From Actinophytocola sp. (GTDB lineage Bacteria; Actinomycetota; Actinomycetes; Mycobacteriales; Pseudonocardiaceae): DNA of 64,000 bases. The position numbers and the translations under genes are program-made. The DNA is taken from positions 62,001 to 126,000 of the forward strand of contig WHTY01000002.1 in the NCBI GenBank assembly GCA_009377475.1. The letters are read 5' to 3'. The notes under the pieces are model-generated. The model made no database searches. It was not told where the DNA came from and saw only the letters and a program-made list of their open reading frames with translations. Shown here one piece after another: positions 1 through 64,000 of this stretch (the stretch's first letter is position 1; every line of letters begins with the position of its first letter).

Positions 1-930
1 AAGGAACCCACTATCCGCAGAGGACACCGCAGCCGCGACGCAGTCCACCGCATTCGGAGCGGACAGCCCGTGCTCGCGGGCGAGGTCCACGACGGCGTCC
101 GCGCCGACCAGCGACCCGAACCCACCGGCGAGCGCGGGCGTGCCCCAGGACTGCGACTCACGCACCGAGTCGGGCAGCGGCACGCCCGGCACCGGCAGGT
201 AGCCGATCTCGCCCGCGCCGCCGGAGCGACCCCGATACAGCCGCCTGCTGAGCATGATCGCCATGCCGACGCCTCGGTCGATCCAAATCAGACAGAAGTC
301 CTCGACGTCGGTGGCCGCGCCGTACTCCCGCTCGGCGATCGCCACGAGGTTGACGTCGTTCTCGATCAACACCGGACGTCGAAGATCGGTGCGCAGGCCG
401 TCCAGCACGCCCTCGTGCCAGTGCGGCAGGTCGAACGCGAACCGCATGTCCCCAGTGCGCGGGTCCAGCACGCCGGGCGTGCCGATGACGACGGCGCTGA
501 GCTGCGCCTCCGCCACGCCCGCCGACGCGCAGGCGCGCGCGAGGGCGTCGTGGACGACGCGCACCGGCTCCGCCTGGCCGTTCGGGTCGACGGTCACCTC
601 GGTGGCCTGCGAACCGGTGATGTCAGTGATGTCGGTGATGCCGACCGTGACCGAGTTCGGGCCGACGTCGAGCCCCGCGACGTATGCGCTGCCGGGGATC
701 ACCCCGTACAGCGCCGCGTTCGGACCACGGCCGCCCGCCTGCTCGCCGACCAGGCCGATCAGCCCGCGCTCCTGGAGCCGGGACAGCAGCTGCGACGCCG
801 TGACCTTGGACAACCCGGTCCGTTCGCCGATCTGGGCTCGGGTCAGCGGACCGGTGTCGAGCAGCAGTTCCAGCGCCGCGCGGTCGTTCAGCTCGCGCAG
901 GAGCTGGGGGGTGCCCGGACGTCGGCTCAT
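1..930 (-). CDS. ROK-family transcriptional repressor (3' end outside window)
   Basis: The gene runs off the left edge; 310 codons are visible. Residues ~15-60 form a winged helix-turn-helix (LTRAQIGERTGLSKVTASQLL), followed by an actin-like ROK sugar-kinase fold with the GAGEIGYLPV signature. The ATG at 930 is preceded by AAGGAG at good spacing. ROK regulators usually repress sugar uptake genes and are released by a sugar ligand. Its divergent position beside an ABC sugar importer and a hexosaminidase, and a palindrome in the shared intergenic region, suggest it controls that operon. The ligand is not visible; amino sugars or chito-oligosaccharides are the best guess from the neighbouring hydrolase. 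Confidence 0.9.
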   Translation of the reverse strand, partial: MSRRPGTPQLLRELNDRAALELLLDTGPLTRAQIGERTGLSKVTASQLLSRLQERGLIGLVGEQAGGRGPNAALYGVIPGSAYVAGLDVGPNSVTVGITDITDITGSQATEVTVDPNGQAEPVRVVHDALARACASAGVAEAQLSAVVIGTPGVLDPRTGDMRFAFDLPHWHEGVLDGLRTDLRRPVLIENDVNLVAIAEREYGAATDVEDFCLIWIDRGVGMAIMLSRRLYRGRSGGAGEIGYLPVPGVPLPDSVRESQSWGTPALAGGFGSLVGADAVVDLAREHGLSAPNAVDCVAAAVSSADSGFL

Positions 931-966
931 CGCGCATCTCCTTGCGACAAATATTCGTGTCTTCCG

Positions 967-985
967 AATAGGAAAGTTTCCTGTT
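967..985. promoter_or_regulatory. Palindromic operator, probable ROK binding site
   Basis: AGGAAAGTTTCCT at 970-982 is a perfect inverted repeat around a central G, and outer bases 967-968/984-985 also pair. It lies 36 bp upstream of the ROK start and about 170 bp before the binding-protein gene, in the only divergent promoter region of the locus. AT-rich palindromes with a GGAAA/TTTCC core are typical ROK operators in actinobacteria. Assignment to this repressor is inference from position and symmetry. Confidence 0.6.
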
Positions 986-1155
986 AGTTTACCAGAGGGG
1001 TCGATCGGCCCTGCACAACGCAGACACCGGCGGGCAGGTGGTTGCGAGGACCGTGCGGGTCGTGGCGTGAGGGCGTCACGACCCGCACGACCGTTCGAGA
1101 ACCCGGCGCCGCGCATGGTCGTGCGCCCGCACCTCAATCCCACGGAGGGAAACCC

Positions 1156-2421
1156 GTGAAACGTCTTCTTTGCAGTCTTGCCGCGATCGGGCTCGCGGCC
1201 ACCGCGTGCGGTGGCACGGACCAGCCCGCGGCCGACGAACCCAGCGGCCCGACGGAGATCCGGCTCTGGCTCAACGGCCCCGACACCCCGCAGCCGATGC
1301 GCGACTGGCTCACCGAGACCTTCGAGAAACAGAACCCCGGCGCCACGCTGACCATCGAGGAACAGCAGTGGGAGGGGCTGGTCGACCGGCTGACGACGTC
1401 GTTGTCCAGCGAAAGCGAGACCCCGGACGTCGTCGAGGTCGGCAACACCCAGGCGGCCACCTTCAGCACCGCTGGCGCGTTCAGCGACATCACCGGCATG
1501 CTGCCGCAGCTCGGCGGCGACGATCTGCTGTCCGGCTTCGTCGAGGCGGGCAGCGCCGACGGCAAGACGTACGCCGTGCCGCTCTACGCCGGATCGGCAT
1601 ACGTCTTCTACCGCAAGGACCTCTTCGAACAGTCCAATCTCGACGTCCCGGAGACGATGGCCGAGTTCGTCGACGCGGCGACCACCCTCAAAGAGGACAA
1701 CGTCGACGTCAAGGGCTTCTCCGGGTTCTGGCTGCCCGGTCAGGACTGGCGCGACGGCGTGGCGTTCGTGTGGGACGCGGGCGGCGAGCTGGCTGTGGAG
1801 AACGGCGGCTGGCAGGGCGCATTGTCCACACCGGACTCGATCACTGGCTTGGAGCGCGTGCGGACGTTGTTCCAGGAAGCGTCCGGCGCGCCGAAGGACG
1901 GCAACGAGGCCGAGCCGGAAGTGCCGTTCTGCGCCGGTCAGATCGGCATGATGCTGCGGCCCGGCTGGGTCATGGGCAGTATCGCGGACTCCGAGGTCGG
2001 CTGCCCGAAGCTCGCCAAGGAGGTCGGCGTGTTCGCGCTGCCCGGCTCGGACGGCGACCCAGCCCCGGTGCTGCTCGGCGGGTCCAACATCGCGGTGCCG
2101 GCGAAGTCGCCCAACCAGGACCTCGCCAAGAAGCTGGTCGAGCTGATGCTCAGCGACGAGTTCCAGCAGCAGTACGCCGAGAACGGCCTGACCCCGGCGA
2201 AGGTGTCGCTCGCGACGCACCTGGGTGACGACGAGTTCGCCGAGGCGACCAGGGCTGCGGTCACCAACGCCACGCTGACGCCCGCCGCGGCTGGCTGGGC
2301 GAAGGTCGAGGGGTCGCGGGTGCTTGAGGACCTGTTCGTCGGCATCGCGCACGGGCGAGACGTCGAGAAGCTCGCCGCCGAGGCGGACGAGACCATCACC
2401 GGACTGCTCGCGAGCAGTTGA
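1156..2421 (+). CDS. Sugar ABC transporter substrate-binding lipoprotein
   Basis: 421 aa from the GTG at 1156, preceded by GGAGGGA. The N-terminus is a short basic lipoprotein signal (MKRLLCSLAAIGLAATAC) with the lipidated Cys at about residue 18. The body is an extracellular solute-binding protein family 1 fold (carbohydrate uptake type 1), with the usual WLNGPD, QQWEGLV and late GGSNIAVPAKS stretches. It would sit on the outer membrane face and deliver a sugar to the two permeases directly downstream. No ATPase gene is in the locus; such importers in actinomycetes commonly share a multiuse MsiK-type ATPase encoded elsewhere. The substrate is unproven; the linked hexosaminidase points to N-acetylglucosamine oligomers or muropeptide sugars. 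Confidence 0.9.
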   Translation: MKRLLCSLAAIGLAATACGGTDQPAADEPSGPTEIRLWLNGPDTPQPMRDWLTETFEKQNPGATLTIEEQQWEGLVDRLTTSLSSESETPDVVEVGNTQAATFSTAGAFSDITGMLPQLGGDDLLSGFVEAGSADGKTYAVPLYAGSAYVFYRKDLFEQSNLDVPETMAEFVDAATTLKEDNVDVKGFSGFWLPGQDWRDGVAFVWDAGGELAVENGGWQGALSTPDSITGLERVRTLFQEASGAPKDGNEAEPEVPFCAGQIGMMLRPGWVMGSIADSEVGCPKLAKEVGVFALPGSDGDPAPVLLGGSNIAVPAKSPNQDLAKKLVELMLSDEFQQQYAENGLTPAKVSLATHLGDDEFAEATRAAVTNATLTPAAAGWAKVEGSRVLEDLFVGIAHGRDVEKLAAEADETITGLLASS

Positions 2422-2422
2422 G

Positions 2423-3349
2423 GTGCTTCGCCGAGCGAGGCGGGACGCCGCGACACCTACGCGACGCTCCGCCCACCTGTCCTACGTCCTGCTCGTCCCC
2501 GCCGTGCTGGTGTTGCTCGCGGCGATGGGCTACCCGCTCGCCAGGCAGGTCGTGCTGTCGTTGCAGGAGTACGGGCTGGCGCAGCAGTTCGGCCAGCCGC
2601 CGGAGTGGGTCGGCCTGGACAACTTCCAGCAGTTGGCCACCGACGCCTACCTGTGGCAGGTCATCGGCCGGTCGCTCGCGTTCTGCCTGGCCGTCGCCGG
2701 GCTGACCATGGTGATCGGCACGGCGCTCGCGGTGCTGATGACGCACATCTCGCGCGCGGCGCGGCTGCCGTTGCATGTGGCGCTGCTGCTGGCGTGGGCG
2801 ATGCCGCACCTGGCGTCGTTGACGGTGTGGCAGTGGCTGTTCGACTCGCAGTACGGCGTGATCAACTGGCTGCTGGTGCGGCTCGGGTTCGATGAGTTCG
2901 CGGGACACTCCTGGCTGATCGAGCCGCTGTCGTTCTTCGTGGTCGCCGCCGTGGTGGTGACGTGGATGAGCGTCCCGTTCGTCGCGTTCAGCGTCTACGC
3001 CGGACTCACCCAGGTGCCCGGCGAGCTGCACGAGGCGGGCGCGATCGACGGCGCGAGCGCCCGGCGGCGGTTCTGGCTGATCACGGTGCCGCTGATCAAG
3101 CCGGTGTTGCTGATCGTCGGGCTGCTGCAGATCATCTGGGACCTCAAGGTGTTCACCCAGATCTTCGTGCTGCAGGACGCGGGCGGCATCACCCGCGACA
3201 CCAACCTGATCGGCACCTACATCTACCGGCTCGGCATCGGCCAGGGCCAGTTCGGCATGGCCAGCGCGGCGTCCATCTTCATCCTGCTGGTCACCGTGCT
3301 GCTGAGCCTGGCGTACGTGCGGCTGCTCGCCCGTGAGGAGGGGCTATGA
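2423..3349 (+). CDS. Sugar ABC transporter permease, MalF/LacF-like
   Basis: 308 aa from the GTG at 2423, one base after the binding-protein stop. Six membrane segments are apparent, starting with SYVLLVPAVLVLLAAMGY. The EAGAIDGASARRRFWLITVPL stretch at about residues 210-230 is the EAA loop that contacts the ATPase. It is the first inner-membrane subunit of the importer and overlaps the second permease by four bases, so the two are translationally coupled. An upstream in-frame start would lie inside the binding-protein gene and is less likely. Confidence 0.88.
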   Translation: MLRRARRDAATPTRRSAHLSYVLLVPAVLVLLAAMGYPLARQVVLSLQEYGLAQQFGQPPEWVGLDNFQQLATDAYLWQVIGRSLAFCLAVAGLTMVIGTALAVLMTHISRAARLPLHVALLLAWAMPHLASLTVWQWLFDSQYGVINWLLVRLGFDEFAGHSWLIEPLSFFVVAAVVVTWMSVPFVAFSVYAGLTQVPGELHEAGAIDGASARRRFWLITVPLIKPVLLIVGLLQIIWDLKVFTQIFVLQDAGGITRDTNLIGTYIYRLGIGQGQFGMASAASIFILLVTVLLSLAYVRLLAREEGL

Positions 3350-4185
3350 CAGGGCTGGTGACGTCGACGGCGCGCCGCAGGAGCTACAGCGTGCTCGCCG
3401 TGGTGCTGGCGCTGCTGTGGGCGTTCCCGGTGTACTGGATGATCAACAGCTCGCTGCTGCCGTACAACCGGATCCGCGGCGCCGAGCCGACGTTCTGGCC
3501 GCTCGACGGCGGTTTCGATGCGTACGGCAGGGCGTTCGACAGCGGGTTCTTCGCGGCGCTGCGGGTGTCCGCGATGGTCACCGCCGTCACGATCGGCGTG
3601 GCGCTGCTGTTCGCGTTCTTCGCGGCGCTGGCGGTGTCACGGTTCCGCTTCCGGGGGCGCACGAGCTTCATCATCACGGTGCTCGTGGTGCAGATGATCC
3701 CGGTCGAGGGACTGTTCATCTCCCAGTACAAGATGCTGGAAGGCTGGCAACTGCTGAACAGTGTCGCCGGGCTGTCGCTGCTCTACATCGCAACGGTCGT
3801 GCCGTTCACGATCTGGCTGTTGCGCGGGTTCATCGCGGGCGTGCCGTTCGAGCTCGAAGAGGCCGCGCTGGTCGACGGCTGCACCCGCATCCAGGCGTTC
3901 TTCCGCGTCACGCTGCCGTTGCTCGCGCCGGGCCTCGCGGCCAGCGGCGTGTTCGGGTTCGTGCAGGCGTGGAACGAGTTCGCGCTCGCGCTTGTCGTGA
4001 TGTCCCGGCCGGAGAACCGGACGCTACCGCTGTGGCTGCGGACGTTCACCGAGGCCAACCGCGCCGACGACTGGGCGGGCATCATGGCCGGTTCGGTGCT
4101 CATCGCGGTCCCGGTGCTGATCTTCTTCCTGTTCGTGCAACGCCGGATGGCCAGCGGGCTGGTGACCGGCGCGGTGAAAGGCTGA
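3346..4185 (+). CDS. Sugar ABC transporter permease, MalG-like
   Basis: 279 aa from the ATG at 3346, overlapping the previous stop (ATGA). Six hydrophobic segments are visible, from VLAVVLALLWAFPVYWMI to VLIAVPVLIFFLFV. The EAA loop reads ELEEAALVDGCTRIQAFFRVTLPL. The N-terminal AFPVYWMINSSL stretch is typical of the second carbohydrate permease. It pairs with the preceding permease to form the membrane channel of the CUT1-type importer. Confidence 0.9.
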   Translation: MTGLVTSTARRRSYSVLAVVLALLWAFPVYWMINSSLLPYNRIRGAEPTFWPLDGGFDAYGRAFDSGFFAALRVSAMVTAVTIGVALLFAFFAALAVSRFRFRGRTSFIITVLVVQMIPVEGLFISQYKMLEGWQLLNSVAGLSLLYIATVVPFTIWLLRGFIAGVPFELEEAALVDGCTRIQAFFRVTLPLLAPGLAASGVFGFVQAWNEFALALVVMSRPENRTLPLWLRTFTEANRADDWAGIMAGSVLIAVPVLIFFLFVQRRMASGLVTGAVKG

Positions 4186-4187
4186 CC

Positions 4188-5675
4188 ATGACTGACCTGC
4201 GCTCGCTCGCGCTGACGACGTTGTTTCCCGGTTTCGTGGGGACGACCGCGCCGCCGTCCTGGGTGACACGGCTGGCCGAGGACGGCCTCGGCGGCGTTGT
4301 GCTCTACGGCCGCAACATCGACCGGGGCGACGACGGCGTTGCCGTGCTGACGTCGACGTTGCGGGCGGCCGGGTTGCTGGTGGCGATCGACGAGGAAGGC
4401 GGCGACGTCACCCGGCTTGATGCTGCAGTGGGGTCGTCGCTGCCGGGTAATGCCGCGCTCGGGTCGTTGGACGATCCGGCGCTGACCGAGGAAGTAGCCG
4501 CTGAGTTGGGCGGACGTCTTCGTCGCTGCGGCATCGACCTCAACTTCGCGCCGGTCGCCGACGTCGACACGAACGCAGAGAACCCCGTCATCGGCGCGCG
4601 GTCGTTCGGCGCGGACCCGGACCTGGTGTCCCGGCACGTCGCCGCGTTCGTCACCGGGCAACAGCGGCACGGCGTGGCGGCGACCGCCAAGCACTTCCCC
4701 GGCCACGGCGGCACCAGCGAGGACAGCCACCTCACCGTGCCGGTGCTGGACGAACCCCTGGAGGTCATCCGGCGCGTGGAGCTGCCGCCGTTCCGCGCGG
4801 CGATCAAGGCCGACACCAAGGTCATGATGACGGCGCACGTCCGGGTGCCCGCCCTCGACCCCGGCGAGCTGGGCACGCTCTCGCGGTCGGTGCTGACCGG
4901 ATTGCTGCGGGACACGCTCGGCTTCGACGGCGTCGTGATGACCGACGGCCTGGACATGCGCGCGATCAGCGGCACCGTGGGGCACGTCGAGGCCGCCGTG
5001 CTCGCGGTGCGAGCCGGGGTGGACGCGCTGTGCGTCGGCGGCGACACCACCGGGCCGGAACTGGTCGAGGCCATGGCGGACGCGCTGGTCGGCGCGGTGC
5101 GATCAGGACGCCTCGCCGAGGCGCGGCTCGCGGAGGCGGCTGGGCGCGTGCGGGCGCTGCGGGCGTGGTCGCGCGGGCAGTTTCCGGGGGTGAGTGGCGG
5201 TGGCGGTCGTGCTGCTGGCGGTGGCGATAGCGGTGGTTTGGACGGCGCGGCCACGGGGCGAGCCACCCGCCGGGCCGTGCGCGCCACCGGCGACGTCCGG
5301 CTCACCGACCCGCCGCTGGTGCTGGAACTGCACGACCCGCCGTCCATCGCGGCGGGGGAGGTGCCGTGGGGGATCGGCACGCCGTTGACGGCGCGGCTGC
5401 CCGGCACCACCGTCGTCCGGCTTACCGAGGACGGCCCGCCGGTCGCCGACATCCTGGCTGCTCACCCCAGACGTCGTGTCGTGGTCAGCGTGCGGGGCAT
5501 CCATCGCCACCCGTGGCAGGGCGACGTCGTGGCGCGGGCGCGGCGGGAGAGTCCGGACGTGATCGTGGTCGAGCACGATGTCGGCTCGCCGGGGGAGGTG
5601 CTCGGCCTGCACCACGTGCTCGCGTTCGGCGCGGCGCGGGCGACCGCCGAGGCGGCGGCGGACCTGCTCGCGTGA
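4188..5675 (+). CDS. Glycoside hydrolase family 3, beta-N-acetylhexosaminidase-like
   Basis: 495 aa from the ATG at 4188, two bases after the permease stop. The catalytic barrel carries the NagZ-type loop KHFPGHG (residues 168-174) with the DSH motif just after, and the candidate nucleophile Asp253 in VMTDGLDM. The KH...DSH signature marks family 3 enzymes that release N-acetylglucosamine and may act as phosphorylases. A glycine-rich linker at about residues 334-350 leads to a ~145-residue C-terminal domain not found in short NagZ proteins. No signal peptide is present, so it likely acts in the cytoplasm on the sugar imported by the upstream transporter. Confidence 0.88.
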   Translation: MTDLRSLALTTLFPGFVGTTAPPSWVTRLAEDGLGGVVLYGRNIDRGDDGVAVLTSTLRAAGLLVAIDEEGGDVTRLDAAVGSSLPGNAALGSLDDPALTEEVAAELGGRLRRCGIDLNFAPVADVDTNAENPVIGARSFGADPDLVSRHVAAFVTGQQRHGVAATAKHFPGHGGTSEDSHLTVPVLDEPLEVIRRVELPPFRAAIKADTKVMMTAHVRVPALDPGELGTLSRSVLTGLLRDTLGFDGVVMTDGLDMRAISGTVGHVEAAVLAVRAGVDALCVGGDTTGPELVEAMADALVGAVRSGRLAEARLAEAAGRVRALRAWSRGQFPGVSGGGGRAAGGGDSGGLDGAATGRATRRAVRATGDVRLTDPPLVLELHDPPSIAAGEVPWGIGTPLTARLPGTTVVRLTEDGPPVADILAAHPRRRVVVSVRGIHRHPWQGDVVARARRESPDVIVVEHDVGSPGEVLGLHHVLAFGAARATAEAAADLLA

Positions 5676-5704
5676 CGCAGCGCACGACCACCCAACGCAC
5701 GGCT

Positions 5705-5723
5705 TAAGGTGAGGCTAGCCTAA
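5705..5723. promoter_or_regulatory. Iron box (DmdR/IdeR site) before the siderophore-interacting protein
   Basis: TAAGGTGAGGCTAGCCTAA matches 16 of 19 bases of the consensus TTAGGTTAGGCTAACCTAA. It lies 31 bp upstream of the next start and ends within an extended palindrome to 5726. Iron-loaded DmdR/IdeR binding here would repress transcription in iron-replete cells. Confidence 0.85.
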
Positions 5724-5754
5724 CCTCGGGATAGGATGTGCCGAGGAGGGCCGG

Positions 5755-6780
5755 ATGAATCTAGCCACGAACCGGGTGCCCACGACGCCAACAGTGCCGG
5801 CGGCGCCCACCATGCCCACGGCGCTCACGGTGTCAGCGGCGCCCACGACCTCCCGGCTGCGCTCGATAGGCGACGGGACGGTCGCGTCGGTGGCGAGCAC
5901 GCCGTACCGGCTGTTCGAAGTCGCGGTGCGCCGCACCCGTCGGCTGAGCCCGAGCTTCCTGCGTGTCACCGTCACCGGCCCTGACCTGGACCGATTCGCC
6001 GACAACGGCTTCGACCAGCGGTTCAAGCTCGTGCTGCCGCTGCCCGGCGTCGGGTTCGACCACCTCGGCGGGGGAGCGGACTGGTACCAACGCTGGCGAC
6101 AGCTGCCCGACCACCTGCGCAACCCCGTCCGCACCTACACCGTGCGCGCGGTGCGACCCGAGCGCCGCGAGGTGGACGTCGATGTCGTGCTGCACGGCGA
6201 CAACGGCCCGGTGTCCCAGTGGGCCAGCAGGGCCGTGCCGGACGACGTCGTGGCGTTCGTCGGTCCGGACGCCTGGTACCCCGGCGACCACGGCGGCGTC
6301 GGGTTCCGGCCGCACCCCGGCGCGGAGTTCCTGCTGGCCGGGGACGAGACCGCCGTGCCCGCCACGACGAGCATCCTGGAGTGCCTGCCCGCCGACGCCC
6401 GGGGCGAGGTGCTCCTCGAGGTGCCGCACGCCGCCGACGTCCTCCCGGTCGAACACCCGCCTGGCGTGCGGGTCACCTGGCTGCCACGGAACGGTGGGGC
6501 GCACGGCGAACGGCTGATCCCCGCCGTGCGCGAGACCGCGGTGCGGCTGGTCGCGGCGACGCCACGCCGCCCGCGGCAGCGGCTCCGCGACATCGACGTC
6601 GACACCGACCTGCTCTGGGAAGTGCCGGCCACCGCGACGGATGGCCTCTACGCCTGGCTGGCGGGCGAGGCCGGGGTGATCAAGACGCTTCGGCGGTACC
6701 TGGTCACCGACCTGGGCGTCGACCGGCGTTCGGTGGCGTTCATGGGCTACTGGCGACTCGGCCGCGGCCATCCGCTCTGA
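5755..6780 (+). CDS. Siderophore-interacting protein (FAD-dependent ferric-siderophore reductase, ViuB/SIP type)
   Basis: 341 aa from the ATG at 5755 with GAGGAGGG upstream. After a variable N-terminus the SIP fold starts near residue 50, with RLSPSFLRVTVTGPDL, the flavin-binding RTYTVRAV, and the NAD(P)H-domain LLAGDETAVPA segment. The C-terminal GYWRLGRGHPL is typical. SIPs reduce Fe(III)-siderophore in the cytosol to free the iron. Residues ~8-35 are a low-complexity Pro/Thr/Ala stretch not usual for the family; a later GTG at 5890 would remove it, but has a poorer ribosome site. Preceded by an iron box and followed by the importer. Confidence 0.9.
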   Translation: MNLATNRVPTTPTVPAAPTMPTALTVSAAPTTSRLRSIGDGTVASVASTPYRLFEVAVRRTRRLSPSFLRVTVTGPDLDRFADNGFDQRFKLVLPLPGVGFDHLGGGADWYQRWRQLPDHLRNPVRTYTVRAVRPERREVDVDVVLHGDNGPVSQWASRAVPDDVVAFVGPDAWYPGDHGGVGFRPHPGAEFLLAGDETAVPATTSILECLPADARGEVLLEVPHAADVLPVEHPPGVRVTWLPRNGGAHGERLIPAVRETAVRLVAATPRRPRQRLRDIDVDTDLLWEVPATATDGLYAWLAGEAGVIKTLRRYLVTDLGVDRRSVAFMGYWRLGRGHPL

Positions 6781-6834
6781 CGACGTCACTCGGCAGGATG
6801 TGATCAGGACAACCACATCACCTGGCGTCGATAG

Positions 6835-6853
6835 TTAGGTTTGGTTTACCTAA
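6835..6853. promoter_or_regulatory. Iron box before the siderophore importer operon
   Basis: TTAGGTTTGGTTTACCTAA matches 16 of 19 consensus positions. A second half-site-like palindrome AAGGTCACCTT follows at about 6860-6870, which could let two regulator dimers bind. The start of the ATPase gene is 38 bp downstream. Confidence 0.9.
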
Positions 6854-6891
6854 TAAGGTAAGGTCACCTTCCGGTGAATCGGAGGTGACTG

Positions 6892-7695
6892 GTGACTGTT
6901 CGTGATGTGCGGGTGGCGACCGACAACCTCGCCGTCGGGCACGGCAAGCGCCGCGTCCTCACCAACGTCGACCTCACGCTGGCGGCAGGGGAGGTCACCC
7001 TGCTGGTCGGCCCGAACGGCTGCGGCAAGTCCACGTTGCTGCGCACCATCGGCGGGCTGCTGCCGCCGCTCGACGGCGCCGTGCACGTCGACGGCGTCCC
7101 CCTCAGGTCGCTGTCGCGCCGCGCGCTGTCGCAGCGGCTGGCGTTCCTGCCGCAGACGTCGCAGATCCCGGCGGGTGTCACCGTCCGCGAGCTGGTGCGC
7201 CACGGCCGCTACGCCCATCGCGGCGCGTTCGCCCGGCACACCGCGGAGGACCGCGAGTCGATCGAGTGGGCGCTGTCGGTCACCGACGCCGAACCCCTCG
7301 CCGACAAGTGCCTCGACGAACTCTCCGGCGGCGAGCGGCAACGCGCCTGGCTGGCCACCGTGCTCGCGCAGCGCGCCACCATCCTGCTGCTCGACGAGCC
7401 GACCACCTACCTCGACCTGCGTCACCAGTTCGACGTGCTCGACGTGGTGCGCACCCTGGCGCGGGACTACGACATCGCGTGCGGCGTCGTGCTGCACGAC
7501 CTCATGCACGCCGCCGCGTACGGCGACACCGTCATGGTCATCAGCGACGGCACGGTGCTGCGCTCCGGGCCGCCGGAGGACGTCCTGACGTCCGACGCGA
7601 TCGAGCGCGCGTTCGGCCTCAGCGTCAACGTCGTGCGCGACCACGAGACCGGCCACCTGGCGTGCTTCCCGCAGCGACCCCCGGTCGCGTCCTGA
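6892..7695 (+). CDS. Iron-siderophore ABC transporter ATP-binding protein, FecE/FhuC-like
   Basis: 267 aa from the GTG at 6892, with GGAGG six bases upstream. Walker A GPNGCGKST (residues 40-48), signature LSGGERQR (144-151), Walker B ILLLDEP (164-170), and a conserved His in VVLHDLMHA. Length and order are those of FhuC-type ATPases. It energises the fused permease encoded two genes downstream. First gene of the importer operon, directly under an iron box. Confidence 0.93.
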   Translation: MTVRDVRVATDNLAVGHGKRRVLTNVDLTLAAGEVTLLVGPNGCGKSTLLRTIGGLLPPLDGAVHVDGVPLRSLSRRALSQRLAFLPQTSQIPAGVTVRELVRHGRYAHRGAFARHTAEDRESIEWALSVTDAEPLADKCLDELSGGERQRAWLATVLAQRATILLLDEPTTYLDLRHQFDVLDVVRTLARDYDIACGVVLHDLMHAAAYGDTVMVISDGTVLRSGPPEDVLTSDAIERAFGLSVNVVRDHETGHLACFPQRPPVAS

Positions 7696-7743
7696 GTAGT
7701 AGACGTTCCCGAACGAACACCCCGAAAACAAGGAGGAACTTAC

Positions 7744-8736
7744 ATGAACAGGCTCGTACGTGCGGTGACGGCGGGCAGTGCCGCCGCGGCGCTCGCGCTG
7801 GCAGCGGGCTGTGGCGGCGGCACGGTCGCCGACCCCGGCTCGGAGGGCACCGCGGAGAACAGCGGCGGCTCGGGCTCGATCAGCGTCGCGACCGCCAAGG
7901 GCGACGTCGAGCTGGACAAGCCCGCGACCAAGGTCGTCTCGCTGGAGTGGTCCTACACCGAGGAACTGCTCGCGCTGGGCGTCACCCCGGCGGGCGCCGC
8001 TGACACCGGGACGTACGGCGACTGGGTCACCGCGCCCGACGCGCAGCTGCCGGACGACGTCACCGACGTCGGCTCGCGGCAGGAGCCGAGCATCGAGAAG
8101 ATCAAGGCGCTCGACCCCGACCTGATCGTCTCCGACGTCGACCGGCTCACCGCGAACTACGACCAGCTCAAGGAGATCGCGCCGGTCGCGGCCTTCGACC
8201 CGACGAAGCAGCCGCAGCTGGAGACGATGAAGACGAACTTCACCGAGCTGGCGGAAGCGGTCGGCAAGGAGGACAAGGCCGAGGAGGTGCTCGGCGAGCT
8301 GGACGCCAAGGTCGAGGACGTCAAGAGCACGATCGAGGAGTCGGGCGAGTCGGACAGCCCGTTCGCGCTCGCGCAGGGCTACACCGCGGAGGGTGCGCCC
8401 GGCATCCGGATGTTCACCAGCGACACGATGGCCGCGTCGCTGCTGGAAGAGGCCGGGCTGAAGAACGGCTGGAGCGGCAAGCCGGACAGCTGGGGCATGA
8501 CCACGGTCGGCGTCGAGGGGCTGACGAAGGTCGACTCCGACGCCCGGTTCCTGTACGTCGCGCTGAAGTCCGACGACCCGTTCACCAGCGTGCTGAAGGG
8601 CAACGCCGCTTGGCAGAACCTGCCGTTCGTCAAGCAGGACAAGGTCGCGGCGCTCGACCCGGGCACCTGGCTGTTCGGTGGGCCGCTGTCGGCGATGCAG
8701 TTGCTCGACGAGACCGCCAAGGCCTACAGCGCCTGA
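7744..8736 (+). CDS. Iron-siderophore binding lipoprotein, FecB/FhuD-like
   Basis: 330 aa from the ATG at 7744, with AAGGAGG upstream. It has a lipoprotein signal with LAAGC at residues ~21-25, then a periplasmic-binding fold of the helical-backbone type (VVSLEWSYTEELLALGVTPAG, KIKALDPDLIVSD). Such proteins capture ferric siderophore outside the membrane. The small Ser/Gly-rich linker after the Cys is typical of membrane-anchored binding proteins. It lies between the ATPase and the permease of the same importer. Confidence 0.92.
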   Translation: MNRLVRAVTAGSAAAALALAAGCGGGTVADPGSEGTAENSGGSGSISVATAKGDVELDKPATKVVSLEWSYTEELLALGVTPAGAADTGTYGDWVTAPDAQLPDDVTDVGSRQEPSIEKIKALDPDLIVSDVDRLTANYDQLKEIAPVAAFDPTKQPQLETMKTNFTELAEAVGKEDKAEEVLGELDAKVEDVKSTIEESGESDSPFALAQGYTAEGAPGIRMFTSDTMAASLLEEAGLKNGWSGKPDSWGMTTVGVEGLTKVDSDARFLYVALKSDDPFTSVLKGNAAWQNLPFVKQDKVAALDPGTWLFGGPLSAMQLLDETAKAYSA

Positions 8737-8749
8737 CAGTTCAGACGCT

Positions 8750-10789
8750 GTGCTGAAGGCCAAGCGCGTCGGGCTGCGCCGCCCACCCGTCATCGTGGTG
8801 GGCGGCGCAGTCGCGTGCGCGCTGCTCGCCGTCACCGTCGTCCATCTCGGACTCGGGGCGTCCGGCGTCGGCATCGCCGACATCGCGCGCCTGCTCGCGG
8901 GTCACAACGACCCGCACACCGAGGCGATGCTGTGGGGTGCGCGGCTGCCGCGCACCCTCGCCGGGTTGGTCGCCGGGGCCGCGCTGGGTGTGGCGGGCAC
9001 GCTGATCCAGGGCGTCACCCGCAACCCGCTCGCCGCGCCCGACACGCTCGGCATCAACGCTGGCGCGTACCTCGCCGTCGTCGCCGTCGCGTTCACCGGC
9101 ATCGACGTCGGGGTGCTCGGCGGGGGCGGCGTGGCGTTCCTCGGCGGGCTCGCCGCGATGGTCGTGGTGTACCTGCTGACGGTGGGCGGCGTGCTCACGC
9201 CGGGCCGCGTGCTGCTGGCGGGCGCGACGGTGACGCTCGCCGGAATGGCGGTCGCGGACTTCCTGCAGATCCTCGATGAGAACTCGACGCGGGGACTGTA
9301 CTTCTGGGGCCAGGGCTCGCTGTTGCAGACCGGGCTGGACCGGCCGCTGCTGTTCGGCGCGGTCGTGCTGGGCGCGGTGCTGCTGACGCCGCTGCTCGCC
9401 CGGCCCATCGACCTGATCTCGCTCGGCGACGAGACGGCGGAGTCACTGGGCGTGCGGGTCGGCCGGGTGCGGCCCGCCGCACTGCTGCTGGCCGTGGCGC
9501 TGTCGGCGTCGGCGGTGAGCGTCGCCGGTCCGGTGGCGTTCGTCGGGCTGGTCGCGGCGGTCGCGGTGCGCACGCTCGGCATTCCCCGGCACGCCGCGCG
9601 GCTGCCGATCGCCGGACTGCTCGGCGCGGCGCTGGTGCTGGCCGCCGACGCGGGCGCGCAACTGGTGCTGCCGCCCTCGGCGGGCTACGGCGAACTGCCG
9701 GTCGGTGTGATCACCGCCCTGATTGGTGGACCGGTGTTCGTGCTGCTCGCGCGACGCATCATCACCGGCGACGCCGACGTCGGCGCTGCCGTGACGACGA
9801 TCCGGCCGATCGCTCGCCGCAGCTACCTACTCGCGATCGGCGTCGGCCTCGCGGTGCTGGCCACGGTGATCATGGTGGGTCTACGCGTCGGCGACGTCGA
9901 CGTGAGCTGGGCGCAACTGGGCGCGGTGGTCAGCGGCGCGGGCGATCTGATCGCGCAAGAGATGGTGGCCTACCGGCTGCCGCGCATCCTGGTGGCGGCG
10001 CTCGCGGGGACGTGCCTTGCCGTGGCGGGCGTCGCGGTGCAGGCCGTTGTCCGCAACCCCCTCGCCGAACCCAACCTGATCGGCGTGACCCAGGGCGCTG
10101 CGGTCGGCGCCGTGCTGATGATCGCGGTGATACCGAGCGCGCCCGCCGCCGCGTTGCCGCTGGCCGCCGCGCTCGGCGGGGTGGTCGTCATCGCGCTGGT
10201 CATGCTGCTCGCGAAGGCGGGCGGCGGGCTGGACCCGACGCGCGTGGTGCTGATCGGACTCGGCTGTTCCTACACCGGCAGCGCGCTCGTGCACCTCATG
10301 GTGGTGGGCGCGCAGATGGACCTCTCCGCGGCGCTGACGTGGCTGTCCGGCAGCACGTACGCCCGCGACTTCTCGGTGCTGGGCTGGCTGATCGCGCCGA
10401 TCCTGGTGGGCATCGTGCTGGTGCTGACCGCGCGGCCGGTCGATCTGCTCGCCTACGGCAACGACCTGCCGCGCGCGTTCGGGCTCGCGCTCGGGCGCAC
10501 GCGGGTGCTCGTGCTCGCCGGGGCCGCCGTGCTCGCCTCGGGAACGGCGGCCGTGGTGGGCACCGTTGGGTTCGTCGGCCTGGTCGCGCCGCACCTCGCG
10601 CGCCGGATCGTCGGCAGCGCCACCGCACGCCTTGTGCCGATGGCCGCGCTGCTCGGCGCGATCCTGGTGGTCACCGCAGACGCCGTCGGGCGGGCGTTGC
10701 TCGCGCCGCTGGAGATCCCGGTGGGTGTCGTGACGGCGCTGGTCGGCGCGCCCTACCTGATCTGGCTGCTGCGCCGCAGGTCGGCCTGA
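8750..10789 (+). CDS. Fused iron-siderophore permease (FhuB-like, two FecCD domains)
   Basis: 679 aa from the GTG at 8750, 13 bases after the binding-protein stop. Two homologous FecCD permease halves are fused, each about 320 residues. The duplicated landmark is GTLIQGVTRNPLAAPDTLG in the first half and VAVQAVVRNPLAEPNLIG in the second. E. coli FhuB has the same architecture at a similar length (659 aa), so one polypeptide forms the whole membrane channel. No strong ribosome site precedes the start, suggesting coupling to the upstream gene. Its 3' end overlaps the convergent exporter gene by 37 bp. Confidence 0.92.
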   Translation: MLKAKRVGLRRPPVIVVGGAVACALLAVTVVHLGLGASGVGIADIARLLAGHNDPHTEAMLWGARLPRTLAGLVAGAALGVAGTLIQGVTRNPLAAPDTLGINAGAYLAVVAVAFTGIDVGVLGGGGVAFLGGLAAMVVVYLLTVGGVLTPGRVLLAGATVTLAGMAVADFLQILDENSTRGLYFWGQGSLLQTGLDRPLLFGAVVLGAVLLTPLLARPIDLISLGDETAESLGVRVGRVRPAALLLAVALSASAVSVAGPVAFVGLVAAVAVRTLGIPRHAARLPIAGLLGAALVLAADAGAQLVLPPSAGYGELPVGVITALIGGPVFVLLARRIITGDADVGAAVTTIRPIARRSYLLAIGVGLAVLATVIMVGLRVGDVDVSWAQLGAVVSGAGDLIAQEMVAYRLPRILVAALAGTCLAVAGVAVQAVVRNPLAEPNLIGVTQGAAVGAVLMIAVIPSAPAAALPLAAALGGVVVIALVMLLAKAGGGLDPTRVVLIGLGCSYTGSALVHLMVVGAQMDLSAALTWLSGSTYARDFSVLGWLIAPILVGIVLVLTARPVDLLAYGNDLPRAFGLALGRTRVLVLAGAAVLASGTAAVVGTVGFVGLVAPHLARRIVGSATARLVPMAALLGAILVVTADAVGRALLAPLEIPVGVVTALVGAPYLIWLLRRRSA

Positions 10790-12216
10790 GTGGAGGGTGG
10801 GGCACCCGGCGGTCCGGCCGCGTCGGCGGCTCGGACGGCGGTGGGCCGTGTGCTGGATGGCTCGCCCGGCACGTCGCCGGGCAACAGCCGTCTGGCGAGC
10901 GCCACGCTGACCACGCACACCGTCGCCGCGGCGAGGCACACGCCGGTGAACGCCACACCGGTCCCGCCGAGCGCGGCGAACAGCGCGCCGAACACCGCGA
11001 CGCCGGTCGCGGTACCCAACGGCGAGCACGCGTTCGTCAGCCCGGATGCCACGCCGGTGCGCGCGGGAGGTACGACGCTCACCGTGACGGTCAGCAGCGG
11101 CGGGAACACCAGCGCGGTCCCCGCGCCCAGCAGCGTCATGCCGCCACACGCCCACACCACACTGCTCGTGCCCGCCGCGACCGCGAGCACGACCAACCCG
11201 GCGGCCTGCAGCCCGAATCCGCTCGCGACAGTCCGAGCGGGACCGAGCCGCGCCTGCACGGACGCCGTCAGCAGGCCCGCGAGCGCCAGGCTCCCGGTCA
11301 GCGGAAGCAGGAGCAGCCCCGCGCGCCACGGCGACGCGGCAGCGGTGTCCTGCAACCACAACGTCAGGAACGCCAGCGTGCCAAGGCTGGCCATCCGGCC
11401 GGTGAACGTCAGCGCCGCAGCTGCGGTGAACGCCGCACCGTCCACCGCGCCGACGTCGAGCAGCGCGCGCGGACGACGTTGGCCGCGCACGAACACCGGC
11501 AGCAGCACACCGAACGCCACCCCGGCGCCCACGGTGACCGTCGACGTCCACCCGAGCGAGCTGCCGGTCGCCAACGCGGTGTGCAGCGCGAGCAGTGTCG
11601 CGACCGCGAGCGCCGCGCCGGAGACGTCGACGGGCGTCGTGCGGGGGTCCGGTCGTGAGCGGGGGAGGACCAGCGCGGCGGCCACCAGCACGAACCCGCC
11701 GACCGGGACGTTGAGCAGAAAGATCCACTCCCAGCCGAGCGCGGCCACGACACCGCCGCCGAGCACCGGCCCGAGCGCGCCCGCCAGTGAGGACAGCGCG
11801 GCGAACGAGGCGATGGCCGACCGCCTGGCCGCGCCCTCGTGGGTGGCGGCCAGCAGCGCGAGCGCGGGTGCGAACGCGAGCGCGCCACCCGCGCCCTGCG
11901 CCGCCCGCGCGGCGATGAGCGTGCCGATCGTCGGCGCCGCCGCGCAGGCCAGCGACGCGAGCGTGAACACCGCCATGCCGGTCGTGAACACCCGGCGATG
12001 TCCGGCCGCGTCCGACCAGGTGCCCGCCGTCAGCAGCAGCGCACCGAACGCGAGGGAGTACGCCGACACCGTCCACGGCAGCACCTCGGCGCTCGCGGAC
12101 AGCTCCGTGCCGATTGCGGGCAGGGCGACGTTCACCACCGTGACGTCGAGGGTCAGCATCACGCCGGACACGCTGACCAGCGCGAATGCCCAGCTGCGGG
12201 TGCGCTCGGCCGTCAT
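10753..12216 (-). CDS. MFS exporter, DHA2/EmrB-QacA type, probable siderophore exporter
   Basis: 487 aa from the ATG at 12216. About fourteen membrane segments. The opening MLTLDVTVVNVALPAIGTEL carries the conserved LDxTVVNVALP motif of the 14-helix drug:H+ antiporter group, followed by AGTWSDAAGHRRVF after helix 2. The gene is divergent from the biosynthetic operon and has its own iron box 40 bp upstream. This makes export of the newly made siderophore the likely role; the sequence cannot show the cargo. Confidence 0.85.
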   Translation of the reverse strand: MTAERTRSWAFALVSVSGVMLTLDVTVVNVALPAIGTELSASAEVLPWTVSAYSLAFGALLLTAGTWSDAAGHRRVFTTGMAVFTLASLACAAAPTIGTLIAARAAQGAGGALAFAPALALLAATHEGAARRSAIASFAALSSLAGALGPVLGGGVVAALGWEWIFLLNVPVGGFVLVAAALVLPRSRPDPRTTPVDVSGAALAVATLLALHTALATGSSLGWTSTVTVGAGVAFGVLLPVFVRGQRRPRALLDVGAVDGAAFTAAAALTFTGRMASLGTLAFLTLWLQDTAAASPWRAGLLLLPLTGSLALAGLLTASVQARLGPARTVASGFGLQAAGLVVLAVAAGTSSVVWACGGMTLLGAGTALVFPPLLTVTVSVVPPARTGVASGLTNACSPLGTATGVAVFGALFAALGGTGVAFTGVCLAAATVCVVSVALARRLLPGDVPGEPSSTRPTAVRAADAAGPPGAPPSTQADLRRSSQIR

Positions 12217-12255
12217 CGCCGCCCCTCCGGTCGCGGTGTCCCTTGCGCGGATAAG

Positions 12256-12274
12256 TTCGGTGAGCCTAACCTAA
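12256..12274. promoter_or_regulatory. Iron box for the exporter gene
   Basis: TTCGGTGAGCCTAACCTAA matches 16 of 19 consensus bases and lies 40 bp upstream of the exporter start on the minus strand. A further half-site-like AACCTAAC occurs near 12315 between this box and the one facing the biosynthetic operon. Confidence 0.82.
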
Positions 12275-12336
12275 ATAACGCGCCGTGCCCAGGGTGATAC
12301 TCACCATGGCGATTAACCTAACTGGCGGGTTGCTAC

Positions 12337-12355
12337 TTAGGCAAGCCTTGCCTAA
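12337..12355. promoter_or_regulatory. Iron box for the siderophore biosynthesis operon
   Basis: TTAGGCAAGCCTTGCCTAA is a perfect 9+9 palindrome around one base and matches 14 of 19 consensus positions, keeping the outer TTAGG/CCTAA. It lies 78 bp upstream of the ATG at 12433. Its last base is the A of an in-frame ATG (12355), so a start there would lie in the operator and is unlikely. Confidence 0.82.
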
Positions 12356-12432
12356 TGTCGCCACCGTTGCTGAACCGCAGACGCGCTGCCGCGACCGCAG
12401 CCGACGTCGCTGAACGCCGACGGGGAGAACCC

Positions 12433-14277
12433 ATGCCTGATCGCACCGCTCGACCGCAGAACGACACCGATCCCGCCCCACCGCATCCGGTCCCGGACCT
12501 CCCGGACGTCGGCCCGAGGGCGTGGCGCGAAGCCAACCGGCGGCTGCTCGCCAAGGCGCTGGGGGAGTGGACGTTCGAGGCGATGCTCAAGGCGATCGAG
12601 ACCGGGGAGGGCGAATACCGCGTCGACCTGGACAACGGCGTCTGCTACCGGTTCCGGGGACGCCCCGGCGCGTTCGGGTGGCTGCTGGTCGAGCCCGAGT
12701 CGGTTACCCGCGTCGCGGCAGGGATGCTCGGCGACGAGATCGGCCAGCCCGCGTGGGACGCGCTCCAGTTCTTTGTGGACGTCGCGGGCACGCTCGGCAC
12801 CGATCCGTCCACTGTGGTCACCTACCTCACCGAGCTGGCAGCCACGCTCGCCGTGGACGCCGCCCGGATCGCACGCGGCGGCGAGACCGCACGCGAGCTG
12901 CGCGAGCTGGACCACGCCGAGCTGGACTGCCGGATGACCGGCCACAACCTGCTGGTGGCGAACAAGGGCAGGATCGGCTTCTCCGCCACCGACGTCCGTC
13001 GTTACGCGCCGGAGTCGCGGCAGCCGGTGCGGTTGCAGTGGCTCGCCGTCCACCGTGGACTCGCGGAGTTCCGGGGTACCTCGGAACTGTCCGAACAGGA
13101 GATCCTGGCCAGGGAGCTGCCCGAGGACGTGCGCGCCGACTGGATGCGCTCCCTGCGGGACCAGGGCCTCGACCCGGACGCCTTCGTGTGGATGCCAGCG
13201 CACCCGTGGCAGTGGGACAACGTCATCCAGGTGCTGCACGCCGCCGACATCGCGCAGTGCCGGATCGTCCCGTTGGGACTGAGCCCGGACGAGTACCTGC
13301 CCGGCCAGTCGATCCGCACCATGGCCAACATCACCACGCCGGGCCGGTTCGACGTCAAGCTGCCCCTGAAGATCCTGAACACGCTGGTGTGGCGGGGGAT
13401 TCCGCCGCACTGCACCATGGGCGCGCCGGTCGTCACCCAGTGGCTCAAGGGGATGCTCGCCGAGGACCCGGTGCTCACCGAGCAGACCCGCACGGTGTTC
13501 CTCGGCGAGGTCGCGTCGGTCACCGTCCGCCACCCGTATCTGTCGCAGGTGGACGAGACGCCGTACCAGCACCTGGAGACGTTGGGCTGCATCTGGCGCG
13601 AATCCGCCGTGACGTTCGGCGAAGAGAACGAGCGCATCCGCACGTTCGCCTCGCTGCTGCACGTCGACGACGAGGGCACCGCGTTCGTCGCTGAGCTGGC
13701 GAAGGCGTCCGGTCTGCCAGCAGAGGACTGGCTGCGGCAGCTGTTCGAGACACTGCTCGTGCCGATCATGCAGGTGCTGTACCGCTACGGCGTCACGTTC
13801 AACCCGCACGGCCAGAACACGCTGCTCGGCTTCGACGAGCGCGAGGTGCCGCGCAGGCTCTACCTCAAGGACTTCGTGGACGACGTCTGCGTGTCCTACA
13901 CCGACGTCCCGGAACGTGGTCCCGAGCCGGACGGGCACGACCACGTCCTGCCGCGCAAGCACCCCTCGGTGATCCGCCAGCACGTCATGGACCAGGTGTT
14001 CGTCGGCCACTTCCGCTACCTCGCGCCGCTGTGCGCCGACCAGCTCGGCGTGTCCGAGCAGCGGTTCTGGCAGCTGGTGCGGCAGACCATTCTGGACTTC
14101 CACGCGAGCCATCCCGAGCTGGCGGAGCGGTTCGGCGAGTACGACCTCCTCTCGCCCGAGATCCCGAGGTACGCGCTCAACCGCGACCGCATCGTGGTCA
14201 CCCGCTATGGCGACCGAGCGCTGCGCCACGCGCTGTTCCCGAACGGCACGCTGCCGAACCCGCTGGCGAACCATTGA
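12433..14277 (+). CDS. NIS siderophore synthetase, IucC/DesD/AlcC-like (putative type C)
   Basis: 614 aa from the ATG at 12433, preceded by GGGAG. IucA/IucC family signatures: GHNLLVANKGRIGF with the following YAPE (residues ~170-194), PAHPWQWDNV, and NPHGQNTLLGF followed by YLKDFVDDV near the C-terminus (FhuF-like part). The LVANxGRIGF...YAPE form is, from memory, that of the DesD/AlcC subgroup, which condenses an amine with a carboxylate already linked to another group. This gene opens the five-gene operon downstream of an iron box. With the IucA-like partner two genes on, it would complete a citrate-bis-amide; alternatively it oligomerises hydroxamates as DesD does. Confidence 0.9.
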   Translation: MPDRTARPQNDTDPAPPHPVPDLPDVGPRAWREANRRLLAKALGEWTFEAMLKAIETGEGEYRVDLDNGVCYRFRGRPGAFGWLLVEPESVTRVAAGMLGDEIGQPAWDALQFFVDVAGTLGTDPSTVVTYLTELAATLAVDAARIARGGETARELRELDHAELDCRMTGHNLLVANKGRIGFSATDVRRYAPESRQPVRLQWLAVHRGLAEFRGTSELSEQEILARELPEDVRADWMRSLRDQGLDPDAFVWMPAHPWQWDNVIQVLHAADIAQCRIVPLGLSPDEYLPGQSIRTMANITTPGRFDVKLPLKILNTLVWRGIPPHCTMGAPVVTQWLKGMLAEDPVLTEQTRTVFLGEVASVTVRHPYLSQVDETPYQHLETLGCIWRESAVTFGEENERIRTFASLLHVDDEGTAFVAELAKASGLPAEDWLRQLFETLLVPIMQVLYRYGVTFNPHGQNTLLGFDEREVPRRLYLKDFVDDVCVSYTDVPERGPEPDGHDHVLPRKHPSVIRQHVMDQVFVGHFRYLAPLCADQLGVSEQRFWQLVRQTILDFHASHPELAERFGEYDLLSPEIPRYALNRDRIVVTRYGDRALRHALFPNGTLPNPLANH

Positions 14278-14315
14278 TCGCGTCGGCCCCCTGCGCCGAC
14301 ATGGAGGAGTCTTTC

Positions 14316-15872
14316 GTGACCCAGATCGCTCCGGCCGCACAGTGCGCGCCGCGATTCATCGACGACACACCCAGCGCCGTGCCGAGCTCGGTGCTGGCCG
14401 GTTCCCGCGAGGGCATGGCCGAGGTGGTGACGACCCTGGCGGGGGCGGTCGCGTCGGCCCGCTCGGTGCACCGGGACGGCCCGATGCCGCCCGGCCTGCC
14501 GGGCGAGGTGCTGGCGGCGGCGACCGACACGCTCGGCCCGCCCGCCGTGCCCGCCGACGGCATCGGCGCCGACGCCGCGTTGCGTCGTCTCGCCACGATG
14601 CTGACCGAGTACGGCCTCGACCTGTCCGACCCGCGCGCCGCCGCGCACCTGCAACCGCCGCCGCTGTCCGTCGCGGTCGCCGCAGACGCGCTGGCCAGCG
14701 CGGGCAACGCCTCGCTGGACACCTACGACTCCGGGCCGTCGGCGATCGCCGTGGAACGCTGGCTGGTGCGCAGTCTCGCTGGCCTCGCGCGGCTCGGTGA
14801 GCAGGCGGACGGCGTGCTCACGCCTGGCGGGTCGATGTCCAACCTGCTCGGGCTGCTGCTCGCCCGCGACGCCGCCGCGCTGAATCGGGGCCGCGACGTC
14901 CGCCGCGACGGTGTGGCCGCGCTGCCGCGCCCGGTGGTGTTCTGCTCGGAGCTGGCGCACTTCTCGGTGCACCGCGCCTGCGCCGCGCTCGGCCTCGGCG
15001 AGAACGCGGTGCGGCCGATCGCCGTTGATCAGCGGCACCGGATGCGGCCCGATGCGGTGGCGGACGCGCTGGCCGCGCTGGCCGCGCTGGCCGCGCTGGA
15101 CGACGACCAGACGCCGGTGGCGATCATCGCGACGGCGGGCACCACCGATTTCGGCTCGGTCGACCCGCTGCCGCAGCTCGCGGAGATCGCCGCCGAGCAC
15201 GGGGTGTGGCTGCACGTGGACGCCGCCTACGGCTTCGGGTCGCTGTTCTCGCAACGTCTCGGCGACCGGCTCGCCGGGATCGAGCTGGCCGACTCGATCA
15301 CGCTCGACCTGCACAAGCTCGGCTGGCAACCGGCCGCCGCGAGCGCGCTGCTCGTCGGCGACGCCAGCGCGTTCCGCTCGCTCGACCGCACGGTGGAGTA
15401 CCTGAACCCGGCCGACGACAGCGACGCGGGCTACGACGGCCTGCTCGGCCGCAGCCTGCAGACCACCCGCAGGCCGGACGCGGTGAAGGTCGCCGCGACC
15501 CTGCTGGCCCACGGCCGCGAGGGTCTCGGCCGGATGGTCGACGTCTGCCATGACCTCGCCGTGCACGCCGAACGCCGCATCGCCGTCGAGAGCGACCTGG
15601 AACTCGTCGCGCCCGCCGAGCTGACGACCGTGGTGTTCCGCTTCCGAGGCGCCCGCCGTGACGAGCTGGACCGCATCAACGGCGACCTGCGGCGCAAGCT
15701 GCTCGAGTCCGGCCAGGCGCTGATCGGGCGCACCACAGTGCGCGGACGGGTGTGCGTGAAGTTCACCCTGCTCAACCCCACCGCCACCACCGAAGACATC
15801 GACGAACTCATCGACAGGGTGCTGCTCGCGGGCAGGGCCAGCGCGGCACACACCGAGGAGGGCGCGGCATGA
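14316..15872 (+). CDS. PLP-dependent group II decarboxylase (DesA/RhbB-like; lysine or 2,4-diaminobutyrate)
   Basis: 518 aa from the GTG at 14316, with GGAGGAG six bases upstream; an ATG at 14301 overlaps that site. The PLP-binding Lys334 lies in LDLHKLGWQPAAAS, and VDAAYGF and TAGTTDFGSVDPL are family landmarks. These enzymes make the diamine backbone of hydroxamate siderophores: cadaverine from lysine (DesA) or diaminopropane from diaminobutyrate (RhbB). No diaminobutyrate aminotransferase (RhbA) is encoded nearby, which favours lysine as substrate. Overlaps the next start by four bases. Confidence 0.88.
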   Translation: MTQIAPAAQCAPRFIDDTPSAVPSSVLAGSREGMAEVVTTLAGAVASARSVHRDGPMPPGLPGEVLAAATDTLGPPAVPADGIGADAALRRLATMLTEYGLDLSDPRAAAHLQPPPLSVAVAADALASAGNASLDTYDSGPSAIAVERWLVRSLAGLARLGEQADGVLTPGGSMSNLLGLLLARDAAALNRGRDVRRDGVAALPRPVVFCSELAHFSVHRACAALGLGENAVRPIAVDQRHRMRPDAVADALAALAALAALDDDQTPVAIIATAGTTDFGSVDPLPQLAEIAAEHGVWLHVDAAYGFGSLFSQRLGDRLAGIELADSITLDLHKLGWQPAAASALLVGDASAFRSLDRTVEYLNPADDSDAGYDGLLGRSLQTTRRPDAVKVAATLLAHGREGLGRMVDVCHDLAVHAERRIAVESDLELVAPAELTTVVFRFRGARRDELDRINGDLRRKLLESGQALIGRTTVRGRVCVKFTLLNPTATTEDIDELIDRVLLAGRASAAHTEEGAA

Positions 15873-17683
15873 CGACCATCGAAGACCTACCCGCGAGCGC
15901 GGCCGCCGCGCCGTGGCTGGACGACCCACTGCACACCCGCGACCCGCGTGGCGCGGCCGAGCACGCGCACCTGGAGGCGTTGCTGCGCTGCTGGCTCATC
16001 GAGACCGGCGCGTCGGTGACGCCGGGTCCGCTTCGGGTCGAGTTCCCCGCCACCGGGCTCGCGCTGGTCACCGAGCTGCGGCACTGCTCGCCGACCGGGT
16101 GGCACCGTTTCGGCCCGGTCGCCATCGAGGGGCCGTCCGGACACGTGGGTGACGACGCCGACCCGGTGGTGGCGATCTCGCTGCTGGCGGCCGAGGCTTC
16201 GGCGCGCGGCGGTGCCCGCGAGGGCGGGGTGCCGTCCGGGGAGGTCGCGGACCTGGTGGAGCGGACGGCGGAGTCGGTGCGCCGCGTGACGACGTACATC
16301 GGACATCGTCGCGAGCATCCCGAGCCGCCCGACGACGGTTTCCTCGACGCCGAACAGGCGCTCGTGCTCGGGCACCTGAAGCACCCCGCACCGAAAAGCC
16401 GGGATGGACTGTCCGAACGGGAGTCCGAAGTGTACTCGCCGGAACAGCGCGGATCGTTCCGGCTGCACTGGTTCGCCGCCGACGAGTCCGTCATCTCGCA
16501 CGACGCCATCGCGGACGCGCCGTCGCTGGACAGGCGCGACGCCGTCACGCTCATGGCAGACCTCGCCGAACGCAAGCTCGCCGACGGCAGGGTGCTCGTG
16601 CCAGCGCACCCGTGGCAGGCCCGCGACCTGGTGCACCGGCCACGCATCGCCGCGCTCATCGAGCAGGGGCGGCTGGAACCGCTCGGCGAGCTCGGCCCGC
16701 ACTGGTGGCCGACGTCGAGCGTGCGCACCCTGTACCGCCCCGACGCGGACGTCATGCTCAAACTGTCGCTCGGCCTGCGGCTGACCAACTCGAAACGCGA
16801 GTCCACGCGCACCGAACTGCGTCGGGGCCTGGAGATCAACCGGCTGCTCGACGCCGGGTACGCGGCGAGCACGTTCGAGGCCCACCGGGGCTTCGCCATC
16901 ACCCGCGACCCGGCGTGGCTCGCCGTGGACGAGCCAGGTCGGGACGGCGGACCCGACGTCACCGGGCTGGACGTCGCGGTGCGCGAGGTCCCCGAGGGCG
17001 TGGCTGACCTGCGGTGCCTCGCGGGGCTGGTCGCACCTCGGCCGGGGGAGGGCCGCAGCAGGCTGGGGGAGCTGGTGGCGGTGCTCGGTTCCGCGTCCGG
17101 CGGCTGCTCGGAGGCCGCGGAGCGCTGGGTCGCGGACTACACCGACCGCGTGCTGGTCCCGATGCTGCACCTCTACGCCGCCACCGGGATCGGGCTGGAG
17201 GCCCACCAGCAGAACACGTTGGTGCGCCTCGACGCGGACGGCGGCGTCGCGCGGGCGACGTTCCGCGACAACCAGGGCTACTACCTCGCCGCGTCGCACG
17301 AGCCGAAGGTGTTGGACGTCCTCGGCGTGGACGCCTCGACGCTGGCGGTGGTGGACGACGCGATCGTGGACGAGCGGCTGTCCTACTACCTGCTGCGCAA
17401 CCAGGCGCTCGCCGTCGTCGGCTGCCTCGCCGTGGACGGGCTGGCGGACGAGACGACGCTGCTCGGCGTCATGGCTGAGCGGCTGCGCGTCGCCCTCGGA
17501 CAGCTTGAGAACGCCGGGCAGGACGGCGACCGGCTGGCGCGACGCTGGCTGACGGCGGAGTCGTTGCCCTGCAAGGGAAACCTGCTCACCCGGCTGCACG
17601 GCATCGACGAGGTGCTCGCGCCGCTCGACGCGCAGTCGGTGTACCTGGACGCCCCCAACCCGTTGCGGGAGGTGACCCGATGA
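15869..17683 (+). CDS. NIS siderophore synthetase, IucA/AcsD-like (putative type A, citrate-activating)
   Basis: 604 aa from the ATG at 15869 overlapping the upstream stop. Motifs: GHLKHPAPKSRDGLS (residues ~168-182), PAHPWQARD (~245-253), PTSSVRTLYR (281-290) and MLKLSLGLRLTNSKR (296-310), then GLEAHQQNTLV. The HPxxKxRxG and PTSSxRT motifs form the ATP and carboxylate sites in AcsD-type enzymes, which adenylate one arm of citrate. It differs clearly in its N-terminal motif from the other synthetase of the operon, so the pair are not simple duplicates. The C-terminal ~45 residues carry no recognisable motif. Confidence 0.9.
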   Translation: MTTIEDLPASAAAAPWLDDPLHTRDPRGAAEHAHLEALLRCWLIETGASVTPGPLRVEFPATGLALVTELRHCSPTGWHRFGPVAIEGPSGHVGDDADPVVAISLLAAEASARGGAREGGVPSGEVADLVERTAESVRRVTTYIGHRREHPEPPDDGFLDAEQALVLGHLKHPAPKSRDGLSERESEVYSPEQRGSFRLHWFAADESVISHDAIADAPSLDRRDAVTLMADLAERKLADGRVLVPAHPWQARDLVHRPRIAALIEQGRLEPLGELGPHWWPTSSVRTLYRPDADVMLKLSLGLRLTNSKRESTRTELRRGLEINRLLDAGYAASTFEAHRGFAITRDPAWLAVDEPGRDGGPDVTGLDVAVREVPEGVADLRCLAGLVAPRPGEGRSRLGELVAVLGSASGGCSEAAERWVADYTDRVLVPMLHLYAATGIGLEAHQQNTLVRLDADGGVARATFRDNQGYYLAASHEPKVLDVLGVDASTLAVVDDAIVDERLSYYLLRNQALAVVGCLAVDGLADETTLLGVMAERLRVALGQLENAGQDGDRLARRWLTAESLPCKGNLLTRLHGIDEVLAPLDAQSVYLDAPNPLREVTR

Positions 17684-18249
17684 TCGCCCATCCGACAACC
17701 GACGCCGCCGCCGCGCCGCCGCTGCCACGGCTGTGCGCGCCGTGGTCGGTGCGCGCGGCATCGTCCGATGTGGACCTGGAGCTGATCCACCGCTGGATGA
17801 TCCAGCCGCACGTCGAGAAGTTCTGGCACCAGGCGTGGCCGCCGGAACGCTGGCGGTCCGAACTGGACACCCAGCTCGCTGGCACGCACTCGCTGCCGTG
17901 CGTCGTCGCGCACGACGGCGTTGACCTCGCCTACGTCGAGATCTACCGCGTCCAACGGGATCGGCTGGCCGACTTCGTGCCGCACGAGCCGCACGACCTC
18001 GGCGTGCACATCGCCATCGGGGACCGCGACCGCACCGGGCGCGGGCTCGGCAGGGCGTTGCTGTCCGCGCTGGCGGAAGGACTGCTCACCGCCGACTCGG
18101 CGTGCCAGCGCGTCGTCGCCGAGCCGGACAAGGGGAACGCGCCGTCGATCCGGGCCTTCCAGATCGCGGGCTTCGCGGTCGGACCCGACGTCGCGCTGCC
18201 GGACAAGACGGCCGTGCTCATGACCTACGAGCGGAGGAGACCGCGATGA
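17680..18249 (+). CDS. GNAT N-acyltransferase, IucB/DesC/MbtK-like
   Basis: 189 aa from the ATG at 17680 (four-base overlap). The IucB-type pattern is present: HRWMIQPHVEKFWHQAWP near the N-terminus and the CoA-binding stretch DRTGRGLGRALLSAL with VAEPDKGN before the last helix. Family members acylate the N6-hydroxylated diamine or lysine to give the hydroxamate. Position between the synthetase and the N-hydroxylase matches the iucB or rhbD place. The acyl group (acetyl, succinyl, longer) cannot be read from the sequence. Confidence 0.88.
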   Translation: MIAHPTTDAAAAPPLPRLCAPWSVRAASSDVDLELIHRWMIQPHVEKFWHQAWPPERWRSELDTQLAGTHSLPCVVAHDGVDLAYVEIYRVQRDRLADFVPHEPHDLGVHIAIGDRDRTGRGLGRALLSALAEGLLTADSACQRVVAEPDKGNAPSIRAFQIAGFAVGPDVALPDKTAVLMTYERRRPR

Positions 18250-19556
18250 CATCGGAGCGAGCCGACTACGACGTCGTCGCCATCGGCTGCGGGCCCTTCA
18301 ACCTGGGGCTGGCCGCGCTCGCCGAGGGCGTCGACGACGTCGACCTGGTGGTGTTCGAGGAGCGTCCCGAGTTCCGCTGGCACCCGGGATTGATGTTCGA
18401 CGAGGCGTTGTTGCAGGTCAGCTTCCTGGCCGACCTGGTGACGCTGGTGGCGCCGACGCACCCGCTGTCGTTCCTGGCGTACCTGCGCGACGTCGACCGG
18501 ATGTATCCGTTCTACGTGCGGGAGCGGTTCCACCCGACCCGCAGGGAGTACGAGGACTACCTGCGCTGGGCGGCGTCCACAGTGGACACGGTCCGGTTCG
18601 GCCACCGGGTCAGCGCGGTGACGTGGGACCCGTCGGACGAGCGGTTCGTGGCCGACGTCGAACGCGCCGACGGCAGCACGCTCACGGTGTCCGCGCGCCA
18701 CCTCGTGCTGGGCGTGGGCACCGAACCGGCCGTGGCGGAGTCGCTGGCGGACCTGCCCGCCGACCGACTGCTGCACACCGGCGACTACCTGCACCGCCTT
18801 GACGACGTCGCGGGCGCGGGGCGGGTGACGGTCGTCGGGTCGGGGCAGTCCGGCGCGGAGGTCGCCCTGGACCTGCTGCGCCGCAACTCTGAGGGCGGAC
18901 CGGCGGTGAACTGGCTGACCAGGACGGAGTCGTTCGCGCCGCTGGACTACTCGAAGCTGGTGCTGGAGATGACCACCCCGGCCTACGTCGAGTACTTCCA
19001 CGGGCTGCCGGACGCCACCCGCGACGAGCTGGTGGCGCGGCAGTGGCGGCACTACAAGGGCGTGTCGGAGGAGACGCTGGAGGAGATCCACGACGTCCTC
19101 TACCGGCGCGAGCTGCGCGAGGGGCTGGCGCCGGTCGAGCTGCGGTGCGGCGTGGCGGTGGAGACGTCTGCTGTGGATCCCGAGACTGGTGACGTCGTGC
19201 TGACCTGCCGTCAGCGGGACACCGGCACGCGGTTCGAGCACCGCACCGACGTCGTCGTCGCGGCAACCGGCTACCGGCAGCGGACGCCGGGGTGCCTCGC
19301 GCCGATGTCGTCGTTGGTGCGCCGCGACGCGCACGGCCGGTACCGGGTGCGGCTGGACCACTCGATCGAACTGGACCCGGCGGTGAGCGGCAGGGTGTTC
19401 GTCGCCAACGCCGACCTGCACAGCCACGGCGTCGCGGCCCCGGACCTCGGCATCGGCGCGTACCGCAACGCCACGATCCTCAACGCCGTCACCGGCCGCG
19501 AGGTGTACCGGCTGCCGAAGAACACGGCGTTCACCAGCTTCGCCGCGCCGGGGTAA
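18246..19556 (+). CDS. Lysine/diamine N-monooxygenase (IucD/DesB/RhbE-like)
   Basis: 436 aa from the ATG at 18246, overlapping the acyltransferase stop. FAD site GCGPFNLGL (residues ~14-22), RWHPGLMFDEALLQVSFLADLV substrate-side signature, NADPH site VVGSGQSGAE (~196-205), and the late VVAATGYRQRTP motif. It hydroxylates the terminal amine using NADPH, FAD and O2, the first committed step to the hydroxamate. Final gene of the operon; downstream is a 0.5 kb non-coding stretch with repeat elements. Confidence 0.93.
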   Translation: MTSERADYDVVAIGCGPFNLGLAALAEGVDDVDLVVFEERPEFRWHPGLMFDEALLQVSFLADLVTLVAPTHPLSFLAYLRDVDRMYPFYVRERFHPTRREYEDYLRWAASTVDTVRFGHRVSAVTWDPSDERFVADVERADGSTLTVSARHLVLGVGTEPAVAESLADLPADRLLHTGDYLHRLDDVAGAGRVTVVGSGQSGAEVALDLLRRNSEGGPAVNWLTRTESFAPLDYSKLVLEMTTPAYVEYFHGLPDATRDELVARQWRHYKGVSEETLEEIHDVLYRRELREGLAPVELRCGVAVETSAVDPETGDVVLTCRQRDTGTRFEHRTDVVVAATGYRQRTPGCLAPMSSLVRRDAHGRYRVRLDHSIELDPAVSGRVFVANADLHSHGVAAPDLGIGAYRNATILNAVTGREVYRLPKNTAFTSFAAPG

Positions 19557-19581
19557 GCGTGCGGGCGGCCCGGCTGCCCGA

Positions 19582-19659
19582 CTTCGCCAGGCAAATGGTC
19601 ACAAGAATCGGGCAAACAGGCGCTGATCCGGCGCGATTCGAGCAATATCCCCGGCGAAG
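19582..19659 (-). repeat. 78-bp CTTCGCC palindromic element, copy 1
   Basis: Bounded by CTTCGCCAGGCAAAT and ATATCCCCGGCGAAG, which pair as imperfect terminal inverted repeats of ~15 bp. The length is exactly that of four other copies at 52.7, 54.8, 58.9 and 60.0 kb. The off-centre core reads GTTTGCCCGATTC on the minus strand, so this copy appears inverted relative to the others. It lies 25 bp after the hydroxylase stop and could also act as a transcript end. Confidence 0.8.
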
Positions 19660-19730
19660 CAGGGAGCATGTTGTGGAGCGACGCTGCGTCGAGTGAGATG
19701 TCGTCGCGGCCGAGTGAGGCGAGTCCTCGA

Positions 19731-19807
19731 GGTGTGACCTCTTTTCCGAAAACCGATACAGTCGCATCGTCGGCGATACAGCTGTATCGGTTTGCGCGAA
19801 AGACACC
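19731..19807. repeat. 77-bp hairpin element with AAACCGATACAG arms
   Basis: A 12-bp perfect inverted repeat, AAACCGATACAG (19750-19761) and CTGTATCGGTTT (19782-19793), is nested inside GGTGT/ACACC ends at 19731 and 19807. The right arm itself overlaps the 14-bp palindrome GATACAGCTGTATC (19776-19789). It has the size of the other palindromic elements but lacks their GTCCGG core. It could be an operator, a terminator or a further element type; only the structure is certain. Confidence 0.55.
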
Positions 19808-20057
19808 CCGCCAAGGACGGTTGCCGCTCCGAAGGGGTGGTCTTCGCGCCACTGCCGCTCTGCGGCGGGCGGTCGAACGGCATGCCGTGGGCGAGGGCGG
19901 TCGCGGTGCCAGGCTCCCCGGCGAAGTGGCGAGGGTGCTGGGGCATGGCGGGCGATGCCTGTGCGAGGCGGGCGGGTGCTGGACGAAGCGGGCCGGGCCG
20001 GTTGCGGTCGGGTCATGGCGGTTTCCATAAGCCGTGCCGCCGCGCAGACTGACGTCC

Positions 20058-20957
20058 GTGCGCAGGATTCTCGGCGTGGTCGTGCTGGTCGCCGCCCTCG
20101 CGACGGCGTGTTCCGACGCCGACGCCGTCCGTCCCTCGGATGACCCAGGGGCGGCGACGTCGGCGGCACCCGCGCCGCGCGCGGCGTCACCGACCGACCA
20201 GCACCGGAACGCCGCGCCACCCGCCGACCAGAACCGCCCGGCACACCGGGGGTTCTCCGACTGGGACGTCGGCGCGAGGCCGCTCCCGCTGCGGGCGGAC
20301 GGGTTCGGGCGCGTGCTGCCCACGCCACGGGAGCTGCGCGACCGGAGGTTGCCCACGACCGACCACCTGTCCCCGCCGCCGGACGAGCGGTTCCGGTCGT
20401 CAATCAGCCGGATCGGCCCGCGCATCCGCGACCGGATGGGGACGTCGTGGCGGCCCAGTTGTCCCGTCGGGCTGCGCGATCTCCGATATGTGCGCGTGAG
20501 TTTCTGGGGGCTCGACGACCGGCCGCACACCGGCGAGGTCATCGTGCACCGCCGCGCCGCCCACGACATCGAGCACGTCTTCGCGCGGCTCTATCGCGCG
20601 CGGTTCCCCATCGAGGGGATGCGCATCGCGACATCGCTGGACCTCGACGCCCGTCCGACCGGCGACGGCAATGTCAGCGGCGGATTCGTGTGCCGCCAGA
20701 TTCGCGCCGGCTCGTCCTGGTCAGCGCACTCGTACGGCCTTGCGGTCGACATCAACCCGTTCCAGAACCCGTACCAGCGCGGGGACCTGGTGTTGCCGGA
20801 ACGCGCCAGCTCGTACCTGAACCGCGACCGGGTGCGGCCGGGGATGCTCCGTCCGGACGGCGTGGTGGTGCGCGCGTTCGCCGACATCGGTTGGTCCTGG
20901 GGCGGAAATTGGCACACGCCGATCGATTACATGCATTTCTCGGCTACGAACGGCTAA
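20058..20957 (+). CDS. M15-family peptidase lipoprotein (VanY-like D-Ala-D-Ala carboxypeptidase)
   Basis: 299 aa from the GTG at 20058; a GTG at 20034 would add eight residues. The N-terminus is a lipoprotein signal ending LATAC. A disordered Ala/Pro-rich linker (to residue ~70) precedes the catalytic domain. Zinc motifs are SAHSYGLAVDINP (~residues 222-234) and NWHTPIDYMHF near the C-terminus. The family trims D-Ala or cleaves L-Ala-D-Glu links in peptidoglycan outside the membrane. It stands alone upstream of a GH18 gene on the same strand. Confidence 0.85.
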   Translation: MRRILGVVVLVAALATACSDADAVRPSDDPGAATSAAPAPRAASPTDQHRNAAPPADQNRPAHRGFSDWDVGARPLPLRADGFGRVLPTPRELRDRRLPTTDHLSPPPDERFRSSISRIGPRIRDRMGTSWRPSCPVGLRDLRYVRVSFWGLDDRPHTGEVIVHRRAAHDIEHVFARLYRARFPIEGMRIATSLDLDARPTGDGNVSGGFVCRQIRAGSSWSAHSYGLAVDINPFQNPYQRGDLVLPERASSYLNRDRVRPGMLRPDGVVVRAFADIGWSWGGNWHTPIDYMHFSATNG

Positions 20958-21080
20958 CTGTCCGACATCGCCGAGGCCACGGACGGTTTCCTTAAGGAGT
21001 TTGTCCTGTAAAAATGACGTGTCATGCAGTGGAACGGCTGCGAGATGACTGACTGACCCCACGGGTGGGGGTGGACTGGC

Positions 21081-22682
21081 GTGAGCAAACACGCGAAACG
21101 CCACGCTAGCACGCGAACGCTGGCGCTCATCGCCGTCGCCGTTGTCGCCGCCGTGCTACGCAAACCCCGCTGGCAACGGCTGCTGCGCGACCACCTCGAG
21201 AGCCTCCCACGGCCGGGCCTGGTGCGTCCGTCCGAGGACCACACGCCGACCCGCCATCGCGCCGCCGACAATCGCACGCTGTGGGGCGAGATCACGGAAG
21301 CCTCGCGGGGGTGGCTCGCGGTGGCGCTCAGGTGGGCGCGCGAGGCCGAGACGTCGGCGCGGCGGCTGCTGGACGTCGTCGGCGCGGCGGCGCTGTCGGA
21401 CGCCCGCATCGAGTGGGTGCCGGGTCGCTGGCCACGCGTTCGGCGGGACGCCTGGCGCCGCGCGAGCACGTTGCCGTGGCAGACGAATACCTCCGTGGGG
21501 CACCTGACCGGTGCGGTCGGTGCCGTGCTGGCGGTGCTGCTGATCTCCAGCGTCGCCGGGCAGGTTGCGACACCGCCCGCGCCGCAGACGTCGCTCGCGG
21601 TCAAGGGCTTCCGCACCGACCACGTCGACTTCACGCGACATCTGCTCAACGCACCCGCTGCCACCGATCAGCCCCCGAGCACCCGACGCGCCGCACCAGC
21701 GGCTGACGCCGAGCGAAGCAAGCCCGCAGCGCCGGCCCGGTCCAGGAAAGCACCGCAGCCCGCGGGCACCAAGGCAGTGCCGGTGCACCAGCAGCCCGGT
21801 CCGGTGCGGGTCCAGCCGTACCTGTACCTCAACAGCAACCACGTGCCCGACATCGGCGCGGTGATGCGGCGGACCGGCGTCACGGAGTTCACGCTGGCGT
21901 TCGTGCTGTCCAACGGCGGCTGCCAGACCGTCTGGGACGGCGGCCCGCGCGTCGGCCGCAACGCCGGGCGGGTGATCTCCGCGATCCGGGCGAACGGGGG
22001 AGACATCGTCGTGTCGTTCGGCGGCTGGGCGGGGCGCAAGCTCGGCACGCACTGCCGCACGCCGCAGGCGCTGGCCGCCGCCTACCAGCAGGTGATCGAC
22101 ACCTACCGGTTGCGCGCCATCGACGTCGACATCGAGCACCACGAGTTCGAGAACCCCAGGGCGCAGGACCGCGTGCTGCGGGCGTTGCGGCTCGTCAAGG
22201 CCGCCAACCCGGGGCTCACCACCGTCGTCACCATGCCGGTCGCCAGGGACGGGTTGAACAGCTGGGGATTGCGCATGGTGCGGCGGGTGGCGGAGCTGCG
22301 CGTGCCGGTGGACATCTGGACGGTGATGCCGTTCGTGCTCGGCGTCTCGGGCGGTGATATGGGCGGGCTGACGATCAGGGCGGCGGAACGCACCCACGCG
22401 CAGCTCGCCAGGCACTACCCGGGCATGTCCGCCGCCGACGTCTACCGGAAGCTGGGCATCAGCACGATGAACGGCGACACCGGCGCGGGCGAGACCATCA
22501 CGCAGGCCGACTTCCGGAAGATCCGCACGTACGTGCATCGGCGCGGGCTCGGGCGGTTCACGTTCTGGGCGGTCAACCGCGACTGGCCGTGCCCCGCGCG
22601 CGGGTCGCGGCCGTGCAGTGGCGTCCCGCAACGCCCGTGGCAGTTCACCGACATCGTCAACGGCGTCCCGTCGGGGCCGTAA
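21081..22682 (+). CDS. Membrane-anchored GH18 chitinase-like protein
   Basis: 533 aa from the GTG at 21081. Hydrophobic segments occur at residues ~12-26 and ~148-165, then a Pro/Ala-rich linker, then a GH18 barrel from about residue 250. The catalytic motif reads IDVDIE, with the proton-donor Glu352. WTVMPFVLG and GRFTFWAVNRDW are typical of the small bacterial chitinase group. The ~240-residue N-terminal region before the barrel is not a known carbohydrate-binding module. It would act on chitin-like glycans at the cell surface; the hexosaminidase/importer locus at the window start could use its products (inference). Confidence 0.82.
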   Translation: MSKHAKRHASTRTLALIAVAVVAAVLRKPRWQRLLRDHLESLPRPGLVRPSEDHTPTRHRAADNRTLWGEITEASRGWLAVALRWAREAETSARRLLDVVGAAALSDARIEWVPGRWPRVRRDAWRRASTLPWQTNTSVGHLTGAVGAVLAVLLISSVAGQVATPPAPQTSLAVKGFRTDHVDFTRHLLNAPAATDQPPSTRRAAPAADAERSKPAAPARSRKAPQPAGTKAVPVHQQPGPVRVQPYLYLNSNHVPDIGAVMRRTGVTEFTLAFVLSNGGCQTVWDGGPRVGRNAGRVISAIRANGGDIVVSFGGWAGRKLGTHCRTPQALAAAYQQVIDTYRLRAIDVDIEHHEFENPRAQDRVLRALRLVKAANPGLTTVVTMPVARDGLNSWGLRMVRRVAELRVPVDIWTVMPFVLGVSGGDMGGLTIRAAERTHAQLARHYPGMSAADVYRKLGISTMNGDTGAGETITQADFRKIRTYVHRRGLGRFTFWAVNRDWPCPARGSRPCSGVPQRPWQFTDIVNGVPSGP

Positions 22683-22686
22683 GACG

Positions 22687-23382
22687 TCAGCTCGCCGCCT
22701 CCCGGACGGCGCGCGGCCCGAGCCACGCGCTGACGAGGCGGGCGATGACGATGGTCAGGAACAGCGTGCCCGCGACGGTCTCGAACGAGGCGAGGGTGCG
22801 CGCCCACGGCGTGACCGGCAGGATCTCTCCGTAGCCGAGGGTGGCCATGGTGACGTAGCTGTAGTAGACCATTTGCTGCCAGCCGATCCGCTGGTCCGGC
22901 AGCTGCGGGTCGTGGAAGCTGCCGGGCGCCAGGATCTCCAGCGTGCTGAACGTCGCCGCGAAGAAGCCGCCGAGGATGAGGTACACGCACACCGCGGCGA
23001 GCACCAGGGCGAGCCCGCTCGCATCGCTGCGTCGGAAGATGAACCGCAGCAGGGAGATCATCAGCGCGAGCATGAACGCCGCGACGGACAGCAGCATGCC
23101 GAGGGTGACCGGGGTGCTGTGCTGGGCGAAGGAGTACCAGACACCGAAGACGACGAACACCGCGCCGATGGTGAGAATCGCCGCACTGTGCTGCCCCTCC
23201 TCGCGCACGATGAGGATGCCGTAGCAGATCATGCCCGCGTAGAGCAGCATGTACAGGCCGACCCAGATCTCGCCGTACAACGTGACGGGGTACCCGAACT
23301 GCAACAGGACGATGAACCCGAGCAGGATCGCGAGGTTCCGGGTGCCTGCCGTTGCGGTTGCCGCTGGTGCCGAAATGTTCAT
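22687..23382 (-). CDS. Potassium-channel-like membrane protein
   Basis: 231 aa from the ATG at 23382. Six hydrophobic segments, with the pore-loop motif VTMATLGYGE (filter TLGYG, residues 181-185) between the last two helices, as in ion_trans_2 channels. No cytoplasmic RCK/TrkA domain follows. The six-helix plan resembles voltage-gated-type channels, but no arginine-rich S4 is evident. Convergent with the GH18 gene (4 bp apart) and divergent from the LtrA gene (50 bp). Confidence 0.82.
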   Translation of the reverse strand: MNISAPAATATAGTRNLAILLGFIVLLQFGYPVTLYGEIWVGLYMLLYAGMICYGILIVREEGQHSAAILTIGAVFVVFGVWYSFAQHSTPVTLGMLLSVAAFMLALMISLLRFIFRRSDASGLALVLAAVCVYLILGGFFAATFSTLEILAPGSFHDPQLPDQRIGWQQMVYYSYVTMATLGYGEILPVTPWARTLASFETVAGTLFLTIVIARLVSAWLGPRAVREAAS

Positions 23383-23432
23383 GATGGGATGAAAGCAGCT
23401 GGTGGGGATCGTGTCCTGGTGTGGTGGTGTGA

Positions 23433-24626
23433 GTGACTGAGGAAACGGTGGCGCGTTCGGGTGTGTTGCGGCGGCGCGAGCCCGGTGTCGCGCCCGATGT
23501 CGGAGCGATCGAGCTGTTCTTCGATCTGGTGTACGTCTTCGCCATCATTCAGCTCTCGCACTATCTGCTCGAACACGCGAGCTGGCAGGGCGTGGCCGAG
23601 ACGGCGGTCCTGTTCCTCGCCGTGTGGTGGGGCTGGAACTACACGGCGTGGGCGATGAACTGGCTCGACCCTGACCATGCCGGAGTCCGCGCGCTGCTGG
23701 CGACGTTGATGCTGGCCGCGCTCGTCATGGCCATCGCGATCCCGGACGCCTTCGGCCACCGCGCCGGCCTTTTCGTCGGCGCCTACCTGTTCCTCCAGCT
23801 GGTGCGCAGCGGGTTCATGGTGGTCGCGTTCCGCCGTACCCTGATGGGTCGGAACTACGCCCACCTGCTGGCGTGGAGTGTCTTCGCGGGCGTGTTCTGG
23901 GTCGCTGGCGCGTTCGCCGGGGACGACGCGCGCGTGCTGCTGTGGGCCGCTGCCGTCGTCGTGGACTACGTCGCGCCGCTGGTGGGGTTCGCCCTGCCGG
24001 TGCTCGGCGCGACGAAGATGTCCGACTGGCCGTTGGCGGAGGAACATCTCGCCGAACGCAACCGGCTGGTGTTCATCATCGCGCTCGGCGAGTCGATCCT
24101 GATCCTCGGCTTCACCCTGTCCGGCAGCTCGCTCACCGCTCCGGTCGTCGTGGCGGCGGTGGTCGGGTTCGCCACGATCGTGCTGCTGTGGTGGCTGTAC
24201 TTCAGCTACCGGCTGGGCAACGTCGAGCACCGGCTGCCCGACGACGTCGATCCGACCACGATGGCAAGGGGCGCGTTCGCCTACGCGCACGCGTTCATGG
24301 TCGCTGGTGCGATCGTCATCGCGGTCGGCATCGAGCAGGTCACCGTGCACCCGGTGCACCACGCGACGTGGACGATGGCGGGCACGGTGCTCGGCGGGCC
24401 CGCGCTGTACCTGGTCGGCAACATCATCTTCAACCGCGCGCGCTCGGGCGTGCTGCCCCGGTCGAGGCTGGTGGCGCTGGTCGCGCTCGCCGTGCTGGCG
24501 CCGTTCGCCGTTGTGCTGCCCGCGCTGGTGCTCAGCGTCGCCGCGATGGCGGTGCTCGCGGTGCTCGCCGTCAGCACCGGCGAGCTGCGGGCACGCTGGA
24601 GCCGGTCGGTGCGGTGTGCGTCGTAA
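23433..24626 (+). CDS. ltrA: Low temperature requirement protein A (LtrA) family membrane protein
   Basis: 397 aa from the GTG at 23433. The LtrA signature VGAIELFFDLVYVFAIIQLSHYL opens the protein and about eleven membrane segments follow. LTEE-type start, SWQGVAETAVLFLAVWWGWNYTAWAMNW and FLQLVRSGFMVV are standard for the family. The biochemical role is unknown; the name comes from a Listeria low-temperature growth mutant. It shares a 50-bp divergent promoter region with the K+-channel-like gene. Confidence 0.85.
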   Translation: MTEETVARSGVLRRREPGVAPDVGAIELFFDLVYVFAIIQLSHYLLEHASWQGVAETAVLFLAVWWGWNYTAWAMNWLDPDHAGVRALLATLMLAALVMAIAIPDAFGHRAGLFVGAYLFLQLVRSGFMVVAFRRTLMGRNYAHLLAWSVFAGVFWVAGAFAGDDARVLLWAAAVVVDYVAPLVGFALPVLGATKMSDWPLAEEHLAERNRLVFIIALGESILILGFTLSGSSLTAPVVVAAVVGFATIVLLWWLYFSYRLGNVEHRLPDDVDPTTMARGAFAYAHAFMVAGAIVIAVGIEQVTVHPVHHATWTMAGTVLGGPALYLVGNIIFNRARSGVLPRSRLVALVALAVLAPFAVVLPALVLSVAAMAVLAVLAVSTGELRARWSRSVRCAS

Positions 24627-24770
24627 CGTCGTAGCTCGAGTGCCGCGGCCGGACATCGATGCGGTGGGTCGCGTCGGCGACATGGACCTGCTCCGTGGTG
24701 CGGCTGCCCGCCGATCTGCTGTTGGTCGGCGTGGGACCGATGGCCGGGGTGTGCCGGGACGTCGCCGGAA

Positions 24771-24853
24771 TTGATCACGCCTACTCGCGTTGTTGTTCAG
24801 GAAGCCGGACGAACTCGACATTTTCGCGCAACACCGCGAGTAGGTGCGATCAA
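24771..24853 (-). repeat. 83-bp TTGATC...GATCAA palindromic element, copy 1
   Basis: Left arm TTGATCACGCCTACTCGCG and right arm (complement) TTGATCGCACCTACTCGCG pair over about 25 bp. The core GTCCGG lies on the minus strand. The flanks CGCCGGAA on the left and CATC on the right are identical in the copy at 26299, 1.5 kb away beyond the VapBC genes. It lies in the 277-bp gap between the LtrA and VapC stops, where it may also end both transcripts. Confidence 0.78.
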
Positions 24854-24903
24854 CATCGAGCTGTGTTCGTCGGCTGTCGCCGGGCGCCCCGACGTGGCTG
24901 CGG

Positions 24904-25329
24904 TCAGTTGTTCGGGTGCACCCACGTGAGATGGGGGAAACGGGCGAAGTCTGAGTCGAACGAGCAGATACCAACCCCGTGTTCAATGGCGATCGCTGCC
25001 AGGTGCGCATCGGTCACGAGGTTGCCGCGCAGGTCGCCCTTCATCAGTAACTCACCAAGGATGTCGGCGTGCCGGTCGCCAGGTGTCGGTATCCACGACT
25101 GATCGGCGGCCAGCCAGTCTTCGATGTGGGACCACGCGTCGTGTGGCGTGAGCGGATGCGCTGACACGCGGGGATGGGTCGAAATCCGTTGAAACGCAGT
25201 GAGCGAGACCCAGGGAAAACCCACTCGGGCACGCCCGTTGAGTGCGTCTTCAAGCCATTCCCTTGCCGAACGGTGGAACGCACTCGTCGCGTCTACTGCG
25301 CAAAGCAGAACGTTCGCGTCGACAATCAC
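24904..25329 (-). CDS. vapC: VapC-type PIN-domain toxin ribonuclease
   Basis: 141 aa. The N-terminal MIVDANVLL carries the first acidic PIN residue (Asp4), NLVTDAHLAAIAIEHG supplies the central Asp, and CSFDSDFARFP the C-terminal acidic pair. These form a Mg2+-dependent ribonuclease site; family toxins cut tRNA or rRNA. Its start overlaps the antitoxin stop by four bases, the standard vapBC arrangement. Confidence 0.9.
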   Translation of the reverse strand: MIVDANVLLCAVDATSAFHRSAREWLEDALNGRARVGFPWVSLTAFQRISTHPRVSAHPLTPHDAWSHIEDWLAADQSWIPTPGDRHADILGELLMKGDLRGNLVTDAHLAAIAIEHGVGICSFDSDFARFPHLTWVHPNN

Positions 25330-25559
25330 GCGTTGGCGTCCATCTCATCGAGAAGTTCGAGAGCTTCGGCGACATTGGTGACATCGACGCGGAGGCCCAG
25401 GTTTTCGGTGCGCTGGTGGAACCGGTGCCGCGTGGTTCCCCGCTGCATCCCGAGCCGTGCGAGCTCATTGAGGGCTTCGCTCAGCCCAATATGACGTTCG
25501 CGCCGCAGTTTCTCGGCAGCGGCGATAACGTCGTCATCGAGGCGCACGGTCGTTCGCAC
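25326..25559 (-). CDS. vapB: VapB-type ribbon-helix-helix antitoxin
   Basis: 77 aa from a GTG. MRTTVRLDDDVIAAAEKL is the beta-strand and first helix of a ribbon-helix-helix DNA-binding domain. The C-terminal tail (LRVDVTNVAEALELLDEMD) would bind and block the toxin. The complex usually represses its own promoter, which here lies in the short gap before the next minus-strand gene. Confidence 0.88.
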   Translation of the reverse strand: MRTTVRLDDDVIAAAEKLRRERHIGLSEALNELARLGMQRGTTRHRFHQRTENLGLRVDVTNVAEALELLDEMDANA

Positions 25560-25597
25560 AATGCCAGTATCGCATCACTGGTGCGGCCAGGCAAGCA

Positions 25598-25861
25598 TCA
25601 CTGATGCCGCTGGTCATGTCGCCCAGCTTCACCGTGTTCGGTTACCGATACGTCGTGCCGGTGTGTCGGCCGTTGTCCGTTCTTGGTGTGGGGCTCCGGT
25701 CCGCTGGCAGCGCAGTGCTCGCAGCGAATCTCCGGGTCATTGCTGTCGCCCGTGACGTCGATGCCGTGGTCGGCGAGATCGCGCATGGCCGCGGCGACGG
25801 TCGGATAGCCGTCAGCCTCGGTCACCTTTCCGCCGCAGGCCGAACATCGGACTATGATCAC
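25598..25861 (-). CDS. Small zinc-ribbon protein, unknown function
   Basis: 87 aa from the GTG at 25861, with GGAGGT eight bases upstream. CSACGG near the start and CEHCAA near residue 48 form two CxxC knuckles typical of a zinc ribbon. The tail is His- and Asp-rich. It lies 38 bp upstream of vapB on the same strand and could be co-transcribed with it. No family was recognised. Confidence 0.55.
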   Translation of the reverse strand: MIIVRCSACGGKVTEADGYPTVAAAMRDLADHGIDVTGDSNDPEIRCEHCAASGPEPHTKNGQRPTHRHDVSVTEHGEAGRHDQRHQ

Positions 25862-26046
25862 CGCACCCACCTCCGTTCTGCGAACGCCCATCGTTCACTC
25901 TCTGTATGCATCAACGAGGGCGGCAGGCGCGCGATACGTGGCAGTGACGGTCTTGTGTCTTTTTTCGGCAACAGTTCGACGCAGGTTCCACGTGCTCGGA
26001 GGCGGCGGCTTGCTCAGGAACGCGACGCGGCGCGCACCCGGGTTGC

Positions 26047-26202
26047 TCAGGCACTACGCTGCGTCAGCGGACGTCGTAATGGGGCGGTCGGGTAGGAGTA
26101 CGAGGACCCCGCGGACGTCGAGCGGGACGACTCCTCCTCCCACTCGCCGTCGACGTACCGGTACCACCGGTACGTTCCCTCGGGCATACGGACAGTGATC
26201 AC
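26047..26202 (-). CDS. Possible small hypothetical protein
   Basis: A 51-residue frame from the GTG at 26202 begins ITVRMPEGTYRWYRYVDGEW, which has protein-like composition and could be a beta-hairpin. The rest is Ser/Thr-rich. No family is recognised and no strong ribosome site is seen. The surrounding 25862-26298 interval otherwise shows no gene. Confidence 0.3.
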   Translation of the reverse strand: MITVRMPEGTYRWYRYVDGEWEEESSRSTSAGSSYSYPTAPLRRPLTQRSA

Positions 26203-26298
26203 GTCGTCGTGGTCGTAGCCCTTGCCGTGCCCGGCCAGCCGATCGGCAGCGCGGTGGCGGCGCGGGTCACAGGTCACAGGTCACATCAGCCGCCGGAA

Positions 26299-26381
26299 TT
26301 GATCAACTACCTGCGCGCTGTGACCACGCTGTGCTCGATGTGTCCGGTTCTGGTGGTCCTACGGCGCAGGTAGTTGATCAA
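26299..26381 (+). repeat. 83-bp TTGATC...GATCAA palindromic element, copy 2
   Basis: TTGATCAACTACCTGCGC is repeated inverted at both ends with no mismatch over 18 bp, and pairing continues imperfectly to GACCAC. The core TCGATGTGTCCGGTTCTGG is near identical to that of the 78-bp element at 58853. Left flank CGCCGGAA and right flank CATC match the copy at 24771. It lies upstream of the lhr gene. Confidence 0.8.
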
Positions 26382-26489
26382 CATCTCTCGGTGCGCAGGG
26401 ACGGCCTCCGCGCCGAGCCGCCACAGCCGCGCGAGCTACCAGCCGCGCGAACCGCCGAAACTGTCCGACCGGTGGCGTAGCCTGGTCGC

Positions 26490-29400
26490 GTGCTGGCGAC
26501 GTTCCATCCCGCGGTGCGCACGTGGTTTGAGCGGCGGTTTCCCGAGGGGCCGACCGCGCCACAGGCGGACGGCTGGCGCGCGATCGCCGACGAGCAGGAC
26601 ACCCTGATCGCCGCGCCGACCGGGTCCGGCAAGACCCTCGCCGCGTTCCTGGTGTGCATCGACCGCCTGTACCGGGCGCACGAGCGCGGCAAGGACCCGG
26701 ACGGCACGCAGGTCGTGTACGCCTCGCCGCTGAAAGCCCTGGCCGTCGACATCCACCAGAACCTCGAACGACCGCTGCGCGAGATCGCGGACACCGCAGC
26801 CGAACTGGGCCTGTCCGCACCGAACATCCAGGTCGCGGTCCGCACCGGCGACACCGCCCCGTCGCAGCGCGCCGCCATGCTGCGCCGGCCGCCGCAGATC
26901 CTCGTCACCACGCCGGAGTCGCTGTATCTGCTGGTCACGGCCGAGCGCAGCCGAGAGATCCTGCGCGACGTCGACACCGTCATCGTGGACGAGATCCACG
27001 CCGTCGCGGGCAACAAGCGCGGCTCGCATCTGGCGCTCACGCTGGAACGGCTCGCGCACGTGGCGCACGAGCCGCCGCAGCGGGTCGGGCTGTCCGCGAC
27101 GCAGCGGCCCATCGACGTCGTCGCGCGGCTGCTGGTCGGCGCGGGCCGGGACCGGTCGCACCCGGACGGCTCGCCGCGCTGCGCGATCGTCGACGTCGGC
27201 CACCGACGCGCGCTCGATCTCACCCTGGAGTTGCCGGACGACGAACTGGGCACGGTCGCCTCCACTGAGCAGATGGGCGAGATCCTGGATCGCATCGCCA
27301 CGCACGTGGCGGCGCATCGGACGACGTTGGTGTTCGTCAACACGCGGCGGATGGCCGAGCGCGTCGCCCACCTGCTCGGGGAACGGCTCGGTGAAGAACA
27401 GGTAGCGGCCCATCACGGCAGCCTGTCCAAGGACCGCAGGCAGCGGGTCGAGGCGCGGCTACGGGCGGGGGACCTGCGCGCCCTGGTCGCCACCGCCTCG
27501 CTGGAGCTCGGCATCGACATCGGCCCGGTCGAGCTGGTCTGCCAGCTCGGCTCGCCGCGCAGCCTGGCGACGTTCCTGCAACGCGTCGGCCGTTCCAACC
27601 ACACCCGCAGCGGTACCCCGAAGGGTGTGCTGTACCCGACCAGCCGCGACGAGCTGGTCGAGTGCGCGGCGCTACTGCGGGGCGTGCGTACCGGACGACT
27701 CGACGCGATCCTTGTACCCGACGCGCCGCTGGACATCCTCGCCCAGCAGATCGTCGCGGAATGCGCCGCACAGGAGTGGACCGAGGACGAGCTCTACGAC
27801 GTCGTCCGGCGGGCGGCGCCGTTCGCGGACCTCACCCGGGAGGCGTACGACGACGTCCTGGAGCTGATCTCCGACGGCATCCGCACCGGGCGCGGCAGAC
27901 GCGCGGCGTACCTGCACCGTGACCAGGTCAACGGCGTGCTCCGCGCCCGAAGAGGCGCACGGCTGACCGCGTTGACGTCCGGTGGCGCGATCCCCGAGCT
28001 GGGTGACTACCGCGTGGTGGCCGAGCCGGACGAGACGATGGTCGGCACGGTCAACGAGGACTGGGCGATCGAGAGCGCGGTCGGCGACGTCTTCCTGCTC
28101 GGCACGACGTCCTGGCGCATCCGGCGCGTCGAGCCCGGCACGGTGCGCGTCGTGGACGCCCACGGCGCGGCGCCGTCGGTGCCGTTCTGGCTCGGTGAGG
28201 CACCGGGGCGGACGCTGGAGTTGTCCGAGGAGGTGTCCGACATCCGTGCCGCGGTGGAGCGGCACCTGCGCGCGGACGACCACGGCGGCGCGGTCGCGTG
28301 GCTCACCGCCGAGTGCGGCATCGAGCACGCCACGGCCGAGGAGATCGTGCGCTACCTCGCCGCCGCCTACGCGGCCCTCGGCGCGCTGCCCACGCGGGAC
28401 ACCATCGTGCTGGAGCGGTTCTTCGACGAGAGCGGCGGGATGCAGCTCGTCGGGCACGCGCCGTTCGGCGCGCGGCTGAACCGGGCGTTCGGGCTCGCGC
28501 TGCGCAAACGGTTCTGCGTCAACTTCGACTTCGAGCTGCAGGCCGCCGCCAGCGACGACGCGATCCTGCTCTCGCTCGGCCTGGAGCACAGCTTCCCGCT
28601 GGAGCAGGTGCCGACGTTCCTGGCGTCGCCGACCGTCGAGGACGTTGTCCGCCAAGCCGTGCTGACCTCGCCGATGTTCGCCGCGCGCTGGCGCTGGAAC
28701 CTGAACCGCGCGCTCGTCGTGCCGCGTATGCGCGGTGGCCGCAAGAACCCGCCGCCGATCCAGCGGATGGAGGCCGACGACCTGATGGCGGCGGTGTTCC
28801 CGACGCTCGCGGCGTGCCAGGAGAACGTCGCGCCTGGCCCGATGGAAGTCCCCGACCAGCCACTCGTCCAGCAGACCATGGCCGACTGCCTGCACGAAGC
28901 CATGGACGTCGACGGGCTGCGCGAAATGGTGCGCGGCGTCGAGACCGGTCGCATCCGGGTCGTCGTGCGGGACACCACCGAGCCGTCCGTGCTGGCGCAC
29001 GAAATCCTCAACGGCGCGCCGTTCACCTTCCTGGACGACGCCCCGTTGGAGGAACGTCGCAGTCGCGCGGTGCCGCTGCGCCGGGGACTGCCCGTGGAGC
29101 CTGGCGACCTGGGCGCACTGGACCCAGCTGCGATCGAGCGGGTCCGCGCTGAGGTGTGGCCCGACCCGCGCGACCCGGACGAGCTGCACGACGTCCTGAT
29201 GACCGTCATCGGACTGCGCCCCGAGCCGGGGTGGCAGGGCTGGTTCGACGAGCTGGTGGCCGAGCGCCGGGCGATCACGGCGTGCACCGATGACGGCGAG
29301 CTGTGGGTCGCCGTCGAGCGCAGGCCCGCGATCGAGTTGCTGTTCCCCGATGCGCGGCTGACGCCGGACCATCGCTCGCCCCGTGCCGCCGTGTCGCTGG

Positions 29401-30767
29401 ACCGGGAGTCGGCGGCGGCCGAGATGGTGCGCGGTCACTTGGAGATTCGCGGACCGTCCACGATGGACGATCTGCGCGTGGCGACGTTGCTGTCCACATC
29501 GGACGTCACGAGCGCGGTGGCGCGGTTGGAGACCGAGGGCTTCGCGTTCCGGGGCCACTACACGACGTCGAGCGCTGAAGAGATCTGCGCGCGACGCCTG
29601 CTGTCGCGCATCCACGGCTACACCCGCGCGCGCCAACGGCGCGAGATCGAACCCGTCACCGCGCGGGACTTCCTGCGGTTCCTGTTGCGCTGGCAGCGCG
29701 CCACGCCCGACACGCGGCGCGAGGGGAAGCTCGGCGTGATCGCCGTCGTGGAACAGTTGCAGGGCTACCAGCTCGCGGCGGGCGCGTGGGAAGACGTCCT
29801 CACGGCGCGGGTGACGGGCTACCGGCGCGAGTGGCTGGACGAGGTGTGCCTGTCCGGCGACGTCACGTGGGGACGGTTCTCGTTGCGCAGCCTTGCCGAC
29901 GAGCAGACGCCGCGCCACAGCGGCATGACGCCGTCCAAGGCCACGCCGATCACCCTGGCCATCCGCGACGACCTGCCGTGGCTGCTCCAGGCCGCCCGCG
30001 GGGACCGGATGCCCGCGTCGCTGGGGCCGGGCCGCACGGCGGACGTCGTCGAGGCGCTGACCGGGCACGGCGCGCTGTTCGCCTCGCAGCTCGCCACGAT
30101 CACCGGACGTCTACCCGGCGAGATCGACGAAGCGCTGTGGGACGCCGTCGCGCGTGGCCTGGTCACCGCCGACGGGTTCGGCGCGCTGCGTACGCTGCTC
30201 TCGCCATGGCGCAGTCGACGTCCGGTCGGCACGCGGCGACTGCGGAAGGCAGGCAGGACGCCGACCGCGCGTTCCACGGGCCGGTGGTCGCTGCTGCCGG
30301 ACGCTTCAGGAACGGACGATCCCGACGAGCTGGCGGAGGCGGTGGCGGAGCAGCTCATCGCGCGGTGGGGCGTGGTGTTCCGGGACATCGTCGCGCGCGA
30401 CACGGTTGGGGTGGCGGGGCGGGAGCAACGTGGCGTGGCGGGGCGGGAGCAACGTGGCGTGGCGGGGCGGGAGCAACGTGGCGTGGCGGGCGTGCCGTGG
30501 CGGGACGTGCTGTGGGCGCTGCGGCGGATGGAGGCGCGCGGCACCGTCCGGGGCGGCCGGTTCGTCAGCGGGTTCGCGGGCGAGCAGTACGCCCACCCCG
30601 ACGCCGTGGACCAGCTCCGCAAGACCCGCGCGCTGCCGCACGACGGCGAAACCGTGCGCCTGCCCGCCGCCGATCCACTCAACCTCAGCGGCATCCTGCT
30701 GCCCGGCCCTCGGGTGGCGGCGTTGCCCAGCGACTCGGTGACCTACGTGGACGGCGTCGCAAGCTGA
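26490..30767 (+). CDS. lhr: Lhr-type ATP-dependent DNA/RNA helicase
   Basis: 1425 aa from the GTG at 26490. Superfamily 2 motifs: Walker A APTGSGKT (42-49), DEIH (167-170), GLSATQRP, and the second RecA domain with FVNTRRMAE and QRVGRSNH. The long C-terminal part contains the winged-helix and Lhr-specific domains. The family unwinds 3'-tailed DNA or RNA:DNA hybrids and is tied to repair of DNA damage in mycobacteria. Residues 1308-1331 are three perfect tandem copies of VAGREQRG within a loop, which is not usual. Length is near the usual ~1500. Confidence 0.93.
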   Translation: MLATFHPAVRTWFERRFPEGPTAPQADGWRAIADEQDTLIAAPTGSGKTLAAFLVCIDRLYRAHERGKDPDGTQVVYASPLKALAVDIHQNLERPLREIADTAAELGLSAPNIQVAVRTGDTAPSQRAAMLRRPPQILVTTPESLYLLVTAERSREILRDVDTVIVDEIHAVAGNKRGSHLALTLERLAHVAHEPPQRVGLSATQRPIDVVARLLVGAGRDRSHPDGSPRCAIVDVGHRRALDLTLELPDDELGTVASTEQMGEILDRIATHVAAHRTTLVFVNTRRMAERVAHLLGERLGEEQVAAHHGSLSKDRRQRVEARLRAGDLRALVATASLELGIDIGPVELVCQLGSPRSLATFLQRVGRSNHTRSGTPKGVLYPTSRDELVECAALLRGVRTGRLDAILVPDAPLDILAQQIVAECAAQEWTEDELYDVVRRAAPFADLTREAYDDVLELISDGIRTGRGRRAAYLHRDQVNGVLRARRGARLTALTSGGAIPELGDYRVVAEPDETMVGTVNEDWAIESAVGDVFLLGTTSWRIRRVEPGTVRVVDAHGAAPSVPFWLGEAPGRTLELSEEVSDIRAAVERHLRADDHGGAVAWLTAECGIEHATAEEIVRYLAAAYAALGALPTRDTIVLERFFDESGGMQLVGHAPFGARLNRAFGLALRKRFCVNFDFELQAAASDDAILLSLGLEHSFPLEQVPTFLASPTVEDVVRQAVLTSPMFAARWRWNLNRALVVPRMRGGRKNPPPIQRMEADDLMAAVFPTLAACQENVAPGPMEVPDQPLVQQTMADCLHEAMDVDGLREMVRGVETGRIRVVVRDTTEPSVLAHEILNGAPFTFLDDAPLEERRSRAVPLRRGLPVEPGDLGALDPAAIERVRAEVWPDPRDPDELHDVLMTVIGLRPEPGWQGWFDELVAERRAITACTDDGELWVAVERRPAIELLFPDARLTPDHRSPRAAVSLDRESAAAEMVRGHLEIRGPSTMDDLRVATLLSTSDVTSAVARLETEGFAFRGHYTTSSAEEICARRLLSRIHGYTRARQRREIEPVTARDFLRFLLRWQRATPDTRREGKLGVIAVVEQLQGYQLAAGAWEDVLTARVTGYRREWLDEVCLSGDVTWGRFSLRSLADEQTPRHSGMTPSKATPITLAIRDDLPWLLQAARGDRMPASLGPGRTADVVEALTGHGALFASQLATITGRLPGEIDEALWDAVARGLVTADGFGALRTLLSPWRSRRPVGTRRLRKAGRTPTARSTGRWSLLPDASGTDDPDELAEAVAEQLIARWGVVFRDIVARDTVGVAGREQRGVAGREQRGVAGREQRGVAGVPWRDVLWALRRMEARGTVRGGRFVSGFAGEQYAHPDAVDQLRKTRALPHDGETVRLPAADPLNLSGILLPGPRVAALPSDSVTYVDGVAS
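30411..30482 (+). repeat. Three tandem 24-bp copies inside lhr
   Basis: The unit GTGGCGGGGCGGGAGCAACG plus TGGC is repeated perfectly three times (30411-30434, 30435-30458, 30459-30482), followed by a partial copy. It encodes VAGREQRG three times and keeps the frame, so the copy number can change without breaking the gene. Confidence 0.9.
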
Positions 30768-30769
30768 GC

Positions 30770-30785
30770 ACGCCTCGCCAGGCGT
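30770..30785 (+). terminator. Possible short terminator hairpin after lhr
   Basis: ACGCCT and AGGCGT form a 6-bp stem with a four-base loop starting 3 bp after the lhr stop. There is no U-tract, which is normal for GC-rich actinobacterial terminators, but the stem is short. Confidence 0.3.
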
Positions 30786-30826
30786 TGCTGTTCGCGAGTG
30801 GCGCGTGAGACAGGCACCATGGACGG

Positions 30827-31972
30827 GTGCGTATCGGTGTCGGAGTCTCCACGGAGCGGAACCCCCGCAGAGCCGCGGCCGAAGCCGCGACGTCCGCCCT
30901 GGCCGACCTCGACGGCGAGTCCGCGACGCTCGCGGTGCTGGTCACCTCGCCGGAGTACGCCGACGACGCGCAGGGCGTCCTCGCGACGGTGCACGACACC
31001 GCAGTGCCGGACGCGTTGCTCGGCTGCGTGGCGGAGACCGTCGTCGCCAACACGCGCGAGCTCGAAGGCGAGCCGTCGGTCGCGGTGTGGCTGGCGTCGC
31101 TGCCGGAGCCGGTGGAGACGTTCCACCTGCAGTTCGTGCGGACGTCGTCCGGTGGCCTGTTCGCGGGATACGAGTTCGGCCATGCGAGTGACGACTTCCA
31201 TCTGCTGCTGCCTGACCCGCACTCGTTCCCCGCCGACGTCCTGCTGGACCACCTCAACGCGCACCGCCCAGGCGTGCGGGTCATGGGCGGCCTGGTCAGC
31301 AGCGGCGGACCCGGCCAATGCCGGTTGTTCCGCAACCACCACGTGCTCGACTCCGGCGCGGTCGGCGTGCGGCTGCCGGGGTGGCGCGGCGTCACCGTGG
31401 TGTCGCAAGGGTGTCGGCCGATCGGGGAGGCCTACACCGTCACCGAGAGCAACGGGAACCGAATCTCCGGCCTCGGCGGACGTCCACCGCTGGAGCGGCT
31501 GCGCGACATCATCGCCACGCTGCCCGACGAGCAGCTCGACGTCGTCCAGCGCGGCCCGCAGATCGGCATTCTGGTGGACGAGTACGTCGACGACCCGGAG
31601 CACGGCGACTTCCTCATCCGGGCGGTCGTCGGCGCCGACCAGGAGTCCGGCGCCATCGACGTGGGCGACGTCGTCGAGGTGGGCACGACGGTGCGGTTCC
31701 AGATCCGCGACGCCGCCAGCGCGGACGCCGACCTGCGCGACCGGCTCGAGCAAGCCGCGCAGGTCAACCCGGCTGGGGCGCTGTTGTTCACCTGCAACGG
31801 CCGAGGCAGCCGGATGTTCGACGTCTCCGACCACGACGCCTCCCTCATCGCGGACGTGCTCGGCGGGATTCCGGTCGCGGGCTTCTTCGCAGCGGGGGAG
31901 TTGGGGCCGGTCGCCGGGCGCAACGCGCTGCACGGCTTCACCGCGTCGCTGGCGTTGTTCCCGGAGGGGTAG
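30827..31972 (+). CDS. FIST-domain sensory protein
   Basis: 381 aa from the GTG at 30827. The FIST_N domain (residues ~20-215, with [12 protein letters not shown] and [10 protein letters not shown]) and FIST_C domain (~220-360, with LFTCNGRG and [15 protein letters not shown]) are complete. FIST proteins are soluble or fused sensors thought to bind small molecules such as amino acids; the ligand is unknown. It stands alone, without kinase or cyclase output domains, 60 bp after lhr. Confidence 0.85.
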
Positions 31973-32067
31973 AGCGCACCGCGCCTCTTGACGTCCGACG
32001 GGCATCCGCGCGACCATGGCGCAATACGCAACGGTTGTGAATAACGCAACCACGTCGAGGGGTGCCT

Positions 32068-33057
32068 ATGCGGATCTTGCTAGCCGACACCTTCCCCGAC
32101 CATGCCGTCGCCGCGCTGCGCCGGGACGGTCACGAGGTCAGCTACCAGCCGGACACGACCGCCGACGCGCTGCCGGACACCGTGCCCGGGCAGGACGCGC
32201 TCGTCGTCCGCAGCACCAAGGTCACGGCGGACACGATCGCCCAGTCCGATTTGAGCGTGGTCATCCGGGCGGGCTCCGGTACGAACACCATCGACTGCGA
32301 CGCGGCCACCGAGCACGGCGTCGCCGTCTGCAACGTCCCCGGCCGCAACGCCGTCGCCGTCGCGGAGTTGGCGTTCGCGCTGCTGCTCGCGCTGGACCGC
32401 AACGTCCCCGACGCCGTTGCCGACCTGCGCGCCGGGCGGTGGGACAAAAAGCGCTACGCGAAAGCGCGCGGCATCCTCGGACGTCGTATCGGCGTCGTCG
32501 GGCTCGGGCAGATCGGGCTCGCGTTCGCGGAACGCGCCACGGCGTTCGGCGCCCACGTCTACGCGGTGGCGAAGTCCAGTCGCCCGCAGCACCTGACCGA
32601 CCGCGCCCGCGCCGCAGGGATCAGCTTCGTGGACAGCATCGAGACGCTGGCCGAGACCTGCGACGTCCTGTCGCTCCACGTCCCCGCCACCGACGACACG
32701 CGACACCTCGTCGGGCGCGACCTGCTCGCGCGCGTGCAGCCGGGCACGTTCGTCCTCAACACCTCGCGCGGCGACGTCATCGACGAGGACGCGCTGATCG
32801 AGGCCATGGACACCAAGGGCGTCCGCGCGGGCCTCGACGTCTTCGACGGCGAACCGGGCCAGTCCACCGGTACGATCGACTCACCGCTGGCGCGGCACCC
32901 GAACGTGTACGGCACCCACCACATCGGGGCGTCCACCGAGCAGGCGCAGCACGCCATCGCGGACGAGGTGGTGCACATGATCCAGGAGTTCGAGCGCGGG
33001 CGGCTGCTGCACCGCGTGACGCCCGACACGTCGCTCGCGTCCGTGGGGCGGCCATGA
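32068..33057 (+). CDS. serA: D-3-phosphoglycerate dehydrogenase-like 2-hydroxyacid dehydrogenase
   Basis: 329 aa from the ATG at 32068, preceded by GAGGGG; a GTG at 32062 overlaps that site. The NAD-binding GVVGLGQIGLAFAERA motif, VRAGSGTNTID substrate loop, NTSRGDVIDEDAL and the catalytic His in THHIGASTEQAQ are present. It lacks the C-terminal ACT regulatory domain, so it would be a short, feedback-insensitive SerA. Its stop overlaps the start of the DUF1015 gene, a common pairing in bacteria. Confidence 0.88.
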   Translation: MRILLADTFPDHAVAALRRDGHEVSYQPDTTADALPDTVPGQDALVVRSTKVTADTIAQSDLSVVIRAGSGTNTIDCDAATEHGVAVCNVPGRNAVAVAELAFALLLALDRNVPDAVADLRAGRWDKKRYAKARGILGRRIGVVGLGQIGLAFAERATAFGAHVYAVAKSSRPQHLTDRARAAGISFVDSIETLAETCDVLSLHVPATDDTRHLVGRDLLARVQPGTFVLNTSRGDVIDEDALIEAMDTKGVRAGLDVFDGEPGQSTGTIDSPLARHPNVYGTHHIGASTEQAQHAIADEVVHMIQEFERGRLLHRVTPDTSLASVGRP

Positions 33058-34205
33058 ACCCGCCGTCGCGCAACGTCGACGTCCTCGCCGCGCCGGAGTC
33101 GCCCCCGGTCGCGCCGACCTCACCCCGCGTGCTGGTCGCGAACCCGCGCCAGGCCGCGCGACTGTCCGAACTGGACGCCAAGCTCACCGGCGGGACGCTG
33201 ACCGCAGCCTGCAAGGACGCGGCGCGGCTACGGCAGCTCGCCAGGCAGGAGGCGTTCACGCAGCCGCCCGACGGCGCGCTGATCGTGTACCGGCTGGCGG
33301 CGGACGGACACGAGCAGACCGGCGTGCTCGCCGACGTCGGTATCGGCGACTACCGCGCCGGTCGCGTCCGTCGCCACGAGGCGACCCAGCCCGACCGGGT
33401 GCGCAGGATGGCTGAGCTGCTGGCGGTGACGCGCTGCGAACTTGTTCCGGTCATGCTGACCCACCAGCCCCGGCCCCGGCTCGGGGCGCTGGTCGCGAGC
33501 ATCGCCGCGCGGACACCGGACGTCGAGCTGATCGGGGACGACGTCGCGCAGTCGGTTTGGATCGAACCGCCCGGCGCGCTCGCCGACGACGTCCGTGCCG
33601 AGATCAGCGACATCGACACCCTCTACATCGCGGACGGACACCACCGCATGGCCGCGGCCGAACGACACGCCACCCGCGATCCCGGTGGGTGCGACGCCGT
33701 GCTCGGCGCGCTGTTCCCGGCCGACCATCTCCGCCTGCTCGGCTACCCCCGCTCCTTGCCGCGTCCCGGTGGTATGTCCGCATCGGACCTGCTCGACGTG
33801 CTGGCGTCCCAGCCCGCGACCGAGTCGATCGAGGAGTGCGCCGACATCACGATTGAGCCGGGCAGCGTGGCGGTGTGGCTTGACGGCCGGTGGTACCGGC
33901 TGCGGCTACGCACCCCGCGGTCGGCTGATCCGTCCGCGTCGCTGGACGTCTCCGTGCTGGAGGACGGCGTCCTCGGCCCGCTCATCGATGCGACCGGGAC
34001 GCGCGTCCTGCCGCTGCCGGGCACGCGGGACGCCGACGCCGTCGCCCGCTGGTGCGCCGAACACGACGCGGTCGGGTTCGTGCTGCACCCGCCAGGTGTC
34101 GCGGACGTCATGGCGGTCGCGGACGCGGGGGCCGTGATGCCGCCGAAGTCAACGTGGTTCGACCCCAAGGCGCGGGCAGGGCCGTTCCTGCGCGAGCTCG
34201 GCTGA
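33054..34205 (+). CDS. DUF1015 family protein
   Basis: 383 aa from the ATG at 33054 (four-base overlap with serA). The family motif IADGHHRMAAAERH lies near residue 195 and the C-terminal MPPKSTWFDPKARAGPF is standard. DUF1015 proteins are widespread and often coupled to serA, sometimes called SerC-like, but have no proven reaction. The HHR motif has been suggested to be catalytic. Full length for the family. Confidence 0.85.
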   Translation: MNPPSRNVDVLAAPESPPVAPTSPRVLVANPRQAARLSELDAKLTGGTLTAACKDAARLRQLARQEAFTQPPDGALIVYRLAADGHEQTGVLADVGIGDYRAGRVRRHEATQPDRVRRMAELLAVTRCELVPVMLTHQPRPRLGALVASIAARTPDVELIGDDVAQSVWIEPPGALADDVRAEISDIDTLYIADGHHRMAAAERHATRDPGGCDAVLGALFPADHLRLLGYPRSLPRPGGMSASDLLDVLASQPATESIEECADITIEPGSVAVWLDGRWYRLRLRTPRSADPSASLDVSVLEDGVLGPLIDATGTRVLPLPGTRDADAVARWCAEHDAVGFVLHPPGVADVMAVADAGAVMPPKSTWFDPKARAGPFLRELG

Positions 34206-34268
34206 GCGTCGACGTCGGCGGCAGCGACCGGCCTGGGTGAGACCATCACCCAGGCCGACTTCCGCGTA

Positions 34269-34353
34269 GTTGATCTTCTTTGTTCCGTGGGTGACGAAAA
34301 ATACCGGACAAAGCGGGCACAAACTCGTCACTGAGGGAGCAAGGAAGATCAAC
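34269..34353 (-). repeat. 85-bp GTTGATC...GATCAAC palindromic element, copy 3
   Basis: Left arm GTTGATCTTCTTTGTTCCG and right arm (complement) GTTGATCTTCCTTGCTCCC pair over nearly 30 bp including GTGACGA. The core GTCCGGT is on the minus strand. The copy at 61763 shares most of both arms, so these two form a subfamily. It starts 64 bp after the DUF1015 stop. Confidence 0.82.
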
Positions 34354-34493
34354 ACTGCCTAAGGCGACGCTCTCGGCGACGTCGCACGACCGTGGTCGAT
34401 TGAGCACGCGCCTTCCCGGGTACCCGAGCCCCGAAGCCGACACGATGACGAGCGGCGGTGCGCAGGACGACGTGCCCGAAGGGAGTGGACGCC

Positions 34494-35273
34494 GTGGCGG
34501 ACGGACTGCGAGTGGCGGTGACAGGCGCGACGGGCAACATCGGCACCAGCGTGGTGCAGGCGCTCTCGCGCGACTCCCGCGTCGCCTCGATCACCGGCAT
34601 CGTGCGCCGGTACACCTCGTGGCGAGTGCCGAAGCTGGACATCGCCACCATCGACATCGGCGACCCCGACTCGACTCAGGAACTGGACCGGGTGTTCCGT
34701 GACTGCGACGTCGTGATCCACCTGGCGTGGCTGTTCCAGCCGACGCGCGACCCCGTGAGGACCTGGGAGGCCAACGTCCTCGGCGGCATGCGGGTGTTCG
34801 ACTCCGCCGCGAACATGGGCGTGCCCGCCATCGTGTACAGCTCGTCGGTCGGCGCCTACTCGCCGGGATCGGATGACGAACCGGTCAGCGAGAGCTGGCC
34901 GACCCACGGCTGGCCCGGCGCGGCGTACACCCGCGAGAAGGCGTACCTGGAACGCGCCCTGGACAGCTTCGAACGCGACAATCCGGACACCAGGGTGGTG
35001 CGGATCCGCCCGGCGTTCGTCTTCAAGGACACCTCGGCTGCCGAGCAGCGCAGGCTGTTCGGCGGGCCGCTGCTGCCGGGCAAGCTGGTGCGCTCGCAGT
35101 TCATCCCGATGGTGCCGGGCATCGCCGGCCTGCGGATGCAGACCGTGCACACTGCGGCTGCCCCTGATGGACACCACGCGGGCGCGCGTCGAGCTTGGCT
35201 GGGCGCCCCGCTACAGCGCCATCGATGCACTGGAGGACTTCCTGCACGGACTACGCGAGGGGTCAAGGCATGA
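34494..35273 (+). pseudogene. NAD-dependent epimerase/dehydratase with internal deletion and frameshift
   Basis: From the GTG at 34494 the Rossmann motif VAVTGATGNIGTSV, VVIHLAW, VYSSSVGAY and the catalytic YTREK are intact up to ...LRMQTVHT near 35150. The reading then jumps: the expected C-terminal end LPLMDTTRARVELGW...ALEDFL is found in the +1 frame from about 35155 to 35255. The intervening ~70 residues expected in homologues are absent. So the gene lost a central 3' segment plus frame, and the in-frame tail is nonsense. A sequencing error alone would not explain the missing segment. Confidence 0.75.
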
Positions 35274-35363
35274 GCACACCCCCGCTGCAACCAGCTGGAC
35301 CGGCCGATCGGCTCAGAGAGTTCTCCGACACCGCACGCGATCGGCCGTAGGAAGGAGGTTGGC

Positions 35364-35780
35364 ATGACAACCGCACACCCGACGGACGCCAACGAGAACG
35401 GGCGCTCCACCACACAACTGGTGCGAGACGTCTCGAACCAGACGTCGCATCTGCTGCGCGCCGAGGCGAAACTCGCCGTCCAGGAGGTCACCGCGAAGGC
35501 CAAACGCGGCGCCCTCGGCGGTGGCCTTGTCATCGCTGCGGCGGTGACCGCTTTCTACGGCGGTGCCGCGCTGATCGCCGCGGCGGTCTTGGTGGTCGCG
35601 CTCGGCCTGCCGTTCTGGGCCGCCACGCTGATCATCGGCGGCGGCCTGATCCTGCTCGCGGCGCTGCTGGGACTCGGCGGCGCGCTGCTGGTGCGCAAGG
35701 CGGCGCCACCGACACCCGACGACACCATCACCAGCGTCCGCACCGACGTCGACACGGTGAAGGAGGGTGCACGGCGATGA
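35364..35780 (+). CDS. Actinobacterial Holin-X family membrane protein
   Basis: 138 aa from the ATG at 35364, with GGAAGGAGG upstream. The N-terminal STTQLVRDVSNQTSHLLRAEAKLAVQEV helix is followed by two membrane segments (residues ~55-80, 83-108). This is the DUF1469/Holin-X pattern, a chromosomal membrane protein despite the phage-like name. The start overlaps nothing upstream but its stop overlaps the DUF3618 start, as commonly seen in actinobacteria. Confidence 0.8.
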   Translation: MTTAHPTDANENGRSTTQLVRDVSNQTSHLLRAEAKLAVQEVTAKAKRGALGGGLVIAAAVTAFYGGAALIAAAVLVVALGLPFWAATLIIGGGLILLAALLGLGGALLVRKAAPPTPDDTITSVRTDVDTVKEGARR

Positions 35781-36091
35781 CCGAGGCACAGCAGAGGACC
35801 CATCACGGGCCGGAACAGGAATATCACCCGAAGGCCGAGGAGGAGACCATGCCGGGCAGCGGCCCGACCGTGGAGGACCTTCGGCATGACGTCGAGCTGA
35901 CCCGCGAGGAACTGGCCGACTCCGTGTCGGAGCTGGCATCGAAGCTGGACGTCAAGACGCGCACCAACGAGACCATGCAACGACAGTTCGCCGCGGCGCA
36001 GCAGCATCGTGGCGCGGTCGGCGCCTCGGCGCTTGGCCTGCTCGGGCTCATCGCGGCGCTGATCATCGTCAAGCGCAGGCGGAACAGCTGA
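35777..36091 (+). CDS. DUF3618 membrane protein
   Basis: 104 aa from the ATG at 35777. The DUF3618 motif DLRHDVELTREELADSVSELASKLDVKTR is followed by one C-terminal membrane helix and a basic tail (KRRRNS). Typical partner of Holin-X proteins; function unknown. Its stop is only two bases before the start of mrpA. Confidence 0.82.
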   Translation: MTEAQQRTHHGPEQEYHPKAEEETMPGSGPTVEDLRHDVELTREELADSVSELASKLDVKTRTNETMQRQFAAAQQHRGAVGASALGLLGLIAALIIVKRRRNS

Positions 36092-36093
36092 TC

Positions 36094-38400
36094 GTGGCCG
36101 CGGTGGGGGCGGTGCCACCCGCCGCGGCCTTCGTGTGGCTGGCGGTCGCACACCTGGGGCTGGGCGGGGCGGAATCAGCGTCGGTGACGCTGCCGTGGGC
36201 GAGCCCGCTCGGTATCGAGCTGAGCTTCCGGATCGACGCGCTGTCGCTGGTCATGGCGCTGCTCGTCACCGGGATCGGGGCCGTCGTCCTCGCCTACCAA
36301 GGCTGGTACGGACACGGCGAGCGCGGCACCACCCGCGACACGGTGGTACTCGTCGTGTTCGCGGCAGCGATGCTCGGGCTGGTCCTCGCCGACGACATCA
36401 TCGGGCTGTACCTGTTCTGGGAACTCACGACGCTCTGCTCGTTCCTGCTGATCGGCGGTCCCGGCCGCTCGAACGACCGGCGTCGCCACGCCGTCCAGGC
36501 GCTGCTGATGACCACGCTCGGCGGCTTCGCCATGCTGCTCGGGCTGATCATGCTGGGGGAGGCGGCAGGCACCTGGCGGCTGTCTGGCATCGTCGCCGCC
36601 GCGCCGACGGGCGCTGCCGTCGACGTCGCCCTCGTGCTGGTGCTGGTCGGGGCGCTGGCGAAGTCGGCACAACTGCCGCTGCACTCGTGGCTGCCCGCCG
36701 CGATGGTCGCGCCGACGCCGGTGAGCGCCTATCTGCACGCGGCGGCCATGGTCAAGGCCGGGGTGTACCTGGTGGCGCGGCTCGCGCCGGGATTCGCGTC
36801 GAACCCGCTCTTCGTCACGGTGGTCACCGTGGCTGGGCTGGCATCGCTGCTGGTCGGCGGCTACCGGGCGCTGCGCACCGACGACCTCAAGCTGCTGCTC
36901 GCCTACGGCACGATCAGCCAACTCGGGCTGCTCATGGTGCTGCTGTGCTGGGGGACGAGGACGGCGGCGATCGCCGGGATGGCGCTGCTGATCGCGCACG
37001 CGCTGTTCAAGTCGGCGCTGTTCCTGACCGTGGGCGCCGTCGAGAAGGTGACCGGCACGCGGTCGGTCCGGGAGCTGTCGGGCGTCGGCAGACGCTGGCC
37101 GTCGCTGGCGGTCGGCGGGGTGCTCGCGGCGGCGTCCATGGCCGGACTGCCGCCGATGCTGGGCTTCATCGCGAAGGAAGCGGCGTTCAAAGCGTTCCTG
37201 AAGGGCGGGCTGGACGTGGTGGTGCTCGTCGGGATCGCGCTCGGCACGGTACTCACCGTGGCCTACTCGGCGCGGTTCGTCTGGGGCGCCTTCGCCACCA
37301 AACCGGACGTCGAGGGCGCGGATGTTCCCGGCACGCCTCCCTGGCAGCCGGTACTCGCCGTGGCACTCCCCGCCGTGCTCGGCGTCGTGCTCGCCTTCGC
37401 TGGCAAGCCGCTGACCGCCGTTGTCGACCCCTACGCCAGCGCGTTGCCCGACAGCTACGGCTACGTCCTCAAGCTGTGGCACGGCTTGACCCCGGCGCTC
37501 GGGGTGTCCGCGCTGGTGCTGGCCACGGGGTACCTGCTGTACCGGGCGACACCGCTGGTGCGTCGGCTGCCGCGCCTGCTGGACGCGCACCACGGCTACG
37601 CGCGCACGGTGCACGGCTTCGACGCGCTCGCCCGCGCGGTCACCGGACGCACCCAGGTCGGGTCGCTGCCCGTCTACCTCGGGGTGATCCTGGTGACGGT
37701 GCTCGCGGTGCCCGCTGCGTCGCTGGCCACCGGCACCAGCGTCGACGGCGCACTCCGCGCGTGGGACGTGTGGGTGCAACTGCCGCTCGCGGTGATCATC
37801 GTGTTCGGCTGTGCCGGGGTGCTGATCGCGCGGCGAAGGCTGACGGCCGTGCTCTGCGTCGGCAGCGCGGGGTACGCGATCGGCGCGCTGTTCGTTGTCC
37901 ACGGTGCGATCGACCTCGCGCTGGCGCAGTTCCTGGTCGAGACGCTGACCCTGGTGGTGTTCGTCCTTGTGCTGCGGCAGTTCCCAGCCGCCTTCGCACG
38001 CGAGCGCGGCTCAGGGACCAGACGGGAGGAGGAGATCCCGCGCCACCCGCCGTTCCGGTGGCTCAAGGCGACGATCGCCGTGGTCGGCGGCGTCGTCGTC
38101 GCGGGCGGCGCGGTGCTGCTTTCCAGCCATCGCGGCACATCGGCCGAGGCCAGCGCGTACTACCTGCGGCACGCCAAGGACGACACTGGTGCGTCCAATG
38201 TGGTCACCGCGATCCTCGTGGACTACCGGGCGTTGGACACGATCGGCGAAATCAGCGTGCTCGTCGCGGCCGTCGCGGGAGCCGCGGGGCTGATCCTCGC
38301 CGCGACAAGGGCGGTGCGGCACTTCGAGCCGCCGGAGCGCGGCACCGACGGGCTCATGGACCACGTGGACGGTGAGGCAGATGGCGAACAGCGAACCTGA
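36094..38400 (+). CDS. mrpA: Mrp Na+/H+ antiporter subunit A
   Basis: 768 aa from the GTG at 36094. The NuoL/ND5-like proton channel core is clear: LYLFWELTTLCSFLLIG, KSAQLPLHSWLPAAMVAPTPVSAYLHAAAMVKAG and HALFKSALFLTVGA. The C-terminal region has the DUF4040 segment (AIDLALAQFLVETLTLVVFVLVLRQFP) and an MrpB-like end. The N-terminus begins at AVPPAAAFVWLAVA, so the first membrane helix of typical MrpA seems missing and no clear ribosome site precedes it. The product is a large subunit of the multi-protein antiporter for Na+ and pH homeostasis. Confidence 0.88.
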   Translation: MAAVGAVPPAAAFVWLAVAHLGLGGAESASVTLPWASPLGIELSFRIDALSLVMALLVTGIGAVVLAYQGWYGHGERGTTRDTVVLVVFAAAMLGLVLADDIIGLYLFWELTTLCSFLLIGGPGRSNDRRRHAVQALLMTTLGGFAMLLGLIMLGEAAGTWRLSGIVAAAPTGAAVDVALVLVLVGALAKSAQLPLHSWLPAAMVAPTPVSAYLHAAAMVKAGVYLVARLAPGFASNPLFVTVVTVAGLASLLVGGYRALRTDDLKLLLAYGTISQLGLLMVLLCWGTRTAAIAGMALLIAHALFKSALFLTVGAVEKVTGTRSVRELSGVGRRWPSLAVGGVLAAASMAGLPPMLGFIAKEAAFKAFLKGGLDVVVLVGIALGTVLTVAYSARFVWGAFATKPDVEGADVPGTPPWQPVLAVALPAVLGVVLAFAGKPLTAVVDPYASALPDSYGYVLKLWHGLTPALGVSALVLATGYLLYRATPLVRRLPRLLDAHHGYARTVHGFDALARAVTGRTQVGSLPVYLGVILVTVLAVPAASLATGTSVDGALRAWDVWVQLPLAVIIVFGCAGVLIARRRLTAVLCVGSAGYAIGALFVVHGAIDLALAQFLVETLTLVVFVLVLRQFPAAFARERGSGTRREEEIPRHPPFRWLKATIAVVGGVVVAGGAVLLSSHRGTSAEASAYYLRHAKDDTGASNVVTAILVDYRALDTIGEISVLVAAVAGAAGLILAATRAVRHFEPPERGTDGLMDHVDGEADGEQRT

Positions 38401-38923
38401 CGCCGCGGACACCGGCGTGCGTGTCGAAGACAGGGACACGCCCCGCCAGCCGTGGCTGCTCGCGGCGGAGGACCAGCCGCCGCTGCGGCGCGCCCTCGTC
38501 CTCGAGGTCACCACCCGCGCGGTGTTCCCGACCGTGCTGCTGCTGTCGGTGCACCTGCTGTTCGCGGGGCATTACCACCTCGGCGGCGGGTTCGCCGGTG
38601 GCCTCGTCGCCGGGCTGGCGTTCGTGCTGCGCTACGCCGTCGCGGGCAGCGGGGAGCTGTCCGCGGCGGTCCGCGTCCGGCCGCTCGCCCTCACCGGCGT
38701 CGGCCTCGGCATCGTCACCGTGGTCGCGCTGCTGCCGGCCGCGTTCGGCGCGCCGGTGCTGGCCTCGGGGAAGGCGACGCTGCACACGCCGTGGGGAAGC
38801 GAGGTCGCGCTCAGCAGCAACCTGGCCCTCGACATCGGCGTGTACCTGCTCATTCTCGGCGCGGTGCTCGACCTGCTGCGCACGCTCGGCGCCGGGGTGC
38901 GCACCTGGGAAGAGGAGGAGTGA
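38381..38923 (+). CDS. mrpB: Mrp Na+/H+ antiporter subunit B
   Basis: 180 aa from the ATG at 38381, overlapping the 3' end of mrpA by 20 bp; a GTG at 38372 is an alternative. Membrane segments and the VHLLFAGHYHLGGGFAGGLVAG motif are diagnostic for MnhB. HTPWGSEVALSSNLALDIGVYLLI lies in the last third. It precedes mrpC with a TGATG overlap. Confidence 0.88.
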   Translation: MANSEPDAADTGVRVEDRDTPRQPWLLAAEDQPPLRRALVLEVTTRAVFPTVLLLSVHLLFAGHYHLGGGFAGGLVAGLAFVLRYAVAGSGELSAAVRVRPLALTGVGLGIVTVVALLPAAFGAPVLASGKATLHTPWGSEVALSSNLALDIGVYLLILGAVLDLLRTLGAGVRTWEEEE

Positions 38924-39327
38924 TGCCGATCAACCTCACCCTGGTCGTGGCGCTCGCCGTCCTCTACGGCGCGGGCTTCTACCTGCTGATGCAGCGCTCG
39001 CTGATGCGGGTGCTGCTGGGCATCGTGCTCGTCGGCCACGGGGCGAATCTGTTCCTGCAGGCGGCGGGTGGCCCCGCGGGCGAACCCGCGAAGGCAGGCA
39101 AGGGCCTTGACGCGGTGTCGGACCCGCTGCCGCAGGCGATGGCGCTGACGGCGATCGTCATCACCTTCGCCGTGACGGCGCTGCTGCTTGCGCTGGCCTA
39201 CCGCTCCTCGGTGCTGCTCAACGACGACGAGGTGCAGGACGACGTCGAGGATCGGCGACTCCGGCAAGCCCCGGAGAGCGAGGACGAACCCGCCTCGGTG
39301 ATCTCCCTGCGGGAGGGCGACCAGTGA
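38923..39327 (+). CDS. mrpC: Mrp Na+/H+ antiporter subunit C
   Basis: 134 aa from the ATG at 38923 with AGAGGAGG upstream. A NuoK-like small subunit with three helices: LTLVVALAVLYGAGFYLLM, VLLGIVLVGHGANLFL and DPLPQAMALTAIVITFAVTALLLAL. The DPLPQALALTAIVI stretch is the family hallmark. The acidic C-terminal tail is longer than in some homologues. Confidence 0.9.
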   Translation: MPINLTLVVALAVLYGAGFYLLMQRSLMRVLLGIVLVGHGANLFLQAAGGPAGEPAKAGKGLDAVSDPLPQAMALTAIVITFAVTALLLALAYRSSVLLNDDEVQDDVEDRRLRQAPESEDEPASVISLREGDQ

Positions 39328-40838
39328 CCGGCCTGCTCGTCGCCATACCCCCGCTGCTGCCGCTGCTGGCGGCGGGGCTCGCGTTGCTGGTCAGCCGCAT
39401 CCGGCACGCGCAGCGGGTGATCAGCGGCGTCGCGCTCGGCGCGGTGCTGGTCGACGCCGCCGTGCTGCTCGCCGTGGTCGACAGCCAGGGCGCGGTGGTG
39501 CTGCGGCTCGGCGGCTACCAGCCGCCCGCCGGGATCACGCTGGTGGCCGACCGGTTGTCCGCGCTGATGTTGCTGGTTTCGGCCGTCGTGACGCTCGTCG
39601 TGATGCTGTACGCGCTCGGCCAACGCGTCACCGACCACGGCCGCACGGCGACGACGTCCTTCCACCCGGTGTATCTCGTGCTCAGCGCTGGCGTGATGCT
39701 CGCCTACCTCACCGGCGACCTGTTCACGCTGTTCGTGGCGTTCGAGCTGATGCTCACCGCGTCGTACGTGCTCATCACCCGGGACGTGACGGCGGATCGC
39801 GTCCGCGCGGCGATGACGTACGTGATCACGGGGCTCACGTCGACGTTACTGCTGATCACCCTCATCGCGCTGGTCTACGCGGCCACCGGCACCGTCAACC
39901 TCGCCGACCTCGGCGAGAAGCTGGCGGGCGTCGATCCGGAGCTGCGCGGCGCGCTGAGCCTGCTGTTCCTCACCGTGATCGGTATCAAAGCCGCCATCGT
40001 GCCGCTGCACTTCTGGCTGCCGGACAGCTACCCGATCGCCCCGGCGCCGATCACGGCGGTGTTCGCCGGGCTGCTGACCAAGGTGGGCGTGTACGCGCTG
40101 ATCCGCGTGCAGACGGCGGTGTTCGCGCACCAGGACGTCTGGCACGTGCTGCTGGTGGCCGCGCTGATCACGATGCTGCTCGGCGCGCTGGGCGCGGTCG
40201 CGCAGGACGACGTCAACCGCATGCTGTCGTTCCTGCTGGTCAGCCACATCGGGTTCATGCTGTTCGGACTCGGGCTGTTCAGCAAGGCGGGACTGACCGG
40301 CACGATCCTCTACGCGCTGCACCACATCACGGTGCAGGCCGGGCTGTTCCTGGTGTTGGGCCTCGTCGCCCGGCACACCGGGGCGACGTCGCTGCGCCGG
40401 ATGCCGGGCGGGATGGCGCGGCAACGGCCGTGGCTCGCGGTGCTGTTCGCGATCGGCGCGGTCAACCTCGCCGGGCTGCCGCCGTTGTCCGGGTTCCTCG
40501 CGAAGGTCACGCTGCTGCGCGGCGGCGCGGCCAGCGACACGGAAATGGGCGTTGTGCTCGCCGGGGCTGCCGTCGTCACCAGCTTCGTGACGTTGTACGC
40601 GCTCGCGCGGGTGTGGGTGATCGCGTTCTGGGGCACCGGCCGCGAAGGCCCTCCCGATGCCGACCGTTCCGGCGGGGAGCTGTCGCCGGTGATGACGACG
40701 GCGTGCGCGGTCCTCATCGGGGCGGGCGTGGCGATGGCCGCGTTCGCCGCGCCGCTGTCCGCGGTGGCCGATCGCGCCGCGACGCACGTGCTCGACGTGA
40801 CGTCGTACCGGTCGGCCGTGCTGGGAGGTGAGCCGTGA
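39324..40838 (+). CDS. mrpD: Mrp Na+/H+ antiporter subunit D
   Basis: 504 aa from the GTG at 39324 (GTGA overlap). A NuoN/M-like proton-conducting subunit with about fourteen helices. LTGDLFTLFVAFELMLTASYVLI, IKAAIVPLHFWLPDSYPIAPAPITAVFAGLLTKVG and VNLAGLPPLSGFLAK are the standard motifs, with Lys and Glu residues of the proton path in place. Length matches the family. Confidence 0.92.
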   Translation: MTGLLVAIPPLLPLLAAGLALLVSRIRHAQRVISGVALGAVLVDAAVLLAVVDSQGAVVLRLGGYQPPAGITLVADRLSALMLLVSAVVTLVVMLYALGQRVTDHGRTATTSFHPVYLVLSAGVMLAYLTGDLFTLFVAFELMLTASYVLITRDVTADRVRAAMTYVITGLTSTLLLITLIALVYAATGTVNLADLGEKLAGVDPELRGALSLLFLTVIGIKAAIVPLHFWLPDSYPIAPAPITAVFAGLLTKVGVYALIRVQTAVFAHQDVWHVLLVAALITMLLGALGAVAQDDVNRMLSFLLVSHIGFMLFGLGLFSKAGLTGTILYALHHITVQAGLFLVLGLVARHTGATSLRRMPGGMARQRPWLAVLFAIGAVNLAGLPPLSGFLAKVTLLRGGAASDTEMGVVLAGAAVVTSFVTLYALARVWVIAFWGTGREGPPDADRSGGELSPVMTTACAVLIGAGVAMAAFAAPLSAVADRAATHVLDVTSYRSAVLGGEP

Positions 40839-41386
40839 TGACGATGACGAGCTGGCGGCAAGTGCGGCGCCGCCTTCCCACGGTGCTGTGGCTGGTCGTG
40901 GTCTGGCTGCTGCTGTGGTGGGAGTGGACGCCGCTCGCGGTCGCCTCCGGCATCGCCGTGGCGGTCGCGCTCGTGGTGGTGTTCCCGCTGCCCGACATCA
41001 CCGAACGGCTCGTCGTGCGCCCGTTCCCGCTGCTGCTGCTCAGCGCGTACGTGGCGTACGACGTCGCGATCTCGGCCATCCGGGTCGGCTGGGACGCCGT
41101 GCGACACGGCGGGTCGGTGTCGACGTCGATCGTCGCGGTGGACCTGCTCAGCGACGACGACGTGCCCACCGCCGTCGCGGCGAGCCTGCTGACGTTGTCA
41201 CCCGGCACGTTCGTCGTGGCGATCGACCGAGTACGCGGGCGCTACTACGTGCACGCGCTCGGCACGGCGGGGGGCTCCGACGTGGCGCAGGTGCGCGCGA
41301 CCGCGCGTCGGCTGCAACGGCTCGTGTTGCGCACGTTCGGCGCGCGCGAGGCGCGCGCGACTGCCTCGGGACGGAAAGGGAGGTGA
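40835..41386 (+). CDS. mrpE: Mrp Na+/H+ antiporter subunit E
   Basis: 183 aa from the GTG at 40835; the adjacent ATG at 40838 is equally possible. Two N-terminal helices (LWLVVVWLLLWW and IAVAVALVVVFPLPD), then the soluble MnhE domain with LLSAYVAYDVAISAIRVG and LLTLSPGTFVVAIDRVRGRYYVHAL. Overlaps mrpD and is followed five bases later by mrpF. Confidence 0.88.
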   Translation: MMTMTSWRQVRRRLPTVLWLVVVWLLLWWEWTPLAVASGIAVAVALVVVFPLPDITERLVVRPFPLLLLSAYVAYDVAISAIRVGWDAVRHGGSVSTSIVAVDLLSDDDVPTAVAASLLTLSPGTFVVAIDRVRGRYYVHALGTAGGSDVAQVRATARRLQRLVLRTFGAREARATASGRKGR

Positions 41387-41390
41387 GTCG

Positions 41391-41657
41391 ATGACGGCGG
41401 TGTTCACGGTGACGTTCGGCCTGCTCGCGGTCGCCGCGCTGCTCGGGGTGGGACGGCTGTTGCGGGGACCGTCGACGCTGGACCGGACCGTGGCGCTGGA
41501 GATGATCGTGGTGTTGTTCGTCGCGGGCGTCGTGACGAACATGGCAATGACCGGCAGGTCGGGCGAGCTGGCGCTGCCGCTGACGGTCGCGCTTGTCGGG
41601 TTCGTCGGCTCGCTCACGGCGGTCCGGACGATCGCGGAACGGCGGCGGCACCGATGA
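41391..41657 (+). CDS. mrpF: Mrp Na+/H+ antiporter subunit F
   Basis: 88 aa from the ATG at 41391. Three membrane helices; LLRGPSTLDRTVALEMIVVLFVAG is the MnhF signature, with the conserved Asp after the first helix. Its stop overlaps the start of mrpG. Confidence 0.9.
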   Translation: MTAVFTVTFGLLAVAALLGVGRLLRGPSTLDRTVALEMIVVLFVAGVVTNMAMTGRSGELALPLTVALVGFVGSLTAVRTIAERRRHR

Positions 41658-41992
41658 CCGACGTGATCTCGGCGGTGCTACTGATCGGCGGCGGGCTGAT
41701 CGGCGTGGCGGGCGCGCTCGGCGTGGTGCGCTTCCCCGACGTGATGAGCCGGGTGCAGGCGGCGACGAAGCCGCAGACGTTCGGACTGCTGCTGATCCTT
41801 GCCGGGGCGGCGGTGCGGCTGGACGTGAAAACGGCCACGGGGCTCGGGCTGGTCGCGCTGTTCCAGGTGATCACCGCGCCGGTGCTGGCGCAGGTGCTCG
41901 GCAGGACGGCGTATCGCACCGGACACGTCGTCGGGCTGTCCCGCGACGACCTCGCCAGGGACAACCACGAGCACTCCGAACCGCAGGCTTAA
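41654..41992 (+). CDS. mrpG: Mrp Na+/H+ antiporter subunit G
   Basis: 112 aa from the ATG at 41654. LIGGGLIGVAGALGVVRFPDVMSRVQAATKPQTFG is the MnhG signature, followed by two further helices and a charged tail. It completes the seven-subunit A-G set in the canonical order, so the antiporter is probably whole. Confidence 0.9.
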   Translation: MTDVISAVLLIGGGLIGVAGALGVVRFPDVMSRVQAATKPQTFGLLLILAGAAVRLDVKTATGLGLVALFQVITAPVLAQVLGRTAYRTGHVVGLSRDDLARDNHEHSEPQA

Positions 41993-42020
41993 GATCGCGG
42001 CGGGTGGGTACCCGCGAGGC

Positions 42021-42245
42021 GTGACACACTTCGACGAGACCGCACGCGAGCCCGAGTTCGACGACGAGGCGCCGGTCAACGACGCGCTCGACCAGCGCAC
42101 GGGCACGGTGGCCGAGCCGGATCCGCAACCGGACACGGTGCCCGACCGCGAGGTCAGCGACGTCGACGCCGCCGACCAGGCGACGCCCGTGATGTTCGAC
42201 GAGGACGACGCCATGGTCACCGGCGATGAGTGGGACGAGCGCTGA
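42021..42245 (+). CDS. Small highly acidic protein, unknown function
   Basis: 74 aa from the GTG at 42021, with GAGG four bases upstream. More than a third of residues are Asp or Glu and there is no hydrophobic segment, so it is likely disordered and soluble. No family recognised. It lies 28 bp after mrpG and may be the last gene of that transcript. Confidence 0.5.
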   Translation: MTHFDETAREPEFDDEAPVNDALDQRTGTVAEPDPQPDTVPDREVSDVDAADQATPVMFDEDDAMVTGDEWDER

Positions 42246-42256
42246 GCCGCGCCCAG

Positions 42257-42300
42257 CCAAGCGGGGTCGCCGTGGGCGCCAAGCGGGGTCGCCGTGGGCG
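42257..42300. repeat. Two tandem 22-bp copies downstream of the acidic gene
   Basis: CCAAGCGGGGTCGCCGTGGG plus CG occurs twice head to tail, 42257-42278 and 42279-42300. The 42246-42394 gap between two convergent genes has no other feature seen. Confidence 0.85.
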
Positions 42301-42394
42301 TGGATCTTGATGCGAACTGGCGATCTATTTCGCCGCAGTGCCTCATGATCGCGGAGGCCGCGCTGGAATCCCGCACCCCGAGGACACCGCGAAC

Positions 42395-43462
42395 CTAGGA
42401 CACCGCGAAATGCAGCGAGAACGGGTTCACGGTCGCGGGCAACGGGCGCTCCGGGTCGAGCTGGTGCCCGCCGGTCTGCGTGAAGTTCCGCGCGGCGAGC
42501 AGGTCCGCCAGCAGCACCAGGTTCTCGCCGGGGCACTGCGCGGGACCGTCACTGAACGGGACAAGGGCGGGGTTCTCCCGCGCGGTGCCGTCCAGCCAGA
42601 TGTCGGGCGCGAACCGGTCGGCGTAGGACAGCGTGCGCTCGTCCCGGTGGAAGAACGGCGCGTAGATCAGCAGGGTCGTGCCTGCGGGCAGTGTCGTCCC
42701 GTCCCAGTCGGTCGGGCCGGTCGTCTCCCGCAGCAGCAACGGCGTCGTCGGCCACAGTCGCACCGAGTCGAGCACGCACGCCCGGAGGAACGGCAACTGC
42801 CGCGGCCGCCGCGACGCCGTGTCGCCGGCGCTGCTCTCCTCGCGGGCGGTCGCGGCATGCTCCGGGTGGGTGGCAAGCAACGCGAGCGTCCGGTACGTCA
42901 CGATGCCCGCCGCGTCGAACGCGAACAACCAGTGCGGCACCTGGCCGCGCGGGTCGGCGTCGGGACCGGCAGGGGCGTCGGCCAACAGTCCCGCGATGCT
43001 GCCTGCCTCGGCGTGGTCGACGTACTCGGCGAGCCGTCCGGCGAAGCGCTGCTGCGTCCGGCGTGCCCTCGGCGCGAGCTGCGCCCAGTTGCCGCGCCTG
43101 CGCAACGTCTCCAGTTGGGTGATGAGCACCCCGTGCGGCTGGAAGTGCGCCAGCGCGGCGCGTTTCTCGGCGCTGGCTGGGCTGAACGGCTCCGGCGCGT
43201 CGGCGAGGATGGTGCCGACGTCGTCGGGGGAGAGCACCAGCGCCAGTGACCGGCCGGGCACCCGCAGCCGCAGCAGGCCGGTGCCGTGGCGGGCGCGCAG
43301 TCGCTGCATCCGGCGGATGCCGTGCCGGTCCAGCCGCAGCGCGTCAGCGATCCCCATGACCGGTTCCCGTCGCCGGATGACTCCGGTGGCGACGCTCGGC
43401 GCCACCACATCAGTGCCGACACGGAGCGTGTCGCTAATCCGTGCATGCCGTGCTGTGCTCAT
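42395..43462 (-). CDS. Cytochrome P450-like protein, shortened and with altered motifs
   Basis: 355 aa from the ATG at 43462, with GGAGG eight bases upstream. The heme-ligand loop is FSDGPAQCPGENL, with Cys310. The K-helix reads DSVR (232-235) where nearly all P450s have ExxR, and the I-helix region is FAFDAAGIVTY without the usual AGxxT. The protein is at least 45 residues shorter than typical P450s; after HFQPHGVLI (residue ~114) it jumps to GNWAQLAPR (~124), so the C-helix and its heme-propionate Trp/Arg region seem absent, in frame. Translationally coupled to the ATP-grasp gene. It may be a decayed enzyme or a non-oxidising heme protein. Confidence 0.75.
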   Translation of the reverse strand: MSTARHARISDTLRVGTDVVAPSVATGVIRRREPVMGIADALRLDRHGIRRMQRLRARHGTGLLRLRVPGRSLALVLSPDDVGTILADAPEPFSPASAEKRAALAHFQPHGVLITQLETLRRRGNWAQLAPRARRTQQRFAGRLAEYVDHAEAGSIAGLLADAPAGPDADPRGQVPHWLFAFDAAGIVTYRTLALLATHPEHAATAREESSAGDTASRRPRQLPFLRACVLDSVRLWPTTPLLLRETTGPTDWDGTTLPAGTTLLIYAPFFHRDERTLSYADRFAPDIWLDGTARENPALVPFSDGPAQCPGENLVLLADLLAARNFTQTGGHQLDPERPLPATVNPFSLHFAVS

Positions 43463-44763
43463 GGCGTGCCTCCGTGTGCCATGCCGGATGCGTCCTGTTC
43501 GTCGAACTCGAACGGCAGGCCTGCGACGCACTGCTCGTATTTCTCGTGCAGTTCCTGCTCGCTGTGCGCGCCGATGAAGATGTTCGCGAGCTCGTAGCTG
43601 TAGCTGTCCTGCGGCGCCGCCGCCGAGAGCTGGACGCCTTCGTCGACGAGGATCGTGACCCAGCTGTCCGACACGTGTTCCTCGACCCGTTCGATGTCCG
43701 CAGCCGACGGCACCTGGCGCACATAGGCGTCGTCGAAGCGGCGCAGGAACCACTTCGCGGCGTGCTCGTACGGGCCTTCGCCCCGCGGCAGCGCCGGGTC
43801 GAGGCCGAGCGCAAGCCGGATCATGCACTGGTGGTTCGGCGTGCCGTCGACCAGCTCGAACAGCCGCGCGTGCGACTGCGAGTGCCGGGGGTTCACCTCG
43901 AGCAGCGCCAGCTCCTCCCGGACCGGGTCGGCGAAGAACTCGATGTTGAACGCCACCGACTCCAGTCCCATCTGGCGGATGACCTTGCGCGAGGCATCGC
44001 ACGCCCGGGCGATCATGTCCTCCGACAGCGTCGACGGGTACTCGTAGCGCAGGAAGCTGGAGCTGCCCGCGTACGGGGCCGAGTCGACGACGCCGTAGAT
44101 GTGGATGTCGGTGCCGTCGTTGTACCCCTCGACGGTGAGCTGCGCGCCGGTGATCTCCGCCTCGGCAAGGCACGCGTTGCCGCCTGCCGCCTCGATCTCC
44201 GGCGGCAGGTCGAGTTGGTTGAGCACGAATTCGAACGGGTCGCCGATGCGGTGAATGCCATCGCGAATCTCGGCGAGCGCGTCGGCGAACTCGTTCTCGT
44301 CGCACACCTTGAACGCCAGCTCCGACGAGAACGACTTCACCGGCTTCACCCAGAACGGGTAGTCGAGCCCTTCGGGCGGGGAGGTCTCCTCGAACGGATC
44401 GACCAGCCCGAACGCCGGGTAGTCCTCGATCACCTTGGACTGTTCCAGCCTGCTCCAGTATTTGTGCTCGCATTTGACGACCGCTTCCAGATCGGCGCTG
44501 CGTAGGCCGAACCGCTGGCACAGCATCGGCACCATGGAGCTGGTGGGGAAGTCCCAGTAGCCCACGATCGCGTCGACCGTGTCGTCGAACGTCTCCACTT
44601 GCTCGGTCGCCTTGTCCAGCAGCGCGGGCAGGTCGATTTCATCCCCCTGGAGTTCCTCGACGCTCAGGAGCGGGTGAAGTCGCAGGTCGGGCATGTCGAC
44701 GTCGCGCAGCGTCGCGAGATTCTGCTCGTCGAGACCGAGGACAAAGACGTTCCTACTGGTCAT
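43459..44763 (-). CDS. ATP-grasp ligase of unknown substrate
   Basis: 434 aa from the ATG at 44763, with GGAGG five bases upstream. The ATP-grasp core is visible: YPFWVKPVKSFSSELAFKV (Lys of the ATP site), AFNIEFFAD and the metal-binding LLEVNPRHSQSHARLFELVDG. The N-terminal ~100 residues form a Rossmann-like preATP-grasp domain (VFVLGLDEQNLATL). Such enzymes join a carboxylate to an amine via an acyl-phosphate. Coupled to the P450-like gene by an ATGA overlap, which suggests a two-step small-molecule or peptide modification. No carrier, precursor peptide or NRPS gene is adjacent. Confidence 0.85.
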   Translation of the reverse strand: MTSRNVFVLGLDEQNLATLRDVDMPDLRLHPLLSVEELQGDEIDLPALLDKATEQVETFDDTVDAIVGYWDFPTSSMVPMLCQRFGLRSADLEAVVKCEHKYWSRLEQSKVIEDYPAFGLVDPFEETSPPEGLDYPFWVKPVKSFSSELAFKVCDENEFADALAEIRDGIHRIGDPFEFVLNQLDLPPEIEAAGGNACLAEAEITGAQLTVEGYNDGTDIHIYGVVDSAPYAGSSSFLRYEYPSTLSEDMIARACDASRKVIRQMGLESVAFNIEFFADPVREELALLEVNPRHSQSHARLFELVDGTPNHQCMIRLALGLDPALPRGEGPYEHAAKWFLRRFDDAYVRQVPSAADIERVEEHVSDSWVTILVDEGVQLSAAAPQDSYSYELANIFIGAHSEQELHEKYEQCVAGLPFEFDEQDASGMAHGGTP

Positions 44764-44964
44764 ACCTACCTCCGAACCCGTCGTGACAATGCCGGGCAAT
44801 GGATACCCCGATCGGTGCCGCCGCACACCGCACAGCGCGCGTCGGCGCGGCGTTCCGGGACGCATTTCTCCCGGCGTGTCGTGTCCTCGAATGGCGATTG
44901 ACGCAGTGAATCGCACTATTATGCTCAGTGAGATACTTGTTTAATTTCCGAAGGGGATTGTGGT
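44764..44964. promoter_or_regulatory. AT-richer divergent promoter region between ATP-grasp and lsr2
   Basis: The 44890-44950 part is clearly lower in GC than its surroundings (GCACTATTATGCTCAG, ACTTGTTTAATTTCC). Lsr2 proteins bind AT-rich DNA, so this could be a self-regulatory or silencing site (inference). On the minus strand GGGTAT occurs at 44808-44803 with GTGT sixteen bases upstream, a weak SigB/SigF-like match for the ATP-grasp transcript. Confidence 0.4.
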
Positions 44965-45315
44965 ATGGCAGAGAAGGTGTTCGTCGAACTCATTGACGAT
45001 ATCGACGGATCCGAAGCGGAGGAGTCGGTCATGTTCGCGCTGGACGGCGTGGATTACGAGATCGACCTGTCCGCAAAGAACGCCGCCGAGCTGCGCGACT
45101 CACTCGCGCAGTTCACCGAGCATGGCCGTCGCACCGGTGGCCGCAAACAAGCCGGGAAAGTGGCCCGGCAAGCGCCGAAACAGGCTGCCAGGGACTCGGG
45201 CGACCGCGAGGAAAACCGCGCCATTCGTGAATGGGCGCGGGAGCAGGGCTACGAGGTGTCCGACCGAGGGCGTATTCCGACCGAGGTCGTCGACGCCTAC
45301 CACCAGGCGACGTAA
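44965..45315 (+). CDS. lsr2: Lsr2 nucleoid-associated silencing protein
   Basis: 116 aa from the ATG at 44965. The N-terminal dimerisation domain ([31 protein letters not shown]) and the C-terminal DNA-binding domain with the AT-hook-like [12 protein letters not shown] are complete. The linker is rich in Lys, Arg and Gln. Lsr2 coats AT-rich or foreign DNA and silences it, like H-NS. Actinomycetes often have several copies; this one may be a paralogue with a local target in the divergent P450/ATP-grasp pair. Confidence 0.93.
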
Positions 45316-45330
45316 CCCGCCACGCCGGTC

Positions 45331-45356
45331 GACGGCCGGGACCGCGCTCGGCCGTC
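45331..45356 (+). terminator. Hairpin terminator after lsr2
   Basis: GACGGCCG (45331-45338) and CGGCCGTC (45349-45356) form a perfect 8-bp GC stem with a ten-base loop, 15 bp after the lsr2 stop. It lies just before the convergent DUF3040-like gene. Confidence 0.6.
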
Positions 45357-45372
45357 CCGTGTGCCCGTGTGG

Positions 45373-45546
45373 TCAGCCGCGGCGTCGAGGGCGCTGACGG
45401 CGTTGACGGCGTCGAGGCCATCTGGGCGGTCTCGACCCGGATGACGGCGGTTGCCAGGTTCGGAATGCCTCGGCCAGTTCGGGGTCGTCCACGGCGAGTT
45501 GGCGGGCGAGGGCGTTGAGTTGCCGACGATCGCGCTGGTTGAGCAT
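45373..45546 (-). CDS. Truncated DUF3040-like protein
   Basis: 57 aa from the ATG at 45546, with GGAGGAAG upstream. RDRRQLNALARQLAVDDPELAEAF resembles the N-terminal helix of DUF3040 proteins, which normally continue with two membrane helices (about 100-130 aa). Here a short Arg-rich tail follows and the membrane part is missing. Possibly a decayed gene. Confidence 0.45.
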   Translation of the reverse strand: MLNQRDRRQLNALARQLAVDDPELAEAFRTWQPPSSGSRPPRWPRRRQRRQRPRRRG

Positions 45547-45768
45547 CGTGCTTCCTCCCGGAAACCACAGGCGGCAGACGGATTGTGATGTCCCCGGATT
45601 CGCTCCGGAGTACCACCGCGCCTCCCTCGGGCAAACCCCGGCCGCATAAATCGAGTGTGGCGCAAGGCTTGCTCGTTGTCGCGAAGGCGTCGTGCGGGGC
45701 GGCGCGGCGGCCGGTCGGCCTGAACCGCGGCCAACCGCCAGCGAGTCGGCCGGTTCACTCTCACGGAC

Positions 45769-46047
45769 GTGACGACCGTCCGGTACGTCGACCACGGCAA
45801 GCGGCTCGAGCTGGAGGCGAACGCGGGGAAGGTGGGCAGCGCGCGCGTGTCGATCTCGTTGCTGCCGTGGGGTGAGGACCGCACGGTCGTCGTTATCGAC
45901 GAGCATCCGTTGACCGGCCCCGGCGCGTGGTGGCACACCGTCCTGACGGACGCCGCGCTCCGTCTCCGCAACCAGCGGATGGTGCGGCAGCTGGCCAGGG
46001 TGGTCCACGAGCGAGAGAGCCGTGATTCGGCCGGCGCCGGGCAGTAG
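45769..46047 (+). pseudogene. C-terminal half of an SRPBCC/polyketide-cyclase-like protein
   Basis: A 92-residue frame from a GTG. RTVVVIDEHPLTGPGAWW and LRLRNQRMVRQLARVV match the last strand and long C-terminal helix of SRPBCC proteins, which are usually ~145 aa. The first ~60 residues of the fold are not present in any upstream frame. Likely a 5'-truncated remnant, though a short product could still be made. Confidence 0.5.
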
Positions 46048-46104
46048 CGCCGCGTTCGAGGGTCGCGGACCACCCCGGTCCAGTCGCCGAACAAGAGCGG
46101 ATGC

Positions 46105-46144
46105 GTGAGTCATTGTGGCTGTAATCACGACCACAATGACTCAC
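46105..46144. repeat. Perfect 14-bp stem hairpin
   Basis: GTGAGTCATTGTGG (46105-46118) is followed after 12 bases by its exact complement CCACAATGACTCAC (46131-46144). The stem is AT-richer than its surroundings. It separates the SRPBCC remnant from the qcrA fragment and could be a terminator, an operator or a small mobile-element end. Confidence 0.8.
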
Positions 46145-46171
46145 ACTCGGTGAGGCGCTCCAGACAGGCAC

Positions 46172-46426
46172 CATCCCAAAGAGGTCGCCGTGGAACAGCG
46201 GCACCTCGGCACGCGGTCGAGCAAAGAGGATCGGGAGACGTTCGCCGCCACCGTCAACGACGCCACCGAGCACATCGGACTGCGCAGGCGATCGCTGCTG
46301 GGCAGGTCGATGGCCGCCGGGGTGGGCGCCTTCGGGATCACGGCGGGCGTCGTGGGCCTCAGCGGGTTCGTCCGTGATCCGTGGGACGGGGTGCGAGCGG
46401 ACCGGACTTCCGCAGCACGTCGATGA
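46172..46426 (+). pseudogene. qcrA: Internal fragment of qcrA (Rieske subunit of cytochrome bc1 complex)
   Basis: The frame reads HPKEVAVEQRHLG then EDRETFAATVNDA, GLRRRSLLGRS, GAFGITAG and ends near RDPWDG. In order and spacing this parallels the segment just before and through the third membrane helix of actinobacterial QcrA. Neither the two upstream helices nor the Rieske [2Fe-2S] domain (CxH...CxxH) is present. The 3' end overlaps the convergent esterase gene. It is a stranded piece of a respiratory gene, not a functional subunit. Confidence 0.7.
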
Positions 46427-47300
46427 GTTCGTCGGTGGCCTTGCGTGCCTCTGGGATGTGGTTGAGCAGCAGCCAGCCGTGCACCATGCCCTGGTACTCG
46501 AAGTAGTCGATGTCGACGCCTTCCCGAGCCGCGATCCGTTGTAGCTTGCGCGAATCGAGCAGCAGGGTGTCGCGGGTGCCGATGAAGACGCTGATGTGGC
46601 CCAACCCGTCGATGCTGCCGTTGATGGGACTGATGAGCGGGTCCGCGGTGTCGAGCTCGCCGGAATACATGCGCGCCGCTTCGAGCAGTCCGGGAGTGCT
46701 CAGGTAGGGATCCCGGCGATCCACGACCGGCACTGCGGGATCGCGCATGGTGGCGTCCAGCCACGGCGAGATGAGGACGAGGTGAGCGGGTTGGGGCCGT
46801 CGCTGCTCCTTGAGCATGCGGGCGAGCACCAGGGTGAGCGCTCCGCCCGCCGAGTCGCCCATGACGACCTGTCGTGCCGGGTCGGTGTCGGCCAGGAAAC
46901 GGTCATATGTGGCTGCGATGACGGCCTGCGTCTTGTCGTACTGGTAGTCGGGCGCCAGCGGATAGATCGGAACGGTCACCGTGCAGCCGACCTGGCTGAC
47001 GAGCCTGCTGACGAACCGCCAGTGGGCCTGCTCGATCGAGTGGACGTAGGCGCCGCCGTGCAGGTAGAGCACGTGCTGCCCGTTCGAGCGCCCGCGCGGC
47101 GAGAACGTGGCGCAGGGGAATCCGTCTACCTCGCCCCACTCGATGTGGTTTCTGCGGTACAACGACGCAGGCAACTTCGACGTGTCCTTGCGCTGACTGT
47201 TCACGATGCTCTTGTCGAACTCGGACGTGTCGACCCAGACCTTCTTGCGCCGGGTCAGTCGGAACCAGCCGAGGAGCAGCCAACTGCGCACACTGGGCAT
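46359..47300 (-). CDS. Alpha/beta-hydrolase esterase, HSL/acetyl-esterase type
   Basis: 313 aa from the ATG at 47300; the frame is open further upstream, so the start is not certain. The oxyanion-hole motif HGGAY and the nucleophile elbow GDSAGG are standard for the hormone-sensitive-lipase family. DPLISP carries the catalytic Asp region and GMVHGW the His. Family members hydrolyse small acyl esters or lactones. It is wedged between a qcrA fragment and a GNAT fragment, but its own motifs are intact. Confidence 0.85.
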   Translation of the reverse strand: MPSVRSWLLLGWFRLTRRKKVWVDTSEFDKSIVNSQRKDTSKLPASLYRRNHIEWGEVDGFPCATFSPRGRSNGQHVLYLHGGAYVHSIEQAHWRFVSRLVSQVGCTVTVPIYPLAPDYQYDKTQAVIAATYDRFLADTDPARQVVMGDSAGGALTLVLARMLKEQRRPQPAHLVLISPWLDATMRDPAVPVVDRRDPYLSTPGLLEAARMYSGELDTADPLISPINGSIDGLGHISVFIGTRDTLLLDSRKLQRIAAREGVDIDYFEYQGMVHGWLLLNHIPEARKATDELIDVLRKSGPLAPRPTDHGRTR

Positions 47301-47348
47301 GAAACTCACCGCCAACTGTCGGGACCGCTCCGCACGGCCCACACTGAA

Positions 47349-47624
47349 ATGGTGGTTCTGCGTCGCATCGTCGTGGGAACCGAACATCGTGGCAGAGGGC
47401 TGGGCAAACTGGCGTTTCGCGCGACCGTGTCCCGCGCGTTCGAGCACGGCGCGCACCGCGTCTGGCTTGAGGTCAAGGAAACCAACCACCTTGCGCAGGA
47501 GCTGTACGCGAACGAGGGGTTCGTCAGGGAGGGCGTGCTGCGGGATCTCGTGCGTGAGCCGGACGGGTGCTGGTCGTCGTTCGTGGTGATGCCGCAACTG
47601 GAGTCGGAACGCCACCCGACGTGA
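47349..47624 (+). pseudogene. C-terminal fragment of a GNAT acetyltransferase
   Basis: The frame from 47349 contains the acetyl-CoA loop EHRGRGLGKLAF, LEVKETNHLAQELYANEGFVREG and the last strand. This is the C-terminal ~90 residues of a GNAT fold that normally has ~160-170. The sequence upstream of LRRIVV does not continue the fold in any frame; instead the divergent esterase gene starts there. Probably a truncated gene. Confidence 0.6.
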
Positions 47625-47689
47625 CGGGCGGCCACCTGCCACGGTGACCACGGCGGTGGCTGCTGAGCCGGAGTGAGTCGTGTACACAC

Positions 47690-48057
47690 GGGCCGCGGGC
47701 CGTCGTCGGCGTCGGTGTGCAGCCGCTGGCGCACCTCGACGTAGTAGCCGTCCTCATGCGACTCGATGAGGCCGGTCGGCACGCCGTGGGTCAGCACGTC
47801 CCGATCAGCTCGCTGAAGCCCGAGACACAGCCGGTAGGTGGCGAAGAAGACGACGTGGAACGCGGTGATCACCACGATGCCGCCAGCCAGGGCTGCGAGC
47901 ACAAGCGCGTAGCCGCCCTCGATCGCGGGATGGGAGCTGGCGCGGCGCTTGACTTCTTCCTGCTCAGCAGCAACGCCGCGACGCCGATGGCGAACACGAC
48001 GGCCGCGACGACGACCTCGAACCGGAAGATGTCCGTGAAGATGTCTCGGAATCCCAT
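47690..48057 (-). pseudogene. Frameshifted two-helix membrane protein, cytochrome-oxidase-subunit-II-like
   Basis: From the ATG at 48057, GFRDIFTDIFRFEVVVAAVVFAIGVAALLL forms helix 1. The second helix, IEGGYALVLAALAGGIVVITAFHVVFF, is found only after a shift of frame near 47960. The order resembles the N-terminal membrane hairpin of small oxidase subunit II-like proteins found near Rieske genes in actinobacteria. No CuA domain follows. The assignment to oxidases is tentative; the frameshift is clear. Confidence 0.4.
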
Positions 48058-48263
48058 GTCGCCCCCCGACCGATCGCGTCGCTGCTGCCGCTAGCACTAC
48101 CCACTGTCTCTGCCACTGAAACTCCGAGGTGAGCAGGACGAGTCGATCAGTCGTTCGCGTGGGCGGGAGTGGACAGTCGGCCACGGCTCGCGCCGGTTCG
48201 GACAGTCGCCGACCAGCGGCGGATCAGCGGCCGGACCAGCCGATCCGGCCCGCGACCACCGGC

Positions 48264-49889
48264 TCAGTCGCCGATGACGTAGCGGATGCCGCGAGCCGCC
48301 GCGCGCTGCGTGTGGAACCGGTCGCCGTTGAGTGCGGCGCGCGCCGCGTTCGCGCCGCACGCGCCGTGGACGGCGCCGCCGGGGTGGGCCGACGACGACG
48401 CCAGGTACAGTCCGGCGACCGGCGTCTCCGGCCTGCCGAGGCCGGGGGTCGGGCGGAACACGAGCTGCTGGTGCATCGCGGTCGTCCCGCCGTTGATCGC
48501 GCCGCCGACGAGGTTGGCGTTGCTCGCCTCGAGCTCGTTCGGCGCGGTGATGCGCCGCGCGATGATCAGCTCGCGCCAGCCGGGGGCGTAGCGCTCGATC
48601 TGCGCCTCGATGCGGTCGGCGAACGCTTCCCGCTCGCGCTCATCCCACGATCCGGTGAGGTCGCCGCCCGCGTCGCCTCGGACCTCGCGCGGCACGTGCG
48701 TGTACGCCCAGAGCGACTGGGTGCCCGCGGGCGAGCGGGTCGCGTCCGCCGTCGTCATCTGGCCGACCAGGGTGAACGGGTCGGACGGTAGCCGCCCGGT
48801 CGCGAGCTGGGCGGCGTAGTCGGTCATCTCGTCCAGGCTCGCGGCGACGTGCACGGTCCCGGCGTCACCCACTCCGGGCGCCTGCCACGGCATCGGTTTG
48901 CGCAGTGCCCAGTCCACCTTGAACGTCGAGAAGTCCCACTCGAACCGGCGGAAGTCGTCGCGCAGCCGCGCGGGCAGGTGCTCCCAGCCGACGAGGCCGC
49001 CGTAGAGCTGGGTGGCCGCCATCGCGGCGAGCACCGCGCGGCGGGCCGGGATCTCGTCCCCAGCGGCCGTGCGCACCGCGACCGCCCGGCCCCGGCGGAC
49101 CACGACCTCCCGCACCGGCTGCCCGCACAGCACCCGCCCGCCGCGCGACTCCAGCCGCCGGACGAGTGCCGCGGTGAGCTGCCCGGAACCGCCGACCGGC
49201 ACCGGCCACCCGTGGTCGTGCGCCAGCATCGCCAGCAGCCAGCCGTACACCGAGCTGCCCGCGGACTCGGGCATGAGGTCGGCGTGGAGTGCGCATCCCG
49301 CGAGCAGCAGCGAGCCGGGGCCGGTGAACTCCTCGCGGGCGAGCCCGCGTACTGGCAGGACGCCGAACCGCGCGAACCGCAGCAGCCGACGCGGGCGCAG
49401 CGTGGCCGCCAGCCGCAGCCCGTGGCGCACCGGGGGGAACGGCACGAACAGCGCGTCGAGCAGGATCGGACCGACCTCGGACCACAGCTGGTGGATGCGC
49501 CGCCACGCCGCGCCGTCCCCGCGTCCCAGCGCGTCCACGTTCGCGGCGGTGCGGTCGACGTCCCGCGACAGCACCGCCGCGCGGCCGTCGGGCAGGGGAT
49601 GCGCCAGCACCTCGGGGGCGTGCGACCACCGCAGTCCGTGGTCCTCCAGGTCGAGCGAGCGGATCGCACGCGAGGCCGCTGCCATCGGGTAGAACGCGCT
49701 GCAATGGTCGTAGACGAACCCTTCCGCGGGGCCGTCGCCGCTGCGCACACCGCCACCGGGATCGGGCTGTTCCTCGCAGACAACGACGTCCCAGCCCGCG
49801 TCGGCGAGCAGGTTGGCGGCGACAAGGCCGTTCGGGCCCGCGCCGATGACCACCGCGTCCGGCGTGCCCGCCGCGCTGCCTGCCGTCAT
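48264..49889 (-). CDS. CrtI/phytoene-desaturase-like FAD oxidoreductase
   Basis: 541 aa from the ATG at 49889. The dinucleotide-binding motif VVIGAGPNGLVAANLLADAG opens the protein, followed by VCEEQPDPGGGVRSG and, near the end, GLYLASSSAHPGGAVHGACG, the C-terminal FAD motif of this family. Members oxidise or isomerise polyenes or other lipophilic substrates. No carotenoid synthase gene is nearby, so substrate is unknown. The next gene upstream starts 29 bp away on the same strand. Confidence 0.85.
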   Translation of the reverse strand: MTAGSAAGTPDAVVIGAGPNGLVAANLLADAGWDVVVCEEQPDPGGGVRSGDGPAEGFVYDHCSAFYPMAAASRAIRSLDLEDHGLRWSHAPEVLAHPLPDGRAAVLSRDVDRTAANVDALGRGDGAAWRRIHQLWSEVGPILLDALFVPFPPVRHGLRLAATLRPRRLLRFARFGVLPVRGLAREEFTGPGSLLLAGCALHADLMPESAGSSVYGWLLAMLAHDHGWPVPVGGSGQLTAALVRRLESRGGRVLCGQPVREVVVRRGRAVAVRTAAGDEIPARRAVLAAMAATQLYGGLVGWEHLPARLRDDFRRFEWDFSTFKVDWALRKPMPWQAPGVGDAGTVHVAASLDEMTDYAAQLATGRLPSDPFTLVGQMTTADATRSPAGTQSLWAYTHVPREVRGDAGGDLTGSWDEREREAFADRIEAQIERYAPGWRELIIARRITAPNELEASNANLVGGAINGGTTAMHQQLVFRPTPGLGRPETPVAGLYLASSSAHPGGAVHGACGANAARAALNGDRFHTQRAAARGIRYVIGD

Positions 49890-49918
49890 ACGTCGGCCAC
49901 CCTCTCGTGTCGTCTCGC

Positions 49919-51073
49919 CTACGCCGCCTCGGAGCGGACGTCTTGGTAGTCGTCCTCGGTGCGCTCCTCATCGGCCCATTGTTCCCGGCGTTGCCGTTCC
50001 CGCCTGCTGTACGCCGCGCGACGCAGGTCTTCCGGGGTTTCGAGGGTGGAGCCGATCGCTCCGGCGAACGTGCCGAGCGAGCTCGCCAGCCAGACGATGC
50101 CGAGATAGTCGCCGAAGCCGACGGGATGGCCGAGCTGACTCTGGAAGTAGCCACCGGGGATGATGATGAGGGCGGCGAGCAGCAACGCCGTGAACAGCAC
50201 GGCGTACATGCAGCTGGCCCCCAGGAACAAGGTCAGCACGCTCGCGGTGTTGTACAGCACCGCGTCGCCCCGGTCCGCGGCGCGGCGCGGGCGGTCCCAC
50301 AGTCGGTGGTGGGTGATGAGCCAGACGATCATCGCGGTCACGGCGGCGGCGCTGACCAGGGTGAGCCGGGTGGCGCTGAGGGAGTCGGCGAGCGTCCAGA
50401 TGGTGGAGAAGAAGATGCCGAACGCCGCGGCGGCCAGTGCGGCGGCCAGTGCCTTGGACAGTCCGGGTACCAGGCGCCATGGCCGGTTGTCGCGGACCAT
50501 CCCGAACAGCAGCCGTGACCACCCGCGCGCCCCGGCCAGCACCAGGTAGAGGTCGGCGTCCTGATCGCTGAACGGGAGCTGCCTGACCGGGGAGGCGATC
50601 TCGGTGGGGCGGCGGCGGATGCGGTGCTTGCCGCTGCCGCCGTCCGGCGACGCGCCGTTGACGAGGGTCCCGAGCAGGTGGACGAACGTGTCGCGCACGG
50701 GCCGCTGCAGCCGGAACCAGCCGATGGCGGGCAGCGAGACCAGTCCCGCCCGCTGCTTGATGTTGACCTTGGCAAGCATCGGGCGTTTCCGTTTCGTGCG
50801 GGGCAGGTCGGTGAGGAACAGCACGTAGTCCCAGCCTTCCGCCTTCCGCCGTTTCCTGGCCTCGGCAGCGACCGGAATCGTGCCGGTGTCGTCCAGCGGC
50901 AGGTCCTCGCATCTGACCTCGAACCGCCAGCGCACGGCCCCGTCGACGCGCTCGGCGAGGGCGTCCGGGAGGCCGTCGATCAGCGACTCCATGACCTCGC
51001 CGGGTGAGCCGGGGTCACAGATGACGCCGACCACCACCTCCTCGGGGCTGGCTGTATCAGCGTTGTGGCCCAC
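49919..51073 (-). CDS. Membrane protein of unknown family with cytosolic N-terminal domain
   Basis: 384 aa from the GTG at 51073, with GGAGG four bases upstream. Residues 1-170 look like a soluble alpha/beta domain (VVVGVICDPGSPGEVMESLI, WDYVLFLTDLPRTKRKRP). Four hydrophobic segments follow between ~205 and 345, then a very charged tail rich in Arg and Glu. No known motif was recognised. It could be co-transcribed with the CrtI-like gene. Confidence 0.75.
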   Translation of the reverse strand: MGHNADTASPEEVVVGVICDPGSPGEVMESLIDGLPDALAERVDGAVRWRFEVRCEDLPLDDTGTIPVAAEARKRRKAEGWDYVLFLTDLPRTKRKRPMLAKVNIKQRAGLVSLPAIGWFRLQRPVRDTFVHLLGTLVNGASPDGGSGKHRIRRRPTEIASPVRQLPFSDQDADLYLVLAGARGWSRLLFGMVRDNRPWRLVPGLSKALAAALAAAAFGIFFSTIWTLADSLSATRLTLVSAAAVTAMIVWLITHHRLWDRPRRAADRGDAVLYNTASVLTLFLGASCMYAVLFTALLLAALIIIPGGYFQSQLGHPVGFGDYLGIVWLASSLGTFAGAIGSTLETPEDLRRAAYSRRERQRREQWADEERTEDDYQDVRSEAA

Positions 51074-51408
51074 CGGACCTCCTTCTCGTAGGGAAACGAA
51101 CAACGGACAAGATCACGGAGCGGTCCTCCGGTGCCGCCACCAAGGGCGCTCTCCTTGTTCCTGGCTTCGTGCAGGGAGTTCCCGTTACCCGGTGAAGTAG
51201 TCCGGCTGTGTCGGCGGTGGCTGAACACGGACGCGGAAGCTCTCGACGTGTCGTGTTTAGACGGGATGGGAATGGGTAACGCACTGGTGTCCGCCATAAC
51301 GACGCATATCGGAAACGACCGAATCCACCACGTAACCGAGGCGATGACGCCATGACCGCAGCGCGAACCGGACGGCCTGCTGGCGAAAAGACAAGGGTGG
51401 TCTGAACT
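51074..51408. other. Divergent intergenic region, no gene recognised
   Basis: 335 bp between the membrane-protein start and the hydrogenase-linked gene. A 74-codon plus-strand frame at 51131-51355 has no clear ribosome site and resembles nothing I know. Promoters for both flanking genes must lie here, but no operator was recognised. Confidence 0.4.
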
Positions 51409-52446
51409 GTGAGCGACACAGCGGAGACCGGAGGCGCGGTCGCGGCCGATTCCGGTCTCGAACAGGTGCGGGCCGTCGCCGACGCGATCCACTACGAGGG
51501 GGATCTGCTCTACCCCTACCGCAAGTCCTCGCCGAAGAATCAGGCGCGCTGGCAGTTCGGCATCCTCGCGCCACGTCGCTGGGTGGAGTGGGACGGGCCT
51601 ATCGCCGAGACCGTCGCAGGCTCCGTCGAGTCGTGGCAGCAGCAGACGGAGTGCCTGCTCGCGCCCACACCAGGCGCGACCGCTCCGGCCGTGCACGCCC
51701 GGGTCCGGTTCCTGCAACTGCAATCCAAGACCGTGGAGCGACGGACCGCGGCCGACGAGTACGAGCCGGTCGAGTCGCTCGACGTCGGCGACGCGCGCTA
51801 CCTGTCGTTCGACGAGGCGGTGCCGAGGGAATGCGACCTCAAGGTGAGCCTGTCCGAGCTGCTGGCGGGCGGCCGGTCGTTCCCGGTGCGATTGTCCGAA
51901 GGAGAGCAGACCGAGCCGCTCGGTGACAGCGGGCGAATCGTCCGCAGACGCTGGCCGGTCGACGCCACCGTCACGATCACCGCGGAATGCCTCGATACAC
52001 CGCACCCCGTGTGCAGGCTGCGGGTGCGTACCGAGAACTCCGTCGCGTCCGTCGTGCCGGTGACCACCCGCGCCGAGGCGCTGCGCCACTCGCTCATCGC
52101 CACCCACACGCTGCTGCACGGCCAGGGGCTGCGGTTCCTGTCCCTGATCGATCCGCCGGAATGGGCGGAGCCGCACGCGACGGCGTGCCGCAACATCCAC
52201 ACGTTCCCGGTGCTGGCCGGTGATCCGGAGGCGCGGGACTCGATGTTGTCCTCGCCGATCCTGCTCTACGACTACCCGGAGATCGCCCCGGAAAGCCCAG
52301 GCGACCTGCACGACGCCGCCGAGATCGACGCGATCCTCTCGCTACGCACGTTGACCCTGACCGAGGAGGAGAAACGGGAGGCGCGCGCCGCCGATCCGGC
52401 AGGACCCGCTCGGCGCGGACGCCGCCGTGATCGGTCGCGTCGGTGA
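51409..52446 (+). CDS. Hydrogenase-cluster conserved protein, C-terminally truncated
   Basis: 345 residues from the GTG at 51409. IHYEGDLLYPYRKSSPKNQARWQFG near residue 28 and LLYDYPEIAPESPGDLHDAAEIDAILSLRTLTLTEEEK near the end match, from memory, a protein commonly encoded inside actinobacterial [NiFe]-hydrogenase clusters. The expected ~100-residue C-terminal region (a beta-rich domain) is missing: after ARAADP the frame becomes Arg-rich nonsense, and a different frame picks up the HypE tail. So the gene is likely broken by a deletion. No hydrogenase structural gene is in the window. Confidence 0.55.
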   Translation: MSDTAETGGAVAADSGLEQVRAVADAIHYEGDLLYPYRKSSPKNQARWQFGILAPRRWVEWDGPIAETVAGSVESWQQQTECLLAPTPGATAPAVHARVRFLQLQSKTVERRTAADEYEPVESLDVGDARYLSFDEAVPRECDLKVSLSELLAGGRSFPVRLSEGEQTEPLGDSGRIVRRRWPVDATVTITAECLDTPHPVCRLRVRTENSVASVVPVTTRAEALRHSLIATHTLLHGQGLRFLSLIDPPEWAEPHATACRNIHTFPVLAGDPEARDSMLSSPILLYDYPEIAPESPGDLHDAAEIDAILSLRTLTLTEEEKREARAADPAGPARRGRRRDRSRR

Positions 52447-52543
52447 CGACCCGCCCGGCATGGTCCTGATCAACACCACCTTCGGCGGCACCCGCATCAT
52501 GGACCTCCTCATCGGCGACCCCTACCCCGCATCTGCTGACGTC
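52394..52543 (+). pseudogene. hypE: C-terminal fragment of hydrogenase maturation protein HypE
   Basis: In the frame one base ahead of the previous gene, IRQDPLGADAAVIGRVG, MVLINTTFGGTRIMDLLIGD and PYP reproduce the last ~45 residues of HypE (PLG..AA.IG.V, then FGGTRI.D.L.G). HypE normally ends in a catalytic PRIC cysteine; here the chain continues as PYPASAD, so that Cys is lost. The other ~300 residues are missing. The join to the upstream gene is a deletion fusion. Confidence 0.65.
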
Positions 52544-52640
52544 ATGCACGAGTTGGCGCTTGCGCAGGCCGGTCGTGCGGCGCGGAGTGCGAACTGTCCG
52601 ACCTCTGGGGCCGCTGCGATTGCGGCGTCAACTTGATGAG
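52544..52640 (+). pseudogene. hypA: Remnant of hydrogenase nickel-insertion protein HypA
   Basis: ATG CAC GAG at 52544 gives MHELALAQA, the nearly invariant HypA start with the nickel-binding His2. After a few codons the frame is lost and the next frame gives GAECELSDLWGRCDCGVNL, which resembles the HypA zinc-binding C-terminus. About 75 residues between the two are missing. Order HypE-HypA is the normal one in hyp operons. A 78-bp palindromic element starts 38 bp downstream. Confidence 0.6.
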
Positions 52641-52677
52641 CTCACCGCCCCGCCCGAGCCCCGCCTTCGCGCCCCGC

Positions 52678-52755
52678 CTTCGCCAGGGATATGGCGCGAT
52701 TCGCGCCCGGTTCGCCATCGTTCGTCCGGTTCGCGCGGCAATTTGCCTGGCGAAG
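52678..52755 (+). repeat. 78-bp CTTCGCC palindromic element, copy 2
   Basis: Bounded by CTTCGCCAGGGATAT and ATTTGCCTGGCGAAG. Core TTCGTCCGGTTCG lies right of centre. Extra partial ends flank it: CCTTCGCG at about 52665 and CCCGGCGAAG at 52768-52777, as if ends had been duplicated. It sits between the hypA remnant and a LigD fragment. Confidence 0.85.
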
Positions 52756-52845
52756 CCAGACGCCGCGCCCGGCGAAGCCACGCCGGACACTGTCGCCGGG
52801 CATAGGCGTGGCATAGACCGACCCCGCGCGGAGAACCCTCAAACC

Positions 52846-53095
52846 ATGGGAACGGAACGGATCGACCCGGTGGCGCCGATGCTGGCCACGCTCGGGCTGG
52901 CGGGTGACCATGGCCTGGAGGGGATCGTCGCGAAACGCCTCGACTCGGGCTACCAGCCAGGGAGGCGTTCACCGGACTGGATCAAGACGGCGATCCGGCA
53001 GACGCAGGAGGTTGTGATCGGCGGCTGGGCGCCGGGGGAGGGACGCCGCGCGGGCACCATCGGCGCGCTCATGCTCGGCGTGGACGTCGGACGGC
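52846..53095 (+). pseudogene. ligD: Fragment of ATP-dependent DNA ligase (LigD ligase domain) with internal deletion
   Basis: From 52846 the frame reads DPVAPMLATLG, the usual start of the ligase domain, joined directly to GLEGIVAKRLDSGYQPGRRSPDWIK and EVVIGGWAPGEGRRAGTIGALMLGV, motifs IIIa-V side of the ligase and the start of the OB domain. The catalytic KYDG lysine region between them, about 150 residues, is absent. The frame then drifts into unrelated sequence. It cannot be a working ligase. Confidence 0.75.
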
Positions 53096-53167
53096 CGACT
53101 GCGCCACCCCTCCTGGCGCGGGCTCCGGCCCGCCGAGGTCCGCCGCGTGAGCTGATTCCGCAAGCCG

Positions 53168-53755
53168 CTACCGCATTCCCGCCGCGCGGAAGAGGCGGTC
53201 GTAGATCTCGTGGATCACGTCCTGCTTCCGTGCGTTGTAGTCCATCACGGTGCCGCCACCAGGGACGGCCGCACGTTTGGCGTTCTCGTAGCGCACGCGA
53301 TCCTCGGGATGGCCGCGCAGCCAGTCGCGGAACATGCGGTGCCGAATGACCTCCGGGCAGTCCGGACCGAACACGTGCAGGTTCGCCCGCGGTTCGGTGA
53401 GCCGCAGGCACCGATGCTCATGGAACGACGGCTCGCGAACGGTCAGGACGTAGCCGAGCCGTTCGAGCGCCGGGACGTAGCCGTCCTCGTTCCGGGGATC
53501 GGCGACGGTGAGGTCGACGTCGATGACGTCTTTGGCGACCAACCCCGCAACGGACGTCGATCCCACGTGGTCGATGTCCAGTACCACGTCGCCAAGCGCC
53601 GCGCGGATCGCCGCTGACAGGTCCTCGTAGCGACGCGGCCATTGCGGGTTGTAGCGGACGATCGTGACCGGCTCAGACGCGGGCGGCTCGATCACCCACA
53701 GGTCCTCGGCAGGGTCGGGGTCGTGGTGGCGCGTGATCTCCTCGAATGTCGGCAC
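53168..53755 (-). CDS. GrpB family nucleotidyltransferase-fold protein
   Basis: 195 aa from the GTG at 53755. VTIVRYNPQWPRRYEDLSAAIRAAL, DIDHVGSTSVAGLVAKDVIDVDLTV and HEHRCLRLTEP are the GrpB/UPF0157 motifs; the GSTS...DVD pattern is a nucleotidyltransferase core. Family members are stand-alone or fused to dephospho-CoA kinase; function unproven. Intact and of normal length. Confidence 0.88.
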   Translation of the reverse strand: MPTFEEITRHHDPDPAEDLWVIEPPASEPVTIVRYNPQWPRRYEDLSAAIRAALGDVVLDIDHVGSTSVAGLVAKDVIDVDLTVADPRNEDGYVPALERLGYVLTVREPSFHEHRCLRLTEPRANLHVFGPDCPEVIRHRMFRDWLRGHPEDRVRYENAKRAAVPGGGTVMDYNARKQDVIHEIYDRLFRAAGMR

Positions 53756-53822
53756 TGGACGCAACCTAGCGCGGCCCGGACAGGCGTGTCGACCGCATTG
53801 CCGCGACACGGCGCCGAGTGCC

Positions 53823-54782
53823 GTGCCTTGGCCGCGTTCAGGTCCCAGATGGTGGCCGGGCATACTCGTCGTCGGCCACGGCACACCGGAATTCAGCTTG
53901 CGTGATGCCCTGCCATTGTCGACCGACCCTGGCCATGACCCTTCCGCCGAGGCGATCACCGAGGTCGACGTGACGGGTGATCGCGCGTGGGTTCGCTCCG
54001 TGTCGCAGGAACACAGGCGGAGCACGAAGTTCTACGAGTACCGGCTGACCCGTACCGATGGGGAGTGGCGCATCAGTCGAATCCTGAAGTCCTCGGTCCC
54101 GCCTGGGACGCCACTGATCGACCGGGCAAAAGCCGACCGATTGCTGGGCGCAACCCGAGTCGACGCGCTGTTGTCCCCGAGCGAGTCGAACCTGCGCATC
54201 GTGAACCTCTTCACCGAGGGACAACAGGTCATGGTCATTGACGAGCCCGCGCCACTGAAGGTCACATGGCTAGGCGAGATCACATGTGCATCTGGCGTGC
54301 TCGCCGTAGCCGACCTCGGTTGGGTCGAGTTCGAACACGCGCCACTGATCCGCCGGATACCGGCCGGGACGTACCCGGTCGACGTCGCCGCCGCCGGAGA
54401 CACCAATGTCGCACTTCGGCTCCGGCTGTCTGATGCGCCGACCGTCAGCTGGCATCCGGCGGACAACACCGACGGCACCCATATGGTCGAGGTCGAGGCA
54501 GGCAATGTGGCGATCGTCGACTTTGGCTCGATCAGCACGTGCGAGGTGCAGCACGTCGAGGAGTTGTACGAGCAGGTAGTCGTTGACCGGCAGGATACGC
54601 CGGGCACCGTATTCAGCCTCACCGACGCCAGCCCCGACGCCGTCGTAGTGACCAGCGGTTACGGCGACGGCAGTTACCCGTGCTACTGGGGCGTGGCGGT
54701 CGATGGGTCACTGACGGAGCTAGTCGTTGACTTTCTGGTCCTGGCCGACGAGCGCGAACGGACCGTCTCCTTGGGACGCTGA
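53823..54782 (+). CDS. DUF4241 protein with an NTF2-like N-terminal domain
   Basis: About 319 aa if started at the GTG at 53823; the true start is uncertain and the N-terminal domain may be truncated. Residues ~40-85 (AWVRSVSQEHRRSTKFYEYRL, DGEWRISRIL) look like the last strands of an NTF2-like domain. The rest is DUF4241, ending GYGDGSYPCYWGVAVDGSLTELVVDFL. DUF4241 proteins are of unknown function; the NTF2-type part is often seen in immunity proteins. The stop is eight bases before a 78-bp element. Confidence 0.65.
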   Translation: MPWPRSGPRWWPGILVVGHGTPEFSLRDALPLSTDPGHDPSAEAITEVDVTGDRAWVRSVSQEHRRSTKFYEYRLTRTDGEWRISRILKSSVPPGTPLIDRAKADRLLGATRVDALLSPSESNLRIVNLFTEGQQVMVIDEPAPLKVTWLGEITCASGVLAVADLGWVEFEHAPLIRRIPAGTYPVDVAAAGDTNVALRLRLSDAPTVSWHPADNTDGTHMVEVEAGNVAIVDFGSISTCEVQHVEELYEQVVVDRQDTPGTVFSLTDASPDAVVVTSGYGDGSYPCYWGVAVDGSLTELVVDFLVLADERERTVSLGR

Positions 54783-54789
54783 GGCCGCG

Positions 54790-54867
54790 CTTCGCCGGGG
54801 AAATGGCGCGATTCGCGCCCGAGTCGTGACGGTGTGTCCGTGTCTCGCGGCAATTTCCCTGGCGAAG
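54790..54867 (+). repeat. 78-bp CTTCGCC palindromic element, copy 3
   Basis: Bounded by CTTCGCCGGGGAAAT and ATTTCCCTGGCGAAG. The inner GGCGCGATTCGCGCCC matches copy 2 almost base for base. Core TGTGTCCGTGTCTCGCGG. It follows the DUF4241 stop by 8 bp and is 27 bp from an M20 peptidase fragment. Confidence 0.85.
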
Positions 54868-54894
54868 CGGTGGGTGGCGACGGGCCGTGGGTGG

Positions 54895-55075
54895 CGATTC
54901 GCGCGCCCGGCGCGGACTCGTAGATGCGCGACTCGACACCGGCGGCGGCGAGCACTTCGGCGGCGAACTCGGCCGCCGCCCGCTCGCCGGCCGCCTTGCC
55001 GTTGCCGTAGTTGCTCGTGTCGTACCGCACGAGCCGCGTGCACAGGTCAACGACGTCGGAACTGGTTATGGCGGG
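54895..55075 (-). pseudogene. N-terminal fragment of an M20-family metallopeptidase
   Basis: Reading leftwards, SSDVVDLCTRLVRYDTSNYG then GERAAAEFAAEVLAAAGVE and ESAPG reproduce the first ~60 residues of M20 dipeptidase/acetylornithine-deacetylase-like enzymes. The metal-binding domain that should follow is absent and the sequence runs into the 78-bp element. No start codon with a ribosome site is clear at its 5' end. Confidence 0.65.
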
Positions 55076-55096
55076 AAGTGCCTTCGGTGTCCCTTG

Positions 55097-55504
55097 TCAG
55101 TGCTGTGACGGCGCGTAGGCGGCGAGGCGGTACGCCAGGTCGTCGCACGCCGTCAGGTGGGGCGGAAACGGTCCGTCGACGTGGTTGCCGCGCTGCAGGC
55201 GACGCGCGAAGGCGACGACCATGTCGGGATGGGGGAGTACCGCCATGCCGAGGTAGGCGACCATGACCCAGTCCCTGCCGGACGCCGCCTCGATGGCAGC
55301 CGCCCAGCCGAACGTTTCGTCCCAGAGCAGCGCCGCGGGGCGATTCGGGAACAGCGGGAACGGTTCCGCGAGTTCGATGTAGGCGATCGCCGGGCTGGTG
55401 ACGTCGGTGTAGCTTGGGGTTTCCGTGACCCCGAGACCATCCGTGATCATCGCGACGTAGCGGTCGAGGCCCCGCTCGGCCTTGGTGTTGCGCACCGTCT
55501 CCAT
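55097..55504 (-). CDS. DUF6292-like small protein
   Basis: 135 aa from the ATG at 55504, preceded by GGAAGG. GLDRYVAMITDGLGV and AYIELAEPFPLFPNRPAALLWDETFGWAAAIE followed by VMVAYLGMAVLPHPDMVVAFA give a compact alpha/beta protein resembling DUF6292, a family common in Pseudonocardiaceae. Function unknown. It is divergent from the HAD phosphatase gene. Confidence 0.6.
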   Translation of the reverse strand: METVRNTKAERGLDRYVAMITDGLGVTETPSYTDVTSPAIAYIELAEPFPLFPNRPAALLWDETFGWAAAIEAASGRDWVMVAYLGMAVLPHPDMVVAFARRLQRGNHVDGPFPPHLTACDDLAYRLAAYAPSQH

Positions 55505-55645
55505 GGCACAAGTCCTTCCCAACTGGTGTCGGCCGTGTACCCCGAGGTTCGGCAGGGATACCCTGGCGCGTCCGGTGTTAACCACCTCGCACCGTTGTCC
55601 CCGGCGGACTGCGACGTGCCGCGGTTCGCAGTACCGTGAGAAGAC

Positions 55646-56380
55646 ATGATCGGCTTGCCGGACACCGTCAGAGCGTGTCTCTTCGATTTGGACGGCGTGC
55701 TGACGTCGACGGCGCGACTGCACCGCGCGGCGTGGCAGCGCACGTTCGACGACTTTCTCCGCGAACACACCGGCCCGGCGTTCGAGCCGTTCACGGCGGC
55801 CGACTACGCCAACCACGTCGACGGCAGGACGCGCGCCGACGGCGTGCGCCAGTTCCTCGCCTCCCGGGGTATCGAACTGCCGAACGGCCACCACGACGAC
55901 CCGCCGGACGCCAAGACGGTCAACGGCGTGGGCAACAAGAAGAACGAGCTGCTGCACCGGATCATCGCCGAGGAAGGCGTCGAACCGTATCCCGGCTCCG
56001 TCCGGTTCCTCGAAGCGGCGCGGGACGCGGGCCTGGCCATCGCCGTGGTGACGTCGTCGGCCAACGGGGTCTCCGTGCTGGAGGCGACGGGCCTGATGCC
56101 GTTCGTGCAGGTGCTGGTGGACGGCGTCGTGATCCGGCGCGACCACCTACGCGGCAAACCGGCGCCGGACTCGTTCCTTGCGGCGGCGAGCGAGCTCGCG
56201 GTGCCACCCGAGCACGCCGCCGTGTTCGAGGACGCCCAGTCGGGAGTGGCAGCGGGCAGGGCAGGTGGGTTCGGCTGCGTCGTCGGCGTCGACCGGGCAG
56301 GCCAGGCGGAGGCGCTGCGCGCACAGGGTGCGGACGTCGTCGTCGACGATCTCGCCGACCTGCTGGAGGACGTCTCGTGA
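55646..56380 (+). CDS. HAD phosphatase, beta-phosphoglucomutase-like
   Basis: 244 aa from the ATG at 55646. Motif I FDLDGVLT (Asp14, Asp16), motif II VVTSSAN, motif III Lys in RGKPAPDSF and motif [10 protein letters not shown] are intact, with an alpha-helical cap after motif I. Its stop overlaps the start of the GH65 gene. This pairing is common: the phosphorylase releases beta-glucose 1-phosphate and beta-phosphoglucomutase turns it into glucose 6-phosphate. Confidence 0.88.
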
Positions 56381-58752
56381 CCGAGGACCAGGGCTCGGAC
56401 CAGGGCTACGTCTGCCACCCCTGGGAGCTGCGGTGGCGCGGACTCGACGTCACGCAGTTGGAGCGGACCGAGTCGACGTTCGCGCTGTCCAACGGGCACA
56501 TCGGCATGCGCGGCACGCTGGAGGAAGGCGAGCCGCGCGGCCTGCCGGGTACCTATCTCAACGGGTTCTACGAGGAGCATCCACTGCCGTATGCCGAGGG
56601 CGCGTACGGCTACCCGGAATCAGGACAGACCATCGTCAACGTGACGGACGGCAAGATCATCCGGGTGCTGGTCCAGGACGAGCCCCTCGACGTGCGGTAC
56701 GGGGAGACCGTCGCGCACGAGCGGGTGCTCGACTTCCGCGCGGGCACGCTGCGCCGCACGACGGAATGGCACTCGCCGACCGGGCGGCGCATTCTCATCC
56801 GCACCGAGCGGTTGGTGTCGTTCACGCAGCGCGCGGTCGCGGCCATTCGGTACGAGATCCAGCCGCTCGACGAGGACGTCCAGCTCGTCCTGCAGTCTGA
56901 TCTGCTCGCCAACGAGCCGATCGAACCCCAGACAGGCGATCCGCGCGTGGCCGTCGCGCTGGAAGCGCCGCTGGTGGCGGAGTTCGCGGCGTCGAAGGAT
57001 CACCGTGCGGCGCTGGTGCACCGGACGGCGATGTCGGGGCTGCGGATGGCGGCCGCGATGGACCACGAGATCGACGCACCGGACTCGCTGGAGACCACCA
57101 TCGAGGCGGAGGAGGACCTTGCCCGGCTGACCGCCGCGGTGGACGTGCCGCGTGGCGGGTGCCTGACGGTGACGAAGTTCCTCGGCTACGGCTGGTCGTC
57201 CCAGCGGTCCGCGCCCGCGCTGCGGGCGCAGGTCGAGGCGGCGCTGGCCGGTGCGGTGCAGACCGGCTGGGACGGCCTGCTTGCCGAGCAGCGGGGCTTC
57301 CTCGACGACTTCTGGGCGTCGGCGGACATCGAGCTCGACGGCGACCCTGAGCTGCAACAGGCGCTCCGGTTTGGACTGTTCCACGTGCTGCAAGCGGGCG
57401 CGCGCGGGGAGAGCAGGGCGATCGCGGGCAAGGGGCTCACCGGGCCCGGCTACGACGGGCACGCGTTCTGGGACACCGAGGAGTTCGTGCTCCAGATGTT
57501 GACGTACACGTTGCCGGGCGCGGCCCGTGACGCGTTGGGCTGGCGACACGCCACAGTGGACAAAGCCCGGGAGCGCGCGCGGCATCTTGGGCTGCGTGGC
57601 GCGGCGTTCCCGTGGCGGTCCATCAACGGTGCGGAGTGCTCCGCGTACTGGCCAGCGGGGACGGCCGCGTTCCATGTCAGCGCGGCGATCGCGGACGCCG
57701 TCGTCCGGTATCTACACGCCACCGAGGACGTCGAGTTCGAGCGGGACTTCGGCGTCGAACTGCTGGTGGAGACGGCGCGGCTGTGGCTGTCGCTCGGGCA
57801 CCACGAGTCGACCGGCGAGTTCCGGATCGACGGCGTCACCGGCCCGGACGAGTACTCGGCGGTGAGCGACAACAACGTCTACACCAACCTGATGGCCCAG
57901 TACAATCTGCGTGCCGCCGCCGACGCCTGCGATCGGCAGCCCGACGTCGCGGCGGCGTTCGACGTGGCCGACGCCGAGACGTCGGCGTGGCGCGCGGCGG
58001 CCGACGCGATGGCGATTCCCTACGACGAACGGCTCGGCGTGCATCCGCAGGCGGACGAGTTCACCCGGTACGCGGAGTGGGACTTCGCGGCGACGCCGGC
58101 GGAGCACTACCCGCTGTTGCTGCACTATCCGTACTTCGACCTGTACCGCAAGCAGGTCGTCAAGCAGGCCGATCTGGTGCTGGCCATGCACCTGCGCGGC
58201 GACGCATTCAGTGACGAGCGGAAGGCCCGCGACTTCGCCTACTACGAGGCGCGGACGGTGCGGGACTCGTCGTTGTCGGCAGGGACCCAGGCGGTGCTTG
58301 CCGCCGAGGTGGGGCACCTGGCGCTTGCCTACGACTACCTGGCAGAGGCCGCGTTCATCGACCTGCACGACCTGCACCACAACGTCCGCAATGGACTGCA
58401 CATGGGATCGCTTGCCAGCGCGTGGATCGCCGTGGTCGCGGGATTCGGCGGGATGCGCAACCGCGGCGGGGAACTCCGGTTCGCGCCCCGGCTGCCGCCC
58501 GGCGTGCACCGGATCGGGTTCCGGATGTGTTTCCGGCACGCCCATCTGCTGGTCGAGATCCGCGACACCGAAGCCACCTATCGCCTGCTGGACGGCAGGC
58601 CGTTGACGATCCGCCACTTCGGCGAGCTGGTTACCGTGCCGGAGAACGGCGTCACCGTGCCGATCCCGCCCGCGCCGTCGTTGCCACCGCCGTCGCAGCC
58701 GAAGGGGCGCGCGCCCATCCGCAGGGACCCGGAGCGCGCCCGCCGGGCGTGA
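56377..58752 (+). CDS. Glycoside hydrolase family 65 disaccharide phosphorylase (trehalose/maltose/kojibiose type)
   Basis: 791 aa from the GTG at 56377 (four-base overlap). N-terminal beta-sandwich with [20 protein letters not shown], then the (alpha/alpha)6 barrel with the catalytic Glu492 in [18 protein letters not shown] and [10 protein letters not shown]-terminal extension is Pro-rich. The family cleaves alpha-glucosides with phosphate to beta-glucose 1-phosphate. The exact disaccharide cannot be told from motifs alone. A perfect stem-loop follows the stop. Confidence 0.9.
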
Positions 58753-58760
58753 GGGGTCGC

Positions 58761-58786
58761 GGGCGGTCGCCGTCGCACGACCGCCC
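58761..58786 (+). terminator. Hairpin terminator after the GH65 gene
   Basis: GGGCGGTCG (58761-58769) and CGACCGCCC (58778-58786) form a perfect 9-bp stem with an eight-base loop, 8 bp after the stop codon. Confidence 0.7.
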
Positions 58787-58852
58787 GGGCACTCCCCGCC
58801 GCGGCTTCGCCAGGGCGCGGCGTCGCACGTCGGCCCTGTCTCCCCGCCGCGG

Positions 58853-58930
58853 CTTCGCCAGGGATATTGCGAGATCGCGGCCGGATTCGTTTCGAAGTGT
58901 CCGGTTCTGGCGACCATTTGCCTGGCGAAG
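58853..58930 (+). repeat. 78-bp CTTCGCC palindromic element, copy 4
   Basis: Bounded by CTTCGCCAGGGATAT and ATTTGCCTGGCGAAG. Core AAGTGTCCGGTTCTGGCGACC closely matches the core of the 83-bp element at 26299. An extra left end (CCGCGGCTTCGCCAGGG) occurs at about 58798-58814, 49 bp upstream, as a direct repeat with the element's own left flank. It lies 46 bp beyond the stop of the AbiEi-like gene. Confidence 0.87.
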
Positions 58931-58976
58931 CGGTGCCACCCGGCGTCCGGCCCCGCCACCCGCACGTCCGTCGACA

Positions 58977-59912
58977 TCATGCCGCGCGACCTCGTTGGCG
59001 TTCGGCACCTCGGGCGAACGCGGCGAGCAGTCGCCGCGCGAGCCGCTGAGGATTTCGGGCGTCCTGCCAGCCCCACCGCACCACCTCGTATCCCGCGTCG
59101 GCGAGCCTCTCCTCACGGTGCTTCTCTGCGCGAACGATGTCGCGGACGTTGCGCCGACCGTCGGGTTCGTACTTCGCCAGGCCGTCCGCCTCACCGATGA
59201 CGCGGACGCCGTCCCAGAGGAAGTCGACGCGGGCGAACGCACCGTTGGCATCGCTGATGACCACTTGGGTGCGTGGCGTGGGAATCCCTTCGGTGTGCAT
59301 CGCGACGCGAGATATCGACTCCAAGGCCGACTCGCAGTCCGGGTCGGCGAGGTCGACCACGCGGGAAGCGTGCTGTAAGCCGGGCCATCCGGTGCAGTCG
59401 GCCAGTACCGTGTGAAGTTCCGGCAACGACGTGCGACCCGTGCGCAACGCCGAGTCAGCGGCTACCACCGCGTGCGCGAGCGGCCACTCCCGCGCGAGGT
59501 CAACGACGGTCCGCGCGGCGGTGGTGATCGGTACGCCGTGGCACGCGGTGCGGTGCTCGGCGGGTAACGCTGCCCGTCGAATCACGTAGTCGTCCCGGCG
59601 CACGCCGCGCATGGTCTTCCCGTTGACGAGCACGACCAGTTCCGTAGGCTCGCCCAAGATGTCCAGTCCCAGTATTCGGGCGGCGGACGATCCCGCGCCG
59701 ACGGCGTCTCGGCCGAGCGCGAGCAGCACCGCCGCTACCGCCAGTGCGTGTCTGCGTCGCGGGTCGTCCGCGAGTGCGGTCACCGTCGATGTCGGGACAT
59801 AGACGCCCTGGCGCACGACGACCCACGTGCCGTCCGCGAGAAGCCGGCGAATCCGCGACGGTGAGTAGCCCGCAGCGATCGCCTGCGCGCGGGTGAATGG
59901 TCCTGCCTGCAC
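58977..59912 (-). CDS. AbiEi-like winged-helix protein with DUF559-type nuclease-fold C-terminus
   Basis: 311 aa from the GTG at 59912, with GGGGGG upstream; a GTG at 59933 is an alternative. Residues 1-50 (FTRAQAIAAGYSPSRIRRLLADGTWVVVRQGVY) form the AbiEi-type N-terminal winged helix. TTAARTVVDLAREWPLAHAVVAAD is the conserved middle. The C-terminal VDFLWDGVRVIGEADGLAKY looks like a PD-(D/E)XK/Vsr-like core (Asp, Glu, Lys-like order). Such proteins are frequent in actinobacteria and annotated as type IV antitoxins, usually without a visible AbiEii partner; none is seen here. Flanked on both sides by 78-bp elements. Confidence 0.75.
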   Translation of the reverse strand: MQAGPFTRAQAIAAGYSPSRIRRLLADGTWVVVRQGVYVPTSTVTALADDPRRRHALAVAAVLLALGRDAVGAGSSAARILGLDILGEPTELVVLVNGKTMRGVRRDDYVIRRAALPAEHRTACHGVPITTAARTVVDLAREWPLAHAVVAADSALRTGRTSLPELHTVLADCTGWPGLQHASRVVDLADPDCESALESISRVAMHTEGIPTPRTQVVISDANGAFARVDFLWDGVRVIGEADGLAKYEPDGRRNVRDIVRAEKHREERLADAGYEVVRWGWQDARNPQRLARRLLAAFARGAERQRGRAA

Positions 59913-59992
59913 TGATCCCCCCGGGTGAGCCACCTCCGATGAACGCCGCCACGGTAGCGGCCCGCGCCGACAATCCAGGTGGGCTCCGGTTG

Positions 59993-60070
59993 CTTCGCCA
60001 GGGACATTGTCGATCGGCCGCCTGATTGCCACCGCTATGTCCGGTATCCGGAGCAAGAACCCTGGCGAAG
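59993..60070 (+). repeat. 78-bp CTTCGCC palindromic element, copy 5
   Basis: Bounded by CTTCGCCAGGGACAT and AAGAACCCTGGCGAAG. Core CTATGTCCGGTATCCGG, same orientation as copies 2-4. It is 80 bp upstream of the AbiEi-like start, so that gene is bracketed by direct copies at 58853 and here. Confidence 0.85.
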
Positions 60071-60290
60071 TCGCCCTCGGCTCAGCAGGCTCCGACGAGA
60101 TGGCGGATGGCTTCGGCCTGGCCCTCGGCTGAGCCAGCCGTTCGAGTACATTATGGACTTCATCGAGTTGCCGCCGGAGATCAGCGACGTCGGCGCGCGG
60201 GCCTGCCTGGTGTGTGGGGCGGCGGGAGCGGGTAACCACCGCCGGACAGCCGCATGCCGCGGACCCTCGTTGGGTGGAGGAGCGACACGG
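60071..60290. other. Leader region before the NDH-2-like gene
   Basis: The frame of the next gene is open through here but lacks family features before 60291. A minus-strand stretch at about 60085-60130 reads AEGQAEAIRHLVGAC then stop, which could be the tail of a lost gene; too short to assign. No promoter was recognised. Confidence 0.35.
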
Positions 60291-61652
60291 GTGAGCTCGG
60301 CAACTGGTGTGGGCCACCAGCGCCCGCGCGTCCTGGTCATCGGGGCCGGATTCGGCGGTTTCCACTGCTTGCGGACGCTGGAGCGGATACTCCCTGCCGG
60401 GGCGGCGGAGCTGGTCGCGGTGAACCCGTCCGACTACATGCTCTACGTCCCGCTGCTGCCCGAGGTGGCCGCGGGCAGCCTCGACCCGAGACAGGTGGCC
60501 GTCCCGCTCCGGTCGGCGTTGCCGAGGACCAAGCTGATGCTGGGCTCCGCAACCGACATCGACGTCGAGCGGCAGGTGTGCACGATCGTCGACGTCGAGG
60601 GCAGGGCCCGCAGTGAACACTGGGATTACCTCGTGCTCGCCAGCGGCAGCGTCACCCGGCTGCTGTCCATCCCGGGCGTCGCCGAACACGCCAAGGGGTT
60701 CAAGTCGATCGCGGAGTCCATCTACCTGCGCGATCACATCCTGCGGCAGTTGCAGCTCGCCGAGCAGACCGACGACCCGGCGGAGCGGGCAGCGCGCACC
60801 ACGTTCGTGGTGGTCGGCGCGGGCTACACCGGCACGGAGGTGGCCGCGCAGGGGCAACTGCTCGCGCAGCAGGCACTGCGGCAACATCCAGGCCTGCACG
60901 ACAACGAGATTCGCTGGATGTTGCTCGACTTGGCGCCCCGAGTGCTGCCTGGCCTCAATCCGAGGCTGTCCAAGCCGACCGCGCGCGTGCTGCGGCGTCG
61001 CGGCGTCGACGTCCGCCTGGAAACCAGCGTCAGCGAGGTCGGCGCGGACTACGCGCGGCTCACCGACGGCACCGAGATCCCGACCCGCACCGTGGTCTGG
61101 TGCGTGGGGGTGCGGCCGGACCCGGTCGTCGAGTCGCTCGGCCTCGACACGGAGCGCGGCCGGGTCGTGGTCGATGACCACCTCCGCGTGCCGCGCGCCG
61201 ACGGGTTGTACGCCATCGGTGACGTCGCCGCCGTGCCCGACCCGGCCCAGCCGGGGGAGAGCACGCCCATGACGGCGCAGCACGCCCAGCGCCACGGCGA
61301 GACAGCCGGACGCAACGTCGCCGCCGCGCTCGGCTACGGCGAGCCGCAGCCGTATCGCTACCGCCCCAAGGGATTCGTGGTGGACCTTGGCGGCTGGCAC
61401 GGTGTCGCCGACCCGTTCCACGTCCCGGTCAGCGGACCGCTCGCGAAGGTCATCGCCAGGAGCTACCACCTGGCAGCGCTGCCCGCGGGCAAGCTGCGGG
61501 TCGCGTTCGACTGGCTGGCCGACGCGCTCACGGCGCGGCAGCTCGTGCAGTTCGGCCTGGTGTCGGAGACCGGTGTCAGCCTGCGCGAAGCCGACAGCGT
61601 CCCCACGCATGGCGAGACCGCGCCCGCCGAGCCGCATGCGGCGTCGCGGTGA
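60291..61652 (+). CDS. NDH-2-like FAD-dependent NADH dehydrogenase
   Basis: 453 aa from the GTG at 60291, with GGAGGAG eight bases upstream. FAD motif VLVIGAGFGGFHCL (residues ~15-28), NADH motif FVVVGAGYTGTEVA, DYLVLASGSVT and the late YAIGDVAAVPD are as in type II NADH dehydrogenases. The C-terminal ~80 residues, with YRYRPKGFVVDLGG and an amphipathic stretch, would dock on the membrane. It passes electrons from NADH to quinone without pumping. Intact and typical in length. Confidence 0.85.
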   Translation: MSSATGVGHQRPRVLVIGAGFGGFHCLRTLERILPAGAAELVAVNPSDYMLYVPLLPEVAAGSLDPRQVAVPLRSALPRTKLMLGSATDIDVERQVCTIVDVEGRARSEHWDYLVLASGSVTRLLSIPGVAEHAKGFKSIAESIYLRDHILRQLQLAEQTDDPAERAARTTFVVVGAGYTGTEVAAQGQLLAQQALRQHPGLHDNEIRWMLLDLAPRVLPGLNPRLSKPTARVLRRRGVDVRLETSVSEVGADYARLTDGTEIPTRTVVWCVGVRPDPVVESLGLDTERGRVVVDDHLRVPRADGLYAIGDVAAVPDPAQPGESTPMTAQHAQRHGETAGRNVAAALGYGEPQPYRYRPKGFVVDLGGWHGVADPFHVPVSGPLAKVIARSYHLAALPAGKLRVAFDWLADALTARQLVQFGLVSETGVSLREADSVPTHGETAPAEPHAASR

Positions 61653-61661
61653 CTCTCATGC

Positions 61662-61760
61662 GTGGCGGACGCTGGGCAGGTCAACGACCTGGCACGCCGT
61701 GCGGTGGAGCGCTTCCTCGCGACGGTCCCTGACGACGTCGACCCGGCGCGTTGGGAATAG
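61662..61760 (+). pseudogene. Short C-terminal gene fragment, family uncertain
   Basis: The frame DAGQVNDLARRAVERFLATVPDDVDPARWE then TAG looks like the helical tail of a regulator (TetR-like C-terminus is one possibility). No upstream body exists; the NDH-2-like gene ends 9 bp before. A palindromic element begins two bases after the stop. Confidence 0.3.
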
Positions 61761-61762
61761 CA

Positions 61763-61846
61763 GTTGATCTGCCTTGCTCCGTGGGTGACGAAAACTACCC
61801 GGCAAAGCGGACATATTTTGCAACACGGGGAGCAAGGAAGATCAAC
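61763..61846 (-). repeat. 84-bp GTTGATC...GATCAAC palindromic element, copy 4
   Basis: Left arm GTTGATCTGCCTTGCTCCG and complement of the right arm GTTGATCTTCCTTGCTCCC pair over ~18 bp. Left arm and GTGGGTGACGAAAA-type inner sequence match the copy at 34269. The core is GTCCGC on the minus strand. It lies between a gene tail and a LigD polymerase fragment. Confidence 0.82.
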
Positions 61847-61974
61847 AGACACCCGGGCGCGCCACGACGCTTGTGGTCACTGAGATCGCATACCCGATCG
61901 CGTCGGTTCCGGTGCCAGGCCAGCGCCGCCTCCGTCCCTGCTTTCGGCGACCGCTTCGATCAGCTCCTCGATGT

Positions 61975-62181
61975 GCCAGCAACAAGACGCTGGTCGCGCC
62001 GTTCAGCGCGCGGCCAGCACCCGGCGCGCCGGTCTCGGTGCCGATCACGTGGGAGGAGCTGGACGACCCCGAGCTGCGCCCGGACCGCTGGACCATCGGC
62101 ACGGTGCTGGACCGCCTCGCCGAGCAGGGCGATCCGCTGGCGCCGCTGATCGGTGTGCAGCAGGAGCTGCCGCGCCTGTAG
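61975..62181 (+). pseudogene. ligD: C-terminal fragment of LigD polymerase/primase domain
   Basis: NKTLVAPFSARPAPGAPVSVPITWEELDD and LRPDRWTIGTVLDRLAEQGDPLAPL match the last ~65 residues of the LigD primase-polymerase domain (KTLVAPYS.R...AP.S.P..W.EL, P..WTI.T...R). The upstream catalytic part is not in any frame. A separate ligase-domain fragment lies 9 kb away at 52846. Confidence 0.75.
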
Positions 62182-62229
62182 CGCGGGCGCGGTGAGGACT
62201 CCGCTCGGGCCAGCTCGGGCCAGCTCGGG

Positions 62230-62631
62230 CTAGTTCGCGCTCAGCGGCGCCGCCGGGCGCTCGCAGGCTGCCGCCTTGTCGGGATACAGGTTGAGGAGGC
62301 GGTCGACCGTGGTGATCACCAGCGGCCGCATCACCGCACGACTGCCGCAGACGACGCGCAGTTCGGTGCCCACCGTCTGCGCGCGCTGGTGCGCGTCCAC
62401 CATCGTGGAGACGCCCGAGCTGGAGAAGAACGACACGTTGCTGAGGTCGGCGACCAGAATCTCGGGCGCGGGAGGCACCAAGGCATCGAACAACGCGTCC
62501 CGCATCGTGAGGTGGGTGCCCAAGTCGACCTCGCCAACGGTGTCCACGAGGACGATGGTGTCGGTCAGCCGCCGCACCGCGACGTCGATGGAGCCACTTC
62601 GTGGGGAGAACTCGTGATCGTTGTGCGTCAT
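62230..62631 (-). CDS. STAS-domain anti-sigma factor antagonist
   Basis: 133 aa from the ATG at 62631; an ATG at 62649 would add six residues. VLVDTVGEVDLGTHLTMRDAL and VADLSNVSFFSSSGVSTMVDAH form the STAS fold, with a phosphorylatable Ser in the SSSG loop. Such proteins bind an anti-sigma kinase and free a SigB/SigF-type sigma factor under stress. The kinase partner is not in the window. Confidence 0.85.
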   Translation of the reverse strand: MTHNDHEFSPRSGSIDVAVRRLTDTIVLVDTVGEVDLGTHLTMRDALFDALVPPAPEILVADLSNVSFFSSSGVSTMVDAHQRAQTVGTELRVVCGSRAVMRPLVITTVDRLLNLYPDKAAACERPAAPLSAN

Positions 62632-62649
62632 CGGTCTCGCCTCATTCAC

Positions 62650-62886
62650 TTGAGTGGAGACGGTCGTGTCCTGGCTCTGACGTCACCGTAGCTACAGACA
62701 CGCGACGGCTACAAACCGATCTCGGTGTTATGTCGGGTTTGTCGCGAGAGCGCTCGAGTATGGCCCAGTCGGGTTGACGCCCAACGCGTCGATGTCAAGC
62801 TCGTCGACGAGCGGCGGGAAGGCGCGACGGCGCCCGACAAGGCGCCGGGGCCCAGGTCAGGCCCCGGACGCCGCCGGGCGTCCTGC
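62650..62886. other. Intergenic region between STAS and hemerythrin genes
   Basis: 237 bp with no gene recognised. A minus-strand GTTT at about 62734 suggests a stress-sigma -35, but no convincing -10 follows. Confidence 0.35.
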
Positions 62887-63450
62887 TCAGGTGTGCCGTC
62901 CGGAGAGCGCGTCGCGGACCTTGTCGATGATGGCCGCTCCCGGGGCGAGGATCAGGTTCGCCGGCGGTGTGCTCGGTGAGCTGGGGTGCGGCCGCGTCGG
63001 CGCGACCTTCTCGGCCTGCTCGACCTTGGAACCCAGGTCGCGCAGCTCGTCGGCCGTGCAGGCCTGCTGCAGCTTCGGCAGCAGGTTGTGCTCCTCGTCC
63101 TCGACGTGGTGGCGGACGTCCTGCATCAGCTGCCGCAGCAGCTGGTCGAACTGCTCGTCGGTCGCGTCCACCGACTCCAGTTGCTTCATGAGCTGCTCGG
63201 CTTCGCCGTGCTCCTCGATTTCCTTGTCGGCGAGCTGGTCGCCGCCGTCGAGGTGCTTGCGGACGGCGGGGTACATGAACTGCTCCTCGGCGACCGAGTG
63301 CCGCACGAGCTCCGCGATCACGTGGTCGGTGAGGTTGCGGCGGTACTCAGCATCGCCCGTGCCGCTTTCCAGTTCGCTGAATGCCCGCTCCACCCGGCGG
63401 TGGTCGTTCACGATGACCGACACCAGATCGGATTGCTGTGTCGCGGCCAT
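62887..63450 (-). CDS. Hemerythrin HHE-domain protein
   Basis: 187 aa from the ATG at 63450. The HHE cation-binding pattern is present: VIVNDHRRVERAF, LVRHSVAEEQFMYP, EIEEHGEAE and DVRHHVEDEEHNLLP supply the His/Glu ligands of a di-iron site. The last ~50 residues are Pro-rich and end in a short helix. Members sense or scavenge oxygen, NO or peroxide. A SigB/SigF-like promoter lies 50 bp upstream, in line with a stress role. Confidence 0.88.
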   Translation of the reverse strand: MAATQQSDLVSVIVNDHRRVERAFSELESGTGDAEYRRNLTDHVIAELVRHSVAEEQFMYPAVRKHLDGGDQLADKEIEEHGEAEQLMKQLESVDATDEQFDQLLRQLMQDVRHHVEDEEHNLLPKLQQACTADELRDLGSKVEQAEKVAPTRPHPSSPSTPPANLILAPGAAIIDKVRDALSGRHT

Positions 63451-63499
63451 AGTCGTTGTCCTCCTTATGTGCGGTCAGTTCGGGATGATCCCGATGGGA

Positions 63500-63524
63500 A
63501 TACCCGCTGCCCGCGACCGGAAAC
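63500..63524 (-). promoter_or_regulatory. SigB/SigF-like stress promoter for the hemerythrin gene
   Basis: On the minus strand GTTT (63524-63521) and GGGTAT (63505-63500) are separated by 15 bases, matching the GTTT-N14-16-GGGTAT consensus of actinobacterial SigB/SigF-type promoters. The -10 is 50 bp upstream of the start codon. Confidence 0.65.
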
Positions 63525-63531
63525 GACAGCG

Positions 63532-63933
63532 TCACTGCCCCCTGGCCCGCGCCGTCTTGCGCTCGTTGGCCTTCTCGATGGCCTTGACCAGATCCTGCTT
63601 GCTCATCGATGAGCGGCCCTTGACGCCGAGGCGTTGCGCGACCTCGTAGAGGTGCTGCTTGCTCGCCGACGCGTCGACGCCGCCCGCCGTCTTCTTGGCC
63701 GGCTGGCCCGCGCCGCGCTTGGCCTGCTCGTCCGACGGCCACTTGCCGTCCTTCGGCTCCCAGTGGTCGCCGACCTTCTCGAACTGGTGCTTGAGCGCGG
63801 CGAACGCCGTCTGATGGGCGCGCCTGCCCTCGCCGTAGGTCTCCACTGCGGAGTCGTGCGCCTTGATCCACGTCCGCTGCGCCTTCGCGGCGGACCGCTC
63901 GATCGTGCTTGGCAGTTCCTTGCGTCCTGGCAT
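63532..63933 (-). CDS. chaB: ChaB family protein with Rho-N-like C-terminus
   Basis: 133 aa from the ATG at 63933. ELPSTIERSAAKAQRTWIKAHDSAVETYGEGRRAHQTAFAALKHQFEKVGDHW is the ChaB domain. The C-terminal KQHLYEVAQRLGVKGRSSMSKQDLVKAIEKA resembles a Rho N-terminal/SAP-like nucleic-acid binding helix set. ChaB was linked to cation transport in E. coli, but actinobacterial forms look DNA- or RNA-associated and stress-induced. Upstream of the hemerythrin gene on the same strand. Confidence 0.85.
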   Translation of the reverse strand: MPGRKELPSTIERSAAKAQRTWIKAHDSAVETYGEGRRAHQTAFAALKHQFEKVGDHWEPKDGKWPSDEQAKRGAGQPAKKTAGGVDASASKQHLYEVAQRLGVKGRSSMSKQDLVKAIEKANERKTARARGQ

Positions 63934-64000
63934 GGCTCACCTCTCAGGTCGGTGTCATGGCCTGACGCCAGCGGAGTTCCCCGCCCTCGCCAGCGCAAAC

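Follow-up and report, generated by a model that had tools for sequence, protein, structure and literature searches.

Gene content and predicted product of a citrate bis-hydroxamate siderophore locus in a salt-loving actinomycete, a candidate for the arthrobactin genes

Gene organisation and iron boxes of the locus

We analysed a stretch of 64 kb (hereafter the window) of the 5.27 Mb draft genome of a salt-loving actinomycete, whose nearest named relative in a genome search is Haloechinothrix halophila, of the same genus. Between positions 12433 and 19556, five genes read in one direction encode an NIS synthetase, a decarboxylase, a second NIS synthetase, a GNAT acyltransferase and an N-hydroxylase (Table 1), the last four, from the decarboxylase onward, being joined by 4-bp overlaps. 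The decarboxylase starts at a GTG codon (14316) preceded by a GGAGG box. Pfam matches of all five enzymes were far over the cut-off, with IucA_IucC plus FhuF domains in both synthetases (E 1.5e-72 and 1.6e-58), Pyridoxal_deC in the decarboxylase (E 1.4e-49), Acetyltransf_8 in the acyltransferase (E 3.2e-43) and Lys_Orn_oxgnase in the N-hydroxylase (E 1.1e-107). The N-hydroxylase and the acyltransferase, which are needed to make a hydroxamate, are thus both encoded, as judged from Pfam and solved relatives. The initial annotation had described a five-gene operon here, and all its genes were recovered at the positions given there with agreeing Pfam domains; its calls of a group II decarboxylase, an IucA-like synthetase, an acyltransferase and a hydroxylase were likewise upheld by Pfam or solved relatives.

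Genes for a ferric-siderophore reductase, an Fhu-like importer and a divergent exporter lie upstream of the operon. A search for the DtxR/IdeR/DmdR palindrome returned four sites in the 64 kb and zero in shuffled sequence, and all four are confined to the promoters of the reductase gene, the fhuC-like gene and the exporter/operon pair. Because the predicted boxes precede these genes, the region from about 5.7 to 19.6 kb seems to form a single iron-repressed unit for making, exporting, taking up and reducing the siderophore, at whose boxes a repressor of this type would bind.

Table 1. Features of the siderophore locus (positions within the window)
Feature	Position	Strand	Evidence
Iron box (DtxR/IdeR type) preceding the gene of the siderophore-interacting protein	5705..5723		3 mismatches to TTAGGTTAGSCTAACCTAA, 0 expected
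Siderophore-interacting protein (ferric-siderophore reductase)	5755..6780	+	SIP 3.9e-36, FAD_binding_9 8.7e-35
Iron box preceding the fhuC-like gene	6835..6853		Palindrome search
FhuC/FecE-like ABC ATPase	6892..7695	+	Domain models
FhuD-like siderophore-binding protein	7744..8736	+	Peripla_BP_2 2.1e-35; FhuD model 3.3e-45, below cut-off
FhuB-like fused double permease, start codon uncertain	8696..10789	+	FecCD, 2 stretches, 2.8e-150
MFS exporter, EmrB/DHA2-like, divergent from the operon	10753..12216	-	MFS_1 2.4e-42
Iron box in the divergent promoter	12256..12274		2 mismatches
Iron box TTAGGCAAGCCTTGCCTAA, a perfect palindrome some 78 bp ahead of the first synthetase gene	12337..12355		0 mismatches, 0 expected
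NIS synthetase, IucC/RhbF partner type (type C branch, outside DesD/AlcC)	12433..14277	+	Pfam, solved relatives, tree
PLP decarboxylase, RhbB/DesA superfamily, own subclade, motif NASLDTYDSGP	14316..15872	+	Pfam, NCBIfam, trees, motif alignment
NIS synthetase type A (IucA/RhbC)	15869..17683	+	Pfam, solved relatives, tree
GNAT N-hydroxyamine acyltransferase (IucB/RhbD/MbtK-like)	17680..18249	+	Pfam, solved relatives
Flavin-dependent diamine N-hydroxylase (RhbE/DesB-like)	18246..19556	+	Pfam, solved relatives, tree

Synthetase phylogeny and pathway class

To assign the two synthetases, we built a maximum-likelihood tree with the solved references AlcC, DesD, NcdF, IucA and AcsD together with linked reference clusters. 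The second synthetase groups with IucA, AcsD and RhbC. The first falls beside RhbF and further type A partners, while DesD, AlcC and NcdF form a separate clade (100% support) that holds neither window synthetase. The proposal of two distinct synthetase types is therefore borne out, with one of type A and one of the IucC/RhbF partner type. The DesD/AlcC label given to the first synthetase was wrong, and that identity is ruled out by the tree; a grouping of both synthetases with DesD, which the initial annotation had named as counting against its proposal, is seen for neither.

A type A synthetase paired with an IucC/RhbF-type synthetase points to a citrate bis-hydroxamate pathway and away from desferrioxamine, in support of the distinction drawn in the initial annotation. 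The locus is a citrate bis-hydroxamate NIS pathway, with a citrate scaffold predicted from its genes; the architecture that it shares with rhb-type clusters presumably makes citrate bearing two N-acyl-N-hydroxydiamines. A cluster of desferrioxamine type that carries one synthetase more would account for the homology of the decarboxylase, hydroxylase and acyltransferase to DesA, DesB and DesC, but we consider it highly improbable, given that neither synthetase groups with DesD and that two Streptomyces carriers of the present cluster (L008, L041) hold a separate, additional decarboxylase-hydroxylase-synthetase locus, the synthetase of which falls with DesD in the tree.

Distribution of the cluster and supply of diaminobutyrate

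We assembled a set of related loci from a scan of species genomes and one plasmid match, requiring a type A synthetase of at least 60% identity, which yielded 43 loci. All five genes are present in 31 of these, in six gene arrangements. Carriers belong to Pseudonocardiaceae, Streptomyces, Microtetraspora and Myxococcaceae, with one plasmid of Rhodococcus pyridinivorans, and include culturable type strains, Haloechinothrix halophila YIM 93223 (L006) being another named carrier; among sampled Streptomyces species, 7 of 199 (about 3-4%) have the cluster. In three Streptomyces genomes the operon is found without decarboxylase and hydroxylase, and a decarboxylase and a hydroxylase of the sister clade lie elsewhere in the genome, unlinked to the operon. 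A literature search found no paper describing the present cluster.

No diaminobutyrate aminotransferase gene (dat) was found beside the cluster in any of the 43 loci, with flanks of up to 10 kb. The initial annotation had noted this gap and argued from it for cadaverine as the diamine. The gap itself is real within the cluster, but an ectABCD operon elsewhere in the window's genome encodes EctB (644.9 bits), through which, judging from these genes, the organism can make diaminobutyrate by the ectoine pathway. The statement that this genome has no diaminobutyrate source is accordingly false, and the lack of an aminotransferase in the cluster does not by itself exclude diaminobutyrate. The same pathway might thus be fed in trans, EctB supplying diaminobutyrate that is decarboxylated to 1,3-diaminopropane, with schizokinen or an acyl homologue as the product. 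The presence of EctB/Dat in nearly all actinomycete carriers agrees with such a supply. Supply by EctB is harder to reconcile with the Myxococcaceae, where EctB/Dat is absent from five of the seven genomes with a full cluster (L019, L021, L024, L025, L031); the best class III aminotransferase in those five reaches at most 235 bits on the EctB model, on which the EctB proteins of the remaining carriers examined score 528-645 bits. In these five genomes, the whole cluster must run without diaminobutyrate from known enzymes.

Phylogeny and substrate motif of the decarboxylase

In decarboxylase trees, the family sits within an actinobacterial clade whose basal members include dat-linked enzymes, nearer to these actinobacterial enzymes, which presumably act on diaminobutyrate, than to the lysine decarboxylases DesA/DfoJ. 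A single clade of the window's decarboxylase with DesA/DfoJ was rejected (AU p 1.5e-39), which rules out a shared origin with these enzymes, and the hydroxylase tree splits likewise from des-type enzymes. The best NCBIfam model was the diaminobutyrate decarboxylase RhbB (NF052646), at 322.9 bits, below its equivalog cut-off of 900. Both the basal position of the dat-linked enzymes and the RhbB model speak for schizokinen fed by EctB, the latter with a score well short of the cut-off.

We then compared residues within the stretch 131-141, which in this fold would line the substrate pocket from the neighbouring subunit, and at two further positions. Q113, T136, Y137 and S139 occur in 38 of 38 family members, and F307 in 37 of 38. 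At positions 136, 139 and 307, all nine dat-linked enzymes carry S, Q and G, so the family differs from 9/9 of them there, and from 8/9 at position 113; the DesA/DfoJ enzymes (n=5) carry T, Q and C. T136 is therefore common to the family and 5/5 DesA/DfoJ enzymes, with S in 9/9 dat-linked ones, while Q113, Y137, S139 and F307 stand against N, W, Q and C in the lysine enzymes. This motif (HLQPP / DTYDSGP / AYGFG) fits neither set.

The departure from the dat-linked enzymes counts against a schizokinen product, as does the precedent of DesA, which belongs to the diaminobutyrate decarboxylase family but decarboxylates lysine (PMC9854754), showing that the superfamily can switch substrate. Together with the five Myxococcaceae genomes, these points make supply by EctB an unlikely explanation, though one to be kept in view. 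Since the family forms a clade separate from DesA/DfoJ, lysine use, if real, arose independently. The cadaverine argument of the initial annotation was hence weak as stated, with EctB in the genome and a decarboxylase nearer to dat-linked enzymes than to DesA/DfoJ, and becomes stronger through the EctB/Dat-less Myxococcaceae and a motif unlike that of dat-linked enzymes.

A motif that matches neither set could also reflect a third specificity, for ornithine (giving putrescine) or another basic amino acid, and hence a citrate bis-hydroxamate with an unreported spacer. We know of no citrate-putrescine bis-hydroxamate, and T136 is common with the lysine enzymes, both of which make this rather improbable, and less likely than schizokinen fed by EctB, even if a DesB-type N-hydroxylase takes putrescine as well as cadaverine (PMC8009421).

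Predicted pathway and product

What the sequences show directly is which genes are present, the types of the two synthetases, the iron boxes, the conservation of the set and the absence of dat; the order of steps, the diamine, the acyl group and the product are inferred. The decarboxylase would convert an amino acid, most likely lysine, to a diamine (cadaverine), one nitrogen of which would be hydroxylated by the flavoenzyme and then acylated, probably with acetyl, by the GNAT enzyme. The type A synthetase would adenylate citrate and attach a first N-acyl-N-hydroxydiamine, and the IucC/RhbF-type synthetase a second, so that the product would be arthrobactin or an acyl homologue of it. The MFS protein would export the product, the FhuD/FhuB/FhuC-like importer would bring its iron complex back and the siderophore-interacting protein would reduce it.

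Arthrobactin has long been known chemically, from Arthrobacter pascens. It consists of citrate and two N-acetyl-N-hydroxycadaverines, and schizokinen is its diaminopropane counterpart (PMC3534580). Because dat is lacking at all 43 loci, five Myxococcaceae carriers lack EctB/Dat and T136 is common with DesA/DfoJ, we predict a product of the arthrobactin type, with a probability of roughly 0.6. On the other side of this reading stand the rejected clade with DesA/DfoJ, the dat-linked nearest relatives, the EctB gene of the genome and the differences of the motif from the lysine enzymes. The more specific proposal, that this is the missing arthrobactin cluster and that its lysine decarboxylase evolved independently within an actinobacterial diaminobutyrate-decarboxylase-like clade before spreading to Myxococcaceae and a Rhodococcus plasmid, is tentative, and we put it at somewhat short of even odds.

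For S. katsurahamanus, arthrobactin (m/z 477.256) was reported at the level of an MS/MS-library match, and in 2019 the genes responsible were stated not to be known (PMC6856088). The present cluster occurs in S. jumonjinensis NRRL 5741 (L014), a strain of the same study other than the arthrobactin source. Kribbella speibonae has likewise been reported to give a library match to arthrobactin (PMC7411998), so arthrobactin library matches need caution.

The pathway is of a known kind, from which the cluster differs by having no aminotransferase, by its own decarboxylase subfamily and by its wide distribution. It provides a concrete, testable candidate for the arthrobactin genes and a case of decarboxylase specificity setting spacer length in citrate siderophores. 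It may also represent a second, independent change to lysine, and would make it easier in genome mining to separate arthrobactin, schizokinen and desferrioxamine clusters.

Comparison with known systems

The predicted product class is that of arthrobactin, to which no gene cluster was tied as of 2019 and to which we infer a tie for the window cluster. The desABCD cluster has homologous decarboxylase, hydroxylase and acyltransferase genes and is, like the window's, under iron-box control, but it has one DesD synthetase and uses no citrate, and its synthetase, decarboxylase and hydroxylase fall in clades apart from the window's. The iucABCD cluster of aerobactin acts on citrate with a pair of type A and IucC synthetases, as in the present cluster; lysine is used there without decarboxylation, whereas the window set has a decarboxylase. 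The csb cluster of Streptomyces (PMC9600172) has related type A and partner synthetases and a related GNAT enzyme, with about 44-48% identity, and has dat without a linked decarboxylase or hydroxylase.

The rhbABCDEF cluster of S. meliloti (rhizobactin 1021, with a schizokinen core) has all five enzyme types in common with the present cluster, although RhbB, C, E and F show no more than about 36-41% identity to their counterparts in a close relative of the window set. In both, the decarboxylase gene is followed by those of the type A synthetase, the GNAT enzyme and the hydroxylase, and an IucC/RhbF-type partner is present. The rhb cluster also has the aminotransferase gene rhbA and ends with its partner synthetase, whereas the present cluster begins with the partner and has no aminotransferase; the two decarboxylases also differ in motif. 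A decarboxylase-type A-GNAT-hydroxylase block and a partner synthetase are likewise present in the clusters of Picosynechococcus and Halobacterium, with dat in addition.

Dispersed forms of the cluster and its components

In three Streptomyces genomes the cluster occurs in split form, with the synthetases and the GNAT together at one locus (L032, L037 and L038) and a decarboxylase-hydroxylase pair, belonging to the sister clade in the decarboxylase tree, elsewhere in the same genomes (L108, L136 and L137). A plasmid-borne copy was found in Rhodococcus, in which the partner synthetase gene is oriented facing the remaining four cluster genes.

In genome G006, the csb-type cluster comprises dat, the type A synthetase, the GNAT and IucC, and lacks a hydroxylase. 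The same genome carries an unlinked decarboxylase-hydroxylase pair with a motif of the diaminobutyrate type (DSWDQ), which could furnish the “missing” hydroxylase for the cryptic siderophore of the csb-type cluster.

The decarboxylase of locus L024 nests inside Myxococcaceae, in a genome of 9 Mb. The record behaves as a myxobacterium, and its title, “Comamonas sp. KCTC 72670”, is probably a mislabelling.

A stretch of the type A synthetase spanning residues 37-113 (window 15977-16207) weakly matched (E-value 2.6e-8) the N-terminal part of 9nnq, which has two domains and carries the name lysine N-acyltransferase MbtK. Among solved structures, the C-terminal part of 9nnq is the nearest relative of the GNAT encoded in the cluster.

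Coordinates of the related loci
Feature	Locus	Positions	Location
Window-type cluster	L097	9064-16107	plasmid pSID, Rhodococcus pyridinivorans 5Ap
csb-type cluster (published type)	L047	8254-14553	genome G006
Decarboxylase-hydroxylase pair, unlinked to the csb-type cluster	L142	3521-6702	genome G006
Second NIS cluster	L099	6181-14047	contig C173:149180-157046, same genome as the window

A second NIS cluster in the same genome

The second cluster (L099) encodes three NIS synthetases, one SbnF-like (528.9 bits), one SbnC-like (332 bits) and one further NIS, together with an enzyme of the DAP-decarboxylase fold and a protein resembling ornithine cyclodeaminase. In this actinomycete, the gene set resembles that of staphyloferrin B.
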